Assembly (NCBI GenBank): GCA_020847435.1
Contig: JADLBX010000012.1
Span: 1-64,000, forward strand
DNA from: Anaerolineales bacterium
Lineage (GTDB): Bacteria > Chloroflexota > Anaerolineae > Anaerolineales > Villigracilaceae
DNA: 64,000 nt
Direction: 5' to 3'
Shown: in pieces, positions 1-64,000 of the stretch
Layout of the letters: each line of letters opens with the position of its first letter
Position numbering within the stretch: the stretch's first letter is position 1
The notes under the pieces: generated by a model
Database searches by the model: none
The model's input: only the letters and a program-made list of their open reading frames with translations
Told to the model about the DNA's origin: nothing
Made by a program: the position numbers and the translations under genes

Positions 1-2
1 AT

Positions 3-290
3 TTCACGGTCTCATTCTTCGCGCTGATGCTAATGAACGGAATCGTCAACCTCGCCACCACCATCCCTTCCGCGCCGGGCTACATCGGCACCTTCGACGC
101 GCCCGGCATCGCCGTCCTCACCGCCTACGGTGTGGACCAAGCGACGGCGGCGGGCTACACCCTCACCTTACATATCGCGCTCTGGCTACCGATCACCGCG
201 CTTGGGGCATATTTCCTCGCGCGAGAGGGAATCAAATGGAGCGACGAAATCCGCAACGAGTTGGGGGAACAAAATGAAAGTCGAAGTTGA
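3..290 (+). CDS. UPF0104 / lysylphosphatidylglycerol synthase-type membrane protein, C-terminal part
   Basis: The frame is open from the window edge, so the N-terminus lies upstream. The visible 95 residues contain a Pro-Ser-Ala-Pro-Gly-Tyr-Ile-Gly-Thr-Phe-Asp loop, which is characteristic of the last membrane segments of the UPF0104 (AglD/MprF transmembrane-domain) family, followed by a hydrophobic helix (His-Ile-Ala-Leu-Trp-Leu-Pro) and a short charged cytoplasmic tail. Members are polytopic inner-membrane proteins, often linked to flipping or modification of lipids; the substrate here cannot be told. Its stop overlaps the start of the next gene, so the two are probably co-transcribed. Family assignment is by motif only. 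Confidence 0.75.
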   Translation, partial: FTVSFFALMLMNGIVNLATTIPSAPGYIGTFDAPGIAVLTAYGVDQATAAGYTLTLHIALWLPITALGAYFLAREGIKWSDEIRNELGEQNESRS

Positions 291-726
291 CCAAAGCGGC
301 AAGATCGGCGACACCAAAGTGCCGACAGCGCTGGCGTTTTCAAATCGCCAGCAATTTGCTATTTTGATCCCAGCGACAGTCAAACGGGAGTGCATTCAAA
401 AATTACGCGGAAAAGGAAAACTCGAAACGAGAGTTTATATTCAATTGTTCGCGGTCGGATTATTCCTGCTGTTGAGGAGAAATATACAGAGCGCGGAACA
501 GGTCGTGATTGATATTGAATATCCGGGGCATGAGGCAAAAATCAAGGAACATCTCATCAACTTGTTACATCGCGCCGACATCAAGATACATCGGACAAAA
601 ATCCAATTTGGATATGTTGGCAAAAAGTCACGCGCTCACCATGTGGCTATCCAAACTTTCAAAGGCAAATTAAAACCGGATCAAATTATTCAATTGGAAC
701 AAGTTTTACGGGAGTTTAGGAAATAA
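274..726 (+). CDS. hypothetical protein, 150 aa
   Basis: I do not recognise this family. The open frame extends upstream to 130, but that part overlaps the preceding membrane-protein gene and reads as arginine-rich shadow sequence, so I place the start at the ATG at 274, preceded by a G-rich stretch (gttgggggaac). The protein is basic and soluble-looking, with a beta-rich first half and a second half containing Asp-Ile-Glu-Tyr-Pro-Gly-His and a Gly-Lys-Lys-Ser-Arg-Ala-His-His stretch that could bind nucleic acid or phosphate. It overlaps the upstream gene by 17 bases, which suggests translational coupling. A possible RNase H-like or other nuclease fold is speculation. Confidence 0.6.
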   Translation: MKVEVDQSGKIGDTKVPTALAFSNRQQFAILIPATVKRECIQKLRGKGKLETRVYIQLFAVGLFLLLRRNIQSAEQVVIDIEYPGHEAKIKEHLINLLHRADIKIHRTKIQFGYVGKKSRAHHVAIQTFKGKLKPDQIIQLEQVLREFRK

Positions 727-730
727 AATA

Positions 731-806
731 GATCGGGGACTCCTTACGGAGGACATCTCAGTTCAGCCGCCAGTGGTGTGCTGACAGGTCCCTGAGCCAC
801 CCGATC
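731..806 (+). ncRNA. candidate structured RNA (three-helix element)
   Basis: A 7-bp perfect helix (731-737 with 800-806) closes a domain containing a CTCC/GGAG tetraloop hairpin (740-751) and a long arm: 757-761 pairs with 792-796, 763-767 with 780-784, and 768-771 with 775-778 around a 3-nt loop. GGGAC at 736-740 could alternatively pair with GTCCC at 788-792. There is no U-run after it, so it is not an ordinary terminator. It lies between a hypothetical gene and a response regulator, about 160 nt before the latter. I do not recognise a known riboswitch class. Orientation is assumed to be plus. Confidence 0.35.
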
Positions 807-968
807 ACTGCTTGCATGATACTCTTCGGCACGGGGAAAGTCAAGCGGGGGGCATAGTCGCCGATAAATATGCAAGGAATCTGGCACAAAACGACCATTT
901 CCACGTGAGTTATACTTGGATTTGCCTCGTCTGAAAGACCGTCACGAGAAAAAGCAAGGTGTCTGCCA

Positions 969-1622
969 ATGACGCAACCAGACCTCCACAGCCGAAAAAG
1001 ATTGAAGGTGTTGATCGCCGACGACGTCCAGGAGACGCGGCGTAACACCCGTCTGATGCTTGCCACGATTGACGATGTGGAGGTGGTTGCCATCGCATCC
1101 AATGGCGTGCAGGCTGTCCAATTTGCGAAGGAACACCGACCCGATATCGTCCTGCTCGACATCAACATGCCCGAAATGGACGGCTTGAGCGCCTACCGCG
1201 AAATCGCAAAGATCTATCCTGAAACAGGTTGCATCATTATCTCGGCGGAAAAAGACGCGGCAACCTTCCGCACCGCGATCTCGGTCGGCGTGCAGGAATA
1301 TCTCGTCAAGCCGTTCACCGGCGATGAGCTCGAGGATGCCATCGCCAAAGTGCGCGTGCGCGTGGAAGAGGCTCAGCGGCGAATTTCGCAGGATACGCAA
1401 ATCCGCAAACAGCGCGAAGTCTTCCTCGCTCAACTGGCGACAGAATACGCCAAGACGCGTCGCACCGACGATCAGGCAATGGAAGTGTTCGAGCAGTTGG
1501 CGGCAAATCCAAACTGCGAGCCGCGCTGGTTGCAAACCCTCGCCATGATCTACGTGGTGCGGCAAAAATGGGACCGGCTCAAGGTCCTTGCGGGAAAACT
1601 AGAACAACGAAATAACAAGTGA
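969..1622 (+). CDS. response regulator, receiver domain with helical C-terminal extension
   Basis: The N-terminal ~125 residues are a complete CheY-like receiver: acidic pair Asp18-Asp19, phosphoacceptor Asp64 in Leu-Leu-Asp-Ile-Asn-Met-Pro-Glu-Met-Asp-Gly, Ser92 and Lys114 in Val-Lys-Pro-Phe. The remaining ~90 residues are helical and charged with no recognisable DNA-binding or enzymatic domain; the last ~50 look like a TPR-type pair of helices. It therefore probably acts through protein contacts or as a phosphate sink. No kinase is adjacent; the nearest are at 9.4 and 13 kb on the other strand. A palindrome overlapping the stop codon ends the transcript. Confidence 0.88.
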   Translation: MTQPDLHSRKRLKVLIADDVQETRRNTRLMLATIDDVEVVAIASNGVQAVQFAKEHRPDIVLLDINMPEMDGLSAYREIAKIYPETGCIIISAEKDAATFRTAISVGVQEYLVKPFTGDELEDAIAKVRVRVEEAQRRISQDTQIRKQREVFLAQLATEYAKTRRTDDQAMEVFEQLAANPNCEPRWLQTLAMIYVVRQKWDRLKVLAGKLEQRNNK

Positions 1623-1651
1623 CAGTCGCGTTTAACGTGACTGTCACTTTC
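1619..1651 (+). terminator. hairpin overlapping the response-regulator stop codon
   Basis: A 12-bp stem (1619-1630 with 1636-1647, one G-T pair) with a TTTAA loop, followed by TTTC. The stop codon sits within the left arm. The T-run is weak, so termination may be partial and allow read-through into the oxidoreductase at 1664. Confidence 0.55.
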
Positions 1652-1663
1652 AATGGAGCGTAA

Positions 1664-2944
1664 ATGAAAATTGCGATCATCGGCGCGGGGTTTGGCGGAC
1701 TTGCCGCCGCGTACGACCTAAACAAAGCGGGACACGAAGTCGTCGTCTTTGAATCCGCAAGCCATGTCGGCGGGCTGGCGGCGGGTTTCAAAGAGCCGGG
1801 CTGGGATTGGTCCGTCGAAAAGTTTTATCACCACTGGTTTCAATCGGACAGTTCGATGATGGGCTTAATTCAAGAACTGGGCTTGATGGACAAGGTCATC
1901 TTCCCGCGCCCGCTGACGGTGATGTACTTCAACGGGAAATTTTATCCTTTCGACTCGATTCTCAATGCGCTTCTCTTTCCCGGACTTGGATTTGGACTCA
2001 ACAAAATCCGCTTCGGATTCGTCGGGCTGTTTCTGCGCCTCACCGACAACTGGCGCGCCCTGGAAAAAGTCACCGCGCACGCGTGGATGTTGAAATGGGC
2101 GGGCAAACAAGTCTACGAGCAGATGTGGAAACCATTGCTGGTTGGGAAGTTCGGTCCGTTTTATCAGGATGTCAACATGGCGTGGATGTGGGCGCGCATC
2201 AAAGCGCGGACGACGCGGCTGGGCACGTTCGAGGGCGGCTTTCAACGGTTTGCGGATGTGTTCGCGGAAAAACTGCGCGGCATGGGCGTGGAAATTCGGC
2301 TGGGGGCGCAGGTAAAGTTCATTAAACAGAATCAAGCGTCGGGCGGTTTGAACGTGGATGTCGAGTCGTTCGATCAGGTGTTGGTCACCGCCTCCCCATC
2401 CTTGATGGCGAAGATATGCCCTGATTTACCCGAGGAGTATTTGAAAGGCTTGCTCGAGTTGAAATCCATGGGCGCAGTGGTGATGACGCTATCGCTGAAA
2501 CATCAGTTGTCGAAAGAGGGCTATTACTGGTTCAATCTTCCAAAAGAGGCGGGCTTCCCCATGCTGGCGTTGGTGGAGCACACGAATTTTGTCTCGCCCG
2601 AACATTTCGGCGGCGACCGCATCGTCTACGCGGGCGATTATCTTGAATTGGGTCACGAGTATTTTTCTTTGAGCGACGACGAATTGCTGGAGCGCTTCAT
2701 CCCCGCGTTCAAACGGATCAACCCCGAGTTTGAAAAAGAGTGGGTGAAAAAAGTTTGGGTGAACAAAACCAATTACGCCCAACCCGTGCCGCTGGTGAAT
2801 CACTCCAAAAATATTCCCGCCATTCAAACGCCCATCGAGGGATTGTATTTCGCTTCGATGAGCCAGGTCTACCCGTGGGACCGCGGCACCAATTTCGCGG
2901 TGGAGATCGGTCGGCGCGCGGCGAAGATGATGTTGGAGAATTGA
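1664..2944 (+). CDS. FAD-dependent amine-oxidase-type oxidoreductase
   Basis: The protein (426 aa) starts with a Rossmann dinucleotide-binding motif, Gly-Ala-Gly-Phe-Gly-Gly-Leu at residues 7-13, followed by the Glu-Ser-Ala-Ser-His-Val-Gly-Gly-Leu-Ala segment typical of the amine oxidase / protoporphyrinogen oxidase / phytoene desaturase superfamily. The C-terminus has the second FAD-contacting region (Tyr-Pro-Trp-Asp-Arg-Gly-Thr-Asn-Phe-Ala-Val-Glu). It is soluble and probably acts on a lipid, isoprenoid or sugar substrate. The neighbours give no pathway clue. The start has a reasonable GGAG site. The perfect palindrome at 3111-3146 ends the transcript. Confidence 0.85.
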   Translation: MKIAIIGAGFGGLAAAYDLNKAGHEVVVFESASHVGGLAAGFKEPGWDWSVEKFYHHWFQSDSSMMGLIQELGLMDKVIFPRPLTVMYFNGKFYPFDSILNALLFPGLGFGLNKIRFGFVGLFLRLTDNWRALEKVTAHAWMLKWAGKQVYEQMWKPLLVGKFGPFYQDVNMAWMWARIKARTTRLGTFEGGFQRFADVFAEKLRGMGVEIRLGAQVKFIKQNQASGGLNVDVESFDQVLVTASPSLMAKICPDLPEEYLKGLLELKSMGAVVMTLSLKHQLSKEGYYWFNLPKEAGFPMLALVEHTNFVSPEHFGGDRIVYAGDYLELGHEYFSLSDDELLERFIPAFKRINPEFEKEWVKKVWVNKTNYAQPVPLVNHSKNIPAIQTPIEGLYFASMSQVYPWDRGTNFAVEIGRRAAKMMLEN

Positions 2945-2987
2945 CGTAAATTTTTAAATTAACCTGAGTTCGGAATAAATCTTTTTG

Positions 2988-3069
2988 GGACACGGATCAC
3001 ACGGAAAGCACGGAAGAATCCGTAAAATTACGGAAAAAAATCCGTGGAGTCCGTGAAATCCGTGTACGA
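2988..3069. repeat. interspersed repeat, family A (ACACGGAT/ATCCGTG)
   Basis: Imperfectly palindromic sequence built from repeated CACGGA and TCCGTG words, ending in CCGTGAAATCCGTGT. Related copies occur at 15935-15992, 52180-52246 and 63375-63453. All are at gene ends; the last enters the thrB coding sequence. Confidence 0.75.
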
Positions 3070-3110
3070 AGTTCCCCGATAATCCTTATCCCGAATTGAC
3101 GTTAAATTAA

Positions 3111-3146
3111 AAAGACCAGCCAACAGCTTTCTGTTGGCTGGTCTTT
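3111..3146. terminator. strong bidirectional Rho-independent terminator
   Basis: A perfect 16-bp inverted repeat (3111-3126 with 3131-3146) with a 4-nt loop. On the minus strand it is followed by a T-rich run (TTTTTTAATTT), just 19 bases beyond the isocitrate lyase stop, so it terminates the glyoxylate operon. On the plus strand it also ends the oxidoreductase transcript. Confidence 0.9.
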
Positions 3147-3165
3147 GTTAACTCACTTGCAGATA

Positions 3166-4464
3166 TTACCTACCTTGGAATTGATGTTCCTCCGTCGAGC
3201 CTTTCATCGCGGCGGTGGAGACTTCGCCGCCTGTCACCGTGGTTTGCACGCTGTCGAAGTATCCCGCGCCGACAAAGGATTGGTGCTTGATGGCGCGGAA
3301 GCCGATGGTCTTTTCCATTTCAAATTCGCGTTCCTGTAATTTGACGAACGAAGTCATGCCGTTGCGGGCGTAGCCGTGCGCGAGTTCGTACATGCTGGCG
3401 TTGAGCGAGTGGAAGCCCGCCAATGTGATGAACTGGAATTTGTAGCCCATATCCGCCAAGTCGTCCTGGAAGGAGGCGATCTGGCTGTCGTTAAGTTTGC
3501 GTTTCCAATTGAACGAAGGCGAGCAGTTGTACGCCAGCATCTTGCCGGGAAATTGGGCATGGATGGCACGTGCAAATTCACGCGCCTCATCCATATCGGG
3601 GGTGGAGGTTTCGCACCAGATCAAATCCACGTACGGCGCAAACTCAAGCGCGCGCGCGACGGCATAATCGAGACCGTTCTTGAGGATCCAGAACCCGTCT
3701 GCCGTGCGCTCGCCAGCCAGATGGTCGCGGTCCACACGGTCAATGTCGCCGCGGATCAGGGTGGCGCTGAGCGCGTCGGTGCGGCCAATGAAGATGGTTG
3801 GCACGCCCATCACGTCCGCGGCGAGGCGGGCGGAGATCAGTTTCTGAACGAAGTCGTGGATTGGCACGAGGACTTTACCGCCCATGTGTCCGCATTTCTT
3901 GAGCGAGGATAATTGATCCTCGAGGTGGATACCGGACGCGCCCGCTTCGATCATCCCCTTGACCAGTTCAAACGTGTTGAGCGGACCGCCAAACCCCGCC
4001 TCCGCGTCCGCCACGATGGGGGCAAAGTATTGCACCTCGCCATCGCGCCCCTCCATGTGCTGGATCTGGTCGGCGCGAATCAGGGCGTTGTTGATCTTGC
4101 GGAGCACGGTTGGCACACTGGTGACCGGGTACAAACTTTGATCGGGATACATGGTAAGCGCGTCGTTCGCGTCGCCAGCTACCTGCCAGCCGCTAAGGTA
4201 AATGGCTTTCAGCCCGGCTTGCACCATTTCCACCGCCTGGTTGCCGGTCAACGCGCCGAGCGCGCGGATGGATTTTTCCTCCTTGAGGAGCTCCCACAAC
4301 CGCTCCGCGCCCATGCGCGCCAGCGTGTGATCGTGCTGGAACGTGCCTCGCAGGCGATCCACCTCCTCAGCCGAGTAGGGACGGTGGACCCCAGCCCAGC
4401 GCGGATCAGTTTCCCATTCCCGCTTTAATTCTTCGACCGACTTGGGTTGGTATTTCTGATACAT
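3166..4464 (-). CDS. aceA: isocitrate lyase
   Basis: Cleaves isocitrate to glyoxylate and succinate, the first step of the glyoxylate shunt. The protein is 432 aa, the usual length for the short bacterial enzyme, and carries the catalytic loop Lys-Lys-Cys-Gly-His at residues 189-193 (Cys191), with the Asp-Ala-Glu-Ala-Gly-Phe-Gly-Gly metal/substrate segment just before it (153-160). It is the second gene of a two-gene operon, 20 bases after malate synthase, and is followed directly by a strong terminator. The AGGAGG-like site (rc of gcctcct at 4468-4474) supports the start. With malate synthase this implies growth on acetate, fatty acids or other C2 units. Confidence 0.97.
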
Positions 4465-4484
4465 GAAAGCCTCCTGATGATGGG

Positions 4485-6065
<1,581 letters not shown>

Positions 6066-6539
6066 CGGCGCCTGCTTTCACCATGACGGAGTTATGTTGA
6101 AAAGGTTTATCCTGAAATCGAACGGCGAGGTTACATCACAGAAAGTTTTCAGGAGTGCATTGAAGCGATCAAAGATTTGCCATAGACAACCACAGACATT
6201 CTAAACGCTCTTTCCGCAGGAGTCCATGAAACTGACATAGGTGACGATGTTCTTTTTTCAAATCGGATAATTTCCATGCAAATATTGCTGATTGAACAAA
6301 TTTCTATTCATTTTCGCCACTGCCCCCTTCGGGGCTGATAAGTCGTAGAGATTTTGAGAGTCTTCTCTGAGAACTCCGTGTTCTCTGCGGCAAAGAGTTT
6401 TTTACTTTCTCAATTAGATACTCTCCAACTCAGTTTTCTCTTTGTTGCAAAAACATGTTGGAGTACAATACGAACTGTCCAAATTTTCCCCGCCGCCGAT
6501 TCGGCGGGTACTATTCTCACACGAAAACGACCTGCATCA
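6066..6539. other. intergenic region between divergent aceBA and HEPN gene
   Basis: No credible gene is visible. It must contain the aceB promoter (minus) and the promoter of the HEPN gene (plus). It contains a diverged family C repeat (about 6350-6390, with CTCTGAGAACTCCGTGTTCTCTG) and a GC-rich hairpin at 6489-6508 (7-bp arms CCCGCCG/CGGCGGG) shortly before the next start. Confidence 0.6.
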
Positions 6540-7154
6540 ATGAAAAGATCACAATCCAACGTACGTCAATCATTCATTCCCAGGTTGTCGAGCATCGCGA
6601 GAGATAACCATAAGCATTTGACTAACCTTGAACACAATCTCGAACGATTGAGGCGGGAAATCTCCAAAACCAGAGACAAACCAACAAAATTGACGCTCGA
6701 AGAACAAATCAAAATTGTGGAAAGTGAACTGGCAAAAACTTCCATGATCGTAATTGTGTTTACAGCCATGACGATCGAGGCATATATCTACGATTACGCC
6801 GCGCGCCACCTGGGAGATGCCTTTACAAAGGATCATCTGGATAAACTCGATCCGGTAAGCAAATGGATTATTATCCCGGAGCTCGTCACTGGCAGGGAAA
6901 TGCCGCTCCGCGAAGGTTGGTATGCGCGCCTGAAAAAACTAATTAAAATCAGGAATTCGATCACCCATCACAAATCATCCGACCCAACCGGAACCTTACA
7001 CAACACAGGAAAAAACCTGAAAAGAGTAGAGTCCGAAACGGGCTTTATCTATACAAACGCCAAACAATCCGTTAACCTGCTTGCCGCGCTTGCTGATAAA
7101 ATCATAGAAATGGACCCTGCTGAAACTCTATGGGTAAAATCCTACCTAGCCTAA
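6540..7154 (+). CDS. HEPN-like protein with R-x4-H motif
   Basis: The open frame begins at 6354, but its first 62 codons run through a repeat and a GC hairpin, so I place the start at the ATG at 6540 (204 aa); no strong ribosome site is seen. The N-terminal ~70 residues form a basic helical/coiled segment. The following helical domain carries Lys-Ile-Arg-Asn-Ser-Ile-Thr-His-His at 136-144, matching the R-x4-6-H signature of HEPN nucleases (Arg138, His143), preceded by a long hydrophobic helix (residues 69-90) as in that fold. HEPN proteins are often RNases in toxin-antitoxin or defence systems. The absence of a paired MNT antitoxin, and ssb 27 bases downstream, leave its role open. Confidence 0.6.
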   Translation: MKRSQSNVRQSFIPRLSSIARDNHKHLTNLEHNLERLRREISKTRDKPTKLTLEEQIKIVESELAKTSMIVIVFTAMTIEAYIYDYAARHLGDAFTKDHLDKLDPVSKWIIIPELVTGREMPLREGWYARLKKLIKIRNSITHHKSSDPTGTLHNTGKNLKRVESETGFIYTNAKQSVNLLAALADKIIEMDPAETLWVKSYLA

Positions 7155-7181
7155 ACCAAACTGCACCCCCCGGAGGAAAAA

Positions 7182-7610
7182 ATGAGCTATCAAAAGATTA
7201 TTCTAGCTGGTAATTTAGGACGCGACCCGGAAATGCGTTATACCCCATCCGGGCAGGCGGTCACAAGTTTTTCCATTGCCGTAAACGAATCGTACACCAA
7301 TGCCAACGGCGAAAGGATAAAAAAGACAATTTGGTTCCGTATCACTGCGTGGGGCAAACAGGCTGAAATTTGCAACCAATATCTCAAAAAGGGGCAGATG
7401 GTCCTTGTGGACGGTCGCATGACTGCGGACCCCTCCACCGGCGGTCCCCGCATTTGGACCAAGCAAGACGGCTCCGCCGGGGCATCCTTTGAAGTGACGG
7501 CAAGTACCGTCCGCTTTTTATCGCGCAGCGATGGAAGCGGAGGCGACGCGCCCATGGCTGGCGGCATGGAACATGCCGAGATGCCCGCCGAAGACGACAT
7601 CCCGTTCTAA
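7182..7610 (+). CDS. ssb: single-stranded DNA-binding protein
   Basis: Binds and protects single-stranded DNA in replication, recombination and repair. The 142-residue protein has the OB-fold start (Ile-Leu-Ala-Gly-Asn-Leu-Gly-Arg-Asp-Pro-Glu), the Trp-Phe-Arg-Ile-Thr-Ala-Trp-Gly-Lys-Gln-Ala strand, a glycine-rich linker and the acidic tip Glu-Asp-Asp-Ile-Pro-Phe that recruits partner proteins. A CCCGGAGGAAAA ribosome site precedes the ATG. It leads a tight cluster with DUF3467, a translin-family gene and a membrane protein, and may share a transcript with the HEPN gene upstream. Confidence 0.97.
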   Translation: MSYQKIILAGNLGRDPEMRYTPSGQAVTSFSIAVNESYTNANGERIKKTIWFRITAWGKQAEICNQYLKKGQMVLVDGRMTADPSTGGPRIWTKQDGSAGASFEVTASTVRFLSRSDGSGGDAPMAGGMEHAEMPAEDDIPF

Positions 7611-7619
7611 CACTTAGCC

Positions 7620-7644
7620 TTCCCTCTCCCCACAGGAGAGGGAA
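7620..7644. repeat. short palindromic repeat TTCCCTCTCC/GGAGAGGGAA
   Basis: A perfect 10-bp inverted repeat with a CCACA loop between ssb and the next gene, 9 bases before its ATG. There is no T-run, so it is unlikely to terminate on the plus strand; it may modulate translation or mRNA stability. A similar CCTCTCCCGCAGGGAG word occurs inside the SUI1 gene near 45 kb. Confidence 0.6.
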
Positions 7645-7652
7645 AATCAATT

Positions 7653-8009
7653 ATGACCACACCCGAGCCTCAACCGACAACCCCCCCAAACATTCTGCCA
7701 CAAGCGGGCGCGCCCAAGATCAAACTCAAAGACGGACTCGAGCCTGCGTATGCGAACCTCGCGCGCATCTCTCACTCACCCACCGAGTTCGTGATTGATT
7801 TCGGGCACCTGATCCCCGGCGAACCGACCGCCAACATCAACGCGCGCGTCGTGACAACCCCGCTCAGCGCGAAAATGCTCCTGCGCGCGCTGAACGAAAA
7901 TCTGGCGCGCTACGAAGCCGCGTTCGGCGAAATCAAAATCCCCAGCGGCGCCTCGCTTGCCGACAACCTCTTCCGCAACCTGCACCCGCCCGAACCGCCG
8001 AAAGAATAG
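7653..8009 (+). CDS. DUF3467 domain-containing protein
   Basis: A small protein (118 aa) with a proline-rich N-terminus and a compact beta domain containing Tyr-Ala-Asn-Leu-Ala-Arg-Ile-Ser-His-Ser-Pro-Thr-Glu-Phe and Asp-Phe-Gly, the hallmark of DUF3467. The family is widespread in bacteria and archaea and its function is unknown. It ends 2 bases before the translin-family gene, so the two are almost certainly translated from one message. A role together with ssb and translin in nucleic-acid handling is inferred only from position. Confidence 0.8.
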   Translation: MTTPEPQPTTPPNILPQAGAPKIKLKDGLEPAYANLARISHSPTEFVIDFGHLIPGEPTANINARVVTTPLSAKMLLRALNENLARYEAAFGEIKIPSGASLADNLFRNLHPPEPPKE

Positions 8010-8011
8010 CG

Positions 8012-8701
8012 ATGCACAAACTCGAACAGATCGCCGACGACATCCGCAAAAGTTTCGATGCCCGCACCGCCACACGCGACCAGGCGCTCGCCCTCGCCCG
8101 CCAATTGACGCGCGCCTGCTCGCTCGCCATCCGCGCAGTGCATCGGAGCGCACGCCAGGAAATGGAAAAACACCTCGACGAAGCGCGTATTCTGGCAGAC
8201 CAACTACGCGGCGACCTCGCAAAATATCCCGACTTGTTCTACGCCGGCTACACACAGGACGCGCTCAAAGAATTTGTGGAAGCGAACGTGACCTGCGCGC
8301 TGATCCAAAACCAACCGCTTCAAACGCCAGGGGAGCTGGGCGTCGAACCCTCGACCTATCTCAACGGGTTGGCGGAGGTCGTCGGCGAACTACGCCGCCG
8401 CACACTGGATATTCTCCGCTCCGGCTACTCGCAAGAAGCCGAACGCCTGCTCGGCTACATGGACGAAATCTACTCCGTGCTGGTGACCATTGACTACCCC
8501 GACGCGATCACCAACGGTCTGCGCCGCCAAACCGACCTGGCGCGCGGCATCATCGAAAAAACGCGCGGCGACGTCACCTTTAGTTTGCGCGGCGAAGACC
8601 TGAGCCAAGCGATCCGCAAACTCAGCGGTCAACTGAACGGCGGCACGAACGGCGAAGACGAAAGCCAAGGTGGATCCATTCATCTGAACGAGGACGAGTA
8701 A
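8012..8701 (+). CDS. translin-family protein (COG2178-like)
   Basis: An all-helical protein of 229 aa with the translin signature in its C-terminal half: Tyr-Pro-Asp-Ala-Ile-Thr-Asn-Gly-Leu-Arg-Arg-Gln-Thr-Asp-Leu-Ala-Arg-Gly, then Glu-Lys-Thr-Arg-Gly-Asp-Val-Thr. An internal Tyr-Thr-Gln-Asp-Ala-Leu-Lys-Glu-Phe-Val-Glu-Ala helix is also typical. Eukaryotic translin/TRAX bind and cut RNA and single-stranded DNA as octameric rings; prokaryotic relatives are little studied. The acidic C-terminal ~30 residues (Gly-Glu-Asp-Glu-Ser, Asn-Glu-Asp-Glu) look disordered. It starts 2 bases after DUF3467 and ends 5 bases before a membrane protein, in the ssb cluster. Confidence 0.85.
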   Translation: MHKLEQIADDIRKSFDARTATRDQALALARQLTRACSLAIRAVHRSARQEMEKHLDEARILADQLRGDLAKYPDLFYAGYTQDALKEFVEANVTCALIQNQPLQTPGELGVEPSTYLNGLAEVVGELRRRTLDILRSGYSQEAERLLGYMDEIYSVLVTIDYPDAITNGLRRQTDLARGIIEKTRGDVTFSLRGEDLSQAIRKLSGQLNGGTNGEDESQGGSIHLNEDE

Positions 8702-8706
8702 GAAAA

Positions 8707-9345
8707 ATGGCAAAGCGCGCCGGTAAAAAATATCCGCTGGTCGTATACCGTCTCCTGTTAAGTCGCTGGTGGCCCCCCATGCTGGCGATCGGACTGGTCA
8801 TGCTAATCCTCGCCTACGACGAATACACCAAGTTGGGACAATTCCTCCCCTGGCGCTGGATGCTCCCCGCGGCGGTCGGCATCCTCGGCGTCTTTGTCGG
8901 CGTATTGTTCTTCGTCTTTCGCTTTCTCGCCTACGTACAGCCTTGCCCAGACCATCTCAAACTCATCACCCCGTTCCTGCGTTTGAATATTTCCTACAAA
9001 CGCATCGTCCGCACCACGACCACCGAAATGAGATTGCTATTCAACTTCAAACCCAAAGGGCTTGGCGCCTGGCTCGACATTTTGGGATTGAACGAACGCG
9101 ACTTCCCGCTCGCCACAAAAACCGCGCTGGTGGTGGATTTGAAAAGCTACCCGATGCCGCGCAACGTGTTGGAATTCTTCCTCTCGCGTTACTTCTTCAA
9201 AGACAAAACCCCGCACCTCGTGCTCCTCGTAGACGACTGGATGCGCTTCAGCACCGAGATGGAAAGTATGCGCACCGGTCTGGACCCCGAGCCGGCGCGG
9301 CGACGCCCCAGCGACTCCATCCTTTCGCGTTTATCGCAAAAATAA
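8707..9345 (+). CDS. two-TM membrane protein with cytoplasmic PH-like domain, unknown
   Basis: Not recognised as a named family. Two hydrophobic helices (about residues 20-42 and 52-76) are followed by a ~135-residue soluble part rich in beta strands, reminiscent of bacterial PH-like (bPH) domains found after two membrane helices. It ends in an arginine-rich tail. It is the last gene of the ssb/DUF3467/translin cluster, 5 bases after translin, and a terminator overlaps its stop codon. Its tight position suggests it anchors or regulates the cluster at the membrane, but this is inference. Confidence 0.75.
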   Translation: MAKRAGKKYPLVVYRLLLSRWWPPMLAIGLVMLILAYDEYTKLGQFLPWRWMLPAAVGILGVFVGVLFFVFRFLAYVQPCPDHLKLITPFLRLNISYKRIVRTTTTEMRLLFNFKPKGLGAWLDILGLNERDFPLATKTALVVDLKSYPMPRNVLEFFLSRYFFKDKTPHLVLLVDDWMRFSTEMESMRTGLDPEPARRRPSDSILSRLSQK

Positions 9346-9371
9346 AATCCCCGTTCAAGCGGGGATTTTTT
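9344..9371. terminator. bidirectional terminator between convergent genes
   Basis: A 10-bp stem AAAATCCCCG/CGGGGATTTT with a TTCAAG loop. T-runs on both sides serve the membrane-protein operon (plus) and the histidine kinase (minus), whose stop codons it overlaps. Confidence 0.9.
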
Positions 9372-10848
9372 ACGCGGGCTTTTTCACCGGCTGGGTCATC
9401 TCCGAACGGATCGGAAGCACGATAAAGAACGAACTGCCTTTCCCTTCCACCGATTCAACCCACATGCGTCCCTGATGGTTATCCACGATCGTCTTGACAA
9501 TGGCAAGCCCCAAGCCTGAACCGGTGACGCCCTCGGTGATATTCCGTCCACGGTAGAACTTGTCGAAGATGTGCGCCTGATCCTCGGCTGGGATCCCGGG
9601 TCCATTGTCGCGGACGTTGAGGATCAATTGCTCGCCCTCTGAAACGATCGAGATATTCACCTCGCCGCCATTGAACGAATACTTAATCGCATTACCGACC
9701 ACGTTATCCAGCAACTGCCGCAAGCGAATGGGGTTTGCGCGTATGGCAGGCAACGCCGGCGCAACCTGTGTTTGAACTTTCAGTCGCTTCGTCTTGATCT
9801 GTCCCTGCAACATGTCGAGCGTGTAGCGCAGGATCACCTCCAACTGAACCGATTCGCGTCGCGTATCGAAGCCCGCCTCCACACTGCCGAGGTCGAGCAA
9901 ATCGTTGATCAGCGAGGTGATATGTTGGACGCTGTCTTGAATCCGTTTGAGGAAATCGCGCTGGCTCTCGTTCAAATCGCCGGCGCGTTCCACCAGTTCG
10001 GTGTAGCCGATCACGGAGGTGAGCGGCGAACGCAGGTCGTGCGAAACGGTATGGACAAACTCACTGCGTACCCGGTCTAATTCTTTGAGGTAGGTGATAT
10101 CCTGCATCGTGATGGCATAGCCCACATCCTTAATCTCGGTAAATTGGGCGTTGCCCATCCTGCCATCCGGGAAACTGACCTCGTGATATTGGAGCAGGTC
10201 GCCTCCATTTTTGCGCGCAAGCAGGGCGATCAGGTCGGGGTGGGTAATGACCTCCAGCACCGGCTTACCCAGCGCGGTTTTGGGGTTCAAGCCCAGCGTA
10301 CGACACATGGCTGGGTTGACCAGCAAGACCATCTTTTCCTGATCGAGGATCATGACGCTATCGTGAATGTTGTTGAACACCGATTCAAGACGGGCGCGTT
10401 CGGCATCTGACAATTGCGCTTTTTGTTTGAGCGAGGCGGTGGTCCGTTTGACTTCGCGGCGCAGCCAATCGCCGAGGCGGCTGGCATGGCGCAAACTGGT
10501 TTCCACCGCGTTGACAATCTCGTCGGTCCTCAAGGGAGGCGCCAGACAACCGACAACTCCCGCCTGGAGGATGGCTTGAAAAAGTTCCGGCGTCGCCTTC
10601 TCCGTGTATACCATGATCGGCAGGGTGGGGAATCGTTCGAGCAATTGCCGCGCAATCTTCAATCCGTCATGCCCGTCAAAGCGTTCTCCCACCAGCAATA
10701 ATGCCGGGTTGTTCTCTTGCAATAATCTGCTCAGGTGTTGCGTATCGTTTGAGATGGCAGTCTGATATTTCACGCGCAAGGCTCGTTCCATTAAGTGTAG
10801 AGCGGGCGATTCGTCCAGCGCGAGCAGGAGCAGGTCAGTTTTTGCCAT
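9370..10848 (-). CDS. hybrid-type histidine kinase: degenerate receiver - PAS - HisKA - HATPase
   Basis: I start at the ATG at 10848 (492 aa) because the preceding 26 codons of open frame read as non-coding. Residues 1-120 have a receiver fold, but the phosphoacceptor position in Leu-Leu-Val-Gly-Glu-Arg-Phe-Asp-Gly-His-Asp-Gly is Gly54 where Asp is expected, so it is probably a pseudo-receiver. A PAS domain follows (about 150-255), then HisKA with His270 in Val-Ser-His-Asp-Leu-Arg-Ser-Pro-Leu, and a full HATPase_c with Asp-Asn-Gly-Pro-Gly-Ile-Pro and Gly-Ser-Gly-Leu-Gly-Leu-Ala. There is no membrane segment, so it is cytoplasmic. No cognate regulator is adjacent. Confidence 0.9.
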   Translation of the reverse strand: MAKTDLLLLALDESPALHLMERALRVKYQTAISNDTQHLSRLLQENNPALLLVGERFDGHDGLKIARQLLERFPTLPIMVYTEKATPELFQAILQAGVVGCLAPPLRTDEIVNAVETSLRHASRLGDWLRREVKRTTASLKQKAQLSDAERARLESVFNNIHDSVMILDQEKMVLLVNPAMCRTLGLNPKTALGKPVLEVITHPDLIALLARKNGGDLLQYHEVSFPDGRMGNAQFTEIKDVGYAITMQDITYLKELDRVRSEFVHTVSHDLRSPLTSVIGYTELVERAGDLNESQRDFLKRIQDSVQHITSLINDLLDLGSVEAGFDTRRESVQLEVILRYTLDMLQGQIKTKRLKVQTQVAPALPAIRANPIRLRQLLDNVVGNAIKYSFNGGEVNISIVSEGEQLILNVRDNGPGIPAEDQAHIFDKFYRGRNITEGVTGSGLGLAIVKTIVDNHQGRMWVESVEGKGSSFFIVLPIRSEMTQPVKKPA

Positions 10849-11017
10849 GATGTGGAATATGTCTTCTTCCCGATTTGTGGTCAGCAAAGTTGCAGGGATT
10901 GTACACCCCGCCGCAGTTTGTGGCAAATGTTGTCACACGCGTGCCATGTTCATGGGCGGTGCGTTCCCATTTCAATTTCTTTACAGGGGAGCGCCAAATC
11001 GTCGCAACCCAGGCGCC

Positions 11018-12076
11018 TCACAGTTCGAACACAGGTCGCGAGTGACCGGTCACGATGCCGCGCAAGTTCTTGACCGGCAGGCTCGGTCCAAACTCTGCCA
11101 GCGCCTGGGCTTGTTGCGCAGAAAGCGCGCCCAATTGACGCAGGATTTCCAGCGTGACCGCCGGGCGGACGCGGCTGTATGCTTCGAGATTGGATCGCAT
11201 CCGCGACGCGTCTCCATCCGACACTTTGAAGGCAATGCCGATGCCCGGCGAATCCTCCCTCAGCGCGCCGGGGAGCAAGCCGATGATCTGGAAGCCCTCC
11301 GCGCCGCGTTTGCAGACGATCTTCCCTGCGCCGGCCTTCATCAACTCGCAATCGAATTCGCCGTAGCCACTCACCATCTCCGAGTGGGCGGTTAGCGCGA
11401 AAGTGATCTTTTTGCAAGCGCGGGCACGCGGCTCGGGCAGTTCGCGCGGATCGCACAGGCGCGCCATGCCGAGCGCGGAGTTGAAGAGCGGGATGGCAAA
11501 GTTGGGCGCGGAACAGCCGTCAACGCCGAGAGAAATTTCCTGAGGCGGGACCAGGCAGACGTCGGAGAATGAAGCGAGGATCTCCCGCTGAATCGGATGA
11601 TCGGGGTCGAGGTAAGTATCCAGAGGGAATCCGTGCATCTTGGCATGCGCCAGCATCATCGTGTGTTTACCGGAACAGTTGTTGCGGATCGGCGTCGGCG
11701 CTTCGGCGTTGGCGATCAGCCGCTGGAACGCAGAGGGATCGTCGGGCAGGTGCGCGCCGCATTGCAAATCCGATTCGTCAATTCCGATTTTCTTTTGCAT
11801 GGCGGCGACGGTTTGGACGTGCAGGTCACTGCCGACGTGCGAGGCGCATGAGATCGCCAGTTCGCGCGCGGTGAAGTTGAAGCGCTCCGCGCCGCCGTGT
11901 TCGACAAAGGGCAACGCCTGGAACGGTTTGGCGCTCGAACGCAAAAAAGCGACCGCCGACGGGTCGCCATGAGATGCCAGTAATTTGCCGTCGGCATTGA
12001 CAACGGCAATTGAACCATGGTGGATGGATTCAACGATCGCGCCGCGCGTGACTTCGAAGAGAGGGGCGATGGTCAT
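11018..12076 (-). CDS. L-asparaginase II family (class III, Rhizobium etli-type)
   Basis: Hydrolyses asparagine to aspartate and ammonia. The 352-residue protein matches the asparaginase_II family, unrelated to the classical E. coli enzymes, through Arg-Ser-Ser-Ala-Lys-Pro-Phe-Gln-Ala (Ser-x-x-Lys catalytic motif), Asn-Asn-Cys-Ser-Gly-Lys-His-Thr-Met-Met and Gly-Val-Asp-Gly-Cys-Ser-Ala-Pro; the conserved Cys residues bind zinc in the R. etli enzyme. It is cytoplasmic, with no signal peptide. It lies alone between two kinase genes on the same strand, with a 113-bp gap to the upstream gene. Confidence 0.9.
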   Translation of the reverse strand: MTIAPLFEVTRGAIVESIHHGSIAVVNADGKLLASHGDPSAVAFLRSSAKPFQALPFVEHGGAERFNFTARELAISCASHVGSDLHVQTVAAMQKKIGIDESDLQCGAHLPDDPSAFQRLIANAEAPTPIRNNCSGKHTMMLAHAKMHGFPLDTYLDPDHPIQREILASFSDVCLVPPQEISLGVDGCSAPNFAIPLFNSALGMARLCDPRELPEPRARACKKITFALTAHSEMVSGYGEFDCELMKAGAGKIVCKRGAEGFQIIGLLPGALREDSPGIGIAFKVSDGDASRMRSNLEAYSRVRPAVTLEILRQLGALSAQQAQALAEFGPSLPVKNLRGIVTGHSRPVFEL

Positions 12077-12189
12077 TTGATCTCCCGGGGTTGAGAGCCG
12101 CCGCTCAAAAACGATACGAACAAAAAGTTATTTGAGGATGCGCGACTCAATCTCTGCGTCATTCGGTTCTCGGGTTGCGCCGGTGTGCA

Positions 12190-13047
12190 TTATTCTTCGA
12201 GCGTATGGCGCGAGGAGGCTTGATAGTGACGGGCGTAATAATGATGAATCCCATAACGCAGGCGCTGGGTATATTGCTTTTGGCGCGCGGCTGGCGCTTT
12301 GAAATCCTTCAACAACTGCTCGGCGAGTTTGTCGGCGGAGGGGACCGCAGACCGCTTCCTGCCGAGTTTTTCCAGTTTATCCAGCAGGCGCTTCAACACT
12401 TCCGCTTGATGTTTGACCGCCTGCGCGGCGACGATGCCACCGCGCCCGCTGACGATCGTGAAGCCTTTGTATTCGCTTTGCAGGAGCGCGAGCGCTTCGA
12501 TCCACGCGGGCAGGTCGGCATGGGCAAGGAATGGAGGTTGACCTTTCAACACGGCGTCGCCGACGAAGATGGTTTTTTGGTCGGGGAGGATCGCCCAGAT
12601 CGCGCCGCGCGTGGGACCCGGATGACTCTCCAACAGGATGGGCGATTCGCCCCAATGCAGTGACAGGCGTTCGACAAAGGAAATTTCCGGCGGCGCCCAG
12701 CGGACACTGCCAAGCCCGGGGATCGCTTCCCAGTTTGCGCCGGTCTCTTCGCCCTGGGCTTTAAAAGTGTTGGGCCGGTTGCGAAAGGCTACGGCTGTTT
12801 GTTCGTGGGCGATGATCGTACAGTCCATGCTGCGCGCGCCGAGAGTACGATCGGGATGTGAATCCAAATTGACGAGGACACGTTCGGGTCCGTTGCCCAT
12901 GCCCATGAGCGCGGCGCGCCACATGCGGCTATCTTCCGGCGAGGGCGGCGCGTCGATCAACACCAGCCCGCGCGGCTCGCTGATCACGCCCAGCGTGACG
13001 CCGAGGTATTTGTCTTCGATAAATACGTTCTTTGCGATGGATTCCAT
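12190..13047 (-). CDS. metallo-beta-lactamase-fold protein with degenerate metal motif
   Basis: The overall MBL fold is recognisable: an N-terminal Ile-Asp-Ala-Pro-Pro strand-turn, a His-Pro-Gly-Pro-Thr-Arg-Gly segment and Phe-Val-Gly-Asp-Ala-Val-Leu. The zinc signature His-x-His-x-Asp-His, however, is replaced by Asp-Ser-His-Pro-Asp-Arg at residues 62-67, keeping only one His (64) and the Asp (66). It may bind a single metal or be non-catalytic. The C-terminal ~90 residues are helical and basic. It sits 27 bases downstream of the GAF/PAS kinase on the same strand, so it may be co-expressed with it. The substrate is unknown. Confidence 0.75.
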   Translation of the reverse strand: MESIAKNVFIEDKYLGVTLGVISEPRGLVLIDAPPSPEDSRMWRAALMGMGNGPERVLVNLDSHPDRTLGARSMDCTIIAHEQTAVAFRNRPNTFKAQGEETGANWEAIPGLGSVRWAPPEISFVERLSLHWGESPILLESHPGPTRGAIWAILPDQKTIFVGDAVLKGQPPFLAHADLPAWIEALALLQSEYKGFTIVSGRGGIVAAQAVKHQAEVLKRLLDKLEKLGRKRSAVPSADKLAEQLLKDFKAPAARQKQYTQRLRYGIHHYYARHYQASSRHTLEE

Positions 13048-13074
13048 GAACAGGTATTGCTCCTTGAGATAAAT

Positions 13075-15177
13075 TCAGTCTGCGGCTATCGAGGTTGCCA
13101 TCTGCTCCCCCGTGGCAACCGGGAACGTGAAGTGGAACTCCGCGCCTTTGCCGGAATCGCTTTCGATCCAGATGCGTCCGCCATGTCCCTGCACGGCGAG
13201 GCGGCAGAACGCGAGCCCAATTCCGAGACCGGGCTTGCTGGAACCGCGCAGGCGCGTGAATTTGTCGAAGACGCGCTCCTGTTCGGCAGGAGGGATGCCG
13301 GGACCGGTATCCTTGACCCACAGATGCACCCAGCCGTCTTCCTGCCCCGCGCCGACACAGATCTCGCCTTCGGTGGGCGTAAACTTGCTTGAGTTCTCCA
13401 GCAAGTTGATCAGGACGCGCCGCGCCATATCTTCATCTGCCCAGATGGACGGGAGCGCCTCCGGCAATTCAGAATCGAGTTTCTGCCGCCGTCCATTCGC
13501 GACCGGTTGCATGTCTATTACGGCTTGCCGAATGAGGCGGAGCGAATCCACGGCTTTTTGGTTCACCACCGGCTGACCCGACTCGAGGCGGTTAACATCC
13601 AGCAGTGAGTTGACGAGGCGTTGAATCCGTTCGGTCGAGTTCTCGGCAATCTTGATGATGGAAAGCACGGTCTCGCGGTCTTCCTCGGGCACCATCGTGT
13701 ATAAAATATCGAGGCTCGAGGTGATGTTGGCAAGCGGCGAACGCAGATCGTGATAGATCATCGAAGTGAGGTCGCTGCGCAAGCCTTCCATTTCTTTGCG
13801 CTGAGTGATGTCGCGCAAAATCCATTGGATCGAATCCGCTTCCTCGAATTCGACGCGCTGGGCATGTACTTCAATGGGGATATGCGAATCGTCCTGCGCG
13901 GACAGGGAGGATTCATACGCCGCTGAGCGGTTTTCGCGCAGGGTTTCAAACTCCGCGCCGATCTTGGTCCAATTCACTTCGTGGAGTTGGTCAATGGTCA
14001 GTTCGTGCAACTGCTCGGCTGTGTATCCGCTCAACAGCGCCGCTTGCCGGTTGGCTTCGAGGATGTTCCCCTCCCAATCGGTGATGACCATCGGATCTAT
14101 GCTGTCTTCGAACAATTCGCGATAACGCTGGTGCGCGGCTTGCAGTTTTTCGAACAACTGCGCGTTTTGGATCGCCGAACCGGCAAACCCGCCGATGCCC
14201 GCCATGACCAGCAACGCGTCGGGATCGAAGGTTTTGGCGATCGGGTTGATCGCCTCCAGAATGCCGATCACGCGTCCCTGCGATTGAATCGGCGAGACAA
14301 GCAGGGCGCGCATCTCGACGCCGCTGAATTTATCCGCTTCGCTGAAATGTTTCTCCTGCGTCACATCCTGCACCACAACCGCGCGGCCATCGCGCGCCGC
14401 GAGACCGGCGATCCCCTCGCCCAGCGCGATCTGCCTGCCAATGATGTTGCCGGCATTTTGCCCTGCGGCGGCGCGAAAAACGACAAATTCGCCTTCGATC
14501 ATTCCGAGCGCGACCGTTTCAACCAGCAACGCCTGCATGGTCTGGATGAGGATGCGTTGGTGCAGGTCTTCCATACGCAATGAAACGTTCATCGCCGTTG
14601 CGCCTTCAGCCAGCGCGGTCATCACCCGCGCCTGCCGCTGACTTTCCGTGTACAGCCGCGCATTGAGGATTGCGATGCCCGCCTGGTCGGCGATGGCTTG
14701 CATCAAGTCAAGTTGTTCGGCGTTGAACGAATTGGGAATCGGATGGACGAGGGTTAGCACGCCCACAAGTTTTTCGCGCGCTTGCAATGGCACGCAGATC
14801 GCAGACTTGGCGCCGCTCTTGTTCAGCGCGTCGTCGGGGCGTATCAGCCAACGTTCGTCTTTGCTTGTATCGGGGATGTAAACGCCGCGATGATTACGAA
14901 TCACCCAACCTGCCAAGCCGCGCTCCATCGTTTCGCGCAGTTGCTGGGTGGTGTGTTCGTGCATCTCCGTCCCGTAGACGATGGTCGCGTCCACTGCTTT
15001 GCCGGCATCGTCCAACACGACCACACTGCAACGCTCGCCACCCACGTTCTGGATGGCTTCATACAACACGCGTTGAAGGACAGTGCGGAGGTCGAGCGCG
15101 GTCGCCACCTCGCGGCTCACGTGATAGAGCAGTTCGAGGAGTTGACGGGTGCGGTCCTGATCTTTGGGCGTTGACAT
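13075..15177 (-). CDS. multi-sensor histidine kinase: GAF - GAF - PAS - HisKA - HATPase
   Basis: I start at the ATG at 15177 (700 aa); the 22 codons before it are not protein-like. Two GAF domains (about residues 10-165 and 185-350) are followed by a PAS domain (about 360-475; Ile-Thr-Asp-Trp-Glu-Gly-Asn-Ile-Leu-Glu-Ala-Asn), HisKA with Met-Ile-Tyr-His-Asp-Leu-Arg-Ser-Pro-Leu, and HATPase_c with Asp-Thr-Gly-Pro-Gly-Ile-Pro and Gly-Ile-Gly-Leu-Ala. It is soluble, so it probably senses a cytoplasmic ligand or redox state. No partner response regulator adjoins it; the MBL-fold gene follows in the same direction. Confidence 0.92.
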   Translation of the reverse strand: MSTPKDQDRTRQLLELLYHVSREVATALDLRTVLQRVLYEAIQNVGGERCSVVVLDDAGKAVDATIVYGTEMHEHTTQQLRETMERGLAGWVIRNHRGVYIPDTSKDERWLIRPDDALNKSGAKSAICVPLQAREKLVGVLTLVHPIPNSFNAEQLDLMQAIADQAGIAILNARLYTESQRQARVMTALAEGATAMNVSLRMEDLHQRILIQTMQALLVETVALGMIEGEFVVFRAAAGQNAGNIIGRQIALGEGIAGLAARDGRAVVVQDVTQEKHFSEADKFSGVEMRALLVSPIQSQGRVIGILEAINPIAKTFDPDALLVMAGIGGFAGSAIQNAQLFEKLQAAHQRYRELFEDSIDPMVITDWEGNILEANRQAALLSGYTAEQLHELTIDQLHEVNWTKIGAEFETLRENRSAAYESSLSAQDDSHIPIEVHAQRVEFEEADSIQWILRDITQRKEMEGLRSDLTSMIYHDLRSPLANITSSLDILYTMVPEEDRETVLSIIKIAENSTERIQRLVNSLLDVNRLESGQPVVNQKAVDSLRLIRQAVIDMQPVANGRRQKLDSELPEALPSIWADEDMARRVLINLLENSSKFTPTEGEICVGAGQEDGWVHLWVKDTGPGIPPAEQERVFDKFTRLRGSSKPGLGIGLAFCRLAVQGHGGRIWIESDSGKGAEFHFTFPVATGEQMATSIAAD

Positions 15178-15255
15178 GAAATAAGAAGAAAAAGTCGGCG
15201 GCGTTAGGCTATTCTGACGAGCCGCTTCCCCAAAGTATAGCACACCTGATTACGG

Positions 15256-15261
15256 TACAAT
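15256..15261 (+). promoter_or_regulatory. -10 box TACAAT giving a probably leaderless HAD transcript
   Basis: TACAAT ends 7 bases before the ATG at 15269 and no purine-rich ribosome site lies between. A start at the usual distance from this box would fall at or next to the ATG, giving a leaderless mRNA. No clear -35 is seen. Confidence 0.4.
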
Positions 15262-15268
15262 TGCCGCC

Positions 15269-15934
15269 ATGTCTCTCGATCTCCAACGCGTCAAAGCCCT
15301 GTGCTTCGACGTGGACGGCACCCTCAGCGACACCGACGATTTGTACAAGCAAAAGGTCGCCCGCTTCTTTCCCAAATTTCTATTTGGCGACCCCGACCAC
15401 GCGGCGCGGCGCTTTGTGATGTGGGCGGAAGCGCCCGGAAACGCCCTGCTCGGCTTCGCAGACACACTCGGCATTGACGATGAAATGACGGCAATCATTA
15501 ACTGGATGTCGCGCCATCGGCATCAATCCTCCAAAAAATTCCTGCTCGTGCCCGGCGTGGATGGGATGCTGGCTCAACTCAAAGGAAAATATCCAATGTC
15601 GGTGGTCAGCGCGCGGGATGAACGCGGGACGATGCGCTTCCTCGAACAGTTCGACCTCGTGAAATATTTCGATGTGATCGTGACTGGACTCTCAGCGGAA
15701 CACACGAAGCCTTATCCGGACCCCATTCTGCTTGCGGCTAGGAAGATGGACGTGAATCCCGAAGCGTGTTTGATGATCGGCGACACCACCGTAGATATGC
15801 GCGCGGGCAAGTCCGCGGGCGCACAGACGGTGGGCGTGTTGTGCGGCTTCGGGGAAAAAGAGGAGTTGTTGCGCTTCGGGGCGGATGTGATTCTGGAAAC
15901 GACGAGCGAACTGGCGAAGATTTTAATTTCTTAG
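15269..15934 (+). CDS. HAD-superfamily hydrolase (phosphoglycolate phosphatase-like)
   Basis: The 221-residue protein has HAD motif I, Asp14-Val-Asp16-Gly-Thr-Leu-Ser, a Ser/Ala-Arg-Asp-Glu motif II region (Val-Val-Ser-Ala-Arg), the Lys-Pro-Tyr-Pro-Asp-Pro motif III segment and Met-Ile-Gly-Asp-Thr-Thr-Val-Asp motif IV. The helical cap between motifs I and II places it in subfamily I with phosphoglycolate phosphatases and beta-phosphoglucomutases; the substrate cannot be told from sequence. The likely start has no ribosome site and a -10 box immediately upstream. A family A repeat follows its stop directly. Confidence 0.88.
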   Translation: MSLDLQRVKALCFDVDGTLSDTDDLYKQKVARFFPKFLFGDPDHAARRFVMWAEAPGNALLGFADTLGIDDEMTAIINWMSRHRHQSSKKFLLVPGVDGMLAQLKGKYPMSVVSARDERGTMRFLEQFDLVKYFDVIVTGLSAEHTKPYPDPILLAARKMDVNPEACLMIGDTTVDMRAGKSAGAQTVGVLCGFGEKEELLRFGADVILETTSELAKILIS

Positions 15935-15992
15935 CCACAGATTACACGGATTTTCACTGATTTTTTCCGTGTGAATTCGTGAAATCCGTGGC
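15935..15992. repeat. interspersed repeat, family A
   Basis: GCCACAGATTACACGGATTTT and GTGAAATCCGTGGCG form an imperfect palindrome between convergent genes. It is the same family as 2988-3069, 52180-52246 and 63375-63453. Confidence 0.75.
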
Positions 15993-15997
15993 GAGAA

Positions 15998-16603
15998 TCA
16001 ATGATCTACGATTGCTTTCAACCGCCACGCGACCACTTCACTCCATAGCAAGATAGCCAGCAGGAAAATATAAAACGCCGCGCCTTTGAGCCAGAAGGTC
16101 GGAAACGCGAGCGCGACGGTTAGCCATGTGTACAGGGATAGATTCTTCCAGCGCACATTTTGTCGGAACGCCAAACCAAGCAGAATCATCGCGGGCATGA
16201 GGGTGAAACCGAGGATCACAAACGAGAGGTCATGCAAACGTCCATGCCAGGTGGCGGGCGTGGAGCGGATCGTCGGGTCGGTGGTGAAGGCGAGACCGGC
16301 AAGCGCCAGCCCGGCGGCGGTCAACGCGAGGGTGGCGAAAAAGGCCAACGCTGTGTGAGGCAGGCTGAGGCGGAGTCCGGAAGCGAAGATCGCCATGCAG
16401 AGTCCGCCGAGGAGGAAGGTCGCGGTCATCGCCCAGCCGAAGTCGCCGAGCGCGAGTCCAGAGGGCCAGTCGAATGTTGGTTTTTGAATCGGATGCCAGC
16501 CGAGGGAAAGTAGAAAGTCGTATTCGAGAAGCGTGAGGAGGGTTAGGACGGACGCAAACAGAATCGGACCAAGGATGCCGATGCGCGCGGCAAGTCGAAT
16601 CAT
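15998..16603 (-). CDS. DUF998-like polytopic membrane protein
   Basis: The start is placed at the ATG at 16603 (201 aa), because it overlaps the stop of the preceding gene as ATGA, a classical translational-coupling arrangement; the longer open frame upstream is a shadow of that gene. Six hydrophobic segments span nearly the whole protein, with a His-Asp-Leu-Ser-Phe loop after the conserved Trp-His-Gly-Arg-Leu. The pattern resembles DUF998 proteins, membrane proteins of unknown function. Co-expression with the DUF1304 protein is near certain. Confidence 0.75.
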   Translation of the reverse strand: MIRLAARIGILGPILFASVLTLLTLLEYDFLLSLGWHPIQKPTFDWPSGLALGDFGWAMTATFLLGGLCMAIFASGLRLSLPHTALAFFATLALTAAGLALAGLAFTTDPTIRSTPATWHGRLHDLSFVILGFTLMPAMILLGLAFRQNVRWKNLSLYTWLTVALAFPTFWLKGAAFYIFLLAILLWSEVVAWRLKAIVDH

Positions 16604-16953
16604 CGAGCGAGAAACACAGCCGCCAACGCCAGCAAGCCGGGCAGGGCTTGGATGTAAAGAATCGTGCGGCGCGTGGTCAGCCCGCCATAGATGCCCGCAA
16701 TGACGACGCACACCAAAAAGAAAATTTGAATCGACGTGTCTTTCGCGATCAATCCCCAAACGAGACCTGCGGCGAGAAAGCCGTTGTACAGTCCTTGATT
16801 CGCGGCGAGCGAGGCGGAGGCTTTGGAGTATTCGGGCGTCATCTTGAAGCGCTCCCTGCCGAAGGGATGATCCCAGAAAAACATTTCGAGCGCGAGGAAA
16901 CCGAGGTGCAAGACCGCTACGAGAATGATAAGAATATCGGCGCCGAGTTTCAT
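16600..16953 (-). CDS. DUF1304 membrane protein
   Basis: A 117-residue, four-helix membrane protein with the DUF1304 pattern Glu-Met-Phe-Phe-Trp and Asn-Gln-Gly-Leu-Tyr-Asn-Gly-Phe-Leu-Ala-Ala-Gly-Leu. The function of the family is unknown. A good AAGGAGA ribosome site precedes it. It is the first gene of a two-gene unit with the DUF998-like gene, and is divergent from the enoyl-CoA hydratase. Confidence 0.88.
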   Translation of the reverse strand: MKLGADILIILVAVLHLGFLALEMFFWDHPFGRERFKMTPEYSKASASLAANQGLYNGFLAAGLVWGLIAKDTSIQIFFLVCVVIAGIYGGLTTRRTILYIQALPGLLALAAVFLAR

Positions 16954-17028
16954 GTTGTCTCCTTTTGAGCGTTCATGCGATTATACAGCACGACGGTTCT
17001 CACGTATAATGCAAACATCGGAGGCGGC

Positions 17029-17802
17029 ATGGCATATTCATCCATCCTTGTTGAAACACGCGGACGAGTCGGGTTGGTCACGTTGAATCGCCCACAGACA
17101 TTGAACGCGCTGAACCACGCGCTGATGCACGAGTTGATGGATGCGCTCAATGCCTTCGACAAGGACGACGCCGTCGGCGCGATGGTCATCACGGGAAATG
17201 AAAAAGCCTTCGCCGCAGGCGCGGACATCAAAGAGATGGCGAACGAATCGGCGTTGGATATGACGCGCAACGATCATATCGCGGTCTTCGGCAGGATGCG
17301 CACGATTCGCAAACCGGTCATCGCGGCGGTTTCGGGCTGGGCGCTCGGCGGCGGATGCGAACTCGCCCTTTCGTGTGACATGATCGTCGCCTCGGATACC
17401 GCCAAATTCGGTCTGCCCGAAGTGACCATCGGAGTCATCCCGGGCGCGGGCGGCACACAGCGACTTGTCCGCGCGGTGGGGAAATCTATCGCAATGGAAA
17501 TGATTCTCAATGATCGCAAGATCGACGCGCAAGAGGCGTTACATTACGGGTTGGTAAGTCGAGTCGTTCTAGTGAGCGACTATTTCAATGAAGCGCTGAA
17601 ACTTGCCGAGGAGATCGCCGCACGCGCGCCGCTGGCGGTCCGCGCCGCGAAGCGGGCGATCAATCATTCGTACGAATCGTTCCTCAAAGACGGTCTCGCC
17701 GAAGAAAAGCAAATTTTCTACAATCTCTTCGGCACGGAAGATCAAAAGGAAGGCATGCAAGCCTTCGTCGAAAAACGCAAACCGAACTGGACGGGGAAAT
17801 AA
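17029..17802 (+). CDS. enoyl-CoA hydratase/isomerase family protein
   Basis: I choose the ATG at 17029 (257 aa), which follows a CGGAGGCGGC ribosome site, over the upstream in-frame ATG at 16975. The crotonase signature is complete: Ala-Ala-Gly-Ala-Asp-Ile-Lys-Glu for the CoA oxyanion hole, Ala-Leu-Gly-Gly-Gly-Cys-Glu with the first catalytic Glu, and Leu-Pro-Glu-Val-Thr-Ile-Gly-Val-Ile-Pro-Gly with the second Glu. It likely hydrates short-chain trans-2-enoyl-CoAs in fatty-acid or butyrate-type metabolism, consistent with an active glyoxylate shunt. A TATAAT box lies at 17005-17010. The next gene starts 1 base after its stop. Confidence 0.93.
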   Translation: MAYSSILVETRGRVGLVTLNRPQTLNALNHALMHELMDALNAFDKDDAVGAMVITGNEKAFAAGADIKEMANESALDMTRNDHIAVFGRMRTIRKPVIAAVSGWALGGGCELALSCDMIVASDTAKFGLPEVTIGVIPGAGGTQRLVRAVGKSIAMEMILNDRKIDAQEALHYGLVSRVVLVSDYFNEALKLAEEIAARAPLAVRAAKRAINHSYESFLKDGLAEEKQIFYNLFGTEDQKEGMQAFVEKRKPNWTGK

Positions 17803-17803
17803 A

Positions 17804-18595
17804 ATGTTGGATTATCCTGAACTCAAATCGTATTTTGACTCGCTGAACTTATCCGACAAGCCCGTGATCGCGCACGCGTCGCTCAAACCTTTCGGCTACA
17901 TCCGCGACGGGGCGGACGGCGTTTTGCGCGCCATGCTTGGGTCGTTCAAAAGTATCGTCATGCCGACCTTCACCTACAAGACGATGGTCACGCCCAAAGT
18001 GGGACCCGCCAACAACGCGATCGTTTATGGCGAAGAAAAGGAAAATAATAAAGCGCTTTCCTTTAAATACGATCTGTTCGCGGATGCGCTGATGGGGACG
18101 CTCCCCGAAACCTTGCGGAATCATCCCATGGCAACGCGGACGGCGCACCCCATCCTTTCGTTTGCGGGCATCAACGCCGAGTCCATCCTCGCCATGCAGA
18201 CAGTGTTCGATCCGTTTGCGCCCATCGGCGCGCTGGCGGAACAGGATGGCTGGGTGGTGTTGATCAACGTGAATCACACCAACAACACAAGCATCCACTA
18301 CGCGGAAAAACTTGCAGGCAGGAAGCGCTTCATCCGCTGGGCGCTGATCGGCGACCGCGCTGTGGAATGTCCCAACTACCCAGGTGATTCGACTGGGTTC
18401 CAAGCCATCGAACCATACATCAAGCCCGATGTCTTCCGCGTGGAGGCTGGCAAAGGTTTCATCGAAGCCATGCCGTTGAAACGCCTGCTCGATGTGGCTC
18501 AGGGGTTAATTAAAAACGATCCGCTCGCCTTGTTGTGCGAGCAGATAGATTGCATGATGTGTAATGAAGTGCGGGGGATTCAGGCGGTGGGGTGA
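17804..18595 (+). CDS. AAC(3)-family N-acetyltransferase
   Basis: The start is the ATG at 17804, immediately after the hydratase stop (263 aa); the longer frame from 17603 overlaps that gene and is not used. The fold is that of aminoglycoside 3-N-acetyltransferases (Antibiotic_NAT family): Met-Pro-Thr-Phe-Thr-Tyr, a His-Pro-Ile-Leu-Ser-Phe segment and Asn-His-Thr-Asn-Asn-Thr-Ser-Ile-His-Tyr. Many chromosomal members of this family act on metabolites, not antibiotics. Pairing with an enoyl-CoA hydratase points to a CoA-linked housekeeping role, so it should not be read as a resistance gene. Confidence 0.85.
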   Translation: MLDYPELKSYFDSLNLSDKPVIAHASLKPFGYIRDGADGVLRAMLGSFKSIVMPTFTYKTMVTPKVGPANNAIVYGEEKENNKALSFKYDLFADALMGTLPETLRNHPMATRTAHPILSFAGINAESILAMQTVFDPFAPIGALAEQDGWVVLINVNHTNNTSIHYAEKLAGRKRFIRWALIGDRAVECPNYPGDSTGFQAIEPYIKPDVFRVEAGKGFIEAMPLKRLLDVAQGLIKNDPLALLCEQIDCMMCNEVRGIQAVG

Positions 18596-18601
18596 TTCGG
18601 G

Positions 18602-19033
18602 TCAAAGCTCTGAAACCGAATGAACCCAGGGGAATTTCAAATCTCGTTGGCAACGATTTGCCAATCTCACATCCAACGTCCAAAAATCAACCGCCAGTTT
18701 TTCAGCCAACGCAAGATAAAAAGCGTCATACGCCTTCGATTGTCCCAACTTCGCGGCAAGTTCGAGCGCGCGCAAGCTTAACTCATAGTCTTCGTTGATG
18801 ATCTCAAACTGCAATCCATGAATCGCGCGCAGCGCATCCTCCGCTTCGTTCGAGGTCAGAATTTTTTGCACAACGAGAAATCGGATCGCGGAGGCGGTCT
18901 CGCTGACCCATAAACGCGGCGCGCATGGGACAATATTTTCCTTGTCAACTCGATCCCAAAACGCATTCAGGCTGTCGGTGGGATACAGCGTACTCCGTAC
19001 CACGAGGTTGGCATCAACGACCCAGTAATTCAC
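18602..19033 (-). CDS. vapC: PIN-domain toxin, VapC-like
   Basis: A 143-residue PIN-domain ribonuclease with the expected acidic residues Asp7, Glu45, Asp103 and Asp121 that bind catalytic Mg/Mn. VapC toxins cut specific RNAs, often tRNA or the rRNA sarcin-ricin loop, when freed from their antitoxin. It overlaps the upstream RHH antitoxin gene by 20 bases, as in many type II modules. The target is unknown. The name is used for the family, not a proven orthologue. Confidence 0.85.
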   Translation of the reverse strand: MNYWVVDANLVVRSTLYPTDSLNAFWDRVDKENIVPCAPRLWVSETASAIRFLVVQKILTSNEAEDALRAIHGLQFEIINEDYELSLRALELAAKLGQSKAYDAFYLALAEKLAVDFWTLDVRLANRCQRDLKFPWVHSVSEL

Positions 19034-19304
19034 GCACTCGCTCCTCGCGCATTTTTTCCATAAGCTTCACAATATCAGGCAAAGGCTTCCCCTTGCGGCG
19101 TTTCAAAATCCGTGCACTGAGTTCCCGCGCTTGTTCAAGGGCAAGCTGTCTTTCTCTTTGTCGGCTGTTATCCTCTTGCAAGCCCGCAGTGATATATTCC
19201 CGCACCAGATCGCTGACGCTACGATTTTTCTGCGCGGCAAGTTTCTCCAACGCTTCGCGCTGGCGGCGCTCCAACAACAGGTTTACTCGCTGAAGGTTTT
19301 GCAT
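19014..19304 (-). CDS. ribbon-helix-helix antitoxin (CopG-like)
   Basis: The N-terminal ~40 residues (Val-Asn-Leu-Leu-Leu-Glu-Arg-Arg-Gln, then a helix and Ser-Val-Ser-Asp-Leu-Val-Arg) are a ribbon-helix-helix DNA-binding domain. The strongly charged remainder is the likely toxin-binding tail. It precedes and overlaps the PIN toxin gene, so it should neutralise the toxin and repress the shared promoter located in the 56-bp gap before dnaE. A GGAG site lies 5 bases upstream (rc of ggctcc). Confidence 0.82.
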   Translation of the reverse strand: MQNLQRVNLLLERRQREALEKLAAQKNRSVSDLVREYITAGLQEDNSRQRERQLALEQARELSARILKRRKGKPLPDIVKLMEKMREERVRELLGR

Positions 19305-19360
19305 GTTGGCTCCTTCTCCCCCAAATTATACACACCCACATGCGCATACGTCAATCCGCC

Positions 19361-22300
19361 CTACTGGAACGTAATCTCCTCCACGCGCCAACTCTCCTCG
19401 CCGATCAACTTTTTGAGTCGTTCGAGCATTTCGGGACAGACGCGCGTGGTGTCGTTGGGGAAATCGATCAGGTGACCCGATCCGTTTTCAAAGATCTGAA
19501 AGCTGAATCGGTCACGCCCGTGGAACGAGATCAACGTGCCATACATCGTTTTGATGCGCCGTCGGTCGCGCTCTTTGTCGCCCGTCGAACGCAGCGTCAC
19601 CGTGATCTGCTTGGGCGGATGTTTCTGGTCTTCTTCTTTGACCAGCGTTGTGTAAATGGATTTAAGCGACGTGACTATCGCTTCACGCGCAGGGTCGTCC
19701 TGACTCGGCTCTTCAACGTGAATCTCAACCTGAGCCGACCCCCCTCCCGTCCCCCCTGAAAGGGTGGATGCCAATTCACGCGGCGGCGTGACCTCTTCAC
19801 TCTTCTTGAACTTCGGCTCAGGCTTGGACGCGATCGCTCGCTCGTCGAACGACGGTTGCCATTCGTTATCCCAGCCGTCGGGAAAGTTATCGGGAGGTGG
19901 AGGCATGTCATCCTCGTGGAGCGAGATGGCATCTCGCTCTACAGTAACGGGCGGGATAGTATCCTGCCCAACGGGATAAGCAGGCGATGATTCTGCAACT
20001 TGAAGCGCGGGCTTGAGAGCCATCGGCTTTGGTTGTGTGGATTTGATGTTGAGCGGCGTGACGGGATTCGGCTTGGATGGTGGAGTCGCTTGCTGGCGTG
20101 AGGCAGGCTGACCCTGCGAAAGCGACGCGTTGAGCGAGTCGAAACGAAGCGGGTTTACCTCATCCAAAGATTCGAGAATTTTAATTTCCGTCCGCACCGT
20201 GTCCACTAAAATTTTTGGCGGAGTCGAGTTTGAATCCACTTTGCCTTCGACGATCACGATCTGACCAACGGTGAGTTGTTCGCGCGTCTTCTCCCACGTG
20301 CGCGGGAAGAGGACGAGTTCGATGTTGCCTTGAATGTCTTCGAGCGTGACGAAGCCCATCGGCTTGTTGGTTTTGGTCATGTATGGGCGGACGTTGGTGA
20401 TGAGACCCGCCACACGGACTTTTTCCTCGTGCGCGGCTTCGGGGAGTTGACCCGAAAAATAACTGACGATCTGCGCGAACGTTTTTTGATACGGCGTGAG
20501 CGGATGATCGGAAATGTACAAGCCGATGAGTTCGCGCTCCCAATTGAGCATCTCGCGCTTGTCCACGTTATTGACTTCGGGCAATGTGATTTCTTCGACG
20601 ACGCCCGTGTTTGCGCCGAAGAGACTCATCTGCCCCGCGTCTGCCGCGCGGAAGTGCGCGGCGCTGATGGCGACGATGCGATCGAGCGAGGCAAGCAACG
20701 CGGCGCGGTTACCGAACGAATCCATCGCGCCAACTTTGATGAGACATTCGAGGGCGCGCTTGCCAACCGCGCGCAGGTCGGCGCGGCGCGCAAAGTCGTG
20801 GAGGTCTTTGTATTTTCCGTTTTGGTCGCGTTCGTTGAGGATGGTTTCCACCGCGGCTTGACCGACGTTCTTCACCGCGCCGATGCCAAAGCGGATGCTG
20901 GTCTTTTTGCTCGAGCCGCCATCCTCGGCGGGGACATCTTCGATTTGGAAATCCCAGCCCGAAGCGTTGATGTCAATCGGCAGGACAGGCACGCCCATAC
21001 TGCGCGCGTCCGAAACATAAAAAGCAACTTTCTCGATCTGACTTGCAGATGCCGAAAGCAACGCGGTCATGTATTCCGTTGGGTAATTGGCTTTCAGGTA
21101 GGCGGTCTGCACCGCGATCACGCCATAATCGGCGGCATGAGATTTGTTGAAGCCGTAACGTGCAAACTCTTCCCAGTCGCTGTAAATGGATTCAGCGACG
21201 CTTTGCTCCATCCCTTGTTTGACCGCGCCCGTCACGAACTTGTTACGGTGCTTGTCAATATCCTGTTTGTTTTTCTTCGAGATCGCTTTACGAAGTTCAT
21301 CCGACTCAGACGGAGTGTATCCCGCAAGTTCGACGGCGGCACGCATCAACTGTTCCTGATAAACAGGAATGCCGAACGTATCTTGAAAAATAGGTTGCAG
21401 CGCGGGATGGCGATATTCCACCTCCGCTTCGCCCTGCATGCGCGCAATGTAATCGGGGATGAACGCCATCGGTCCTGGGCGATACAACGCGACCATGGCG
21501 ACGATGTGATCCAGAGTCTTCGGCTTCATCTGGACGATCCAGCGCGTCATGCCGCTGTTGTGAACAACAAAGCCATTGGCAACAAAGTTGTTTCCCGGGG
21601 CCTGCATTTGCAAATCGTATGTATCTTCTTCGCCAACGAACTCTATGTTGGTTATCCCTGCCCATTCACTATCAGATGGAAATTGCGGACATTCCCATTC
21701 GACCAGATCAGCATACTTAACTTGAAACTCGGCAAACAATGTCTTGTCGATTACAACCAATTCACGGTCAGGATACTGCTCTTGAAAAAGCGCAATCTTT
21801 TCAGCGCTTACATCATCCATCCAGCCCTTGATTTCATAAAAGGTAGCGTGCCCAGGAACATAGAAGTCAGGCGTGTAGGTCATGGTTGAGCCGTCATCTC
21901 TGACCAATTCAAACGTCTCGGGCTCGTATTGATATTCCCAATCCAAATATTTAAATACACGCGCAATATCCGCTTCCCATGAAGAGCGAACATAGTGCCC
22001 TAAATCTTCCCTGTAGCCTGATTTGGTATAGGTTTTTGTCTCTTTGGGCGGGCGACCATACATCGGGTTATTTGTTCCCGATAATTTTTCGGAAAGTTTT
22101 GCCCTTATCTCAGCGGCTCTCTCTGGTCCATGTCGAGCTTCGAGAGTCACACCTTTTTGAGTGGCGTTATAAACGCTAAGGTTTTTTATCCATAGCGTAT
22201 CTTTTGCTGTTTCAGCGGTAAGCCCCTTGTTCCAGGGAATCTGTCCCATTTTGCTTTGAGAAATACGTTCTTTCACTTCCGATCGACTGGGGTTCGCTGA

Positions 22301-24547
22301 AATGTGCGCAGAACAACTTTTACAGCGTTGTGATTTATTCCCTTTACTTTTCATAGGAGCGCCGCACTCGATGCATGTACGACCTGAACGGCTGGTATTA
22401 CTCTTGATTAACAAAACATCAGTCTCAGGATTCAAATCCCCCAAAGTGACCCAGCCGCGTTGGGTAAAGAAATGATGATCGGCTGTTGCTTTTATCCAGC
22501 AATTATTATCAGTCACAAGACGATATACTGGTTTTACTCCGCTATATACAACTTTCTCAATTACATTTGGAATAAAACGACCTTCATCAATGTAACACGA
22601 ATTTGTACGAAGAAGTTCACGTCCCTTGAGTGCGCCAGCCCGCTCACGCGCTTTGAAATCTTCATATAACTCTTTTATTGTTCGATGACCTATGTATGTG
22701 TCACCACTTAAACAGCCTTCCACCTGGAACAAGCCAGCCGTCTGCCCCGCGCCCATGATCTCGAAGGATTTCGGATCGTCGAGCGGGATGTTATTCAAAT
22801 CCAATTTCACGCCGTGACGTTTCTCGATCAAATCGCACGCTTTCGCCATGACCGACAACGTGATGAGCCCAAGAAAATCCACTTTCAACATGCCGAGCGA
22901 ATCGAGGATGCCCATTTCGAACTGCGTCACCGTTTTGATCGGCGTTTCCTCCGAGCCAGAGGTGGGACGATGCAACGGCAAATATTCGACGATGGGTTGG
23001 TCCGAGATCACAACGCCTGCGGCATGTGTCCCCGCGTTGCGAACGGTTCCTTCCATTTTTGCGGCGGTATCGATCAACTCGCGCAAGTGCGGCTGTTCGA
23101 TATAAATTTTCTTGAAGTCGGGAATCGCCAGCGCGTCTTCCATCGTGGTTTGGCGTCCCGATACGAACGGCACAAGTTTCGCCACGCGGTCCACTTCGGG
23201 CAACGGGATGTCCATCACGCGCCCCACGTCGCGTAACGCGGCTTTCGTGCCCATCGTGCCAAACGTGATGATCTGCGCGACCTTGTCGCTCCCATATTTG
23301 CGCGTGCAATATTCGAGCATCTCAGCGCGGCGGTCGTCGCGGAAATCCAAATCAATATCGGGCATCGAGATGCGCCCTGGATTCAAAAACCGCTCGAACA
23401 GCAGATCATGTTGAAGCGGATCAACGAGCGTGATCTCCAACACGTACGCGACGATCGAACCTGCGGCAGACCCGCGCGCGTTGTACCAGATTCCATTTTC
23501 ACGCGCGTGACGACACAGATCCCAGACGATCAGGAAGTACGCGTCGAATCCCATTTTGTGGACGACGCCCAACTCATAATCGATTCTCTCGCGGACCTTC
23601 TGGCTGGTCGCAGATTCCCCATACCTTTTCCGCGCCCCATCCTCGCACAGATGGCGCAAGTAACTCGCAACCGTGAACCCCTCAGGGACAGGGAAATCAG
23701 GCAGGTGATAGCCTTTGAACGACAAGTCCACGTGACAGCGTTCGGCGATGAGGAGCGTGTTGCTCAACGACTCGGGCACTTCGGCAAAGAGTCGACTCAT
23801 CTCAGCGGGCGTGCGGAGGTAGTACGAGTCGTCGCTCATGCGCATCCGCTCGGGGTCCGCAAGAACCGTTTGAGTCTGAATCGCCAGCAGAATGTCCTGC
23901 AAACGTGCGTCATCCTGATTGATGTAATGCACGTCGTTGGTTGCGATGTACTTCGCCGAATGTTTCATCCCCATCTCGAGCAGTTTTTTGTTGAGGTCGG
24001 TGATCTCTTTGATGTTGTGTTGTTGCAATTCGATGAAGAAATTGTCGCGCCCAAAGACGTCGTAATACCAATTCATCCGCCTCACGGCTTCTTCGGTCTT
24101 CTCTTCCAATAGCAAGCGCGGTATCTCCGCCGACATACACCCCGATGTGGCGATGATCCCTTCGGCGTGTTTGGCTAAAAAGTCGTGGTCGATGCGTGGA
24201 TAATAATAGAAGCCATCCAGTTGCGCGGCGGAGGAAATCTTGAGCAGGTTCTTGTAGCCCGTCTCGTTCTCGGCGAGGAGCAAAAGATGCGATGAGGTTC
24301 TATCAAGTTTCGAGTCGCGGTCGTTCATCGTCCGCGCCGCCAAGTACGCTTCCACGCCGATGATCGGCTTGATCCCCGCTTTGGTCGCGGCTTTGTAAAA
24401 GTCCATCACGCCGAACATCGTGCCGTGATCGGTGATCGCGACCGCTGGCATGTCCAATTCCTTCACGCGCTCGACCAGCTTCGTGATATTCGAGAAGCCG
24501 TCGAGCAGGGAATATGAGGTATGAACGTGGAGGTGGGCGAAACTCAT
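19361..24547 (-). CDS. dnaE: DNA polymerase III alpha subunit, intein-containing
   Basis: The replicative polymerase catalytic subunit. The frame encodes 1728 aa, of which residues 612-997 are an intein, leaving a 1342-residue mature protein. Order: PHP domain (His-Leu-His-Val-His-Thr at 5-10), palm with Pro-Asp-Ile-Asp-Leu-Asp-Phe and Lys-Val-Asp-Phe-Leu-Gly-Leu bearing the catalytic Asp residues, fingers, (HhH)2, an OB domain (Val-Arg-Val-Ala-Gly-Leu-Ile), a ~170-residue Pro/Ser-rich linker and a conserved C-terminal domain. The intein splits the highly conserved Phe-Gln-Val-Glu-Gly / Ser-Gly-Met site in the polymerase core, so splicing is required for activity. The upstream gene on this strand is tRNA-Lys. 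Confidence 0.97.
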   Translation of the reverse strand: MSFAHLHVHTSYSLLDGFSNITKLVERVKELDMPAVAITDHGTMFGVMDFYKAATKAGIKPIIGVEAYLAARTMNDRDSKLDRTSSHLLLLAENETGYKNLLKISSAAQLDGFYYYPRIDHDFLAKHAEGIIATSGCMSAEIPRLLLEEKTEEAVRRMNWYYDVFGRDNFFIELQQHNIKEITDLNKKLLEMGMKHSAKYIATNDVHYINQDDARLQDILLAIQTQTVLADPERMRMSDDSYYLRTPAEMSRLFAEVPESLSNTLLIAERCHVDLSFKGYHLPDFPVPEGFTVASYLRHLCEDGARKRYGESATSQKVRERIDYELGVVHKMGFDAYFLIVWDLCRHARENGIWYNARGSAAGSIVAYVLEITLVDPLQHDLLFERFLNPGRISMPDIDLDFRDDRRAEMLEYCTRKYGSDKVAQIITFGTMGTKAALRDVGRVMDIPLPEVDRVAKLVPFVSGRQTTMEDALAIPDFKKIYIEQPHLRELIDTAAKMEGTVRNAGTHAAGVVISDQPIVEYLPLHRPTSGSEETPIKTVTQFEMGILDSLGMLKVDFLGLITLSVMAKACDLIEKRHGVKLDLNNIPLDDPKSFEIMGAGQTAGLFQVEGCLSGDTYIGHRTIKELYEDFKARERAGALKGRELLRTNSCYIDEGRFIPNVIEKVVYSGVKPVYRLVTDNNCWIKATADHHFFTQRGWVTLGDLNPETDVLLIKSNTSRSGRTCIECGAPMKSKGNKSQRCKSCSAHISANPSRSEVKERISQSKMGQIPWNKGLTAETAKDTLWIKNLSVYNATQKGVTLEARHGPERAAEIRAKLSEKLSGTNNPMYGRPPKETKTYTKSGYREDLGHYVRSSWEADIARVFKYLDWEYQYEPETFELVRDDGSTMTYTPDFYVPGHATFYEIKGWMDDVSAEKIALFQEQYPDRELVVIDKTLFAEFQVKYADLVEWECPQFPSDSEWAGITNIEFVGEEDTYDLQMQAPGNNFVANGFVVHNSGMTRWIVQMKPKTLDHIVAMVALYRPGPMAFIPDYIARMQGEAEVEYRHPALQPIFQDTFGIPVYQEQLMRAAVELAGYTPSESDELRKAISKKNKQDIDKHRNKFVTGAVKQGMEQSVAESIYSDWEEFARYGFNKSHAADYGVIAVQTAYLKANYPTEYMTALLSASASQIEKVAFYVSDARSMGVPVLPIDINASGWDFQIEDVPAEDGGSSKKTSIRFGIGAVKNVGQAAVETILNERDQNGKYKDLHDFARRADLRAVGKRALECLIKVGAMDSFGNRAALLASLDRIVAISAAHFRAADAGQMSLFGANTGVVEEITLPEVNNVDKREMLNWERELIGLYISDHPLTPYQKTFAQIVSYFSGQLPEAAHEEKVRVAGLITNVRPYMTKTNKPMGFVTLEDIQGNIELVLFPRTWEKTREQLTVGQIVIVEGKVDSNSTPPKILVDTVRTEIKILESLDEVNPLRFDSLNASLSQGQPASRQQATPPSKPNPVTPLNIKSTQPKPMALKPALQVAESSPAYPVGQDTIPPVTVERDAISLHEDDMPPPPDNFPDGWDNEWQPSFDERAIASKPEPKFKKSEEVTPPRELASTLSGGTGGGSAQVEIHVEEPSQDDPAREAIVTSLKSIYTTLVKEEDQKHPPKQITVTLRSTGDKERDRRRIKTMYGTLISFHGRDRFSFQIFENGSGHLIDFPNDTTRVCPEMLERLKKLIGEESWRVEEITFQ
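21557..22714 (-). mobile_element. intein in dnaE with zinc ribbon, NUMOD3-like motif and PD-(D/E)XK-like nuclease
   Basis: 386 residues from Cys1 (Cys-Leu-Ser-Gly-Asp) to His385-Asn386, with Ser as the +1 extein residue. Block A is residues 1-8, block B is 59-90 with Thr77-x-x-His80, and block F/G is 364-386 ending Val-Val-His-Asn. The insert between blocks B and F carries Cys114/117/131/134 (zinc ribbon), Pro-Trp-Asn-Lys-Gly near 160, a NUMOD3-like Gly-Thr-Asn-Asn-Pro-Met-Tyr-Gly at 213-220, and then Trp-Glu247, Pro282-Asp283-Phe and Glu294-Ile-Lys296, a PD-(D/E)XK-type nuclease array. There is no LAGLIDADG motif. Base composition is visibly AT-richer than the exteins, which indicates horizontal arrival. 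Confidence 0.9.
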
Positions 24548-24672
24548 GGTCTTGTAGTCGATTGGTCAGATGGTCGGTTGGTCTAACAACGAGACTACTC
24601 GACTAGGCGACCATGCGACTAAACGGATTATAGCACGTGTGTTCGAGGATGAAGTTTAAAATATCAACGAAC

Positions 24673-24697
24673 AAAAAATCCTCCGCAAAGGAGGATT
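24673..24697 (-). terminator. terminator downstream of tRNA-Lys
   Basis: On the minus strand the 8-bp stem AATCCTCC/GGAGGATT with a 5-nt loop is followed by TTTTTTG, directly after the tRNA 3' end. Confidence 0.88.
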
Positions 24698-24702
24698 CAC
24701 AG

Positions 24703-24774
24703 TGAGCGCGGAGGGGATCGAACCCTCAACAAACGGCTTAAAAGGCCGCTGCTCTGCCATTGAGCTACGCGCCC
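24703..24774 (-). tRNA. tRNA-Lys (anticodon UUU)
   Basis: Full cloverleaf on the minus strand: acceptor GGGCGCG/CGCGCTC, D stem GCTC/GAGC, anticodon stem GCGGC/GCCGT with loop CTTTTAA (anticodon TTT), T stem GAGGG/CCCTC with TTCGATC loop, discriminator A. The 3' CCA is not encoded. A terminator follows immediately. Confidence 0.95.
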
Positions 24775-24838
24775 GCGAAACGAGCGAAGGGCATTTTAGC
24801 ATGAGAGGGAGGGTGCGTCAACGAAAAATTCCATCTCA

Positions 24839-24908
24839 CCGCTAAGACCGCAAAGTTCGCCAAGAAAACCATTCTAAATTCTTTGCGTTCTTGGCGATCT
24901 TCGCGGTT
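24839..24908. repeat. interspersed repeat, family D
   Basis: CCGCTAAGACCGCAAAG...CGCCAAGAAAACCATTC...TTTGCGTTCTTGGCGATCTTCGCGGT forms a long imperfect palindrome. A second copy at 62376-62449 lies between thrC and thrB. Confidence 0.75.
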
Positions 24909-24967
24909 ATCATACCTCCAACGTAAGACTCTCACGACTAAAACCATCCAAGCCAGCGGAGGCTGAT

Positions 24968-25294
24968 ATGGCTGACTTATTACATGTTGACGAACAGAAT
25001 TTTCAAACCGAAGTGATGGACTCGAGCGAACCCGTGCTGGTGGACTTTAGCGCGGTCTGGTGCCAGCCGTGCAAAATGCTCGATCCCGTCGTCAAGCAAC
25101 TGGCGGGCGAATGGGCGGGCAAGGTCAAAGTGGTGAAAATTGACGCCGACGAAAACCCGAGCCTGGTTATGCAATTTGGGGTGATGGGTATCCCCACCCT
25201 GTTGTTCATGAAGAACGGCGAGATCAAGGAACGGATTACGGGCTTTTTACCGAAAGAGAAACTGGTTGCGCGGTTCAGTCCGCACTTCAACTGA
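24968..25294 (+). CDS. trxA: thioredoxin with WCQPC active site
   Basis: A 108-residue single-domain thioredoxin. The redox site is Trp31-Cys32-Gln33-Pro34-Cys35 in place of the usual Cys-Gly-Pro-Cys, and the cis-proline loop Gly-Ile-Pro-Thr-Leu is present. A Gln between the cysteines is expected to alter redox potential and partner choice, though such variants are known in the family. It is cytoplasmic, with no signal peptide. Its stop is followed at once by a family C repeat that can form a hairpin with a T-rich tail. Confidence 0.9.
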   Translation: MADLLHVDEQNFQTEVMDSSEPVLVDFSAVWCQPCKMLDPVVKQLAGEWAGKVKVVKIDADENPSLVMQFGVMGIPTLLFMKNGEIKERITGFLPKEKLVARFSPHFN

Positions 25295-25299
25295 TCGTC

Positions 25300-25330
25300 G
25301 CCACAGAGACACAGAGATTTTTTCTGTGTT
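25300..25330. repeat. interspersed repeat, family C, possible terminator
   Basis: CCACAGAGACACAGAGATTTTTTCTGTGTTC; arms ACACAG (25309-25314) and CTGTGT (25324-25329), then TTCTTTTTATTT on the plus strand. Related sequence occurs at 54833-54892 and, diverged, near 6350-6390. Confidence 0.6.
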
Positions 25331-25334
25331 CTTT

Positions 25335-26144
25335 TTATTTCCTCATCAACTTTTCGAGTTCGCTGAAATCCACGCGGGAAGTCAGGTCAAAACTCATTGG
25401 CGAGACCGACACCATGCGCTTCTTTCGCAAGACAAACGCATCCGTATCTTCGGGCTCATGATCGAACACCCCAGCCTCGTGATAACCGATCGTGCCTGGC
25501 TCGTCCCATGAATTGCGTTCGGCGGCTTTCGGCTCGTAGTATCTTTGACGAGATACCCGCGTCAACTGCCACGGGGTATCTGGCGCGGCGTCGGCGGGGA
25601 CTTCAACCTTCAACAGGTCCACGTCAAACGGAAATTTTTTCTCCAGCAACATACGCGCAAACTTCGCGGCAAACATCGCCGCAATTGGAAATTCCACGTC
25701 GGTGGAATAGGACAAATGATATTTCGCCTCGGTCTCCAGCGAAATCGCCAATGAAGGGATTCCCAGCGACGCGGCTTCGAGCGCCGCGCCCACCGTCCCT
25801 GAGATCGTCACGCCCGACGCGACGTTCTCGCCGTAATTGATCCCCGAAACGACGAGGTCGGGTTTGCGCTTCATCACATCGTAAACCCCATGCAAGACTG
25901 CCTGTGCGGGACTCCCGCCCACTGCAAAAACGCTCCACTCCTGACCGTTGACCTGCACGCGCTCCTCGCGAATGATTCCATCGGACGTGTTGGGCAGGCT
26001 CCGCCCCATGCCGGTACACTGGTCGCGCGGCGCGGTCACAGTGACAAACCCAAGGTCCGAGAGAGAAGCGGCGGCGGCCCAAAGCCCGGGGGATTGAATC
26101 CCGTCGTCGTTTGTCAAAAGGATTTGTGGTTTTGTTGTTGACAT
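25335..26144 (-). CDS. surE: 5'/3'-nucleotidase SurE
   Basis: A survival-protein phosphatase that dephosphorylates nucleoside 5'- and 3'-monophosphates. The start is the ATG at 26144 (269 aa); the open frame further upstream runs through a family B repeat and into tRNA-Arg. The metal site Thr-Asn-Asp13-Asp14-Gly, the Gly-Arg-Ser-Leu loop and Ser-Gly-Ile-Asn-Tyr-Gly-Glu-Asn are all present. It is cytoplasmic and convergent with thioredoxin. Confidence 0.95.
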   Translation of the reverse strand: MSTTKPQILLTNDDGIQSPGLWAAAASLSDLGFVTVTAPRDQCTGMGRSLPNTSDGIIREERVQVNGQEWSVFAVGGSPAQAVLHGVYDVMKRKPDLVVSGINYGENVASGVTISGTVGAALEAASLGIPSLAISLETEAKYHLSYSTDVEFPIAAMFAAKFARMLLEKKFPFDVDLLKVEVPADAAPDTPWQLTRVSRQRYYEPKAAERNSWDEPGTIGYHEAGVFDHEPEDTDAFVLRKKRMVSVSPMSFDLTSRVDFSELEKLMRK

Positions 26145-26162
26145 AGGTATTCCAAAAAATTG

Positions 26163-26234
26163 AGGAGATTGCTTCGCCGCCTCTGGTCTCGATATGCGCT
26201 TGGCGCTACTCGACCAACGGCGGCTCGCAATGAC
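26163..26234. repeat. interspersed repeat, family B (GGAGATTGCTTCG...CTCGCAATGACA)
   Basis: One of four copies in the window (also 47822-47907, 51867-51971 and 57497-57596). Each has GAGATTGCTTCG and CTCGCAA(T/C)GACA words in an imperfect inverted arrangement. It lies between surE and tRNA-Arg. Confidence 0.75.
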
Positions 26235-26240
26235 ACAAGA

Positions 26241-26264
26241 AAAAAGGAGCGGGTTTCCGCTCCT
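26241..26264 (-). terminator. terminator downstream of tRNA-Arg
   Basis: The 8-bp stem AGGAGCGG/CCGCTCCT with a 4-nt loop is followed on the minus strand by TTTTTTC. Confidence 0.88.
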
Positions 26265-26270
26265 CAACTC

Positions 26271-26347
26271 TGGCGCCCTCGGCGCGACTCGAACACGCGA
26301 CCTATTGCTCCGCAAGCAAGCGCTCTAATCCACTGAGCTACGAGGGC
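26271..26347 (-). tRNA. tRNA-Arg with apparent anticodon GCG, CCA encoded
   Basis: Cloverleaf on the minus strand: acceptor GCCCTCG/CGAGGGC, D stem GCTC/GAGC with GGATTA loop (the A20 arginine determinant), anticodon stem CTTGC/GCAAT (27-43 C-U mismatch), loop TTGCGGA, T stem GCGTG/CGCGC, discriminator G, CCA encoded. Positions 34-36 read GCG, for codons CGC/CGU. Most bacteria use ACG, edited to ICG, for these codons. Confidence 0.85.
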
Positions 26348-26392
26348 ATTAGCAGGCGGGGATTTTAATTCAGAAACCGGGTCAGGTCAAGT

Positions 26393-27913
26393 TCAACGCG
26401 ACGCGGCGTATCCATTGCTCGTCGTGAGCTTCATGAATTCGACGACGACGCGCGGGTCAAACTGTTTACCGGACTGGCTTTCGATGTATTGGATGGCGTC
26501 CGTCTGCGACCACGCTTTTCGATAGGGGCGATCGGAGACCAGGGCATCGTATACGTCGGCGATCGCGAACAACCGCGCCGCGAACGGTATTTGCTCGCCG
26601 CGCAGGCGTTCCGGATAACCGCTTCCGTCCCAGCGTTCGTGGTGCCAGCGGGGTATGTCGAGCGCCGGCGCGAGGTACGAGATGGGGGCAAGCAAATTCA
26701 CAGCCAGAGTGGGGTGCTGTTGCATGATCTGCCACTCCGCGTCGGTAAGCGGTCCGGGCTTGAAGAGGATCTCGTCCGGTATGGCAACTTTGCCGATATC
26801 GTGCAAGATCGCGCCGCGCCGCACGTGGATCAGCGAATCTTTCTCGACCCCCATCGAAAGAGCCAACTGGGTGGTTATGTCAACCACCCTGCTCGTATGC
26901 CCTTTGGCGCCGCGATCGCGCAAATCCAGCGTCCTTGCCCAGCCTTCGATCGTCGCATCGTACGCCAGACTCAATTCCACATTCGAGCGTTGCAGGTCCT
27001 GAAAAAGAATGGCGTTATCAATTGCAATTGCCGCCTGCCCGGAAAGCACATTCAGAAATTCCACCCAATCCGCGTCCAACCGGAGCGGAGCCCGGTTGTA
27101 AATCTCAAAAACACCGAGGGTCTTGCCTTTTGCAACCAGAGGCAAACCATAATAGGCAAGGAATTGCTCGTCCGCAAAATGAGGCGGATAGGCGCTTCCC
27201 GCTATGTTTAGCCGGAGGTCGGGAATGATCATGGATTTGCGTTCGAGAGCAACTTGCCCGGCAAGCCCTTCCCCCAATCTCAGGCGAGCGGATTGTACGG
27301 CGTTCGTATTAAAACCCATGCCGGATGAGAAAGCCAGTTGGTTCGTTTCGGGATTAACCAACCAGATCGAGCCGGCATCCACATGCAACAGGTTGGCGAC
27401 TTGGTCCAGCAAAATGGAGAGTAACAATTTGAGGTCGAGACCCGAAGCGATTGCAAGGTCAATCGAACGGAGGGCGGCAAGGCGGCGCACTTGCTGTCCC
27501 AGTTTACTTTCCAACCGTTTGTGATCCGTAATTTCTCGGGCAACGAGGACCAACTGCGAGTCGGAACATAAACCGATGCGCGCATCAAACCACTGTTCCT
27601 CAGACGGTTGAAGCGAGAACTCGAACGCGAGTAATTCTCCGCTCTCTCTCACCTGCAATAGCTGGCGATCGAAACGTAATGCGACTTCCGACGAAAGGAG
27701 ATTCTGAAACCTACGATTCAAGAGCAGATCGGGGAATCGATTTTGAAGGTGTGGGGTGTCGAACCGATATTCCAGGACGGTTCCATCGAGATCGAGCAGG
27801 ACGGTTAAATCAGCAAAAGCCTGGAGGATACCTCCAAGCCTCGAAACAGTTCCCGGCAGATAGTGCAACTGATTCTCCAACGTATCATCCGCAACCCGGT
27901 GGACGCGGGGCAT
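26393..27913 (-). CDS. PAS-GAF-HD-GYP protein, putative c-di-GMP phosphodiesterase
   Basis: I favour the ATG at 27913 (506 aa), preceded by AAAGGGA at 6 bases, over the GTG six codons earlier. An N-terminal PAS-like domain (about 20-140) is followed by a GAF domain (about 150-315) and a C-terminal HD-GYP domain (about 325-500). His-Asp-Ile-Gly-Lys, His-His-Glu-Arg-Trp-Asp-Gly-Ser-Gly-Tyr-Pro and Ile-Ala-Asp-Val-Tyr-Asp are intact, so hydrolysis of c-di-GMP is expected. There is no membrane segment. It is the last gene in the minus-strand run that begins with the BTAD regulator and the two small peptide genes; whether it belongs to their transcript is uncertain (110-bp gap). Confidence 0.9.
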   Translation of the reverse strand: MPRVHRVADDTLENQLHYLPGTVSRLGGILQAFADLTVLLDLDGTVLEYRFDTPHLQNRFPDLLLNRRFQNLLSSEVALRFDRQLLQVRESGELLAFEFSLQPSEEQWFDARIGLCSDSQLVLVAREITDHKRLESKLGQQVRRLAALRSIDLAIASGLDLKLLLSILLDQVANLLHVDAGSIWLVNPETNQLAFSSGMGFNTNAVQSARLRLGEGLAGQVALERKSMIIPDLRLNIAGSAYPPHFADEQFLAYYGLPLVAKGKTLGVFEIYNRAPLRLDADWVEFLNVLSGQAAIAIDNAILFQDLQRSNVELSLAYDATIEGWARTLDLRDRGAKGHTSRVVDITTQLALSMGVEKDSLIHVRRGAILHDIGKVAIPDEILFKPGPLTDAEWQIMQQHPTLAVNLLAPISYLAPALDIPRWHHERWDGSGYPERLRGEQIPFAARLFAIADVYDALVSDRPYRKAWSQTDAIQYIESQSGKQFDPRVVVEFMKLTTSNGYAASR

Positions 27914-28023
27914 AGTGAATCCCTTTGCCACTACGCCCCCAGCACCACCGCGTCATCCAATGCAGGTACGTTGGGAGTTGTCTCTTCCCGACGCTTCCGC
28001 ATATTTCCCGGTATGAGGGCAAG

Positions 28024-28302
28024 TTAGTTTGCCCGCAATGCCTGATGGACCTGCTGTGCGAAGTCTGCCAAACTCTCTGCCCTGACGGATTTGATGACCG
28101 TCGCCTCACGATCGGTAAGGGTAAAAGACTGGCCCAGATAACCCTTTGCCAGCGCTTCCTCGGGCTTGCGGATCAGCGTTTCGCGGAACTGCCCACTGAC
28201 TACCGCCGCGGCAAACAGGCGCTGAAGCCCGGTCCGCTCAGTGGCGTTTTGGCGATAACCCATAGCAGGCTTGGTGTAGGCGTCAAAGGTGAGTATTGCC
28301 AT
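28024..28302 (-). CDS. small NHLP-leader / Os1348-like protein, 92 aa
   Basis: An AAGGAG site 7 bases before the ATG supports the gene. Residues ~25-90 show a pattern seen in nitrile-hydratase-leader-like RiPP precursors and Nif11/Os1348-type small proteins: Leu-Gln-Arg-Leu-Phe, Gln-Phe-Arg-Glu-Thr-Leu, a Lys-Pro-Glu-Glu-Ala-Leu-Ala-Lys-Gly turn, then Leu-Thr-Asp-Arg-Glu and a terminal Leu-Ala-Asp-Phe-Ala helix. It stops right after the leader-like part and has no core peptide. It lies 32 bases downstream of the repetitive peptide gene on the same strand, so the two likely share a message. The family call is tentative. Confidence 0.6.
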   Translation of the reverse strand: MAILTFDAYTKPAMGYRQNATERTGLQRLFAAAVVSGQFRETLIRKPEEALAKGYLGQSFTLTDREATVIKSVRAESLADFAQQVHQALRAN

Positions 28303-28333
28303 GTGGAATCTCCTTTTCTAGATAAGGGCGGAA

Positions 28334-28522
28334 CTATCGTCCGCCCATTCCGCCATCATAGGATGAGCGGCGAGTACTACTACCGCCATCGGAGGGTGAA
28401 CGGCGAGTACTGCTACCGCCATCAGAAGGTGAACGGCGAGTACTGCTACCACCATCAGAAGGTGAACGACGGCCACCTAAACTGCCATCAGATGATGTAT
28501 TTAAAAATAGTTTGTTGTTCAT
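28334..28522 (-). CDS. repetitive Ser/Gly/Arg-rich 62-residue peptide
   Basis: After a nine-residue head (Met-Asn-Asn-Lys-Leu-Phe-Leu-Asn-Thr) the whole peptide consists of five imperfect 11-residue units starting at residues 10, 21, 32, 43 and 54. The central three are identical (Pro-Ser-Asp-Gly-Gly-Ser-Ser-Thr-Arg-Arg-Ser); the outer two replace Ser-Ser-Thr with Leu-Gly-Gly or Met-Gly-Gly. A GAGAGG ribosome site and a promoter with direct heptamer repeats lie upstream. I recognise no family. The repeats end in Arg-Arg, a possible protease site that would release short peptides; Ser/Thr density also suggests modification. It sits between the BTAD regulator and the leader-like gene. Confidence 0.6.
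   Translation of the reverse strand: MNNKLFLNTSSDGSLGGRRSPSDGGSSTRRSPSDGGSSTRRSPSDGGSSTRRSSYDGGMGGR
28337..28495 (-). repeat. 33-bp coding tandem repeats of the peptide gene
   Basis: Five in-frame 33-bp units. The three central ones are nearly identical at DNA level and differ mainly by single substitutions, which points to recent duplication or unequal exchange. Confidence 0.9.
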
Positions 28523-28552
28523 GGAAAACCTCTCTGTTACTAAATTTCCCCC

Positions 28553-28598
28553 ATCTTACACCTACCCAGACTGCAAACCAGACTGCAAAATCAGACTA
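28553..28598 (-). promoter_or_regulatory. promoter with three direct heptamers, candidate BTAD-regulator binding site
   Basis: Read on the minus strand: TAGTCTG (28598-28592), 6 bp, CAGTCTG (28585-28579), 5 bp, CAGTCTG (28573-28567), 8 bp, then -10 TAAGAT (28558-28553), 30 bases before the peptide ATG. No -35 consensus is seen; the heptamers occupy its place. This layout matches how SARP-type BTAD regulators of Streptomyces bind direct heptamers over the -35 with the last one 8 bp from the -10. The regulator gene ends 9 bases upstream. Confidence 0.6.
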
Positions 28599-28606
28599 GA
28601 CAAATC

Positions 28607-31600
28607 TCAGTTAAGGGTCAACTCCTTATAAATAAGCTCGATTTCTTCAGAAGGCATCAAACCCAATTCATCCGCTAGCAAAGATTTGTACTCCAGAAAA
28701 CGCCTTACAACAGAGGCGCGATCGCCCATTGCTGCATACGCGCGCATCTCCACTTGATAAATTAGCTCATTGAAACGATCTTGATTGAGCGCAATCTTGC
28801 AAATCTTGAGGCAATCCTGCAATTGATTCGTATCCAGGTATAAATGCGCGAGTTCATCGAGCGCAGACCGATAAATTCGACCTATTCGTTCGCGTTCCAG
28901 AAGAACCCAATCGGCATCCAGTTCTGAAAGATACGAACCTTCGACTAGTTCAACTGCTGTTCGATAAAACCCGATCCGTTCAATCACATCTTGAGATCGT
29001 TGGGCATGTTTAAGATACGACTCAAATGAATCCACATCATATTCATAATCCAAATCACGATTAAAACGATAATACTCACCTTCAAACACAACTACATTTC
29101 TTTCAGTAGCGCGTCTAAGCCAGTATATCTCATATTTGAAGCGTTTCTTTATGGCTTGAGGATCCTCAGTGCTTGACCACAGAGCACTTGCGATCTGTTC
29201 TTTGGTCAGCGGCTCTTGAGCATATAAGAAATAGAAAAACAGATCACGGATCGACTGTGTGCGCCAATCAGACACATTTACTGCCCGTCCATTGACAACA
29301 ACCTCTGCGCGCCCTAATGCGCGGATTTTTAGGCTAGCAGATGGCATTTGGATGGATTGGGCAAGTCGGCGAAGAGCTCTCCGGACAGCGGGCAATCGCT
29401 CACTCAACCGCTTCGATTTCGCAAGCAAAGTACTAACCGCTTTTCCTATTACGGCATCGCTCTGTAACGATGTAAGCCAAGAAGTTGCCTGATGCATGGC
29501 AATAAGCAACGCATGGCTTTCCTTATTTTTCGACTCCGCGAGTCCGGTGAATTCAAGACGTGCTTGCTCTTGCCTATCTGCTTGTCCATAGGTTGCCACC
29601 AGCCAAATACGGCTCCATTGCAACTCTGTTTCTCGTCCATCTTGTAGAAAGTTGGATTTTGCTTCTTTTAGAAGGCTAATTGCCTTTGTATAATCGCCTC
29701 GCAAGAGTTGATATCTACCTTCAAATAGCGCCCACAAACCGCGCTCATAATTCGACGGGTTGATCTTCAGTCTTTTTTGAAATTGATTCAAATAGCCAAG
29801 AACAGTTTCGGCATCTTCTTGCAAGAGCGCCAAATTTGCCCGCGCCAAGATTAGATAATTGGAAATGAAGAAACTAGAAACTTCATCTGCTGCCGTCCAT
29901 GCTAGTTCATAAGCTAAAGTCGCCGCATCGAATCTTTCGACCTCACTATATAGATCACCAAGTCCAACAAGAATAAGAAGCTCAGCCCGGCGATTCTGGC
30001 TGCTCCTGGCACATTCAAGTCCCTCTTCAAATGCACTAGAGGCAAGTTCATATTCGCCAAGTTGAAGATACAACACTGCAAGATTATTCAAAGTATCCGC
30101 CAAAACATATATATTTCTCTCAGACCGCAACAAACTCAAAGCCTCTTGATATAAGGATTTCGCCGTATCAACATTTCCAATCGCGGCATGAGTCATTGCA
30201 GTCTCAGTTAATAAGATTGGAATGCTACCTATTTCTTTCAATTCAAAATAAATATTAAGAGCGCGCTCCAGATCGTCTATTGCCCCTTTTGACTGCCCTA
30301 AGCGGTAGGAATTTAAACCCCTGATGCGTAAGGATTCTGCATAAAGAGGGCGCAAAGCAGAATTCGTTTCAGCAAAACCCAAAGCTTCATTAACATCTTT
30401 GATGGATTCTACGTATTTTCCCAAAAGTCGAAGAGTATGCGCCCGCCTCACGAGCGCAAGCGCCAAACCTCCCGTATCGTTATCTTTTCTACACAAGTCA
30501 ATCGCACGATCCAACAGCGCATTCGCTTCAGGGAGATTCCCCTTCATTGCCGAGATCGCCCCCCGCAAGGAGATTAGGCCGGGGCGCGAGCGGATCGTTG
30601 CCGGGGGGAGGCTGTTGATCCAGCCTTCGAGGGTGACCAGCGCGGTCTGTAGCATCGGGGTGCCGGCGCGCTCCACCAAACCCGCCAACGCTTCGGGGTC
30701 GTTCAATTGTTTACAGGTGAAATATGCCTTTTCCCACTCGCCGACCGCTTCGTAGCCCTTGACCATTCTTTCCAGGATGGGTTGAATTTCCTGTGGGCGT
30801 TCCTTTTTCAAACGCGCTTGCAAAAACTCGCGAAAGAGCGGATGATACCGAAGCCAGCGGCCATCCTCCAACGGCAACGCGAACAGGTTCTTTTCGAGAA
30901 TCCACCCCATCAACTCAAGCCAGCTGGGCGACGTTGCATGGAACGGACCCAGCACGATCTCACAGAATTCCGCGTTGAATTCTTCGGGCAGTGAAGTGCG
31001 TAACAGGAATTCGCGGATGTGCTGCGGCTGCTGGTCTAAAACCTGGCGCCCAAGATACACGAACGTATCCACACCGGCAACCTGCACACCGGCTGAATCG
31101 GATAACACCATACCGGTGATCCAGCCGCCGGTCTTGTTGATCAATTCGCTTGCCTTCTCGTCGGATAAATGCTTGAGATGGTTCTGCGCGTATAGCGCCT
31201 GCAACTCGCGCGGCTGAAATGCCAACTCCATGTGGTTCAGCCCCGCCACTTGTTCGCGCGCAACCATCAACGTCACATCATCAAGATCGGGGAGCGTGCG
31301 CGAAGAGATGGCAAGATGGCAATTCTCGTCCACCAGTTGAAGGAAGCGGTTGATTAACGCCGCGATCACCGAGTCGTCTTCCATAAGATGGTAATCGTCT
31401 ATAACGAGAAGATAATCGTCTTCGGCGCTGTCATAGAGTTCGTTGGTCAGCGCAACGAGCAAAGCCTCCGCATCGGTTTCAATGGTTTTCAGGTTATTCA
31501 GCAGGTTCAGGGAAGACGCCCCCACGCCCGGAAACCGTTCGGCAAGCGCGGCGATCAAATACGCCATGAACCTTTGAGGGTCACGGTCCAACGGGTCGAG

Positions 31601-31810
31601 CGTCAGCCAACAAACGGGCATCTTTGTATGATGCGCCAGATCGATCAGCAAGGAGGTTTTGCCATAGCCCGCTCCGGCAGAGAGCAGAATCAGTTTATCC
31701 TCAAGGAAGGAATCCAGCCGATCCAACAGGCGATGACGCGAGAGTAACTCCTTCCGCCGCGGGGGAACGACAATTTTTGTTTTACTGATTGGGATGGACG
31801 ACTTAGCCAT
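28607..31810 (-). CDS. MalT-like STAND ATPase transcriptional regulator with C-terminal BTAD domain
   Basis: A 1067-residue regulator. The N-terminal NTPase has a P-loop Ser44-Ala-Gly-Ala-Gly-Tyr-Gly-Gly-Lys-type motif (Gly-Ala-Gly-Tyr-Gly-Lys51-Thr) and the Val-Cys-Trp-Leu-Thr-Leu-Asp segment of MalT-family STAND proteins, with Leu-Leu-Val-Ile-Asp-Asp-Tyr-His as Walker B. About 400 residues of TPR-like helices follow (sensor), then from ~810 a winged-helix with Leu-Gly-Arg-Ala-Glu-Val and Trp-Arg-Thr-Gln-Ser-Ile-Arg-Asp-Leu, and a BTAD domain to the C-terminus, as in AfsR/SARP activators. It probably activates the promoter immediately downstream in response to a ligand or peptide bound by the TPR region. 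Confidence 0.92.
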   Translation of the reverse strand: MAKSSIPISKTKIVVPPRRKELLSRHRLLDRLDSFLEDKLILLSAGAGYGKTSLLIDLAHHTKMPVCWLTLDPLDRDPQRFMAYLIAALAERFPGVGASSLNLLNNLKTIETDAEALLVALTNELYDSAEDDYLLVIDDYHLMEDDSVIAALINRFLQLVDENCHLAISSRTLPDLDDVTLMVAREQVAGLNHMELAFQPRELQALYAQNHLKHLSDEKASELINKTGGWITGMVLSDSAGVQVAGVDTFVYLGRQVLDQQPQHIREFLLRTSLPEEFNAEFCEIVLGPFHATSPSWLELMGWILEKNLFALPLEDGRWLRYHPLFREFLQARLKKERPQEIQPILERMVKGYEAVGEWEKAYFTCKQLNDPEALAGLVERAGTPMLQTALVTLEGWINSLPPATIRSRPGLISLRGAISAMKGNLPEANALLDRAIDLCRKDNDTGGLALALVRRAHTLRLLGKYVESIKDVNEALGFAETNSALRPLYAESLRIRGLNSYRLGQSKGAIDDLERALNIYFELKEIGSIPILLTETAMTHAAIGNVDTAKSLYQEALSLLRSERNIYVLADTLNNLAVLYLQLGEYELASSAFEEGLECARSSQNRRAELLILVGLGDLYSEVERFDAATLAYELAWTAADEVSSFFISNYLILARANLALLQEDAETVLGYLNQFQKRLKINPSNYERGLWALFEGRYQLLRGDYTKAISLLKEAKSNFLQDGRETELQWSRIWLVATYGQADRQEQARLEFTGLAESKNKESHALLIAMHQATSWLTSLQSDAVIGKAVSTLLAKSKRLSERLPAVRRALRRLAQSIQMPSASLKIRALGRAEVVVNGRAVNVSDWRTQSIRDLFFYFLYAQEPLTKEQIASALWSSTEDPQAIKKRFKYEIYWLRRATERNVVVFEGEYYRFNRDLDYEYDVDSFESYLKHAQRSQDVIERIGFYRTAVELVEGSYLSELDADWVLLERERIGRIYRSALDELAHLYLDTNQLQDCLKICKIALNQDRFNELIYQVEMRAYAAMGDRASVVRRFLEYKSLLADELGLMPSEEIELIYKELTLN

Positions 31811-31903
31811 TCAGTTTCACGATCTCGAATCTATTGTACTGAATTTTCGAGCGACTGACAGAGGCAATTCATAACAATCTTCGATCCGTGCAGACTCAGC
31901 CGG

Positions 31904-32680
31904 TCAAGACTTCGACAACGCCTCCAACATGCGCGCGTGGATGCCCGGCGCCGTCGCGAGAACCGATTGCGGCGGGGAAATGTAATCCACCTCGCCATGG
32001 ATGTTGGTAATGCGCGCGCCCGCCTCCTCGCAGAGGAGGCCGCCTGCCGCCACATCCCACGGCCTGAGCGCAAGTTCCCAAAACCCGTCGAAGCGCCCCG
32101 CGCCAACGTAGCACAGATCCAAAGCGGCAGAGCCAAGCCGGCGCACGCCTTGCGTCAGCTTTGAGATCCGCACAAAGTTGGAAAAATTATCCCGTTCCGT
32201 ATCCCAGGTATCGTACGGAAAGCCGGTCACCAGCAGGCTTTTCTGCAACTCCGAGGTCGCGGAGGCTTGCAGGCGCTTGCCGTTCAGGTACGCGCCCGCG
32301 CCGCGTTCGGCGGTGAATAGTTCATCGCGCAGTGGGTCGTACACCGCGCCCAGTTTCAACGTCCCGGCGGACGCATAGGCGATCGACACGGAAAAAATCG
32401 GAATGTGATGCGCGTAATTCACCGTCCCATCCAGCGGGTCAATGTACCAGACATGATCATCGTCCCCGTGGATCACACCGCTCTCCTCGGCAAAAATATG
32501 ATGGCTTGGGAAATCCGAGCGGACTTTGCCCAACAGCCACGCCTCCGACTGGTGATCCACCTCGGTCACCAGGTCAATGACGCCTTTGTAATTCACTTGA
32601 TGGTCTTTGTTGTACCCCTCGCGTAAAATCGCGCCCGCTTCGCGCGCCAGATTTTCAAGATAAGCCAGCGTTGGTTGCAT
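31904..32680 (-). CDS. inositol monophosphatase family protein
   Basis: The start is placed at the ATG at 32680 (258 aa), preceded by GGAGTGTGGT. The metal-binding motifs Glu-Glu-Ser (ca. residue 65), Trp-Tyr-Ile-Asp-Pro-Leu-Asp-Gly-Thr and the C-terminal Leu-Arg-Pro-Trp-Asp-Val-Ala-Ala-Gly are complete, so it is an active Mg-dependent phosphatase. Substrates in this family include myo-inositol-1-phosphate, fructose-1,6-bisphosphate and 3'-phosphoadenosine phosphates; which applies cannot be told. A receiver-only regulator lies directly upstream on the same strand. Confidence 0.92.
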   Translation of the reverse strand: MQPTLAYLENLAREAGAILREGYNKDHQVNYKGVIDLVTEVDHQSEAWLLGKVRSDFPSHHIFAEESGVIHGDDDHVWYIDPLDGTVNYAHHIPIFSVSIAYASAGTLKLGAVYDPLRDELFTAERGAGAYLNGKRLQASATSELQKSLLVTGFPYDTWDTERDNFSNFVRISKLTQGVRRLGSAALDLCYVGAGRFDGFWELALRPWDVAAGGLLCEEAGARITNIHGEVDYISPPQSVLATAPGIHARMLEALSKS

Positions 32681-32731
32681 ACCACACTCCAAAATAGTTG
32701 CGGCGGGTTGCGCCCGCCGCATGATTTGTAT

Positions 32732-33355
32732 TTATTGTTTCAAGCCTTCGAGCGTTTTGTAAATATCGTACAGTTCGGTCTGGATCTCGTCGCGGTCGCG
32801 CATGGACTGTTGCAGCAGCGCCTCGAACGCGGGCTTCTGGTCGGGTGGGAGCGTGGGCAGGAGGCGCTCGGCACGCGCGATCTGGGAATTTTTGTGGCGC
32901 AATTTACTTTCCAGCCGCGTGCGATAGCCTTGATAAAAACGCTCCATATCGAGCGGCAGGGGCTGGGTGAACGGCTGTTGCGTGATCAATTCGGCGACCG
33001 TCAGCAAGAAATCCTCGGTGTCGATCGGTTTTTCCAAAAAGCGCGCCGCGCCAAGGCTCAGCGCAAATTCCTTATCTTCCGGCGTCACGTAGGTGGCGGA
33101 TAAAAACACGACCGGGATGGCGCGCGTCTCGGGGTTGAGCCGCAGTTTCTGCACGAATGCGTAGCCGTCCAACTTCGGCATCAAAATATCGGTGATGATC
33201 AGCGCGGGCTTCTGGCGCGCCACCACTTCGAGCGCTTCCTCCCCGTTGCGCGCCGTAATCACAGCATAGCCTTTGAAGCGCAGGGTCACCTCGAGCAATT
33301 CAAGCACATTGGGGACGTCTTCGACGATCAGGACGGGGCCATAGAGGACGTTCAT
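32732..33355 (-). CDS. response regulator, receiver domain with coiled-coil tail
   Basis: Receiver domain (residues 6-125) with acidic pair Glu12-Asp13, phosphoacceptor Asp56 in Ile-Ile-Thr-Asp-Ile-Leu-Met-Pro, and Lys in Leu-Glu-Lys-Pro-Ile. The remaining ~80 residues form an amphipathic, charged helical tail with no DNA-binding domain. It is a stand-alone regulator likely working by protein contact. The inositol-phosphatase gene follows 51 bases downstream in the same direction; a functional link is not shown. Confidence 0.9.
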   Translation of the reverse strand: MNVLYGPVLIVEDVPNVLELLEVTLRFKGYAVITARNGEEALEVVARQKPALIITDILMPKLDGYAFVQKLRLNPETRAIPVVFLSATYVTPEDKEFALSLGAARFLEKPIDTEDFLLTVAELITQQPFTQPLPLDMERFYQGYRTRLESKLRHKNSQIARAERLLPTLPPDQKPAFEALLQQSMRDRDEIQTELYDIYKTLEGLKQ

Positions 33356-33476
33356 GATTTTATTTTACCGTACGCCCTCCACGGAAACGCCCGCCTCATT
33401 CTTTGACATGAAATTGCCACCGTTGCCTCAGCCGACTCGCCGCCTCCGCGGTCGCGCAAACTGGCATCCACAAAGG

Positions 33477-34376
33477 TCAACCCGTCCACACGCGCAAGCC
33501 GAGCGCCGAGCAGGCGAATTCCACGGCAAGTTTGGCGGTTTGATTCCTCTCGTCGAGGATCGGGTTCACCTCGACCAGATCCATGCCAATCAGCTTGCCG
33601 GTCTCGGCGATAAATTCACACGCCAGATGCGCCTCGCGATACGTCAAGCCGCCCGGCACCGGTGTGCCAACGCCCGGCGCGAAACGCGGGTCGAGCACGT
33701 CAAGGTCCATCGAGAGGTAGATGCCATCCACATCCCGGCTGACGCGCGCCAGGCATTGTTCCAGCGCGGCAAGCATGCCGATGCGGTCGATCTGTTCCAT
33801 GCTCAACACCAACACCCCGGCTTGACGGAGGTTGTTTTTCTCATCGGGGTCGAGATCACGCGCCCCAAGAATGGCGACCCGGCTGGGGTCCACGACCGGA
33901 GGCGTTTCATCCCATAGCGCGGTCAGGCGCGGGTCGCCGAGTCCGCATAAGGCGGCGAGAGGCATCCCGTGAATATTGCCCGAGGGGGTCGTTTCGTGGG
34001 TGTTGAAATCGGCGTGCGCGTCCAGCCAGATGACGCCGATGCGTTTTTGTTTTGCCGCGCCGCGCACCGAACCGAGGGCAAGGCTGTGATCGCCGCCCAG
34101 CGCCAGTGGGAAGCGCCCGCCTTGAACCGAGGTGGCGACCGCGCCCGCCACGCGTCGGCTCACCGGCACAATGCAGTCAATGTGTTTTAGTTTGGGTTCA
34201 GTGATCGTGCAGATTTCATGGATCGGGACCTCGATGTTGCCTTTATCCTCGACCGTATGCCCCAGCCCTTCCAGTTTTTCGCGGAGGTTGGAATAGCGGA
34301 TCGCGCTGGGACCCATATCCACGCCGCGGCGGTTCTGACCGAGGTCCATTGGCACGCCGATGATGTCTATTTGCAT
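33477..34376 (-). CDS. rocF: arginase
   Basis: Hydrolyses arginine to ornithine and urea with a binuclear Mn centre. The 299-residue protein has the three ureohydrolase signatures: Gly-Gly-Asp-His-Ser-Leu-Ala, Asp-Ala-His-Ala-Asp-Phe-Asn-Thr and Ser-Met-Asp-Leu-Asp-Val-Leu-Asp-Pro, plus Asn-Ile-His-Gly-Met-Pro typical of arginase over agmatinase. It is cytoplasmic. It stands alone, downstream of a diguanylate cyclase gene by 30 bases; imidazolonepropionase two genes away hints at a local amino-acid catabolism theme. Confidence 0.95.
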
Positions 34377-34406
34377 GTATTGCTCCTATGGCTACTGTGC
34401 GAAAAT

Positions 34407-36041
34407 TTACAACTGATACATCGTAACTTTATTTTTACCGGCATCCTTCGAAAGATATAACGCGCGGTCCGCCGCCTGCAACACGGCTTCATCCGTCAAG
34501 CCGTGCTGTGGAAAGGATGCCGCGCCCGCCGAAAAGGTGGCGAACAAGTCCATGCCTTCATATTCGATGGCGGTTTCCGCAAAATCCCGACGCCACATCT
34601 CGGCGCGTTCATACGCGGTCTCGAGCGCTGCCCCCGGCATGAGGATGACGAACTCCTCCCCGCCATAGCGGCAGACCACATCGCCTTTGCGCGTATGCCG
34701 GACGAGGAAATCAGCGATCTTCCGCAGAACCATATCTCCGCAGCGGTGACCATACGAATCGTTGAAGCGTTTGAAGTTATCCACATCCATGATGATGACG
34801 GAAAACGGCGTCCCTTCGCGCGCCGCCCGCGAAATTTCCAGCGCGAGGAATTCCATCAAATAACGCCGGTTGTAGATCTCGGTCAACGGGTCGCGGATCG
34901 CCTGCTCCTGCAATTTATCGCGCAGCGCATTGATCTCCTCCAATTGACGGGTGAGGGATTCGTTGGCGAACGTCAGGTCGTTCTCCAGCCATTTGTGTTC
35001 GGTAATATCGTGAGCCACGATCACCCGCCCCTCCAACTGGCTCATTGAGTTGTAGAGCGCGGTCACTATCACTTCCAACATGCGCGGCGGGTCGCCGGGG
35101 ATCTGGATCTGCTCGCGCGTTTCGTTCGCGGCGAGGAAGCACTGAATGAGCTGGGGCCACTCGCGGAACACTTCGATCGGGTCGTGACCGACGATCTCAT
35201 CCATGCTTTTCCCGAGAATTTGCTGGGCAATCGAATTCGCATCCACCACAATATCGCGCGCATCCACCACGAAAACCATTTCGGGGATATGCTCCAAGAC
35301 CGTGTGGCGCGCAATGGGAATGAGATCAAAGATACGCAACCCAAATACGCCGACGGCGATCAACGAAGCCGCCAGCGTAAAAGTGACCGGCGTCAGGTCA
35401 ATTTGAAAAGACATGCCCGGCGCTACTTGATAGATAATGTTCGCCATCAGCGGGATCAGCACGGCGGCGATCAGGATATACATCTGCTGACGATATAAAT
35501 TTCGATATTGGATCGCCCGGCGGACCAGCAACCCCATCGCGGCGACGTTGAGAACATACACATACACCAACGTCACCCGATACCACGGACCCCGCTCGAT
35601 CACCAGCGGTCCCCCGCTATCGGTCAGTGCGTGGATCGAAGTATAGTAAAGATGCAGGAGTGTATCCGAAAGGATGAAGACCAGCGCAATGGCAGGGATG
35701 ACAAATGCCAGCGGCAGGACAAACTTGGTCCATTTGCGATCCAGCCGGGTATAGTACAGGGTGAAGAGGAACCAACAGACCGGCACGGAGAGAATGCCGA
35801 TATTTTCAAAGCGCAACCACGCGATCTTCGCCGGGAGCGTGGGTGAGAGGGTGATCATGGCATAGCCGAAACTCCAAACAGCCAGCATCACCAGCGTCCA
35901 GATGAGCGGCCGCAACCCCGGCGCGGGGTTGCGGCGCACAAGAAACGCCACCACCGCCAGCGCCGCAATGCTATTCAGCATCAAGATCGAAGCAAAGACG
36001 ATCCATTCAGAGTTCAAGAAAATCACCCGCAATTCGGACAA
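34407..36041 (-). CDS. diguanylate cyclase: 7TM sensor - PAS - GGDEF
   Basis: Seven hydrophobic helices (residues ~12-230) match the N-terminal 7TM histidine-kinase-type sensor module. A PAS domain follows (about 240-360; Asp-Ala-Arg-Asp-Ile-Val-Val-Asp-Ala-Asn), a short coiled coil and a GGDEF domain (about 385-544). The active-site loop is Gly-Gly-Glu-Glu-Phe, and Arg-Lys-Gly-Asp five residues before it forms an apparent product-inhibition I-site. It should therefore make c-di-GMP under feedback control at the membrane. The window also encodes an HD-GYP phosphodiesterase at 26.4 kb. Confidence 0.93.
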   Translation of the reverse strand: MSELRVIFLNSEWIVFASILMLNSIAALAVVAFLVRRNPAPGLRPLIWTLVMLAVWSFGYAMITLSPTLPAKIAWLRFENIGILSVPVCWFLFTLYYTRLDRKWTKFVLPLAFVIPAIALVFILSDTLLHLYYTSIHALTDSGGPLVIERGPWYRVTLVYVYVLNVAAMGLLVRRAIQYRNLYRQQMYILIAAVLIPLMANIIYQVAPGMSFQIDLTPVTFTLAASLIAVGVFGLRIFDLIPIARHTVLEHIPEMVFVVDARDIVVDANSIAQQILGKSMDEIVGHDPIEVFREWPQLIQCFLAANETREQIQIPGDPPRMLEVIVTALYNSMSQLEGRVIVAHDITEHKWLENDLTFANESLTRQLEEINALRDKLQEQAIRDPLTEIYNRRYLMEFLALEISRAAREGTPFSVIIMDVDNFKRFNDSYGHRCGDMVLRKIADFLVRHTRKGDVVCRYGGEEFVILMPGAALETAYERAEMWRRDFAETAIEYEGMDLFATFSAGAASFPQHGLTDEAVLQAADRALYLSKDAGKNKVTMYQL

Positions 36042-36071
36042 AAAAGACGGGTTTCCCCGTCGGTAATCGTA

Positions 36072-37346
36072 TCATGCAGTCCTATAATACCCCACATCCA
36101 CCGAATATACCCTTCCACGTTTGATAACTTGGCGGACTAAATTTGTCCCGTAGCGATAACCCAAGTGACGATAATCCGGCACGGAGAGGATGAGCATATC
36201 CGCCTGTTTGCCGACTTCGATGGAACCGATCAAATCGGACCTTCGGACTGCGTACGCGGCGTTGATCGTCGCGGCGGCGATGGCTTGCGCGGGGGTGATT
36301 TTCATCGCCCGGCACGCCAGCGCGATGATAAATTGCATCGACTCATTCCACGTGGTGCCGGGGTTGCAATCGGTGGCGAGCGCGAAGTACGCGTCGGCGG
36401 CGATCAGTTTGTGCGCGGGAGTGAAATCTTTTTCGGCAAGCCCGAACGGCGTGCCGGGAAGCGACACAGCCACCGTCTCCGATTTTGCCAACGCGGCAAT
36501 GTCCGCATCAGACGTAACCACAAGATGATCGGCGGACGCCGCGCCCAACTCCGCCGCGAGCGAGGCTCCGCCGAGATTGTCGAATTCGTCGGCGTGGATC
36601 TTGATCGGGAATCCCAGCGACCCAGCCACACTCAGGATCAGACGCGATTGGTTTAAGTCGAAGGCTTTGGTCTCGCAGAATACATCCACAAATGGGAGCG
36701 GATGGCGCGGCGCGTGAGTCCCCCACCATTCTTTGAGCATCGGCAGCATCGTCTCGCAGACGAGATCGGTGTAGCCTTGCGGGTCGTCTTTGTATTCGGG
36801 CGCGATGGCGTGCGCGCCGAGGAACGTGATGGCAAGATCGAGCGGACCCTCATCGTCGAGCGCGAGCAGGGCTTTGAGCAGGCGCAGTTCGGTCGCGGTT
36901 TGCAGTCCGTAGCCCGTTTTCGCTTCGACGGTGGTTGTGCCGTGCGCGAACATACGCAAAAGACGCGCGCGCGTCTGCGCGATCAACGCTTCGATGGAAG
37001 CCACCCGCGTCGCGCGGACGGTGGAGAGGATGCCGCCGCCTTCAGCCAGAATCTCCAAGTAGGGCTTGCCCGCCATCTTCATCTCGAACTCGTTGGCGCG
37101 GTCGCCGCCCCAAATGACGTGCGTGTGCGGGTCCACGAAGCCGGGCATCAGCACGCATCCGCTCGCGTCGAGGGTCGGCTCATCGGGGTAGGCGGCTTTC
37201 ATTTCGGCTGTCGTCCCAACCGCGACGATCTTTTCATCGCGCACCACAACCGCGCCGTCTTCGATGATGCCGAGGTTGCCGAGGATATGTCCGCGCTGGG
37301 GACCGCCTTGCAAGGTGAGGAGTTGGGAGGAGGAGTGGATGAGCAT
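36072..37346 (-). CDS. hutI: imidazolonepropionase
   Basis: Third step of histidine degradation, converting imidazolone-5-propionate to N-formimino-glutamate. The 424-residue amidohydrolase has Pro-Gly-Phe-Val-Asp-Pro-His-Thr-His metal ligands, Lys-Thr-Gly-Tyr-Gly-Leu, Ile-His-Ala-Asp-Glu-Phe and Ala-Thr-Asp-Cys-Asn-Pro-Gly-Thr. No other hut genes are in the window, so the pathway must be encoded elsewhere. Upstream lies a heptanucleotide tandem repeat immediately before the start region. Confidence 0.95.
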   Translation of the reverse strand: MLIHSSSQLLTLQGGPQRGHILGNLGIIEDGAVVVRDEKIVAVGTTAEMKAAYPDEPTLDASGCVLMPGFVDPHTHVIWGGDRANEFEMKMAGKPYLEILAEGGGILSTVRATRVASIEALIAQTRARLLRMFAHGTTTVEAKTGYGLQTATELRLLKALLALDDEGPLDLAITFLGAHAIAPEYKDDPQGYTDLVCETMLPMLKEWWGTHAPRHPLPFVDVFCETKAFDLNQSRLILSVAGSLGFPIKIHADEFDNLGGASLAAELGAASADHLVVTSDADIAALAKSETVAVSLPGTPFGLAEKDFTPAHKLIAADAYFALATDCNPGTTWNESMQFIIALACRAMKITPAQAIAAATINAAYAVRRSDLIGSIEVGKQADMLILSVPDYRHLGYRYGTNLVRQVIKRGRVYSVDVGYYRTA

Positions 37347-37354
37347 GAGGAGTT

Positions 37355-37393
37355 ATTGGTAATTGGTAATTGGTGATTGGAGACTGGAGATTT
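37355..37393. repeat. heptanucleotide tandem repeat (ATTGGTA/ATTGGAG)
   Basis: Five and a half 7-bp units (ATTGGTA, ATTGGTA, ATTGGTG, ATTGGAG, ACTGGAG, ATT) between hutI and the lipoprotein gene. It resembles the short tandemly repeated repetitive (STRR) heptamers described in cyanobacteria. Confidence 0.85.
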
Positions 37394-37432
37394 GAGGAGG
37401 ATTGGCTGGTGGGGTAATTTAACCACAGATGA

Positions 37433-39517
37433 TCATGGTTCCGGGATTCCCCATACTCGGATGACGCCATCTCCCGCTGTAACCAGATATCGACCATCCG
37501 GGGTAAAACTTGCAGAACAACAGACATTTAGAGTCCGCAATTCGATTCCACTCTTGATGTTCCACAAACGTGTTGTTTGATCCCATCCAATCGAAACCAA
37601 CAAATCAGATTTAGGGCTGAACATCAAACTCTTGATCGCACCTATCCAGCCGTCTCCACCACGTCGTTCATGCTTATCCAAATGGAGTAATTGTCTTTTG
37701 CTTGTGACATCCCAAACAAATATACCTTTTACATTTCCAAAGGCAAGGTATGTGCCATCCTGATTCAGAGCAAAAGATTCTAAATACTGCGGATCCGCAA
37801 TGACAGCGTAGGGAAGAACTATCGTTTGATCTGTGGTTACATCCCTAAACGATGGGTTTTGTCCATCCGCGCTATTTTCATATTCAAGCACAACTAAATC
37901 CCCCTGTGCATTGAAATGAAAATTGTCAGTTGCAAATGGGTCGGCATAGGAATATGCGTAAAAATTTTTCCCGACCTTTTCCAATGATTTAGTAATTAGA
38001 TCAAATTCCAAAATATAGTTCTCAAAACTTTGAGACAGGTATATTTTTGTTCCATCGGGGGAAAACGCAATTGGTCCTGAAAAATCTGACTGAAATTTGG
38101 ATTCATAAATAACTTGCCTTGAATCTACATTCAGAATTTGCAATATATGATCGCCCAAGATAGCAACTGTTCTGCGATCAGGCGCAAATGCAAAACCCGT
38201 GATTTCACAACACTCCATCTTAATAACAATCACATTTTCATTTGTTTGTAGGTCAATCAGAGTAATCTGCCCAGCTGGATACCTCATGGCAACCAAATAT
38301 CTTTCAAAACCATTCACAAACATCAAGCCGGTCTCAACGCCATCAAATTCAGGGAAATCCAGATTTCTAATGGTTACATCATCCTTTACCGACATAACAT
38401 GTACAACATCTCCTTCCCCATATACCAGAAAATGACCATCGGGACTTATTGCCAGCAAAATATTAGAATAGGATGGCGCGTCAATATTTGTATCTACGCT
38501 CTTAATCTCCTTGCCGGATAACAAATCAAAGACCGTTACCTGCTGTTCCTTGACACAGATACCATAGTTGCCAATACCCGCTAGATCGCCATCACAAAAT
38601 GAAAGCGTAGAGCGCGCTTCCGTATTCATGTTCAGCACAAGATTTGTGTCTTCAAAGCTGGAGATGAATAAATTAGAACCATCGGCATTGAATATCATAT
38701 TGTATGGAGCGCGAGTTTTCATCCAATTTTCCACTTCAACTTCTTCACCAGTCTCGGATTCGATTACAGTTACTCCACTTTGTCCACCAAAAAACAATTG
38801 CCTGCCATCGGGTGTAAATTCAAGCGCTTGTGTTAAATACCAAATATCGCTCTGCATGAAAATCTGGCGTCCGGTCTTTGCATCCCATAGAATCATAGCT
38901 AACTGTGGCGAACCACACCCACGACAAGTTCCACCAATTGCCGCAACATACCCACCTCTACCATAAGCCAGCTTGCTTATGCTGACTAACGCGCCGTCGA
39001 GGCTCATCATCTGTTGCCCTGATGATACATTCCAGAGGCTAGCTTCCCCATTTACTGCTACTGCCAACACGTTACCGTCTGGACTGAATGCAATTGCGGA
39101 AACCGAGTCATTTACATCAATGAAGCCGTTCTGCTCAAATGTCGAACCATCATAGAGATATACGCCCCGCCCTGTTGCCACTGCGAAACGCTTTCCGTCT
39201 GGTGAAAACTTAATATCATGAGCGGTGCCTGTCCCAATGATATTCAACCGTTTCATTTCTGTCCCTGCGTTATGCTCAGTCAAAGATAATGGGTGGGCAG
39301 AAACGGGAACCACATCCAACGGAGTAAAAGCGACAACAGGAGTAGTTGGAGCGCTTGTGGGAGAAGTTCTCTCAGTTGGAGTAGGCATCGTTGTCGATGT
39401 TGGCAAGGGCATGGAAGTTTCGTCAGCAGTAACTGTGATCGCCGGTGTCGCGGGAGCAGATACACAACTCGTTAAGGCGAGTACAACCGCTAAGGGAACA
39501 TAAGCAAGTTTTCTCAC
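37433..39517 (-). CDS. WD40 beta-propeller lipoprotein
   Basis: I choose the GTG at 39517 (694 aa) because AAGGAGAGATTGAA precedes it; the ATG seven codons earlier lacks a site. A signal peptide ending Leu-Ala-Leu-Thr-Ser-Cys is a lipobox, so the protein is anchored outside the cytoplasmic membrane. After a Thr/Pro-rich linker it has a run of WD40-like blades (Phe-Ser-Pro-Asp-Gly-x-x-Leu-Ala-Val, Trp-Asp-Val, Leu-Trp-Asn), covering one or two propellers to the C-terminus. Such propellers act as protein-binding scaffolds. A TATAAT box on the minus strand at 39583-39588 may be its promoter. Confidence 0.9.
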   Translation of the reverse strand: MRKLAYVPLAVVLALTSCVSAPATPAITVTADETSMPLPTSTTMPTPTERTSPTSAPTTPVVAFTPLDVVPVSAHPLSLTEHNAGTEMKRLNIIGTGTAHDIKFSPDGKRFAVATGRGVYLYDGSTFEQNGFIDVNDSVSAIAFSPDGNVLAVAVNGEASLWNVSSGQQMMSLDGALVSISKLAYGRGGYVAAIGGTCRGCGSPQLAMILWDAKTGRQIFMQSDIWYLTQALEFTPDGRQLFFGGQSGVTVIESETGEEVEVENWMKTRAPYNMIFNADGSNLFISSFEDTNLVLNMNTEARSTLSFCDGDLAGIGNYGICVKEQQVTVFDLLSGKEIKSVDTNIDAPSYSNILLAISPDGHFLVYGEGDVVHVMSVKDDVTIRNLDFPEFDGVETGLMFVNGFERYLVAMRYPAGQITLIDLQTNENVIVIKMECCEITGFAFAPDRRTVAILGDHILQILNVDSRQVIYESKFQSDFSGPIAFSPDGTKIYLSQSFENYILEFDLITKSLEKVGKNFYAYSYADPFATDNFHFNAQGDLVVLEYENSADGQNPSFRDVTTDQTIVLPYAVIADPQYLESFALNQDGTYLAFGNVKGIFVWDVTSKRQLLHLDKHERRGGDGWIGAIKSLMFSPKSDLLVSIGWDQTTRLWNIKSGIELRTLNVCCSASFTPDGRYLVTAGDGVIRVWGIPEP

Positions 39518-39734
39518 TTCAATCTCTCCTTGATTCATTGGCTATTGATTCGATTCTAATCGTTTTACTCACAACATATAGAATTATACTCACACACTGT
39601 GGCAAAAATGCACTTAAGCAGCTCTATCACACATGCAATCAAACCGGGGAAATTTACAACCTTTTTACATCGCCTCTACATTCTCATAACGTCCTCCTTC
39701 TACAATGGCAACACAGTAAAGGAGATGCTCTCAG

Positions 39735-40163
39735 ATGATCCAATTACGCAAAAGCGATTTGATCGCGATACTCGTTTGCGCGTTCCTTGTCGGCATTCTC
39801 CTGCCGATTCTTTTGCTTGATGCGCCGACAAGTGATATATCCATAACCACTGTGCCTACAAGCGATACACCCACGCCGAGTCCATCCCCTGTTGTTTCAA
39901 ACAGTGGGGATGCCTACTATCGCGTCAATGGAAACGATAAATTGCCCAAATTGAAACGTCTCTTCGGTGAGGATACCGACCTCACTCTCGTGTTAACAGA
40001 CAGCGGCGGGAAGGAAATTCTGCGGCTCGAACATCTCTACACCCTGCAAACCGACCTCAACGCCCTTGTTCCACCCGGCGACTATACGGCAACTTTCTAT
40101 GACGGCAGTGGCACAAAGTTGACGCCAGCCAGTCCTGTTTCCGACACGCTCACTATAAAATAA
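39735..40163 (+). CDS. membrane-anchored hypothetical protein
   Basis: Not recognised. A 142-residue protein with one N-terminal hydrophobic helix (about 8-28; no lipobox), a Thr/Pro/Ser-rich linker and a ~85-residue extracytoplasmic beta-rich domain. An AAGGAG site precedes the ATG. It ends 5 bases before the alpha/beta-hydrolase gene, which has the same anchor-plus-linker design, so both probably act at the outer face of the membrane. Confidence 0.75.
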   Translation: MIQLRKSDLIAILVCAFLVGILLPILLLDAPTSDISITTVPTSDTPTPSPSPVVSNSGDAYYRVNGNDKLPKLKRLFGEDTDLTLVLTDSGGKEILRLEHLYTLQTDLNALVPPGDYTATFYDGSGTKLTPASPVSDTLTIK

Positions 40164-40168
40164 ACCTC

Positions 40169-41182
40169 ATGATTAACATCAAAAAAATTTCATTTATCGC
40201 GCTCATTGCGATCGTCATCATCGCTGGGATGGGCATTGGATTTGTGGTTCGGCAGAAAATAAACACGTCCCCACGCACACAGCCGACTGAACCGAAAGCG
40301 GAAGCGACGGCTCAACCTCAAACGGGAAACGTCCCCACCGCGCCATCTCCAGCCACCGCATCGTCGAAGGAGTTGTACGCCGTCACAGTTACAAAGGACA
40401 TACCCTACGGGTCTGCATCCGATCTCACGCTCAAACTCGATGTGTATACGCCAAACGGAACGGACGGCGCGACGCCAGCCGTCATCTTTATTCATGGCGG
40501 CGGCTTTCACGGCGGAAGTAAAAACGGCGCGGCAGATGAAGCGGAAATGCTTGCCAGTTATGGCGTTGCAGTCATCGCGGTGGACTATCGCCTCTCAGAT
40601 ACTGCCATCTTCCCCGCCCCGCTCCATGACGTAAAAGGCGTCGTGCGCTTCATTAAAGCACATGCAAGCGAATACAACATCAACCCAGAAGCCATCTTTG
40701 CGCTTGGAGAATCGGCGGGAGGCGTACTCGCGTCGCTTCTCGGTGTGACGGAAAACAACCCGTCGCTCGAGGGCGACATCGGCGGCAACCTCGGCTATTC
40801 ATCGGACATTGCGGGCGTGATCAACATCTCGGGCTCGTATGTCGCGTCCATCGTGGATACGATGTCCAGCGGGATCAAACGCTCCATCGGAAGAGAAACG
40901 GGTTGCGATCCAGTGCCAAGCCCTGAGTGTGCTGCCACATATCAAGCGCTTTCCGCAGAGATGTACATTTCATCCGATGACGCGCCGTTTCTTATCCTGC
41001 ATGGCGACCAGGACCAAAGCGTGCCGCTTATCCAAGCGACAACGCTGAACGATGAAGCGCTTGCCGCAGGCATATCAAGCGAAATCTACGTCGGCGCTGG
41101 GTATGGACATGTCGCAGGGTTGCTCGCTCACTTCATGCCTGAGGTCATAAATTTTATCAATGCAAATGGGCTTGGCGGATAA
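40169..41182 (+). CDS. membrane-anchored alpha/beta hydrolase (carboxylesterase-like)
   Basis: A 337-residue protein with an N-terminal hydrophobic anchor (about 8-27) and a Thr/Pro/Ala-rich linker to ~65. The hydrolase domain has the oxyanion motif His-Gly-Gly-Gly-Phe, the nucleophile elbow Gly-Glu-Ser-Ala-Gly-Gly, the acid in Gly-Asp-Gln-Asp-Gln and the His in Tyr-Gly-His-Val-Ala. This is the hormone-sensitive lipase/BD-FAE type fold that deacylates small esters. It is likely extracytoplasmic. It follows the small anchored protein by 5 bases. Confidence 0.9.
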   Translation: MINIKKISFIALIAIVIIAGMGIGFVVRQKINTSPRTQPTEPKAEATAQPQTGNVPTAPSPATASSKELYAVTVTKDIPYGSASDLTLKLDVYTPNGTDGATPAVIFIHGGGFHGGSKNGAADEAEMLASYGVAVIAVDYRLSDTAIFPAPLHDVKGVVRFIKAHASEYNINPEAIFALGESAGGVLASLLGVTENNPSLEGDIGGNLGYSSDIAGVINISGSYVASIVDTMSSGIKRSIGRETGCDPVPSPECAATYQALSAEMYISSDDAPFLILHGDQDQSVPLIQATTLNDEALAAGISSEIYVGAGYGHVAGLLAHFMPEVINFINANGLGG

Positions 41183-41256
41183 GTTCAACAATGGACAACG
41201 CGCCTCCGCCATTCGGTTGGATTGCCAAATCCGAAATCTTCAAACCAAAAATTTGA

Positions 41257-41823
41257 TCATACTGAATTCTTCAACAAATACGTTGTCAGACTCCCCTCTT
41301 TCGGCGGCATGGCATAGACAAAGATCAGATTCGGCTCATCGAAGTGAGACGGCTCCCATTCTGAAAAATCTGCTGAGATGGAAACGATTCTCGCGCCGAT
41401 TTTGAGCTGGTTCGCCAAGTGGGAAGCGAGTCGCGGCATCTGACGGGATGTGGCATAGATGAAAACCACGTCCGCCTCTTTCAGGTCGGCGGTGAAAAAA
41501 TTTCCCCATTGGAGTTGAATCTTGTTCCCAAATCCGCTGGCTGTGACTCTCAGCCAGATTAACGCGCATTGCACAGGTCCGATCTCGACGCCGACGGCTC
41601 GCGCGCCGAATTCCTTTGCGGCGATCAACAAGACCCGCCCGTCCCCCGCGCCGAGGTCGTATAAAACTTCATTTGGCTGGAGATTCGCCAACTTCAACGC
41701 CGCACGGATGCGCTCTGGATTCGTCGGGCGCGAGGGCAATCCATATACCGCAGGAATGAAAACCCACAGCAAACCGAGGAGGAAGAGAAATAGGAAGAAG
41801 CCGTAAAGAATTAGAACGATCAT
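41257..41823 (-). CDS. class I SAM-dependent methyltransferase-like protein with N-terminal TM
   Basis: One hydrophobic helix (residues 3-27) is followed by a Rossmann methyltransferase domain with Tyr-Asp-Leu-Gly-Ala-Gly-Asp-Gly-Arg (motif I) and Ala-Val-Gly-Val-Glu-Ile-Gly (acidic loop). At 188 aa it lacks an extra substrate-binding domain. Similar short membrane-anchored proteins occur in many bacteria; the substrate is unknown. It is convergent with the esterase and separated by 75 bases. Confidence 0.85.
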   Translation of the reverse strand: MIVLILYGFFLFLFLLGLLWVFIPAVYGLPSRPTNPERIRAALKLANLQPNEVLYDLGAGDGRVLLIAAKEFGARAVGVEIGPVQCALIWLRVTASGFGNKIQLQWGNFFTADLKEADVVFIYATSRQMPRLASHLANQLKIGARIVSISADFSEWEPSHFDEPNLIFVYAMPPKEGSLTTYLLKNSV

Positions 41824-41870
41824 GGTTGCTCAGCCGTCTTCAGTCGGCTTCGTAATGATAGCACGGGGCT

Positions 41871-43079
41871 TCAGTCCCGTGCGGGCATACCAGTAAACCG
41901 TCTCGTCCATGCAATGACGCGCGGCAGAATGGTCACTTTTTGAGTCAACTCGCCGAGTGCGATGAGCGCAAAGATATTGAAGAGGGCAGACACCAGCACG
42001 ATTGGAAAGAAGCCAAAGCGCGTATAAATAAAAGTGGAAAGCAACGCGCCAATGGCGCGCCCCAGCGAGTGACCCGTCAGGTTGAACGACAGCAACGTGG
42101 CGCGCGCTTCGGGGACGAGTTCAGACATCAACGGGATGTGGCTGACCATGATGTACTCGAAGGTGATGTAATAGAAGAAGAGACCAACCAATGCGCCGAC
42201 GGGAGTCGTGCCGATGAACGGAAGCGCCAACGCGGCGAGCGCGTTCCCGACCAAACCGATGACCAACGCGCGCGTCTTGCCCAGCCGATCGGTCGTCAAC
42301 GCGACGAGACCTTCGCCGCTGAGTTCGGAGAGTCCGATCACGGCGGAGGCGCCAGCCAGCGCGGCGATCTGCAACCCGAACGAATCTTCGAGCCACACGC
42401 CGAAAATTAAATTGACCAGTTCATTGCTCGCGCTTGCCCATAACGCAATGGAGATGCCCGCAAGGGCGGGAATATTCTTCAGCACAGCAAGGTAATTGCC
42501 GCGCGAGTCGGAGTTCCGAACATGGTGCGTGTCTTCGTGGGGAATCATCCGCCAAAGGGCGATAAACATTCCCACGCCGAGTCCAGCCAAAAGGGGGAAA
42601 GGAGCCGTCCATCCGTAGAGGTTGATCAGCCAGCCCATGATGGGAATCCCCGCGATGAACGATAACGACCATGCCACTTCGGTGATCGCCAACGCTGTGC
42701 CGCGTTGATTGTAGGGGACGCGGTCGCCGAAGTAGGCTTGCATGGCGGGGTCGAATAAATATTTGCCGATGATGGCGAACAACAGCGCCGCGCTGAGGGT
42801 GTAGAGGTTTGGCGCGAACGCCACCAAACCCATGCCGAACGTAAAGAAGAGCGCGCCCATCAACATCCCAAATTTTCGCCCGCGCTGGTCGGCGATGGGC
42901 GCGAACGCCGGGCTCAGCGCGCCGACGAGCGACCGCGCGGTGATCGCAAACGAGAAGGTGGTCAGGTCTACGCCCAGTCCGCGCGCGAATACCGCGAGGA
43001 ACGGGTACACCATGCGGTGCATCGTGTTGAGGATCGTCCGCAAAAGCATGAAGAAGAGGAGTTGGAATCGAAGGCGCAT
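41871..43079 (-). CDS. MFS transporter
   Basis: A 402-residue protein with about 12 hydrophobic segments and the MFS motif A-like loop Ala-Asp-Gln-Arg-Gly-Arg-Lys-Phe-Gly between helices 2 and 3, repeated weakly as Thr-Asp-Arg-Leu-Gly-Lys-Thr in the second half. It resembles multidrug- or sugar-efflux type MFS proteins, but the substrate is not predictable. Upstream there is a heptamer tandem repeat (43085-43112) that starts 5 bases before the ATG and would lie where a ribosome site is expected. Confidence 0.88.
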   Translation of the reverse strand: MRLRFQLLFFMLLRTILNTMHRMVYPFLAVFARGLGVDLTTFSFAITARSLVGALSPAFAPIADQRGRKFGMLMGALFFTFGMGLVAFAPNLYTLSAALLFAIIGKYLFDPAMQAYFGDRVPYNQRGTALAITEVAWSLSFIAGIPIMGWLINLYGWTAPFPLLAGLGVGMFIALWRMIPHEDTHHVRNSDSRGNYLAVLKNIPALAGISIALWASASNELVNLIFGVWLEDSFGLQIAALAGASAVIGLSELSGEGLVALTTDRLGKTRALVIGLVGNALAALALPFIGTTPVGALVGLFFYYITFEYIMVSHIPLMSELVPEARATLLSFNLTGHSLGRAIGALLSTFIYTRFGFFPIVLVSALFNIFALIALGELTQKVTILPRVIAWTRRFTGMPARD

Positions 43080-43084
43080 GGGAG

Positions 43085-43112
43085 TAATTGGTAAATCGTA
43101 ATTGGTAATTGT
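43085..43112. repeat. heptanucleotide tandem repeat (TAATTGG)
   Basis: Four units TAATTGG, TAAATCG, TAATTGG, TAATTGT immediately upstream of the MFS start codon. Same class as 37355-37393. Confidence 0.8.
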
Positions 43113-43199
43113 TCACATGACGGAAGGAAGCCGCAGAATTTTACCCTACCCATGCGTAACGCTTGACCAAACCGCGAATGGGAGTGACAATCGGCGCTT

Positions 43200-43682
43200 A
43201 TGGATTCACCTCCGCCTGCCAGCCTTGCTTTGGATTCTCTGGGAATCGAACACCGCGTCTTTGTCCACGGGACGCCTGTCCACTCCATGGAAGAAGCCGC
43301 GTCCGCCCGAAGCCAGCGACCGGGGCAGGTCGTCCGCAGTATTTTGTTTCAGGTGCGGGCGGGCGAATTCGTGATGGTCTTGATGGCTGGACCCGCTCAA
43401 GTGGATTGGAAAAAATTACGCGACCTCGTCAAACGCTCGCGCGTACGCATGGCAACCGAGGACGAAGTGTTCGAGGTGACGGGCTACCGAGTCGGGACGG
43501 TGAGTCCGTTTGGGGTGAAGAATCAAGTTCGAGTATTGGTTGATCCGAGTGTTTTAAAGGAAGAGGAAATCTCCATCGGTTCGGGAGTCCGCAACACGGC
43601 GATCATCATGAAGAGCGCGGAGTTGATCCGCGCGTTGAAGGATGCGGAGATCGTGCAATTGTCTGAGGGCGCTTCCGCGTGA
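43200..43682 (+). CDS. YbaK/EbsC-family aminoacyl-tRNA deacylase
   Basis: A 160-residue protein with the YbaK/ProXp fold: Phe-Val-His-Gly-Thr-Pro near the start, the Val-Val-Arg-Ser-Ile-Leu-Phe strand, Gly-Thr-Val-Ser-Pro-Phe-Gly and the C-terminal Ile-Ser-Ile-Gly-Ser-Gly-Val-Arg-Asn-Thr-Ala-Ile region. Members clear mischarged tRNAs (Cys-tRNA-Pro, Ala-tRNA-Pro and others). In place of the usual Lys in the first helix it has Arg (Val-Val-Arg-Ser), so specificity is unsure. Confidence 0.85.
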   Translation: MDSPPPASLALDSLGIEHRVFVHGTPVHSMEEAASARSQRPGQVVRSILFQVRAGEFVMVLMAGPAQVDWKKLRDLVKRSRVRMATEDEVFEVTGYRVGTVSPFGVKNQVRVLVDPSVLKEEEISIGSGVRNTAIIMKSAELIRALKDAEIVQLSEGASA

Positions 43683-43734
43683 GCGTCGGGTTCGTTCATA
43701 AACGGTTTTATAATTCGATTGATTCGAGGTCATC

Positions 43735-44712
43735 ATGGTTCCTTTACAAGATTTATTGAGGTTGGCAAGTCGCACATTTGCCATCGGCATCGAGCAATTG
43801 CCCGCCGTGTTATGCGACGCGGGGACAGTGGCGTATCTTTTGTTGCGCGTGTCTGACTACCTTGAAGATAACGAGGACATGCCCGCCGCGAAAAAGATCG
43901 AACTGCTCAACCTGTGGGCAAATATATTGGACGGATCGGTTAACGTTCTCGAACTCACGAGCAAGATTCGCGAAGCGGATACGACCAACCCCGACGCGGT
44001 CGTCGCGCAGCACGCGGAGGATATTCTGGCGCGGCTGGCTCTGCTCCCCACCGAAGTGCGCGAGATCATCGCGCTGAATGTCATCAACAGCACGCACGGC
44101 ATGGCGCGCTGGGTGGCGCGCGGTCCGCAAGTCAACGACGAAGCGGACATGGACGATTACATGTTCGAGGTGGCGGGGCGCGTGGGATATTTGCTCACGC
44201 ATCTCTTCGCGTGGTATTCGTTGTTCATCCGCATCCGCATCAAGGAATTACTGCCGCTCGCGCGTGAATTTGGGCTGGCTCTCCAAACCGTCAACGTGAT
44301 TCGCGGCTTGAGGAAGGATTACGAGCGCGGCTGGGTCTACGTGCCGAAGAAATTTCTGGAAGCGGTGAATTTGTCGGCGCATGAACTGTTCCTGCCTGAG
44401 AACCGCGCCGAGGCGATCAAAGTGCTGGACATGCTCGCCGACAAAGCCGAACGTCACTTGCACGGCGCGCTGACGTGCGTCAAGTCCCTGCCGCCGTGGC
44501 AGCACCGCATCCGCCTCGCCTGCATCTTCCCGCTCATGTTCGCCATCCGCACGCTCGCCATCAGCCGCCGCAACACAGACGTGTTCAACTCCGAGGCGAA
44601 GATCACGCGCGAGGAAGTGAAACGCATCGTCCGCGACGCCACGTTGTGGGGCTGGTCGAATTGGTGGCTGGATAGTTATTCGGAAAAGTTGAACGTGGTG
44701 ACGGAGGAGTGA
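43735..44712 (+). CDS. squalene/phytoene synthase-like protein with altered second Asp motif
   Basis: The 325-residue all-alpha protein follows trans-isoprenyl head-to-head synthases. The first aspartate motif is intact (Asp41-Tyr-Leu-Glu-Asp45). The second, normally Asn-x-x-Arg-Asp-x-x-x-Asp, reads Asn-Val-Ile-Arg-Gly191-Leu-Arg-Lys-Asp195, so its first metal-binding Asp is Gly. The following Arg-Gly-Trp-Val-Tyr-Val-Pro is conserved. It may be catalytically impaired or use a different substrate. A TATAAT box at 43707-43712 precedes the gene. It stands alone without other carotenoid or hopanoid genes. Confidence 0.82.
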   Translation: MVPLQDLLRLASRTFAIGIEQLPAVLCDAGTVAYLLLRVSDYLEDNEDMPAAKKIELLNLWANILDGSVNVLELTSKIREADTTNPDAVVAQHAEDILARLALLPTEVREIIALNVINSTHGMARWVARGPQVNDEADMDDYMFEVAGRVGYLLTHLFAWYSLFIRIRIKELLPLAREFGLALQTVNVIRGLRKDYERGWVYVPKKFLEAVNLSAHELFLPENRAEAIKVLDMLADKAERHLHGALTCVKSLPPWQHRIRLACIFPLMFAIRTLAISRRNTDVFNSEAKITREEVKRIVRDATLWGWSNWWLDSYSEKLNVVTEE

Positions 44713-44723
44713 GATAAACACGC

Positions 44724-45116
44724 TCACCCTCCCGCAATCTTGACCTTGTACCCCGCCTTCGATAACAACCCCGCGATTTTCTCGCGGTGTTCGCCTTGAA
44801 TTTCGATCACGCCGTCTTTGACCGTCCCGCCGGTTCCACACTCTTGTTTCAACTTCTTCGCCAACAATTTCATCTTCTCCGCTGACAGCGCGAGGTTCTT
44901 CACTAGAGTTACTGCTTTACCACCGCGTCCTGCTGATTCGCAGTGGAGGTAGACGGTTTGCTGGTGAGGAGGCACAGACTCCCCTTCGCGAAGCGCCCCT
45001 TTGGGGCTCCCTGCGGGAGAGGGGTTGGGGCGCCGCGCTGAGCCTGTCGAAGCAGTGAGGTCTTTCTTCCTCAAATCTCCATGCTCGGAAGACCAGACGG
45101 TTTTGGTTTTTGACAT
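44724..45116 (-). CDS. SUI1/YciH-family translation factor with repeat-derived insert
   Basis: The start is the ATG at 45116 (130 aa), 16 bases after a minus-strand TATAAT (45133-45138). The C-terminal ~75 residues are a SUI1 domain (Gly-Gly-Lys-Ala-Val-Thr, Cys-Gly-Thr-Gly-Gly-Thr-Val-Lys-Asp-Gly, Ile-Glu-Ile-Gln-Gly-Glu-His), related to eIF1 and involved in start-codon fidelity. Residues ~17-44 are encoded by what looks like an intergenic repeat (TGCTTCGACAGGCTCAGCGC and CCTCTCCCGCAGGGAG words) inserted in frame between the N-terminal strand and the domain. Confidence 0.88.
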   Translation of the reverse strand: MSKTKTVWSSEHGDLRKKDLTASTGSARRPNPSPAGSPKGALREGESVPPHQQTVYLHCESAGRGGKAVTLVKNLALSAEKMKLLAKKLKQECGTGGTVKDGVIEIQGEHREKIAGLLSKAGYKVKIAGG

Positions 45117-45213
45117 AATTGATTCGGATTGTATTATAGGCATGAAGATTTATCAAACCCCCGTTGACACCTCCTCCTTTCCCGGCTAAACTACACGAAC
45201 AAGAGGAGATGTC

Positions 45214-46110
45214 ATGCCTGAGAAACTCGCTTCACACCTGAACCAAAACACGCCGCTTGTTTCGGCGATCCAATCGTGGGAAAGGTATCTCGCCGACCAG
45301 GGACGCTCGCTGAACACGATCAAAGCCTTCCTTTCAGATGTGCGCCTGCTCACCACATTCCTGCCTGAAGATGTAACCATCGGCAAAGTCACCACCAAAG
45401 ACCTCAACCGCTATTTCGAGTGGATGGAAAAAGAGCGCGACGTGCCGTGCAGTCCCAAGACATTGGCGCGGCGCATCACTGCCGCCAAGTCGCTGTTCCG
45501 CTGGTTGCACAAGTTCGGCGCGCTCACGGTTGACCCCGCGGAAAAGGTCGCGCAACGCTCCGCCATCAGCCCCATTCCCACCGTGCTGACTCCCAAAGAA
45601 TACGACGAAGTCCTGCTCGCCGCGGACCGTCACCGCCGCGCCTCCAAGCCGGATGCGCGCCCATACGCGCTGGTATATCTTTTGTTATCAACCGGAATAA
45701 AGAAAAGCGAGACGCTCGGCATCAAACTCGAACATCTCGAACTGGATTCGCCCAACGGACCCCAGGTCTTCATCAAGTATGCGGCGCCGACGAATCGTTA
45801 CAAGGAAAGGAAACTGGTCCTCCCTGGCGACTGGCTCCCCGCTTACGAGGAATACGCCGCCCAATACCACCCAGAGGATAAACTCTTCCCGTGGTCGCCG
45901 CGACGGTTGGAGTATCTGCTCGAAGACACCAGCAATGAGGCGGGACTCACCAAGCACCTGTCCTTCGACATGTGCCGCTGGACGTGCGCGCTCAACGATT
46001 TCCGCGCCGGCGAGGAACCGGATACGATCCGCCAAAAACTGGGCGTGTCGAAGATCCAATGGCGCGAGTTGTTCATCAAGTTGCAGAAGTTGGCGGGGAA
46101 CAAAGGGTAA
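45214..46110 (+). CDS. degenerate tyrosine recombinase-fold protein
   Basis: The 298-residue protein has the SAM-like N-terminal core-binding domain (about 15-110: Thr-Ile-Lys-Ala-Phe-Leu-Ser-Asp-Val-Arg) and a catalytic-domain fold (about 122-295). The catalytic residues are largely lost: Arg I is Lys163 in Thr-Gly-Ile-Lys-Lys-Ser-Glu, the His of His-x-x-Arg is Asp252 (Arg255 is kept), the Leu-Gly-His His is Val, and no Tyr is found in the expected C-terminal place. It cannot recombine DNA by the usual chemistry; a DNA-binding role is possible. No attachment sites or cargo genes are seen. Confidence 0.85.
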   Translation: MPEKLASHLNQNTPLVSAIQSWERYLADQGRSLNTIKAFLSDVRLLTTFLPEDVTIGKVTTKDLNRYFEWMEKERDVPCSPKTLARRITAAKSLFRWLHKFGALTVDPAEKVAQRSAISPIPTVLTPKEYDEVLLAADRHRRASKPDARPYALVYLLLSTGIKKSETLGIKLEHLELDSPNGPQVFIKYAAPTNRYKERKLVLPGDWLPAYEEYAAQYHPEDKLFPWSPRRLEYLLEDTSNEAGLTKHLSFDMCRWTCALNDFRAGEEPDTIRQKLGVSKIQWRELFIKLQKLAGNKG

Positions 46111-46176
46111 TTTTTGCCGCAAGACACACAGCTCGCCAACCGATACGATTTTCTGGCTCAGCGTCGCAGGACGTGA

Positions 46177-46335
46177 GTGTTGAGCAAACCCTACATTGCT
46201 TCGCCGATCATCGGCGCGACGAAGATGAATCACCTCGAGCAAGCCATCGCCGCGCTGGATATTCAATTATCGAAGGATGAGGTAAAACGGTTGGAGGAAC
46301 CATATAAGCCGCATCCCGTGCTGGGGCATTCCTAA
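46177..46335 (+). pseudogene. aldo/keto reductase C-terminal remnant
   Basis: An open stretch of about 52 codons (GTG at 46177) encodes Ser-Lys-Pro-Tyr-Ile-Ala-Ser-Pro-Ile-Ile-Gly-Ala-Thr-Lys and ends Glu-Glu-Pro-Tyr-Lys-Pro-His-Pro-Val-Leu-Gly-His-Ser, the standard C-terminus of aldo/keto reductases. The upstream two-thirds of that gene are absent: a stop codon and the recombinase gene precede it. It is a decayed fragment left after deletion or insertion. Confidence 0.85.
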
Positions 46336-46413
46336 CGCGAGCGCGTCGCACCAACAAAAGCAAACTATCTCTCGTTAAGCATTCACGCGCTAGTATCTTA
46401 ACAAGTTGAAGTT

Positions 46414-46462
46414 GTAGGGCAAATTGCCAATTTGCCGAGCGCAATTTAGCAAATTGCGCTAC
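46414..46462. repeat. cloverleaf-like palindromic repeat, family E
   Basis: GTAG/CTAC ends enclose two perfect hairpins: GGCAAATTG/CAATTTGCC and AGCGCAATTT/AAATTGCGCT. It is followed by CACCAAGTTGCAGTAC. Structurally similar double-hairpin elements are at 54986-55034 and 59365-59416. Confidence 0.75.
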
Positions 46463-46579
46463 GAGTTCACCAAGTTGCAGTACTAGGAAGACTCAACCAA
46501 CCTGTTAAGTGCGAGGCGCCCTCTACCGCATCCTTTCATTGGTAAAATAACGAACAATTCACAACAACGGAGCAAACCC

Positions 46580-47608
46580 TTGACCGAATCCTTGAAAATC
46601 TTCATCCCCATGGCGGGCTGGGGGACGCGGATGCGTCCGCACACGTGGAGCAAGCCCAAGCCGCTCGTCAGCGTGGCTGGCAAGACCGCCCTCGAACATT
46701 TGATGGACATGTTCAAGACCCTGCCGAACCCTGAAAACGTGGAATATGTTTTCATCGTTGGACCCTATCTCGGCGAGTTGCAAATCCCCGCCTTCATTAA
46801 AGAGAAATATCCCGAAATCAAAGCGCATTACGTTGTGCAACACGAAATGAAGGGGCAATCGCACGCCCTCTGGCTTGCGCGCGAGTTCATGTACGGACCG
46901 ATGATGGTGGTGTTCTCCGACTCGATCATCGAAACGGATTTCTCCTTCCTTAATCAGGAGGAAGCGGACGGCGTCGCATGGGTACTGCCCTTCCCCGATC
47001 CGCGCCGTTTTGGAGTGGCGGAGGTGGGCGCGGATGGTTGGGTGAAACGCTTCATCGAGAAACCAACCTCGATGGAAAATAATTTAGTGTTGATCGGTTG
47101 TTACTGGTTCAAGAATGCAAAAAAATTACTCGCCGCCATCGAAGAACAGATGGAACGAAACATTTCCCTCAAAGGCGAATATTATCTTGCAGACACCATC
47201 TCGGTGATGATCGAAGGCGGCGCCAAGGTGCGGACTCACAACGGGCTGAGTTGGCTCGACGCGGGGACCATCGAGGCGACGCTGGATACGAACAAGATAC
47301 TGTTGGATAAGATTGGTTCAAAGGTTGGAAAGTTTAAAGGTTCGAATGTTGAAATCGTCGAACCTGTTGCAATTGATGAAACGGCAGAGATCAGCAATTC
47401 GAAAATCGGTCCGCACGCTTCGATTGGGGCAAATTGCAGAATCGAGGACAGCAGTGTAGCCGAGTCCATCGTCGAGGCGGGGAGCGAGATCAAAGCTGCG
47501 GCGTTGAGTCGCTCGATGGTGGGCAGGCAGGCAAAAGTCCGAGGAAGAGGCGACGGGCGCTTCATCCAATTAAATGTTGGAGACAACAGCGAAGTCGTCT
47601 TGTCGTAA
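46580..47608 (+). CDS. NDP-sugar nucleotidyltransferase (glucose-1-phosphate type)
   Basis: The 342-residue protein starts at a TTG after ACGGAGCAAAC. The N-terminal domain has the nucleotide-binding Pro-Met-Ala-Gly-Trp-Gly-Thr-Arg-Met-Arg-Pro and Lys-Pro-Lys-Pro-Leu-Val, Asp in Val-Phe-Ser-Asp-Ser, and Phe-Ile-Glu-Lys-Pro, all typical of bacterial glucose-1-phosphate nucleotidyltransferases. The C-terminal part (about 255-340) is a left-handed beta-helix. Residues ~246-255, between the domains, come from AAAGGTT/GGAAAGTTT heptamer-like repeats. It provides activated sugar for cell-surface glycans; which one is unknown. Gly-Trp-Gly in place of Gly-x-Gly is unusual but tolerated. Confidence 0.88.
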   Translation: MTESLKIFIPMAGWGTRMRPHTWSKPKPLVSVAGKTALEHLMDMFKTLPNPENVEYVFIVGPYLGELQIPAFIKEKYPEIKAHYVVQHEMKGQSHALWLAREFMYGPMMVVFSDSIIETDFSFLNQEEADGVAWVLPFPDPRRFGVAEVGADGWVKRFIEKPTSMENNLVLIGCYWFKNAKKLLAAIEEQMERNISLKGEYYLADTISVMIEGGAKVRTHNGLSWLDAGTIEATLDTNKILLDKIGSKVGKFKGSNVEIVEPVAIDETAEISNSKIGPHASIGANCRIEDSSVAESIVEAGSEIKAAALSRSMVGRQAKVRGRGDGRFIQLNVGDNSEVVLS

Positions 47609-47611
47609 AAT

Positions 47612-47821
47612 ATGGACATGGTCGAGTGCCGTTCGGATTCGGAATATGCGGAGCGTCCGCTTTCGCTGACGTGGGAGGGATACAAATATGAGATTGCGGA
47701 GATCGTGGCGCGCTGGCGCGGTCCGAGTGAAAAAGGTTTCCGCGTGAAGACGGCGAACGGGCAAGCTTTTGATCTGACGTATCGGGAAATTCCCGATGAG
47801 TGGTTAGTACAACCAATCTAA
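47612..47821 (+). CDS. small hypothetical protein (possibly DUF6504-like)
   Basis: A 69-residue beta-rich protein starting 3 bases after the nucleotidyltransferase stop, so probably co-transcribed. The pattern Pro-Leu-Ser-Leu-Thr-Trp-Glu-Gly-Tyr-Lys-Tyr-Glu-Ile, then a Trp-Arg-Gly loop, Phe-Arg-Val-Lys-Thr and a closing Glu-Trp-Leu-Val, resembles small SH3-like DUF6504 proteins. There is no convincing Shine-Dalgarno. Function is unknown. Confidence 0.6.
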   Translation: MDMVECRSDSEYAERPLSLTWEGYKYEIAEIVARWRGPSEKGFRVKTANGQAFDLTYREIPDEWLVQPI

Positions 47822-47907
47822 TGTCATTGCGAGTCTTCGAGAAGCAATCTCAACCAATTCAAGGAGATTGCTTCGTAGCAAAGAGCAAGAGCGCTCCTCG
47901 CAATGAC
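47822..47907. repeat. interspersed repeat, family B
   Basis: TGTCATTGCGAG...GAAGCAATCTC...GGAGATTGCTTCG...CTCGCAATGACA: a long imperfect inverted repeat starting right at the upstream stop codon. Confidence 0.85.
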
Positions 47908-47924
47908 AGACTAAAGGAGATTCC

Positions 47925-49103
47925 ATGCAGGAAGTAACCAACGTGCAACGACTTTCAAAACGAGTGGCGGGATTGAAGCCCTCGGGTATTCGGAAATTTT
48001 TCGACATTGCCGCGACGATGAAAGACGTGATCTCGCTCGGCATCGGCGAACCTGATTTCACCACGCCGAAGCCGATTCTCGACGCGGGCATTCGTTCACT
48101 GCAACACGGCGAGACGCATTACACCTCGAACTGGGGCAGGATGGAGTTGCGTCAGGCGATCACCGATAATCTTCAACGACTGTATAAAATCAAATACGAT
48201 CCGAACAATGAGATCGTCGTGACGGTCGGCGGCTCGGAGGCGTTGTATCTCACGTTCACCGCGATCCTCGATCTCGGCGACGAGGTCATCATCCCTACGC
48301 CGTGTTTTGTTTCGTATCAAGCGGAAGTGATCATGGCGGGCGGCGTGGCGGTTGAAATCCCCGCGCGCGAGGCGAACGATTTTTGCATCGACCCCGACGA
48401 CATCCGCAAAGCGATCACGCCGCGCACCAAAGCGATCTTCATCGGTTATCCGTCCAATCCCACTGGCGCGGTGGCGACGCGCGAAGTGATGCTCGAAATT
48501 GCAAAGATCGCTGAACAACACGACCTGCTCGTTGTCACCGACGAACTCTACGACCGCCTCGTCTACGATTTTGAGCACGTCTGCTTCCCCGCGTTGGATG
48601 AAAGCCTCAAGCATCGCACGATTCTGCTCGGCGGCTTCTCGAAAAATTATGCGATGACAGGCTGGCGCATCGGCTACGCTTGCGGACCTTCGGATTTGAT
48701 TCAGGGTCTCGTGCGGATTCACCAATACACGATCATGTCCGCGCCGACGACCGCGCAAGACGCCGCGGTGGTCGCCATCCAAAGCGGAGACCCACACGTG
48801 GAAGAGATGCGCCTCGAATACGACCGCCGCCGCAGACTTCTCGTGGCGGGACTCAACCGCCTCGGTCTCTCGACGTTCGAGCCGCGCGGCGCTTTCTACG
48901 CGTTTCCCAACATCCAAGCCTCAGGCATGGACGATGAAACCTTCGCCGAAAAATTGTTGCGCGAGGAACATGTCGCGGTCGTGCCGGGCAACGCCTTCGG
49001 TCCTGGCGGCGAGGGCTACGCGCGCATGTGCTACGCCACCGAATACAGCAAGATCGAAGAGGCGTTGCATCGGATGGAAAAGTTTATGAATCGGTATGGG
49101 TAA
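47925..49103 (+). CDS. class I/II PLP-dependent aminotransferase
   Basis: A 392-residue fold-type I aminotransferase (aspartate aminotransferase Ib-like). The PLP lysine lies in Gly-Gly-Phe-Ser-Lys-Asn-Tyr-Ala-Met-Thr-Gly-Trp-Arg. The Ser-Leu-Gly-Ile-Gly-Glu-Pro-Asp-Phe N-terminal segment, Gly-Tyr-Pro-Ser-Asn-Pro-Thr-Gly and the final Arg-Met-Cys-Tyr-Ala carboxylate-binding Arg are in place. A clear AAAGGAGAT site precedes the ATG. The amino donor (aspartate, aromatic amino acids, alanine) cannot be fixed from sequence. Confidence 0.92.
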   Translation: MQEVTNVQRLSKRVAGLKPSGIRKFFDIAATMKDVISLGIGEPDFTTPKPILDAGIRSLQHGETHYTSNWGRMELRQAITDNLQRLYKIKYDPNNEIVVTVGGSEALYLTFTAILDLGDEVIIPTPCFVSYQAEVIMAGGVAVEIPAREANDFCIDPDDIRKAITPRTKAIFIGYPSNPTGAVATREVMLEIAKIAEQHDLLVVTDELYDRLVYDFEHVCFPALDESLKHRTILLGGFSKNYAMTGWRIGYACGPSDLIQGLVRIHQYTIMSAPTTAQDAAVVAIQSGDPHVEEMRLEYDRRRRLLVAGLNRLGLSTFEPRGAFYAFPNIQASGMDDETFAEKLLREEHVAVVPGNAFGPGGEGYARMCYATEYSKIEEALHRMEKFMNRYG

Positions 49104-49219
49104 TACAAGAGATTAGAGAATTGGAGAATTGGGCGGGCATTTCGATGAGAATGTCCGCCCTTTTTGATTCAACGCGCAGGGTAAAATACCAACACGGACA
49201 TCAACTTTACGGAGAAATC

Positions 49220-49681
49220 ATGCAACGCGTTGCCATCCTTGCAATCCTGCTTACGGCTTTGTTCGCCTGTCAAAATTCTACGCCCACCCCGTTGGCGCCG
49301 ATCACAACCGCGACCGAAACCGAATTCACGCTTGGACCTGGTCAGTCTGCGGCGATCGTGGATGCCGTTTTCACTATCCGTTTGATCGGCGTAACGAGCG
49401 ACGGGCGCTGTCCGATCGAGATCGAGTGCGTCGAAAGCGGACCCGTAACATTAACCATTACGCTTCAAAAGGCTCCGGGGGAACCCATGGAATATACGCT
49501 TCAAGCCCTTACTAATTATGATGGGCGTTCCGCTGATGGACCTTTCGAGGGGATTCAAGATCGGATCGAGTATGAAGGGTATGTCATCCGAGTGAAGAGC
49601 GTTTTGCCGTATCCGCTTAAGTCTATGAGCGAGGTCGAAGATTGGGAGTATCGTGTTTCGTTCATTGTGACGGAAAACTAG
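49220..49681 (+). CDS. small lipoprotein of unknown function
   Basis: The start is the ATG at 49220 after ACGGAGAAATC (153 aa). A short signal peptide ends Leu-Thr-Ala-Leu-Phe-Ala-Cys (lipobox). The mature part is a beta-rich domain with Asp-Gly-Arg-Cys-Pro-Ile-Glu-Ile-Glu-Cys; the paired Cys may form a disulphide. A TAAAAT box lies at about 49182-49187. Its distance from the aminotransferase and its own promoter suggest a single-gene unit. The strong hairpin at 49726 ends it. Confidence 0.82.
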   Translation: MQRVAILAILLTALFACQNSTPTPLAPITTATETEFTLGPGQSAAIVDAVFTIRLIGVTSDGRCPIEIECVESGPVTLTITLQKAPGEPMEYTLQALTNYDGRSADGPFEGIQDRIEYEGYVIRVKSVLPYPLKSMSEVEDWEYRVSFIVTEN

Positions 49682-49725
49682 GAAACGTTCGGTAAAAGTA
49701 AAGCATGGTAAGCAAACGCCGAATC

Positions 49726-49760
49726 AAAAATCCCCGCGAGTTGCCTCACGGGGATTTTTT
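49726..49760. terminator. bidirectional terminator between lipoprotein and cold-shock genes
   Basis: An 11-bp stem AAAAATCCCCG/CGGGGATTTTT with a 12-nt loop; T-runs on both strands serve the convergent genes. Confidence 0.9.
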
Positions 49761-49780
49761 CGTCAGACTGATTCAGTCAA

Positions 49781-49993
49781 TTAGCCAAGAACGACGACGT
49801 TGCTGGCTTGAGGACCCTTCGGTCCCTGTTCGACAGCGAACTCGACCTTCTGGCCCTCTTGCAGGTTCTTGAACCCATCGCCCTGAATGGCAGAGAAATG
49901 GACGAAGACATCGGGTCCGCCTTCGCGTTCGATGAAGCCGTAACCCTTGGTCCCGTTGAACCATTTGACTGTACCGTTGATACGATCCGACAT
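49781..49993 (-). CDS. cold-shock domain protein
   Basis: A 70-residue CspA-family RNA chaperone with Val-Lys-Trp-Phe-Asn, RNP1 Lys-Gly-Tyr-Gly-Phe-Ile and RNP2 Val-Phe-Val-His-Phe-Ser. It melts RNA secondary structure. An AGGAGG site (rc of gcctcct) precedes the ATG. It lies downstream of the DEAD-box helicase on the same strand, separated by a hairpin terminator, so RNA-remodelling functions are grouped here. Confidence 0.95.
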
Positions 49994-50072
49994 GTTTGCC
50001 TCCTATGGCAATAAAAAATATGGAGGTAACCATTGGTATTGCATCGGAGCGCCGCAACGGCGAAAAAACAAA

Positions 50073-50101
50073 AACGGCTCACGGATCAACCGTAAGCCGT
50101 T
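50073..50101 (-). terminator. hairpin between deaD and the cold-shock gene
   Basis: AACGGCT/AGCCGTT with an inner ACGG/CCGT, followed on the minus strand by a T-rich tract (TTTTTGTTTTTT). It ends deaD transcription or acts as an attenuator before the cold-shock gene. Confidence 0.7.
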
Positions 50102-50185
50102 CTGGTACTTCCAAAGCAAACTACTGGTATCCTACGCCGCCAACGATAACATGACTGAAGCGCAGTGTCAATGAAATTCTTAACT

Positions 50186-51853
50186 TCATTTCGCCTTCGT
50201 CAGGGTCAGCTTTTCCTTGCCCAGCCGATAATTCCCGTTGTGCGTCAACACCTGCTCCACCAAATCTTCGGGGATATCCACCAACGTGAACTTATCCTCA
50301 ATGCGAATCTTCCCGATGGTATAGCCTGGGATGTTGGCGTGGAAGGCGATCGTGCCGACGATGTCATTCGGGCGGATTCCGCTGGACTTGCCTTTGTTCA
50401 ACTTCAAGCGGACCATCCCCGCCTCGTGGGACGCGCCGCTTCGTGACCTCAGGGTCTGCCTGCCTCCCCTCCCCGACTCTTCGCGCCGCCCGAAGCCATC
50501 GCGTCTCCCACTTTCCACTTTCCTCTTTTTCTCGTCTCTCACTTCACCGATCTCTGCAATCGGTCTCTGCTTTTCATCCGCCCGTGCGATCTTGATCGCC
50601 GCCGCCGCAATATCCAACGGATCATGCCCCGCCGCCACAAGTTCCTGCGCCATTTCGAGTTCGCGCTTGAACCGTCCGCGCCCAAGCCAGACTTTCAGCG
50701 TTTCGACCACTTTGGCTTCACGATGACGGTGAATATCGCCAACGGAAGGGATTTCCATTTTGGTCACCTGCTGTTTGGTGAGCGCCTCCACCTCGCGCAA
50801 ACGACGTTTCTCGCGCGGCGCAAGCAACGTGATGGCGACGCCTGTCTTGCCCGCGCGTCCCGTCCGCCCGATGCGATGAATGTACACTTCGGCATCGTCG
50901 GGCAAATGGTAATTGAACACGTGCGAAATATCGTCAATGTCCAACCCCCGCGCGGCGACGTCGGTCGCGACAAGCACTTTGAGTTGATTGGCGCGGAACC
51001 GACCGAGCACGCGTTCGCGGGCGTTTTGGTCCAGGTCGCCGTGGATCGCTTCGGCGGGGATGCCGCGCACGACGAGTTCGTTTGCCAGCGTGGCGGTTTC
51101 GGCGCGGGTGCGGGCGAAGATCAACGCGCTGGTGATGGGCTCGATCTCGAAGAGACGCGTGAGGGCGTTCGTCTTATCCGATTCGTGGACGAGGTAGTAG
51201 CGCTGTTCGATGGCTGAGGCGGTGAGAGCGCTGCGTTTAACTGCGACCGTTTGAGGGTCCCGCATGAAGCGATCTGCAAGTTTGCGAATCCGCTGAGGCA
51301 TGGTGGCGCTGAATAAAGCGGTTTGCCGCTCCGTTGGCGTCGTCGCAAGGATTTTTTCCACTTCTTCTACGAATCCCATATTGAGCATTTCATCGGCTTC
51401 ATCGAGCACAACGGTTTTGATGTCGCTCAGCGCTAAAACCTTGCGTTCCAGTAGATCGTTCAAACGTCCAGGCGTGCCGACGACGATATCCACGCCGCGT
51501 TTGAGATTGCCGATCTGCGGACCGTAAGGTTGCCCGCCATAGACGGCGAGGACGCGCACATGAAGATGCTTGCCATATTCGGTCATCGAATTGGCAACTT
51601 GCAATGCAAGTTCGCGCGTGGGAGCAAGCACCAATGCTTGTGGATTTTTATGTCGTTGAAAATTATTTAAAATGGGGAGGGCAAACGCGGCGGTCTTACC
51701 AGTGCCAGTCTGCGCCTGCCCGATCACGTCTGCCCCCGTGAGCATGATCGGAATCAGCGCGGCTTGGATCGGCGTCGGCGTGGAGTAGCCGAGTTCGGCA
51801 ATCGCCTGCATGATCTCGTCACGCAGGTTGAGAGAAGTAAATTCGGTTGTCAT
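50186..51853 (-). CDS. deaD: DEAD-box RNA helicase (CsdA/DeaD type)
   Basis: A 555-residue ATP-dependent RNA helicase. Q motif (Pro-Thr-Pro-Ile-Gln), Walker A Ala-Gln-Thr-Gly-Thr-Gly-Lys-Thr, Asp-Glu-Ala-Asp, Ser-Ala-Thr and His-Arg-Ile-Gly-Arg-Thr-Gly-Arg are all intact. A basic linker (Arg/Gly/Lys-rich, about 435-475) leads to a DbpA-type RNA-binding domain at the C-terminus (Gly-Ile-Arg-Pro-Asn-Asp-Ile-Val-Gly). This is the CsdA/DeaD architecture used in ribosome assembly and cold adaptation. A 481-bp leader region with a possible attenuator lies upstream; a cold-shock gene is downstream. Confidence 0.95.
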   Translation of the reverse strand: MTTEFTSLNLRDEIMQAIAELGYSTPTPIQAALIPIMLTGADVIGQAQTGTGKTAAFALPILNNFQRHKNPQALVLAPTRELALQVANSMTEYGKHLHVRVLAVYGGQPYGPQIGNLKRGVDIVVGTPGRLNDLLERKVLALSDIKTVVLDEADEMLNMGFVEEVEKILATTPTERQTALFSATMPQRIRKLADRFMRDPQTVAVKRSALTASAIEQRYYLVHESDKTNALTRLFEIEPITSALIFARTRAETATLANELVVRGIPAEAIHGDLDQNARERVLGRFRANQLKVLVATDVAARGLDIDDISHVFNYHLPDDAEVYIHRIGRTGRAGKTGVAITLLAPREKRRLREVEALTKQQVTKMEIPSVGDIHRHREAKVVETLKVWLGRGRFKRELEMAQELVAAGHDPLDIAAAAIKIARADEKQRPIAEIGEVRDEKKRKVESGRRDGFGRREESGRGGRQTLRSRSGASHEAGMVRLKLNKGKSSGIRPNDIVGTIAFHANIPGYTIGKIRIEDKFTLVDIPEDLVEQVLTHNGNYRLGKEKLTLTKAK

Positions 51854-51866
51854 CGTTTTCCTTTAT

Positions 51867-51971
51867 GTCATTGCGAGCGAGCGCTAGCGAACGAAGCAAT
51901 CTCCTGTTAACGAGAAGTCTTCTGTAATGAGGAGATTGCTTCGTCGCCCTTCGGGCTCCTCGCAACGACAT
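51867..51971. repeat. interspersed repeat, family B
   Basis: TGTCATTGCGAGCGAGCGCTAGCG...GAAGCAATCTCC...GGAGATTGCTTCG...CTCGCAACGACA. It lies in the leader of deaD. Confidence 0.85.
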
Positions 51972-52050
51972 GTGTAGGGAAATTTTGACGACTCCGTTTT
52001 CACTTCCTTCTTGCAAACCAAGCCTTCCTTTGCAGGTCAGCCCGCCCAAC

Positions 52051-52078
52051 AAAAAAGCCCGAGTCAACTTCATCGGGC
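52051..52078 (-). terminator. minus-strand hairpin with T-run in the deaD leader
   Basis: GCCCGA/TCGGGC with a 10-nt loop, then TTTTTTG on the minus strand, about 200 bases before the deaD start. No minus-strand gene precedes it, so it may be an attenuator in the helicase leader. Confidence 0.55.
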
Positions 52079-52179
52079 GTTCGTTCGGAGTGTGTCAAAA
52101 CAATTCCCAGATTTATAACAGCGGCGGGAGTATAACACGCTTTTCAAACATTCCAGAGAGTGGTGTAAAAATCTTCTTT

Positions 52180-52246
52180 GCCACGAATTCACACGGATTT
52201 CCACCGATTTTTTAAAATTCCGTGTAAATCCGTGAAATCTGTGGCT
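52180..52246. repeat. interspersed repeat, family A
   Basis: GCCACGAATTCACACGGATTT and CCGTGTAAATCCGTGAAATCTGTGGC form an imperfect palindrome. Confidence 0.8.
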
Positions 52247-52334
52247 GATTTCCTACGTCTTATGAAACGGCGCATTGAAACAGCAATTGAAAATCACCTC
52301 AAACCGTGTAGAATGGGACAAACGAGGAACAAAC

Positions 52335-54023
<1,689 letters not shown>

Positions 54024-54042
54024 AGATTCGGGAGAATCCTCC

Positions 54043-54825
54043 ATGACCCATGACGACCATATAAATGTCGAACAACTCTGGCGCGAGTGGTTCACCACCG
54101 ACGCCTACAGCGTGGAGAAACGACTCATTCGCAGGTTTCGACATTTGCCGCATGACCCGCGCTGTAAATTTTGCGGCGCGCCCTTTGAGGGAATTGGAAG
54201 TCTCTTCGTCCGCGCCGTGTACAGCAAGAAACGATCGACCCTCAACCCGCGCTTTTGCAACATATGCGAGCATTTTGCCAGCGCGAACCCAGGCGGAGCG
54301 GAAGTGGCAATGTCCATGCTGTTCGCGGACGTGCGCGGCTCCACCGCCCTTTCGGAACAGATGAGCCCGATGGAATTCAGCCGACTCATCAATCGCTTCT
54401 ACATCGAATCCACTAAAATCATCACGCATGAAGATGGCTTGGTGGAAAAACTGGCAGGCGACGCGGTCGCCGCGTTTTGGGGCGCTGGCTTTGCGGGACC
54501 TCAATACGTGAAACGAACATTGGATGCCGCGCAGAAAATGTCGATGATAATGAAGGAGCAGAACATCCCCGTCGGCATCGGCGTGCACGCGGGCGTCGCT
54601 TTCTTCGGCGCGATGGGCGCGGCGGACGGCTTGATCAACATCTCCGCCATCGGCGATGAGGTCAACCTTGCGGCGCGACTCGCTTCCAAAGCCGCGGCGG
54701 GCGAGATCGTCGTCAGCGAGAAAGCGCTCGACGAGGCGGGGGCAGACGCAAGCGCGTACGAATCGAAAAGTCTCGAATTGAAGGGCATCAGCGAACCCGT
54801 CCGCGTGCGCGTCATTCACGGGTAA
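54043..54825 (+). CDS. class III adenylate/guanylate cyclase with N-terminal zinc ribbon
   Basis: I use the ATG at 54043 (260 aa), preceded by CGGGAGAATCC; an in-frame TTG at 54016 would overlap the kinase end. Two Cys pairs (Cys-Lys-Phe-Cys and Phe-Cys-Asn-Ile-Cys) form a zinc ribbon in the first ~80 residues. The cyclase homology domain keeps both metal Asp residues (Phe-Ala-Asp-Val and Gly-Asp-Ala-Val), Lys-Leu-Ala-Gly-Asp, and Ile-Gly-Asp-Glu-Val-Asn-Leu-Ala-Ala-Arg, so it should make cAMP or cGMP. It is soluble. It is likely co-transcribed with the Ser/Thr kinase and could be its substrate. Confidence 0.9.
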   Translation: MTHDDHINVEQLWREWFTTDAYSVEKRLIRRFRHLPHDPRCKFCGAPFEGIGSLFVRAVYSKKRSTLNPRFCNICEHFASANPGGAEVAMSMLFADVRGSTALSEQMSPMEFSRLINRFYIESTKIITHEDGLVEKLAGDAVAAFWGAGFAGPQYVKRTLDAAQKMSMIMKEQNIPVGIGVHAGVAFFGAMGAADGLINISAIGDEVNLAARLASKAAAGEIVVSEKALDEAGADASAYESKSLELKGISEPVRVRVIHG

Positions 54826-54832
54826 TTTATCA

Positions 54833-54892
54833 GCCACAGAGAGCACAGAGATTTTGAGTTTTTTCTCAACGATCTCGGTGATCTCTGTGGCT
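54833..54892. repeat. interspersed repeat, family C
   Basis: GCCACAGAGAGCACAGAGATTTTGAG...CTCAACGATCTCGGTGATCTCTGTGGC, an imperfect palindrome just after the cyclase stop. Confidence 0.8.
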
Positions 54893-54950
54893 AAATTTTT
54901 CTCCTTTTCTCTTTGTGCCTTTTGGGGGTTTGTGGTTAAATTCCCCCGCA

Positions 54951-55079
54951 ATGGACTCGAAAACCCTGCACGTAATCACCAAGTTCTTGACGCAGTTGTA
55001 CTGCGTCAAGCGACACGATTTGCTATGCAAATCGAACTATCGCTTGATCTAAAATAATGGACTCGAAAACTCTGCACGT
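54951..55079 (+). repeat. duplicated mutS2 start flanking a double-hairpin (family E) insertion
   Basis: ATGGACTCGAAAA plus 10 further near-identical bases occur at 54951-54973 and again, with one mismatch, at the true mutS2 start 55057-55079. Between them lie two hairpins: CTTGACGCAGT/ACTGCGTCAAG (54986-55010) and CGATTTGC/GCAAATCG (55016-55034). The upstream copy goes out of use after about 5 codons. This looks like a repeat insertion with target duplication. Confidence 0.75.
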
Positions 55080-57495
55080 CCTCGAATTCGACAAGATCCG
55101 CGAACGGCTCAAAGCCTTTTGCGATTTTTCCGCGTCGATGGAATTGGCTCTCGCGCTCGAACCCACCGATTCGTTCGACCTCGCGCTCGCCCGTCTCGCC
55201 GAAACGACCGAGGCGCGCTTGTTATTTTCCACGAACGACAACATCGGCATCGGCGGCGCGCACGACATCCGCCAAGCCGTTGACCTCGCCGCGCGCGGCG
55301 GCGTCCTCGACCCCGAACAACTGCTGGACATAAAATCCACGCTGATCTCATGCCGCGAGTTGAAAAAATCCCTCGAACGCAAAACGGATGAATACCCGCG
55401 TCTTTCCCAACTTGCGGCTGGTTTGCCCGACCCCCACGGAATCGTGGACGCGGTCACGCGCATCCTCTCCGACCGCGGCGAAGTCCTCGACTCCGCTTCG
55501 CCCAAACTCGCCGACCTGCGCCGAGAGATCAGGGTCGCGCACGGACGGTTGATGTCGCGCTTGCAACGCTATCTCACCGAGTCGGCGAACAAGTTGCAGG
55601 AACCGATCATCACCCAGCGCGACGGGCGGTACGTGATTCCCTTGCGCGCTGAATTCAAAGGAAGCATCAAAGCCGTCGTCCACGATCAATCCTCCAGCGG
55701 CGCGACATTGTTCGTCGAACCGTTGCCCGTCGTCGAACTCAACAACGAACTGCGTGAACTCGAATTGAAAGCCCGCGACGAGGAACGAAGAATCCTCGCC
55801 GAGGTCTCCGCGCAAGTGGGCGAACATGCCGAAGAGTTCAAATACGGCGTCGAAAATCTCGCCATGCTCGATCTGGTCTTTGCGAAGGCGAAGTATGCGG
55901 AGGAGCTCAAAGCCAGTGAGCCAGTTCTTCACAAGGATGAAGGCGGAAGGATGAAAGATGAAAGAAGAAAAGTCATCAGTCATCAGTCATCAGAGGATGC
56001 CTATCAATCGTCAATCGAAAATCGAAAATCGTCAATTCATTTGATCCATGCAAGACACCCATTGCTCGACCCTCACACCGTCGTGCCAATTGACATCAAT
56101 CCCAAAGAGGGCACACGCGCCATCGTCATCACGGGTCCAAACACGGGCGGCAAAACGGTATCGCTCAAAACCGTCGGCTTGCTCGCCCTCATGGCGCAAA
56201 GCGGATTGCACATCCCCGCGCAAAGCGGCTCGGAGATTCCCTTTTTTCACCGCGTCTTCGCCGACATTGGCGACGAACAATCCATCGAACAATCGCTCAG
56301 CACGTTTAGCGGTCACATCACCAACATCATCCGCATCCTCAAACACATTGACTCACGCTCGCTCGTCATCTTCGACGAACTCGGCTCAGGCACCGATCCG
56401 CAAGAGGGCGCGGCGCTCGCCCGCGCGATCCTCAACCACCTGCTCGAAACGGGATGCATGACTCTCGTCGCGACGCATTACCCCGAACTGAAAAATTTTG
56501 CACACTCGACCGAAGGCGTGGTCAACGCTTCACTCGAATTTGACATCAAGACTCTCCGCCCGACCTATCACCTCACCATCGGACTCCCTGGACGTTCGAA
56601 CGCCCTCGCCATCGCCACACGCCTCGGTCTCGACGGGAAAATTGTCGCGGCAGCGAAAGCCGACGTCAACCCCGAAGCCCTCCGCGCCGACAAACTGCTG
56701 GACGACATCCGCAAGGAACGCAACCGCACCTCGCGCGAACGCCAGAAACTGGAAAAAGCCCGCGACAAACTCGAAGCGCAAAACGCCGACCTGCAAAAGC
56801 GACTCGAAAAAATCGAAGACGAACGCCGCGACGTCCTCGCCAAAGCCCGCGCAGAAGGCGAACTCGAAGTGGCGGTGTTGAAAAGCAATATCGATTCACT
56901 GAAATCACAATTGAAGAAAGCAAAGCAACCTCTCGAAGCGTTGAAAGCCATCGAAGAAAAAATCCAACAGGTTGAGAAAAAAGTCGAAGCGCCTGTGGAA
57001 AGAAAGCCCGACCAATCTCCAGTCTCCAGTCTCCAATCTCTAAAGTTGGGAGAGCGAGTCACCGTCAGCACGTTGAATGCCGAAGGTGTGGTGACAGCCG
57101 TAAGTGAGTCCGATGCGGAGGTGCAGGTGGGGAGTCTGCGCGTGAGGGCGAGGATGTCGGAGTTGGTGAGGAAGTCGGGCAACGAGTCGAAAGTCGAAAG
57201 TCAAATGTCAAGCGACCTTCGACCTGCAACCTTTGACTCGACGAAGTCGCCTGGGCTTGAACTCAACCTGCGCGGCAAATTGGTGGACGAGGGACTCGAT
57301 GAGTTGGAAAAATATCTCGAGCGCGCGTATTCGGCGGGACTGCTGTTCGTGCGAATCGTGCACGGCAAAGGGACAGGCAAGATGCGCGACGCGGTGAGGA
57401 ACGCGTTGAAGTCGAGCGAGTATGTCGCGTCGTTCGAGGAGCCGAAAGATAACGAAGGCGGCGCAGGCGTGACCGTTGCAAAGATGGCGCGATAA
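55057..57495 (+). CDS. mutS2: endonuclease MutS2, with repeat-derived inserts
   Basis: 812 residues. It has the MutS-core helical region, an ATPase with Gly-Pro-Asn-Thr-Gly-Gly-Lys-Thr Walker A and Phe-Asp-Glu-Leu-Gly-Ser-Gly-Thr-Asp-Pro, a long coiled coil and a C-terminal Smr nuclease domain (Leu-Asn-Leu-Arg-Gly, His-Gly-Lys-Gly-Thr-Gly). MutS2 acts on branched DNA and, in some bacteria, on collided ribosomes, not in mismatch repair. Three low-complexity stretches (residues ~293-327, 652-661, 710-719) are translated from heptamer-type DNA repeats, and sit at domain junctions where they would be tolerated. Confidence 0.95.
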   Translation: MDSKTLHVLEFDKIRERLKAFCDFSASMELALALEPTDSFDLALARLAETTEARLLFSTNDNIGIGGAHDIRQAVDLAARGGVLDPEQLLDIKSTLISCRELKKSLERKTDEYPRLSQLAAGLPDPHGIVDAVTRILSDRGEVLDSASPKLADLRREIRVAHGRLMSRLQRYLTESANKLQEPIITQRDGRYVIPLRAEFKGSIKAVVHDQSSSGATLFVEPLPVVELNNELRELELKARDEERRILAEVSAQVGEHAEEFKYGVENLAMLDLVFAKAKYAEELKASEPVLHKDEGGRMKDERRKVISHQSSEDAYQSSIENRKSSIHLIHARHPLLDPHTVVPIDINPKEGTRAIVITGPNTGGKTVSLKTVGLLALMAQSGLHIPAQSGSEIPFFHRVFADIGDEQSIEQSLSTFSGHITNIIRILKHIDSRSLVIFDELGSGTDPQEGAALARAILNHLLETGCMTLVATHYPELKNFAHSTEGVVNASLEFDIKTLRPTYHLTIGLPGRSNALAIATRLGLDGKIVAAAKADVNPEALRADKLLDDIRKERNRTSRERQKLEKARDKLEAQNADLQKRLEKIEDERRDVLAKARAEGELEVAVLKSNIDSLKSQLKKAKQPLEALKAIEEKIQQVEKKVEAPVERKPDQSPVSSLQSLKLGERVTVSTLNAEGVVTAVSESDAEVQVGSLRVRARMSELVRKSGNESKVESQMSSDLRPATFDSTKSPGLELNLRGKLVDEGLDELEKYLERAYSAGLLFVRIVHGKGTGKMRDAVRNALKSSEYVASFEEPKDNEGGAGVTVAKMAR
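55934..56038 (+). repeat. low-complexity/heptamer repeats inside mutS2
   Basis: AAGGATGAAGGCGGAAGGATGAA, GTCATCA x3 and GTCAATCGAAAATCGAAAATC words in frame within mutS2. Similar AAGGATGAAGGCGGAATGATGAA occurs in the intergenic region at about 57868. Confidence 0.85.
57012..57039 (+). repeat. heptanucleotide repeat (CCAGTCT) inside mutS2
   Basis: CCAATCT, CCAGTCT, CCAGTCT, CCAATCT in frame. Confidence 0.85.
57186..57213 (+). repeat. heptanucleotide repeat (GTCGAAA) inside mutS2
   Basis: GTCGAAA, GTCGAAA, GTCAAAT, GTCAAGC in frame, just before the Smr domain. Confidence 0.8.
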
Positions 57496-57496
57496 T

Positions 57497-57596
57497 GTCG
57501 TTGCGAGGCGCGGAGCGCCGAAGCAATCTCCTCGTGTCAAGCAATCTCTTGTATCGAGGAGATTGCTTCGCCCCCTTCGGGGTCTCGCAACGACAT
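57497..57596. repeat. interspersed repeat, family B
   Basis: TGTCGTTGCGAGGCGCGGAGCG...GAAGCAATCTCC...GGAGATTGCTTCG...CTCGCAACGACA, beginning one base after the mutS2 stop. Confidence 0.85.
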
Positions 57597-57630
57597 GATT
57601 GAGTTGGTATAATTTTTGAGGGAGCAAGTC

Positions 57631-57873
57631 ATGTCACTCGACGATGCGATCAAACAAATGACCGACACGATCAAAGCCGCGTGCGCGAGCGCGGAGGTGA
57701 GGACCGCCAAAATGTCGGATGAGGAGGCGCGGCTGAGCGTGTACGCGCCCACAGGCGACATGCAAAAAATCAAAGACGCGACCTTCCAACCCGCGCTCGA
57801 CCTGTTGAACAAAGAGGGAATGGATATTCAGGTGTTCGTATATGATAAAGATGCGCCGCCACTCAAAGGATGA
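57631..57873 (+). CDS. small hypothetical protein, 80 aa
   Basis: Start at the ATG at 57631 with GGGAGCA before it; a TATAAT box lies at 57608-57613. The protein begins with an amphipathic helix (Leu-Asp-Asp-Ala-Ile-Lys-Gln-Met), then two strands and a helix, ending Gln-Val-Phe-Val-Tyr-Asp-Lys-Asp. No family is recognised. Its own promoter suggests a monocistronic gene. Confidence 0.65.
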   Translation: MSLDDAIKQMTDTIKAACASAEVRTAKMSDEEARLSVYAPTGDMQKIKDATFQPALDLLNKEGMDIQVFVYDKDAPPLKG

Positions 57874-57982
57874 AGGCGGAATGATGAATAAAGAAAGAGA
57901 AAAGAAGAAAGATTTTCATTAATGTAGTAGGGGCGTGGTCCCCACGCCCAAATTATTTTCGATTACATCCATAATCAATTTC

Positions 57983-58013
57983 AGTCCCGTCTTTTGGCGG
58001 GACTTTTTCTTTT
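57983..58013 (+). terminator. Rho-independent terminator before the PadR promoter
   Basis: AGTCCCG/CGGGACT stem with an 8-nt loop, followed by TTTTTCTTTT. It ends transcription from the upstream small gene. Confidence 0.88.
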
Positions 58014-58020
58014 AAAAGCC

Positions 58021-58072
58021 TTGACGTATTGATAAATCCATACTAATATTGACTTATCAGTAGTATGGATTT
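58021..58072 (+). promoter_or_regulatory. promoter and PadR-type operator of the PadR/sensor-domain unit
   Basis: TTGACG (58021-58026), 17-bp spacer, TAATAT (58044-58049). A perfect 12-bp inverted repeat AAATCCATACTA (58034-58045) / TAGTATGGATTT (58061-58072), 15 bp apart, overlaps the -10 and the start region. The ATACT/AGTAT core fits PadR operators, so the gene probably represses itself. Confidence 0.75.
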
Positions 58073-58095
58073 GACACTAGCGAGCAGGAGCGTGA

Positions 58096-58449
58096 ATGAC
58101 TGAATTAACTTTGCAAACCAAAAAATTTCAAAAAGAGCTGAATGCGGGCGCCTCTTCACTGGTCTTGTTAAGCGTCCTCAGCCGAAGCAAGGAGGCGTTG
58201 TACGGCTATCAAATCGCCAAAATGCTGGAAGAAAGCGGCGATATCCCGATGATGAAACAAGGGGCTTTGTACCCTGTCCTCCGTTCTTTGGAGGAGAGCG
58301 GCTTGCTGGAAAGTTCTGTGGAGCCTTCGGTCTCGGGTCCGCCGCGCAGGTATTACAAAATTACGAAAGAGGGGCGTTCTACTTTGCAAGAATGGCTGGA
58401 CATTTGGAAACAAACCAAAAAGTTTGTCGATTCGATTTTGAAAGGATAA
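58096..58449 (+). CDS. PadR-family transcriptional regulator
   Basis: A 117-residue winged-helix protein: Ser-Leu-Val-Leu-Leu-Ser-Val-Leu, Tyr-Gly-Tyr-Gln-Ile-Ala-Lys-Met-Leu, Gly-Ala-Leu-Tyr-Pro-Val-Leu-Arg-Ser-Leu-Glu and Arg-Arg-Tyr-Tyr-Lys-Ile-Thr are the PadR core; a final amphipathic helix serves dimerisation. A palindromic operator and promoter lie directly upstream. The membrane sensor-domain gene begins 3 bases after its stop, the usual PadR arrangement in which the regulator controls its membrane partner. Confidence 0.92.
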   Translation: MTELTLQTKKFQKELNAGASSLVLLSVLSRSKEALYGYQIAKMLEESGDIPMMKQGALYPVLRSLEESGLLESSVEPSVSGPPRRYYKITKEGRSTLQEWLDIWKQTKKFVDSILKG

Positions 58450-58452
58450 ACG

Positions 58453-59337
58453 ATGTTTAACTCGATTGAAGACTATATAGACGCGTTGAAGAACGAAATG
58501 AAAGAGGCAGACCCTGCGCTGATTCAAGATGCGCAAGCGGACGCGCGCGAGCATTTGTCGAATGCGCTGATGGCATCCCGTGAAAAGAATCCCGAAGCAA
58601 GCGAAGCGGATTTGCTCGGCAACATCGTCGAGGAGTATGGAACGCCGCAGGAAACTGCGTCCGCTTACAGGGAGGTGGAGAAGCGTACGTCGCCCGCGTT
58701 GAAATCGGCGATCAAGCCGAAATCCGTATTCGGAAGATTCTTCGGCGTGTACATCGATCCGCGAGCGTGGGGCGCGCTGTTGTACATGTTGATCGCATTT
58801 GTGACGGGCATCTTCTATTTCACCTGGGCTGTGACGGGCGTTTCGCTTTCCGTCTCGTTTTTGATCTTGATCATCGGGCTTCCGTTTGCATTGTTGTTCC
58901 TGCTTTCGGTGCACGGGCTTGCCTTATTGGAAGGGCGATTGGTTGAAGCGTTGCTCGGAGTTCGGATGCCGCGCAGACCTTTATTTTCACACGCCGACAT
59001 GAAATGGTTTGATCGGCTGAAAGCGTTGCTGAACGATAAACCCACATGGTTGATGCTGGTGTACATGGTAATCCAATTCGTTTTAGGCGTCGTCTATTTT
59101 GTACTATCGGTCACAGTGATCAGCGTTTCCCTTGCGTTTATCGCTTTGCCGTTTATTCAAATTATTTTAGGTATCCCCGTTTTCAATTGGGTGGATGGTC
59201 CCGTCTATTTGCCCTACTGGTTATTGATGTTGTTGTCCGTCGGCGGCTTGTTAACATTGACAGCCTTCATGCACGTCGCACGCGGGATCGGTCAACTGCA
59301 TGGCAGGATGGCTAAGCGGTTGTTGGTTACAGAATAA
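58453..59337 (+). CDS. HAAS/DUF1700-type N-domain plus sensor membrane protein
   Basis: The 294-residue protein begins with an ~80-residue helical segment (Ile-Glu-Asp-Tyr-Ile-Asp-Ala-Leu, and Glu-Glu-Tyr-Gly-Thr-Pro-Gln-Glu) matching the HAAS/DUF1700 domain that partners PadR regulators. Four to five hydrophobic helices with short loops follow, with an internal duplication (Leu-Tyr-Met-Leu-Ile-Ala-Phe / Val-Tyr-Met-Val-Ile-Gln-Phe and Gly-Ile-Phe-Tyr-Phe / Gly-Val-Val-Tyr-Phe), typical of putative sensor domains. It lies 3 bases after padR. It likely senses the membrane and sets PadR activity. Confidence 0.85.
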   Translation: MFNSIEDYIDALKNEMKEADPALIQDAQADAREHLSNALMASREKNPEASEADLLGNIVEEYGTPQETASAYREVEKRTSPALKSAIKPKSVFGRFFGVYIDPRAWGALLYMLIAFVTGIFYFTWAVTGVSLSVSFLILIIGLPFALLFLLSVHGLALLEGRLVEALLGVRMPRRPLFSHADMKWFDRLKALLNDKPTWLMLVYMVIQFVLGVVYFVLSVTVISVSLAFIALPFIQIILGIPVFNWVDGPVYLPYWLLMLLSVGGLLTLTAFMHVARGIGQLHGRMAKRLLVTE

Positions 59338-59364
59338 ATAGTATCAATACTTCACGAAAGTTCG

Positions 59365-59416
59365 GGCGACAGTTGCACTGTCGCCTGCCTTGACGCACTG
59401 CAACTGCATCAAGAAC
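59365..59416. repeat. palindromic repeat, family E-like
   Basis: GGCGACAGT/ACTGTCGCC hairpin (59365-59385) followed by a second, imperfect one (CTTGACGCACTGCAACTGCATCAAG). It shares words with the insertion before mutS2 at 54986-55034. Confidence 0.65.
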
Positions 59417-59447
59417 CTGTTGTTACGGAATAATTATAGGAGTTCTT

Positions 59448-60314
59448 ATGAATGAAAATGATCAACCTGTCGGAAAGTTCATGAAGTTTTTGCAATTCCC
59501 GCTGACTAGAATTATCCTGGGCTTTGCGGTTCTCATCATCGTCCCAAGCCTTATTCAGGTCAGCGCCCAAGCCATGATCGGGACCGAAGCGACTCTTGCC
59601 GACTCGCCTCTCGCGCTGTTGATCGCCCTTGCGGCATTGCTTACCTATTACGGGTTTGTCCGCATCGTTGAAAGGCGCGCCGTTTCAGAACTATCCCCGC
59701 CGCATTTACTCAAGGAATTAAGCGGTGGAACGTTATTCGGCGCCCTATTGTTTTCCGCCACAATCACAATCCTGTGGGTGCTTGGATATTATCAAGTGAC
59801 GGGAGTCAACCCCTGGCAAGTTGTAACCGTCTGGTTTATCACTGGGGTCATTTCTGGCGTGTTTGAAGAACTCTTGATGCGCGGTATTTTATTCCGCATC
59901 ATTGAAGAATCGCTGGGCACATGGATCGGGCTGATCGTTTCGGCGTTGGTCTTTGGCGCGTTGCATTTGTCCAACCCGAATGCAAGTTTATGGGCGGGGT
60001 TTGCGATTGCGATCGAAGCGGGGATCTTGCTCGCGGCGACGTATGTATTTACCCGCCGCTTATGGCTCCCCATTGGGATTCATTTCGCCTGGAATTTTGT
60101 ACAAGGTGGAATCTTTGGAGTGGCTGTCTCTGGAGTTGAATCGGCAGGCTGGTTGCAAGCATCCTTGAACGGACCGTTTCTTCTTTCTGGCGGCGAGTTT
60201 GGCGCGGAAGCCTCCATCTTTGCCGTACTTGTTTGTCTGACGGCGGGCGTCTTTTTTGTGTGGAAGTCTTACTCGCAAGGAAAATTCATCAAGCCGTTTT
60301 GGGCGCGCGCTTAA
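59448..60314 (+). CDS. CPBP-family intramembrane metalloprotease
   Basis: The 288-residue polytopic protein has the CPBP/Rce1 motifs: Glu140-Glu141-x-x-x-Arg145, Phe-x-x-x-His173 and His212-x-x-x-Asn216, on the last membrane helices. All residues needed for metal binding and catalysis are present. Members cut prenylated proteins or double-glycine peptides, and in some bacteria protect against bacteriocins. It is downstream of the PadR unit, with a repeat between, so it may have its own promoter; an AGGAGTT site precedes the ATG. Confidence 0.92.
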   Translation: MNENDQPVGKFMKFLQFPLTRIILGFAVLIIVPSLIQVSAQAMIGTEATLADSPLALLIALAALLTYYGFVRIVERRAVSELSPPHLLKELSGGTLFGALLFSATITILWVLGYYQVTGVNPWQVVTVWFITGVISGVFEELLMRGILFRIIEESLGTWIGLIVSALVFGALHLSNPNASLWAGFAIAIEAGILLAATYVFTRRLWLPIGIHFAWNFVQGGIFGVAVSGVESAGWLQASLNGPFLLSGGEFGAEASIFAVLVCLTAGVFFVWKSYSQGKFIKPFWARA

Positions 60315-60322
60315 TTCCATCT

Positions 60323-61267
60323 CTACTGTTGGACGATAGCGCGCCACACAACATTCAATACTTCCAGCCCCGTCATGCGATGGATTTGCGCGGCTTCGTC
60401 GGTGAGGTAGATGTCGCCTTGCAGGGGGCGGTCGTCGCGGGTGTAGAGTCCACGGTTGGGGAGATCTGAAACCGCCGCCCAGAAATTCCAAAGAGGCAAA
60501 TCATATTCAGAGGCGAGCGCTGCCATGTCGCGGTTGACGCGTTCGTCTTTCTCGCGGTTATCGGCTTTCGTGGCAAGAATCGGAACAACGCCCGCGTCGA
60601 GTAATTGCTCGATGATGCGACGAAGGTAATCCGTGTTGCGCGACTCGAAGTGTGTGCCGATCTGAATGATGACAAACGACGGGCGGTGAATCCGCAGCTC
60701 ACATTCGACGGGCGTTTCGGCAAACGTGCAAGTAAATTTTCCCTGATGCCATTGAGTCCACAGGAGCGCGCCTGGCGTTGTGCCGTCTTGCGCGGTGGGA
60801 CTTTCACGATTGAACGAGCCGCGAAAGTTGTCAACGGTCTCTTGCAATTCGGGCGAGAGGCTTGCAAATAATTCCTCATCCATTTCAAAGACGCCGAAAA
60901 ATTCTTCGGGGCGCGCTTGGCAATCGCCGAACAACGAAAACGCGTGCGGGTCGTTGCCGAGTTCGATGCCGCGTTCATAGATGCTTTGCAAACTTGGATC
61001 TATGTTTGTCGGAATGACTGGCATGGCTTTCCAATCGAGAATTGGAGAATTGGAGATTGGGGTGTTAGAGACTAGAGACTGGAGACTGGGGGTTGGTGTT
61101 GATGTTGGTAATTGGTAATTAGTTATTGGTAATTGTGTGGGAGTGGGAGAATTTGGAGAATTAGAGAATTGAGTCGCGGTCGGCGCAGATGTAGTTTGTG
61201 TTGGCGCGGAGGTTTTCGCACATCCAACCAAAAATACGCAGTACGCAATACGTAGTATCCATTTCAT
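60323..61267 (-). CDS. lipoprotein with SGNH-like C-terminal domain
   Basis: The 314-residue protein has a signal peptide ending Val-Phe-Leu-Val-Gly-Cys (lipobox). Residues ~32-77 are Ser/Pro/Thr-rich and encoded by heptamer repeats. The remainder resembles an SGNH hydrolase: a Phe-Gly-Asp-Cys segment near residue 112 where Gly-Asp-Ser would be, Val-Ile-Ile-Gln-Ile-Gly-Thr-His, Pro-Ile-Leu-Ala-Thr-Lys-Ala-Asp and a terminal Asp-Ile-Tyr-Leu-Thr segment. Cys in place of the Ser would alter or abolish hydrolysis. Assignment is tentative beyond the lipoprotein nature. It is divergent from thrC with a 38-bp gap. Confidence 0.75.
   Translation of the reverse strand: MKWILRIAYCVFLVGCAKTSAPTQTTSAPTATQFSNSPNSPTPTQLPITNYQLPTSTPTPSLQSLVSNTPISNSPILDWKAMPVIPTNIDPSLQSIYERGIELGNDPHAFSLFGDCQARPEEFFGVFEMDEELFASLSPELQETVDNFRGSFNRESPTAQDGTTPGALLWTQWHQGKFTCTFAETPVECELRIHRPSFVIIQIGTHFESRNTDYLRRIIEQLLDAGVVPILATKADNREKDERVNRDMAALASEYDLPLWNFWAAVSDLPNRGLYTRDDRPLQGDIYLTDEAAQIHRMTGLEVLNVVWRAIVQQ
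61037..61172. repeat. heptanucleotide-type repeats within lipoprotein gene
   Basis: Runs of AATTGGAG, AGACTGGAG and TTGGTAA words (GGTAATTGGTAATTAGTTATTGGTAATTG). On the minus strand they encode the Ser/Pro/Thr linker of the lipoprotein. Confidence 0.85.
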
Positions 61268-61305
61268 TGCATCAGAGTATACGAAACTTATGTTAAACTC
61301 TCGAC

Positions 61306-62376
61306 ATGACTTATCAGGGACTCATTCACACATACGGACATCTACTCGACCTCCCGCTTCACACACGGACCGTCAGCCTGCTTGAGGGGCGAACGCCTTT
61401 AATCAAAGCCGACAATTTGGCGCGCCACCTCGGCGGCGGATTCGAACTGTTCATCAAATACGAGGGACTCAACCCGACGGGCTCGTTCAAAGATCGCGGC
61501 ATGACTGCGGCGGTCAGCGAGGCGCTGGGGCGCGGCGCGACGACCGTGATCTGCGCGTCAACGGGCAACACTGCCGCCTCTGCCGCGGCGTACGCGGCGC
61601 GGGCTGGGATGAAATCCATTGTGTTGATTCCGCAGGGCAAGGTGGCGGCGGGGAAATTGGCGGGAGCGATCGCCTATGGCGCGCAAGTGATTCAAATTGA
61701 CGGCTCGTTCGACGACGCGTTGACGATGGTTGTTGAAATCACGAACAAGCATCCGATCTGTTTGGTGAATTCGATCAACCCGTATCGCATCGAGGGACAG
61801 AAGACCGCCGCGTTCGAGATTTGCGACGAGTTGGGGTCCGCGCCTGATTGGTTGTGTTTGCCAGTGGGCAACGCGGGGAATATCACGGCTTATTGGGCGG
61901 GGTTCAAGCAGTATAGCGGGCTACAAAGCGGACTGAAGTCCGCGTTCCTGCCGCGTTTGTTAGGGGTACAAGCCGCGGGAGCGGCTCCGCTGGTGGTGGG
62001 ACATGCGGTTGAAAACCCTGAAACGGTTGCGACAGCGATTCGAATCGGGAAGCCTGCGCGCGGGGAACAGGCGTTGCAAGCGGCGGAAGAATCAAAAGGA
62101 AGAATTATCGCAGTGAGCGATGAAAAAATATTGGATATGCAAAAGTTGTTGGCAAAACTCGAAGGGATTTGGGTCGAGCCCGCATCGGCGACGGGGTTGG
62201 CGGGGTTGGCGGAGGAGGTTGCAGGTAACAGGTTGAAAGTTGAAGGTTTGCGTGTGGTGGCGGTTTGCACGGGGCATGGGTTGAAGGATGCCGAGATCAT
62301 CACGAGGGAGATGCGGAAGCCGCTGGTCGTGCCACCGAGGCTGGAGGCGTTGGAAGAGGCGGTTCTAGGAAATTAA
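61306..62376 (+). CDS. thrC: threonine synthase
   Basis: Converts O-phosphohomoserine to threonine with PLP. At 356 aa it is the short bacterial form. The PLP lysine lies in Asn-Pro-Thr-Gly-Ser-Phe-Lys-Asp-Arg-Gly-Met, and the phosphate-binding Ala-Ser-Thr-Gly-Asn-Thr-Ala-Ala-Ser and Leu-Pro-Val-Gly-Asn-Ala-Gly-Asn loops are in place. The first Met lies 6 bases after a TAAACT box with no ribosome site, so the message may be leaderless. It is followed by homoserine kinase, giving a thrC-thrB unit. Confidence 0.95.
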   Translation: MTYQGLIHTYGHLLDLPLHTRTVSLLEGRTPLIKADNLARHLGGGFELFIKYEGLNPTGSFKDRGMTAAVSEALGRGATTVICASTGNTAASAAAYAARAGMKSIVLIPQGKVAAGKLAGAIAYGAQVIQIDGSFDDALTMVVEITNKHPICLVNSINPYRIEGQKTAAFEICDELGSAPDWLCLPVGNAGNITAYWAGFKQYSGLQSGLKSAFLPRLLGVQAAGAAPLVVGHAVENPETVATAIRIGKPARGEQALQAAEESKGRIIAVSDEKILDMQKLLAKLEGIWVEPASATGLAGLAEEVAGNRLKVEGLRVVAVCTGHGLKDAEIITREMRKPLVVPPRLEALEEAVLGN

Positions 62377-62449
62377 CCGCTAAGCGCGCGAAGGACGCCA
62401 AGAAAACCATTTTTAAAATCTTTGCGATCTTTGCGTGCTTCGCGGTTCA
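62376..62449. repeat. interspersed repeat, family D
   Basis: ACCGCTAAGCGCGCGAAGGACGCCAAGAAAACCATTT...CTTTGCGATCTTTGCGTGCTTCGCGGT, second copy of the repeat at 24839-24908. It fills the thrC-thrB gap. Confidence 0.8.
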
Positions 62450-62458
62450 AAAGTTCTT

Positions 62459-63418
62459 ATGAAGATTCAAATCAAAGCGCCTGCCACATCTGCCAACCTG
62501 GGACCTGGGTTCGACGCCCTCGGTCTGGCGTTGGATTTGTGGAATGAGACGAACGTCACGCCAGCGGAATCATTTTCCGTGCAGGTGACGGGCGAGGGCG
62601 CGGGGAGACTCACGTCGGGGAAAAATAATCTCATCGTGCGCGCGGCGCAGAGACTGGCGGAACGCGCGAGCATTGTAAAGGGCAGACACATAGGTCTGCC
62701 CTTACAGCCTTTTCATATGGAGTGCGTGAATCAAATCCCGTTGTCGTCGGGGATGGGGTCGTCGTCGGCGGCGATTGTGACGGGATTGTTGGCGGGGAAC
62801 GCGTTGTTGGGGAATCCATTCGGGCGCGAGGAGATTTTGAATTTGGCGAGTGAAATGGAGGGACATCCCGATAACGTCGCGCCCGCGTTGATGGGAGGGC
62901 TGGTCGTTTCGATGGTTGAGGAGGGAGAGGTCATTGCGAGGCGGATTCCAATTGCAGAGAATGTTCACATCACGATTGCGTTGCCCGATTTTTATTTGCC
63001 GACCAAACAAGCGCGGGCGGCGTTGCCGAGACGCGTTTCAAGGAAAGACGCCGTGCATAACATCAGCCGCGCGGCGTTGGTGGTGGAGGCTTTGAGAATC
63101 GGCGATTTGGATTTACTGGGAAAAGCAATGACCGATAAACTGCATCAGCCGTATCGGTTGAAGTTAATCCCTGGCGCGGCGCAGGCGATGAACGCGGCGA
63201 AAGAGGCTGGAGCAAACGCGGTGGCGCTGTCGGGGGCGGGTCCAAGCGTGGTGGCGTTTTCCACGGGCGAGGCAGGCGTCGGCGAGGCGATGAAGCGTGC
63301 GTACGAGGCGGAGGGAGTCGAGGCGCGGATATTCCGTCTAGGGGTGGCGAGTCGAGGGGCTGAGATTCAAAAGCCGTACACGGATTTCACGGAAGGCACG
63401 GAATCCGTTCATAAGTGA
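62459..63418 (+). CDS. thrB: homoserine kinase
   Basis: Phosphorylates homoserine to O-phosphohomoserine, the substrate of ThrC. I use the ATG at 62459 (319 aa), which begins Lys-Ile-Gln-Ile-Lys-Ala-Pro-Ala-Thr-Ser-Ala-Asn-Leu-Gly-Pro-Gly. GHMP motifs Pro-Leu-Ser-Ser-Gly-Met-Gly-Ser-Ser-Ser-Ala-Ala and Ala-Leu-Ser-Gly-Ala-Gly-Pro-Ser are intact. Two oddities: residues ~72-83 come from a DNA palindrome (62674-62706), and the last 13 residues after Ile-Gln-Lys-Pro are translated from a family A repeat, extending the normal end Val-Ala-Ser-Arg-Gly-Ala-Glu-Ile. Confidence 0.95.
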   Translation: MKIQIKAPATSANLGPGFDALGLALDLWNETNVTPAESFSVQVTGEGAGRLTSGKNNLIVRAAQRLAERASIVKGRHIGLPLQPFHMECVNQIPLSSGMGSSSAAIVTGLLAGNALLGNPFGREEILNLASEMEGHPDNVAPALMGGLVVSMVEEGEVIARRIPIAENVHITIALPDFYLPTKQARAALPRRVSRKDAVHNISRAALVVEALRIGDLDLLGKAMTDKLHQPYRLKLIPGAAQAMNAAKEAGANAVALSGAGPSVVAFSTGEAGVGEAMKRAYEAEGVEARIFRLGVASRGAEIQKPYTDFTEGTESVHK

Positions 63419-63453
63419 CGGAAAATCCGTGATGTCCGTGCGATCCGTGTACC
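63375..63453. repeat. interspersed repeat, family A, entering the thrB 3' end
   Basis: GTACACGGATTTCACGGAAGGCACGGAATCCGT...GATGTCCGTGCGATCCGTGTAC, an imperfect palindrome. The thrB stop codon falls within it. Confidence 0.85.
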
Positions 63454-63459
63454 GATGAA

Positions 63460-63906
63460 TCATCGCACCTTCCATTCTTTTGCAAATTTCAAAATGCGCG
63501 GACGGATGTACCACGCGGACGGGTCGGCGACGCGGCGGCGTTGTTTGATGAGTTGCATCGCTTCGTGCGGATCGTAGCCCTGCGCGATGAGGATGCAGGC
63601 GCCCATCGCGGGTCCGCGGTGACGACCGTAGTTGCAGTGAGCGTAGACCTTGCCGCCGTCGCGGATGGCGGCGAGCGCGGCTTGCGCGCCGAAGACCAAT
63701 TTCGGAATCGAAAGCGGGAAGAAGGGACTATCAATGCTCTGCAACCACAAGGATTTGATGGGCGTGTGATGCGAGTCGGGCTTGGGCGCGGACGAGAAAC
63801 GCATGTTGATGACGAGACGCACGCCGAGGTCGCGCAAGGTATCGTAGTCGCTCGCGGAGGGAGTTGTGCCAACGAGGAGGTCGTCGGTGATGGGAGAGAA
63901 GTTCAT
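63460..63906 (-). CDS. dual-specificity/tyrosine phosphatase-like protein
   Basis: The start is placed at the ATG at 63906 (148 aa); the 26 earlier codons run through repeat-like DNA. The P-loop His90-Cys91-Asn-Tyr-Gly-Arg-His-Arg97-Gly fits the Cys-x5-Arg signature of dual-specificity phosphatases, and the Asp in Ser-Ile-Asp-Ser-Pro could be the general acid. It is a small cytoplasmic enzyme acting on phosphotyrosine, phosphoserine or a small molecule. It could counter the Ser/Thr kinase in this genome, but there is no direct link. Confidence 0.88.
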   Translation of the reverse strand: MNFSPITDDLLVGTTPSASDYDTLRDLGVRLVINMRFSSAPKPDSHHTPIKSLWLQSIDSPFFPLSIPKLVFGAQAALAAIRDGGKVYAHCNYGRHRGPAMGACILIAQGYDPHEAMQLIKQRRRVADPSAWYIRPRILKFAKEWKVR

Positions 63907-64000
63907 GCGGGGAATGGTAACATAGGTAGGATGGAAAGTGGAAAGTGGTTGTAAAATGGGAGTGTTGAAGGTTGCAGGTTTCAAGTCTCAGGTTTCAAGT
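63907..64000. other. low-complexity end of window
   Basis: Short direct repeats (GGAAAGT GGAAAGT; GGTTTCAAGTCTCAGGTTTCAAGT) of the heptamer class; no gene seen. Confidence 0.6.

Follow-up and report, generated by a model that had tools for sequence, protein, structure and literature searches.

Sequence comparisons indicate that the 62-aa repeat frame behind a STAND-BTAD regulator gene of an Anaerolineales bacterium is a translated gene, and that each of its units derives from the C-terminal tail of a peptide which relatives carry as a single membrane-anchored copy. The best explanation of the locus, in which we place an even measure of confidence, is an autoregulated, self-contained peptide-signalling cassette, running from operator control through tail release to the switching of the regulator. 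The window (the whole stretch of DNA analysed, 64,000 nucleotides) covers positions 1 to 64,000 of contig JADLBX010000012.1 of this bacterium (Villigracilaceae, Chloroflexota; GCA_020847435.1; genome 88.6% complete). The regulator gene, the 62-aa frame and a 92-aa frame all lie on the minus strand, with the regulator first. An earlier sequence-only reading had described this triad, and its gene order, strand, repeats and ribosome-site-like sequences were confirmed.

The repeat peptide and its single-copy relatives

The peptide gene (28334..28522, minus strand) begins 84 nt behind the regulator (28607 to 28522). Both small genes carry Shine-Dalgarno-like sequences, AGAGAGG or AAAGGAG. Tandem Repeats Finder placed a 33-bp array inside the gene (28350..28468, minus strand; period 33, 3.6 copies, 90% matches). 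Five repeats of 11 residues had been claimed; five units are indeed present, but only three are identical (SPSDGGSSTRR) and the outer two have diverged (TSSDGSLGGRR and SSYDGGMGGR). The units are joined by Arg-Arg, and the peptide has no hydrophobic segment (best 18-residue mean -0.52), unlike its relatives. The codon-level constraint that the earlier reading had named as a check was present. Adjacent units in six related arrays differed by 49 synonymous and 11 non-synonymous changes, while random placement gave 45.0 non-synonymous changes (sd 3.4, minimum 34 in 2000). The three identical units of the window differ by synonymous changes only.

The own genome held no convincing paralogue of the peptide (second match E 1.93). 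A direct search with the 62-aa repeat in 249 genomes of the class returned 194 matches at E<=1, many with stops; they were taken as low-complexity noise without being inspected singly, and the peptide was therefore traced by its position behind the regulator. Regulator matches at E<=1e-60 occurred in 64 of 120 family genomes, distant paralogues included. From 82 listed matches a downstream stretch was taken for 70. The other 12 were eight pieces without the 3' end of the gene (G337, G321, G323, G278, G298, G288, G352, G270) and four distant paralogues (G330, G277, G274, G267). Seven of the 70 were left out of the counts, namely two contig ends (L073, L106) and five paralogous loci (L127, L129-L132; 25-30% identity), behind whose regulators neither the 92-aa gene nor the family peptide was found. 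A helix peptide is present in L132, with no match to the peptide profile, and the slot of L106 holds a Cys/Gly-rich peptide and the start of an ABC ATPase.

A short peptide ORF and a 90-aa NHLP-like protein followed the regulator at all 63 remaining loci, a statement valid for regulators of at least 33% identity with enough sequence downstream. The pairing of a real peptide gene with the BTAD regulator is thus borne out, and relatives that keep the regulator and lack the peptide frame were not encountered among these loci. At 54 loci the peptide is a single one of ~47 aa with a cationic start, a hydrophobic segment and a tail like GAPEDGGGVGR. These 54 profile matches arise partly by construction, because 37 of the 39 rows of the profile (A1) come from the same loci. 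The peptides had first been located from their start codons, ribosome sites and positions; this approach missed five, which the profile later found, and misread one (L103).

Within the window's genus, a clade of seven members has a peptide that lacks the hydrophobic segment. Copy number there ranges from one to five, and six of the seven members repeat the tail 3 or 5 times. Two or three Arg residues stand at 16 of 16 unit joints, so that unit number varies while the Arg pairs are kept, as the earlier reading had anticipated. Homology of unit and tail is based on position and motif. The related genomes suggest a putative peptide signal that passed from one membrane-anchored copy to a soluble string.

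Regulator, predicted operator and neighbouring genes

The regulator (28607..31810, minus strand; 1067 aa) is the proposed autoregulating receptor. It combines a STAND/MalT-like ATPase (residues ~1-400), TPRs (~370-806), a presumed winged helix (~820-920) and a BTAD domain (925-1063). Pfam matches supported the BTAD domain (1.2e-12, above cut-off) and the TPRs (TPR_12 2e-20, TPR_MalT 5.8e-15). The winged helix was assigned from position and reading only, and had no Pfam match among the matches listed (25 of 28). Against the MalT equivalog model the protein scored 204.5 bits (cut-off 537). The structural model had a mean pLDDT of 69.8 and a pTM of 0.49, with the winged-helix part mostly below pLDDT 55; its ATPase and winged-helix parts were too weak for use. 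The modelled TPR region appeared about equally similar to MalT and to the peptide receptors Rap and NprR (VIA-align). Between the window regulator and that of G295, the TPR region diverged more (66%) than the ATPase part (88%) and the linker (94%). This hints at a change of ligand, yet it is also usual, and we do not take it as proof.

Between regulator and peptide we found an operator candidate that the earlier reading had missed, a 12-bp tandem direct repeat TTTTGCAGTCTG GTTTGCAGTCTG (28567..28590, minus strand). A -10-like hexamer, TAAGAT (28553..28558, minus strand), lies 8 bp past the second unit. By a strict count, 51 of 56 loci had TANNNT at the identical distance of 8 bp; this replaced a looser count of the first TANNNT or TGNNNT met (37 of 56). 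An 11-bp reading of the repeat was dropped, the period being 12. With <=3 mismatches allowed, the site occurred once in its own genome (88.6% complete). Among seven loci with regulators from other families, four (L059, two of L061, L152) showed no outstanding 12-bp period, and in some genomes the same operator precedes unrelated genes. The layout of repeat and TANNNT is that of SARP/BTAD operators, and we regard the site as a predicted operator.

The 92-aa protein (28024..28302, minus strand), NHLP-clan-like (Os1348/Frankia_peptide) and present at all 63 loci, aligned to both family profiles below their cut-offs (NF038399, 33.3 bits against 40; PF14407, 22.1 against 48). In an alignment of eight members the sequences stop at residue 92, and no variable core follows. 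A PDB sequence search with this family gave nothing significant, and Os1348 was not found. No maturase or exporter was recognised by eye among the ORFs of the window or in the stretches of ten relatives, and a Pfam scan covered five window proteins. In its scores and missing core the protein differs from NHLP-clan RiPP precursors, and the strict NHLP/Nif11 leader proposed earlier could not be upheld. The earlier picture also needs a correction, as in 41 of the 63 related loci (one decayed) a DUF5317 membrane protein adjoins the peptide. DUF5317 is not at the window locus, and none of the six repeat-bearing genomes was seen to have it. The last cassette gene, also overlooked before, encodes a PAS-GAF-HD-GYP protein (26393..27931, minus strand; Pfam). 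A PAS plus histidine kinase takes its place in L057. In three of 18 genus genomes this gene, the regulator, the peptide and the 92-aa gene are missing together at the same site.

Proposed mechanism and competing explanations

In the proposed cassette, the regulator would bind the 12-bp repeat just behind its own gene and activate an operon of peptide, DUF5317 where present, NHLP-like protein and PAS sensor. Activity would reside in the short tail of the peptide, approximately (A/S/T)-P-x-D-G-G-x-x-x-R/K/H. Ancestrally, a one-helix peptide would bear this tail on its outer end, and release would probably be aided by DUF5317. The window's clade may have lost DUF5317 first and the helix next, and the tail may have been amplified to give a soluble string; cutting at its Arg-Arg joints would yield near-identical tail peptides. 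Whether re-imported or produced within the cell, the tail would then sit in the TPR groove and switch the regulator; the peptide fits as a candidate ligand of its own regulator. Sequence comparison supports unit-tail homology, a translated repeat frame, the operator with its conservation and the loss pattern on the tree. We infer export, Arg cleavage, regulator binding, activation, output and passage of the signal between cells. The earlier interpretation is borne out in its peptide gene and pairing, and finds no support in its strict RiPP leader.

The invariable pairing of regulator and peptide genes might also mean that the peptide is an uncleaved protein partner, an inhibitor or tether, anchored in the membrane ancestrally and acting as a soluble multivalent binder in the derived form. 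Repeats would raise its valency, and visual inspection around the window peptide revealed no protease or exporter gene. However, the positive-inside rule would put the conserved tail of the helix form outside, beyond the reach of a cytosolic regulator, and cutting better explains the basic last residue and the Arg-Arg joints; we consider such a partner unlikely. It is improbable that the tail is exported as a bioactive product (bacteriocin or modified peptide), the NHLP-like protein serving as its escort or as a leader in trans and the regulator only switching production. The constant NHLP-like neighbour and the contents of the L106 slot point this way, as does the Pseudomonas Os1348, the apparent namesake of NF038399, linked to antibiotic activity (PMC7726476). 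Against it stand the low profile scores and missing core, the operator before unrelated genes, and the cassettes read, in which no modifying enzyme or exporter was recognised.

In SecM-like peptides, arrest of the nascent chain controls translation of the genes behind them. A helix followed by a short Pro/Gly-rich tail that runs right up to the stop codon would suit such a monitor, and in some relatives, L034 among them, this codon lies near the start of DUF5317. Constrained tandem units and helix loss are unexpected there, since the last residues count, and we find this role very improbable. The GGRR and STRR composition recalls an Arg/Gly-rich binder of nucleic acids or scaffolds with no part in signalling, to which we give little credence: every unit is similar to the one tail that helix peptides carry in the same slot, and one to five copies occur across the helix-less members. 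A non-coding repeat, open by chance as 33 is a multiple of 3, can be practically dismissed; other frames are open too, and one antisense frame gives 44/11, its third positions coinciding with the sense ones, but the codon counts, the random-placement test and the 63 peptide ORFs contradict it, start codon, ribosome site and operator all lie on the sense strand, and the long ORF on the plus strand (27925-28599), judged by its translation, corresponds to the antisense frame that scores 0/54.

Relation to known systems and significance

MalT has a LuxR-type C-terminus, in place of which the cassette regulator bears BTAD, and the regulator falls far under the equivalog cut-off. The large SARPs and SARP-LAL of Streptomyces (AfsR, PimR) share BTAD, NTPase and TPR with it. 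Their SARP part is N-terminal, whereas BTAD is C-terminal here. Large SARP operators are described as tandem direct repeats usually overlapping -35 (PMC10972967, PMC5930380). The cassette likewise has a direct-repeat site near the target promoter, with binding predicted, but its unit is 12 bp against the classical 11 bp, and it precedes a peptide operon adjoining the regulator.

The RRNPP/RRNPPA systems of Bacillota (Rap-Phr, PlcR-PapR, NprR-NprX, AimR) also place a small propeptide gene after a TPR receptor gene, and there too the signal is presumed to be the C-terminal end of the propeptide. Some of these propeptides contain as many as 6 copies (PMC9765709, PMC11343458). RRNPP has been defined by adjacent genes for a 10-100 aa propeptide with a Sec signal (SHP and PrgQ being named exceptions) and a 250-500 aa receptor with peptide-recognising TPRs (PMC10075063). 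The 62-aa peptide and its adjoining receptor gene agree with this, and the TPR region, as modelled, is about as similar to Rap and NprR as it is to MalT. The window peptide in its repeat form has neither helix nor export signal, and the receptor is a 1067-aa STAND ATPase with BTAD from Chloroflexota, accompanied by extra DUF5317 and NHLP-like genes. The cassette is RRNPP-like in logic, not a member. Leaderless communication peptides (RopB-LCP) also pair a signal peptide without leader with a regulator; they differ in a single short peptide, a RopB/Rgg-type receptor and their host, Bacillota (PMC10518010).

Our literature search found no paper on this cassette and, by title and abstract, none on a Chloroflexota peptide-signalling system. 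One survey, as far as its text was available, notes only parts of known two-component pathways in Chloroflexota (PMC8895600). We tentatively propose, at somewhat less than even confidence, a new class of peptide communication in this phylum. It would have an autoregulating STAND-BTAD receptor for the tail. Within one genus the precursor would have shifted from an anchored single-copy form, accompanied by DUF5317, to a soluble polyprotein that is cleaved at Arg-Arg, and large secreted Rhs-like proteins would be under the control of the same operator in some relatives. To our knowledge, the ligands of STAND-BTAD regulators are mostly unknown. The cassette offers them a concrete candidate, a peptide of about ten residues open to synthesis and testing. 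It also provides a natural series in which a peptide precursor passes by degrees from one membrane-borne copy to a string of several.

Cassette genes and coding status of the repeat frame

Profile matches identified the 1067-aa regulator (31810..28607, minus strand) as a MalT-like/TPR/BTAD protein. The MalT model covered residues 1-440 (E 2.4e-60, below the cut-off), the MalT structure PDB 8bob matched the regulator at E 8.2e-35, the middle part matched TPR models, and BTAD was placed at residues 925-1063 (1.2e-12). The 62-aa repeat ORF (28522..28334, minus) matched no Pfam or NCBIfam family in profile searches of both. The next ORF (28302..28024, minus) encodes the 92-aa NHLP-like protein, which matched Frankia_peptide (1.8e-4) and Os1348 (3.8e-8) without reaching either curated cut-off. 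A 512-aa PAS-GAF-HD-GYP protein, assigned by profile matches, follows (27931..26393, minus). Elsewhere in the window, an Rfam cspA thermoregulator match (49726-50095, minus) covers the gene of a 70-aa cold-shock-like protein (49781-49993) behind a DEAD-box helicase-like gene.

The codon pattern marks the 62-aa repeat frame as a gene. In the window, the three central units encode identical protein sequences and differ at synonymous sites only. When each codon was compared with that one unit on in the six arrays of the genus, the coding frame showed 49 synonymous against 11 non-synonymous differences, and the two remaining sense frames gave 3/51 and 2/53. When as many changes were placed at random, 45.0 were non-synonymous (sd 3.4, minimum 34 in 2000). 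Ten of the 11 non-synonymous differences belong to the window, in comparisons involving its diverged outer units, and the count was 40/1 without the window. One antisense frame came out at 44/11, since its third codon positions fall on those of the sense frame; translation shows the long plus-strand ORF (27925-28599) to be the antisense frame that scored 0/54. The start codon, ribosome site, operator and relatives favour the sense strand. The sequence-only reading had allowed for a non-coding tandem repeat, with units free of codon-level constraint or relatives lacking the peptide frame; the codon counts speak against the first, and a short peptide ORF lay behind all 63 regulators counted.

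Peptide forms and order of changes

The regulator was matched in 64 of 120 family genomes at E<=1e-60 and in 15 of the 18 genus genomes at E<=1e-150. The stretch 3' of the regulator was examined for 70 of the 82 family matches. After two loci at contig ends and five paralogues (25-30% identity) were set aside, we counted 63 loci with regulators of 33% identity or more, which come from one family, mostly in draft assemblies, and are not independent events. The 92-aa gene was present in all 63 (by a profile with six seeds, four from these genomes). In three genomes (G309, G314, G343), the inositol-phosphatase-type gene that precedes the regulator adjoins the SurE-like gene that follows the HD-GYP gene, which leaves none of the four cassette genes at the site; the regulator was not found elsewhere in these genomes at E<=1e-150.

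The usual peptide, exemplified by MKNNLALLAISARKINRQHIQLFFIILTLAMLVLGVGAPEDGGGVGA, matched the helix-type profile in 54 of the 63 loci, and nine lacked the helix. Across 46 helix-type peptides, mean net charge falls from +3.3 ahead of the helix to -0.65 behind it, with the same direction in every one, so the tail should lie outside. Profile members L075 and L077 fell below the hydropathy cut and were excluded from these 46, of which 34 end in Arg, Lys or His. The helix-less genus peptides are the window form (five units), G295 (three units, TPSDGGVGGRRSPSDGGVGGRRSPSDGGAGGR), G320 and G302 (three units of PADGCTGGR; records JAJTXU010000010.1 and JAEURC010000069.1), G325 (five units of PADASTTGR; CASGHD010000110.1), G345 (three units of MPADGGGGGR with Arg-Arg-Arg joints; JAICRQ010000021.1) and G335 (one unit, NRRTPSDGGGGGH); the named Anaerolineales records were paired by the same peptide sequence. 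Outside this clade, the peptides of L112 (RTDEPEDGGIGIGPK) and L119 (DTRCPEEVGGIGR) are also helix-less. The arrays hold three or five units with at least two Arg at 16 of 16 joints; unit number varies and the Arg pairs are kept, the pattern that the sequence-only reading had proposed to look for. Behind a regulator ortholog at L106 (G260:C42:3326-3897), the slot is occupied by another short peptide, MNEEKLETPDEPIELTVEELPEYILTLCCGVGCGGGLK, apparently a Cys/Gly-rich replacement for the usual one; an apparent ABC transporter ATPase start follows, where the contig ends.

DUF5317 (PF17248) was present in 41 of 63 loci. In a tree of 30 regulators, midpoint-rooted for drawing only, the seven helix-less genus members formed one clade (96/96) adjoining a clade with the helix and without cassette DUF5317, and both stood apart from relatives with helix and DUF5317. 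Genome-wide, DUF5317 was not found in 16 of the 18 genus assemblies (80-99% complete), the six repeat genomes among them; the full-length match in G330 lies at a second cassette, and that in G335 is partial and decayed. In the independent helix losses L112 and L119, DUF5317 was also absent from the cassette or decayed. However, 14 of the 54 helix-type loci also lack DUF5317, which speaks against a strict tie of helix to DUF5317. In the genus, DUF5317 was probably lost first and the helix second, after which the tail was multiplied. One unit in G335 against three in its sister G345 fits either one multiplication or two. At L151 (G548:C9), a helix peptide, DUF5317 and a similar direct repeat lie behind a truB-like gene, and no regulator adjoins them; the pairing of peptide with DUF5317 may be the older one.

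A candidate direct-repeat operator

Between the regulator and peptide genes lies a 12-bp tandem direct repeat. Many family members carry two copies of TTTTGAAGCCTG, much of the genus has TTTTGCATCCTG or TTTTGTAGCCTG, and the window has TTTTGCAGTCTG-GTTTGCAGTCTG. At period 12, the 12-base self-match was at least 11 in 42 of 63 loci, against at most one locus for each of the other 23 periods (7 to 30). The second unit could be placed in 56 loci. In 51 of these a TANNNT box (TAAGAT in the window) starts exactly 8 bp past it, and no other offset among the first 20 has the box in more than six loci. Of seven regulator loci from other families, L057, L058 and L062 matched at all 12 bases with period 12, each with a different unit sequence; period 12 was not outstanding in L152, L059 and the two loci of L061. 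Passages in PMC10972967 and PMC5930380 describe SARP regulators as targeting tandem direct repeats near -35, with heptamers in units classically of 11 bp.

Across the 120 family genomes, the consensus pattern occurs 47 times, in 36 of them, and its reversal not once. By position, 34 sites lie inside a peptide cassette; the other 13 have the box at 8 bp (seven), at 7 bp (two) or not at all (four). The copies at L210 and L213 (G340:C14, G312:C14) stand, with TANNNT at 8 bp, before RHS/SpvB-like proteins of more than 1600 aa, a hint that in some genomes the targets of the regulator may include large surface proteins. Other copies precede a DUF5122 protein (L203), a conserved 131-aa protein (MASRIQAIGALRPRIELDK...; L204, L205, L209) that by eye looks like an HU-type DNA-binding protein, and a related pair of uncharacterised proteins (L211, L212). 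The site at L200, inside an opposite ORF, looks like chance. With up to 3 mismatches allowed, the window site is the only one in its genome. One cassette, L150 (G254:C158, about 2640-3690), has three consecutive helix-type peptide matches and two operator copies.

Proposed feedback loop and cassette output

Several-copy propeptides cut outside the cell are described for RRNPP-type signalling in PMC9765709, PMC11343458 and PMC10075063. The cassette resembles these systems in its TPR regulator followed by a small gene with a conserved, sometimes multiplied end; however, it falls outside RRNPP membership on receptor size, and the window peptide form does so on export signal. Because the layout is of RRNPP type, the tail would by analogy be exported, cleaved and bound as the ligand of the regulator. 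Activation of the operon from the direct repeats would then close a feedback loop. The NHLP-like protein might act as an escort or as a second ligand. Os1348 of Pseudomonas, after which the profile is apparently named, has been crystallised as a dimer and linked to antibiotic activity, by a mechanism that is unclear (PMC7726476). Among the matches listed for BTAD, SARP, RRNPP, NHLP, Os1348 and Chloroflexota peptide signalling, no paper describes this cassette by title and abstract, and a search for DUF5317 listed no paper. HD-GYP proteins function in cyclic-di-GMP turnover, and the HD-GYP gene suggests that the output of the cassette lies there.
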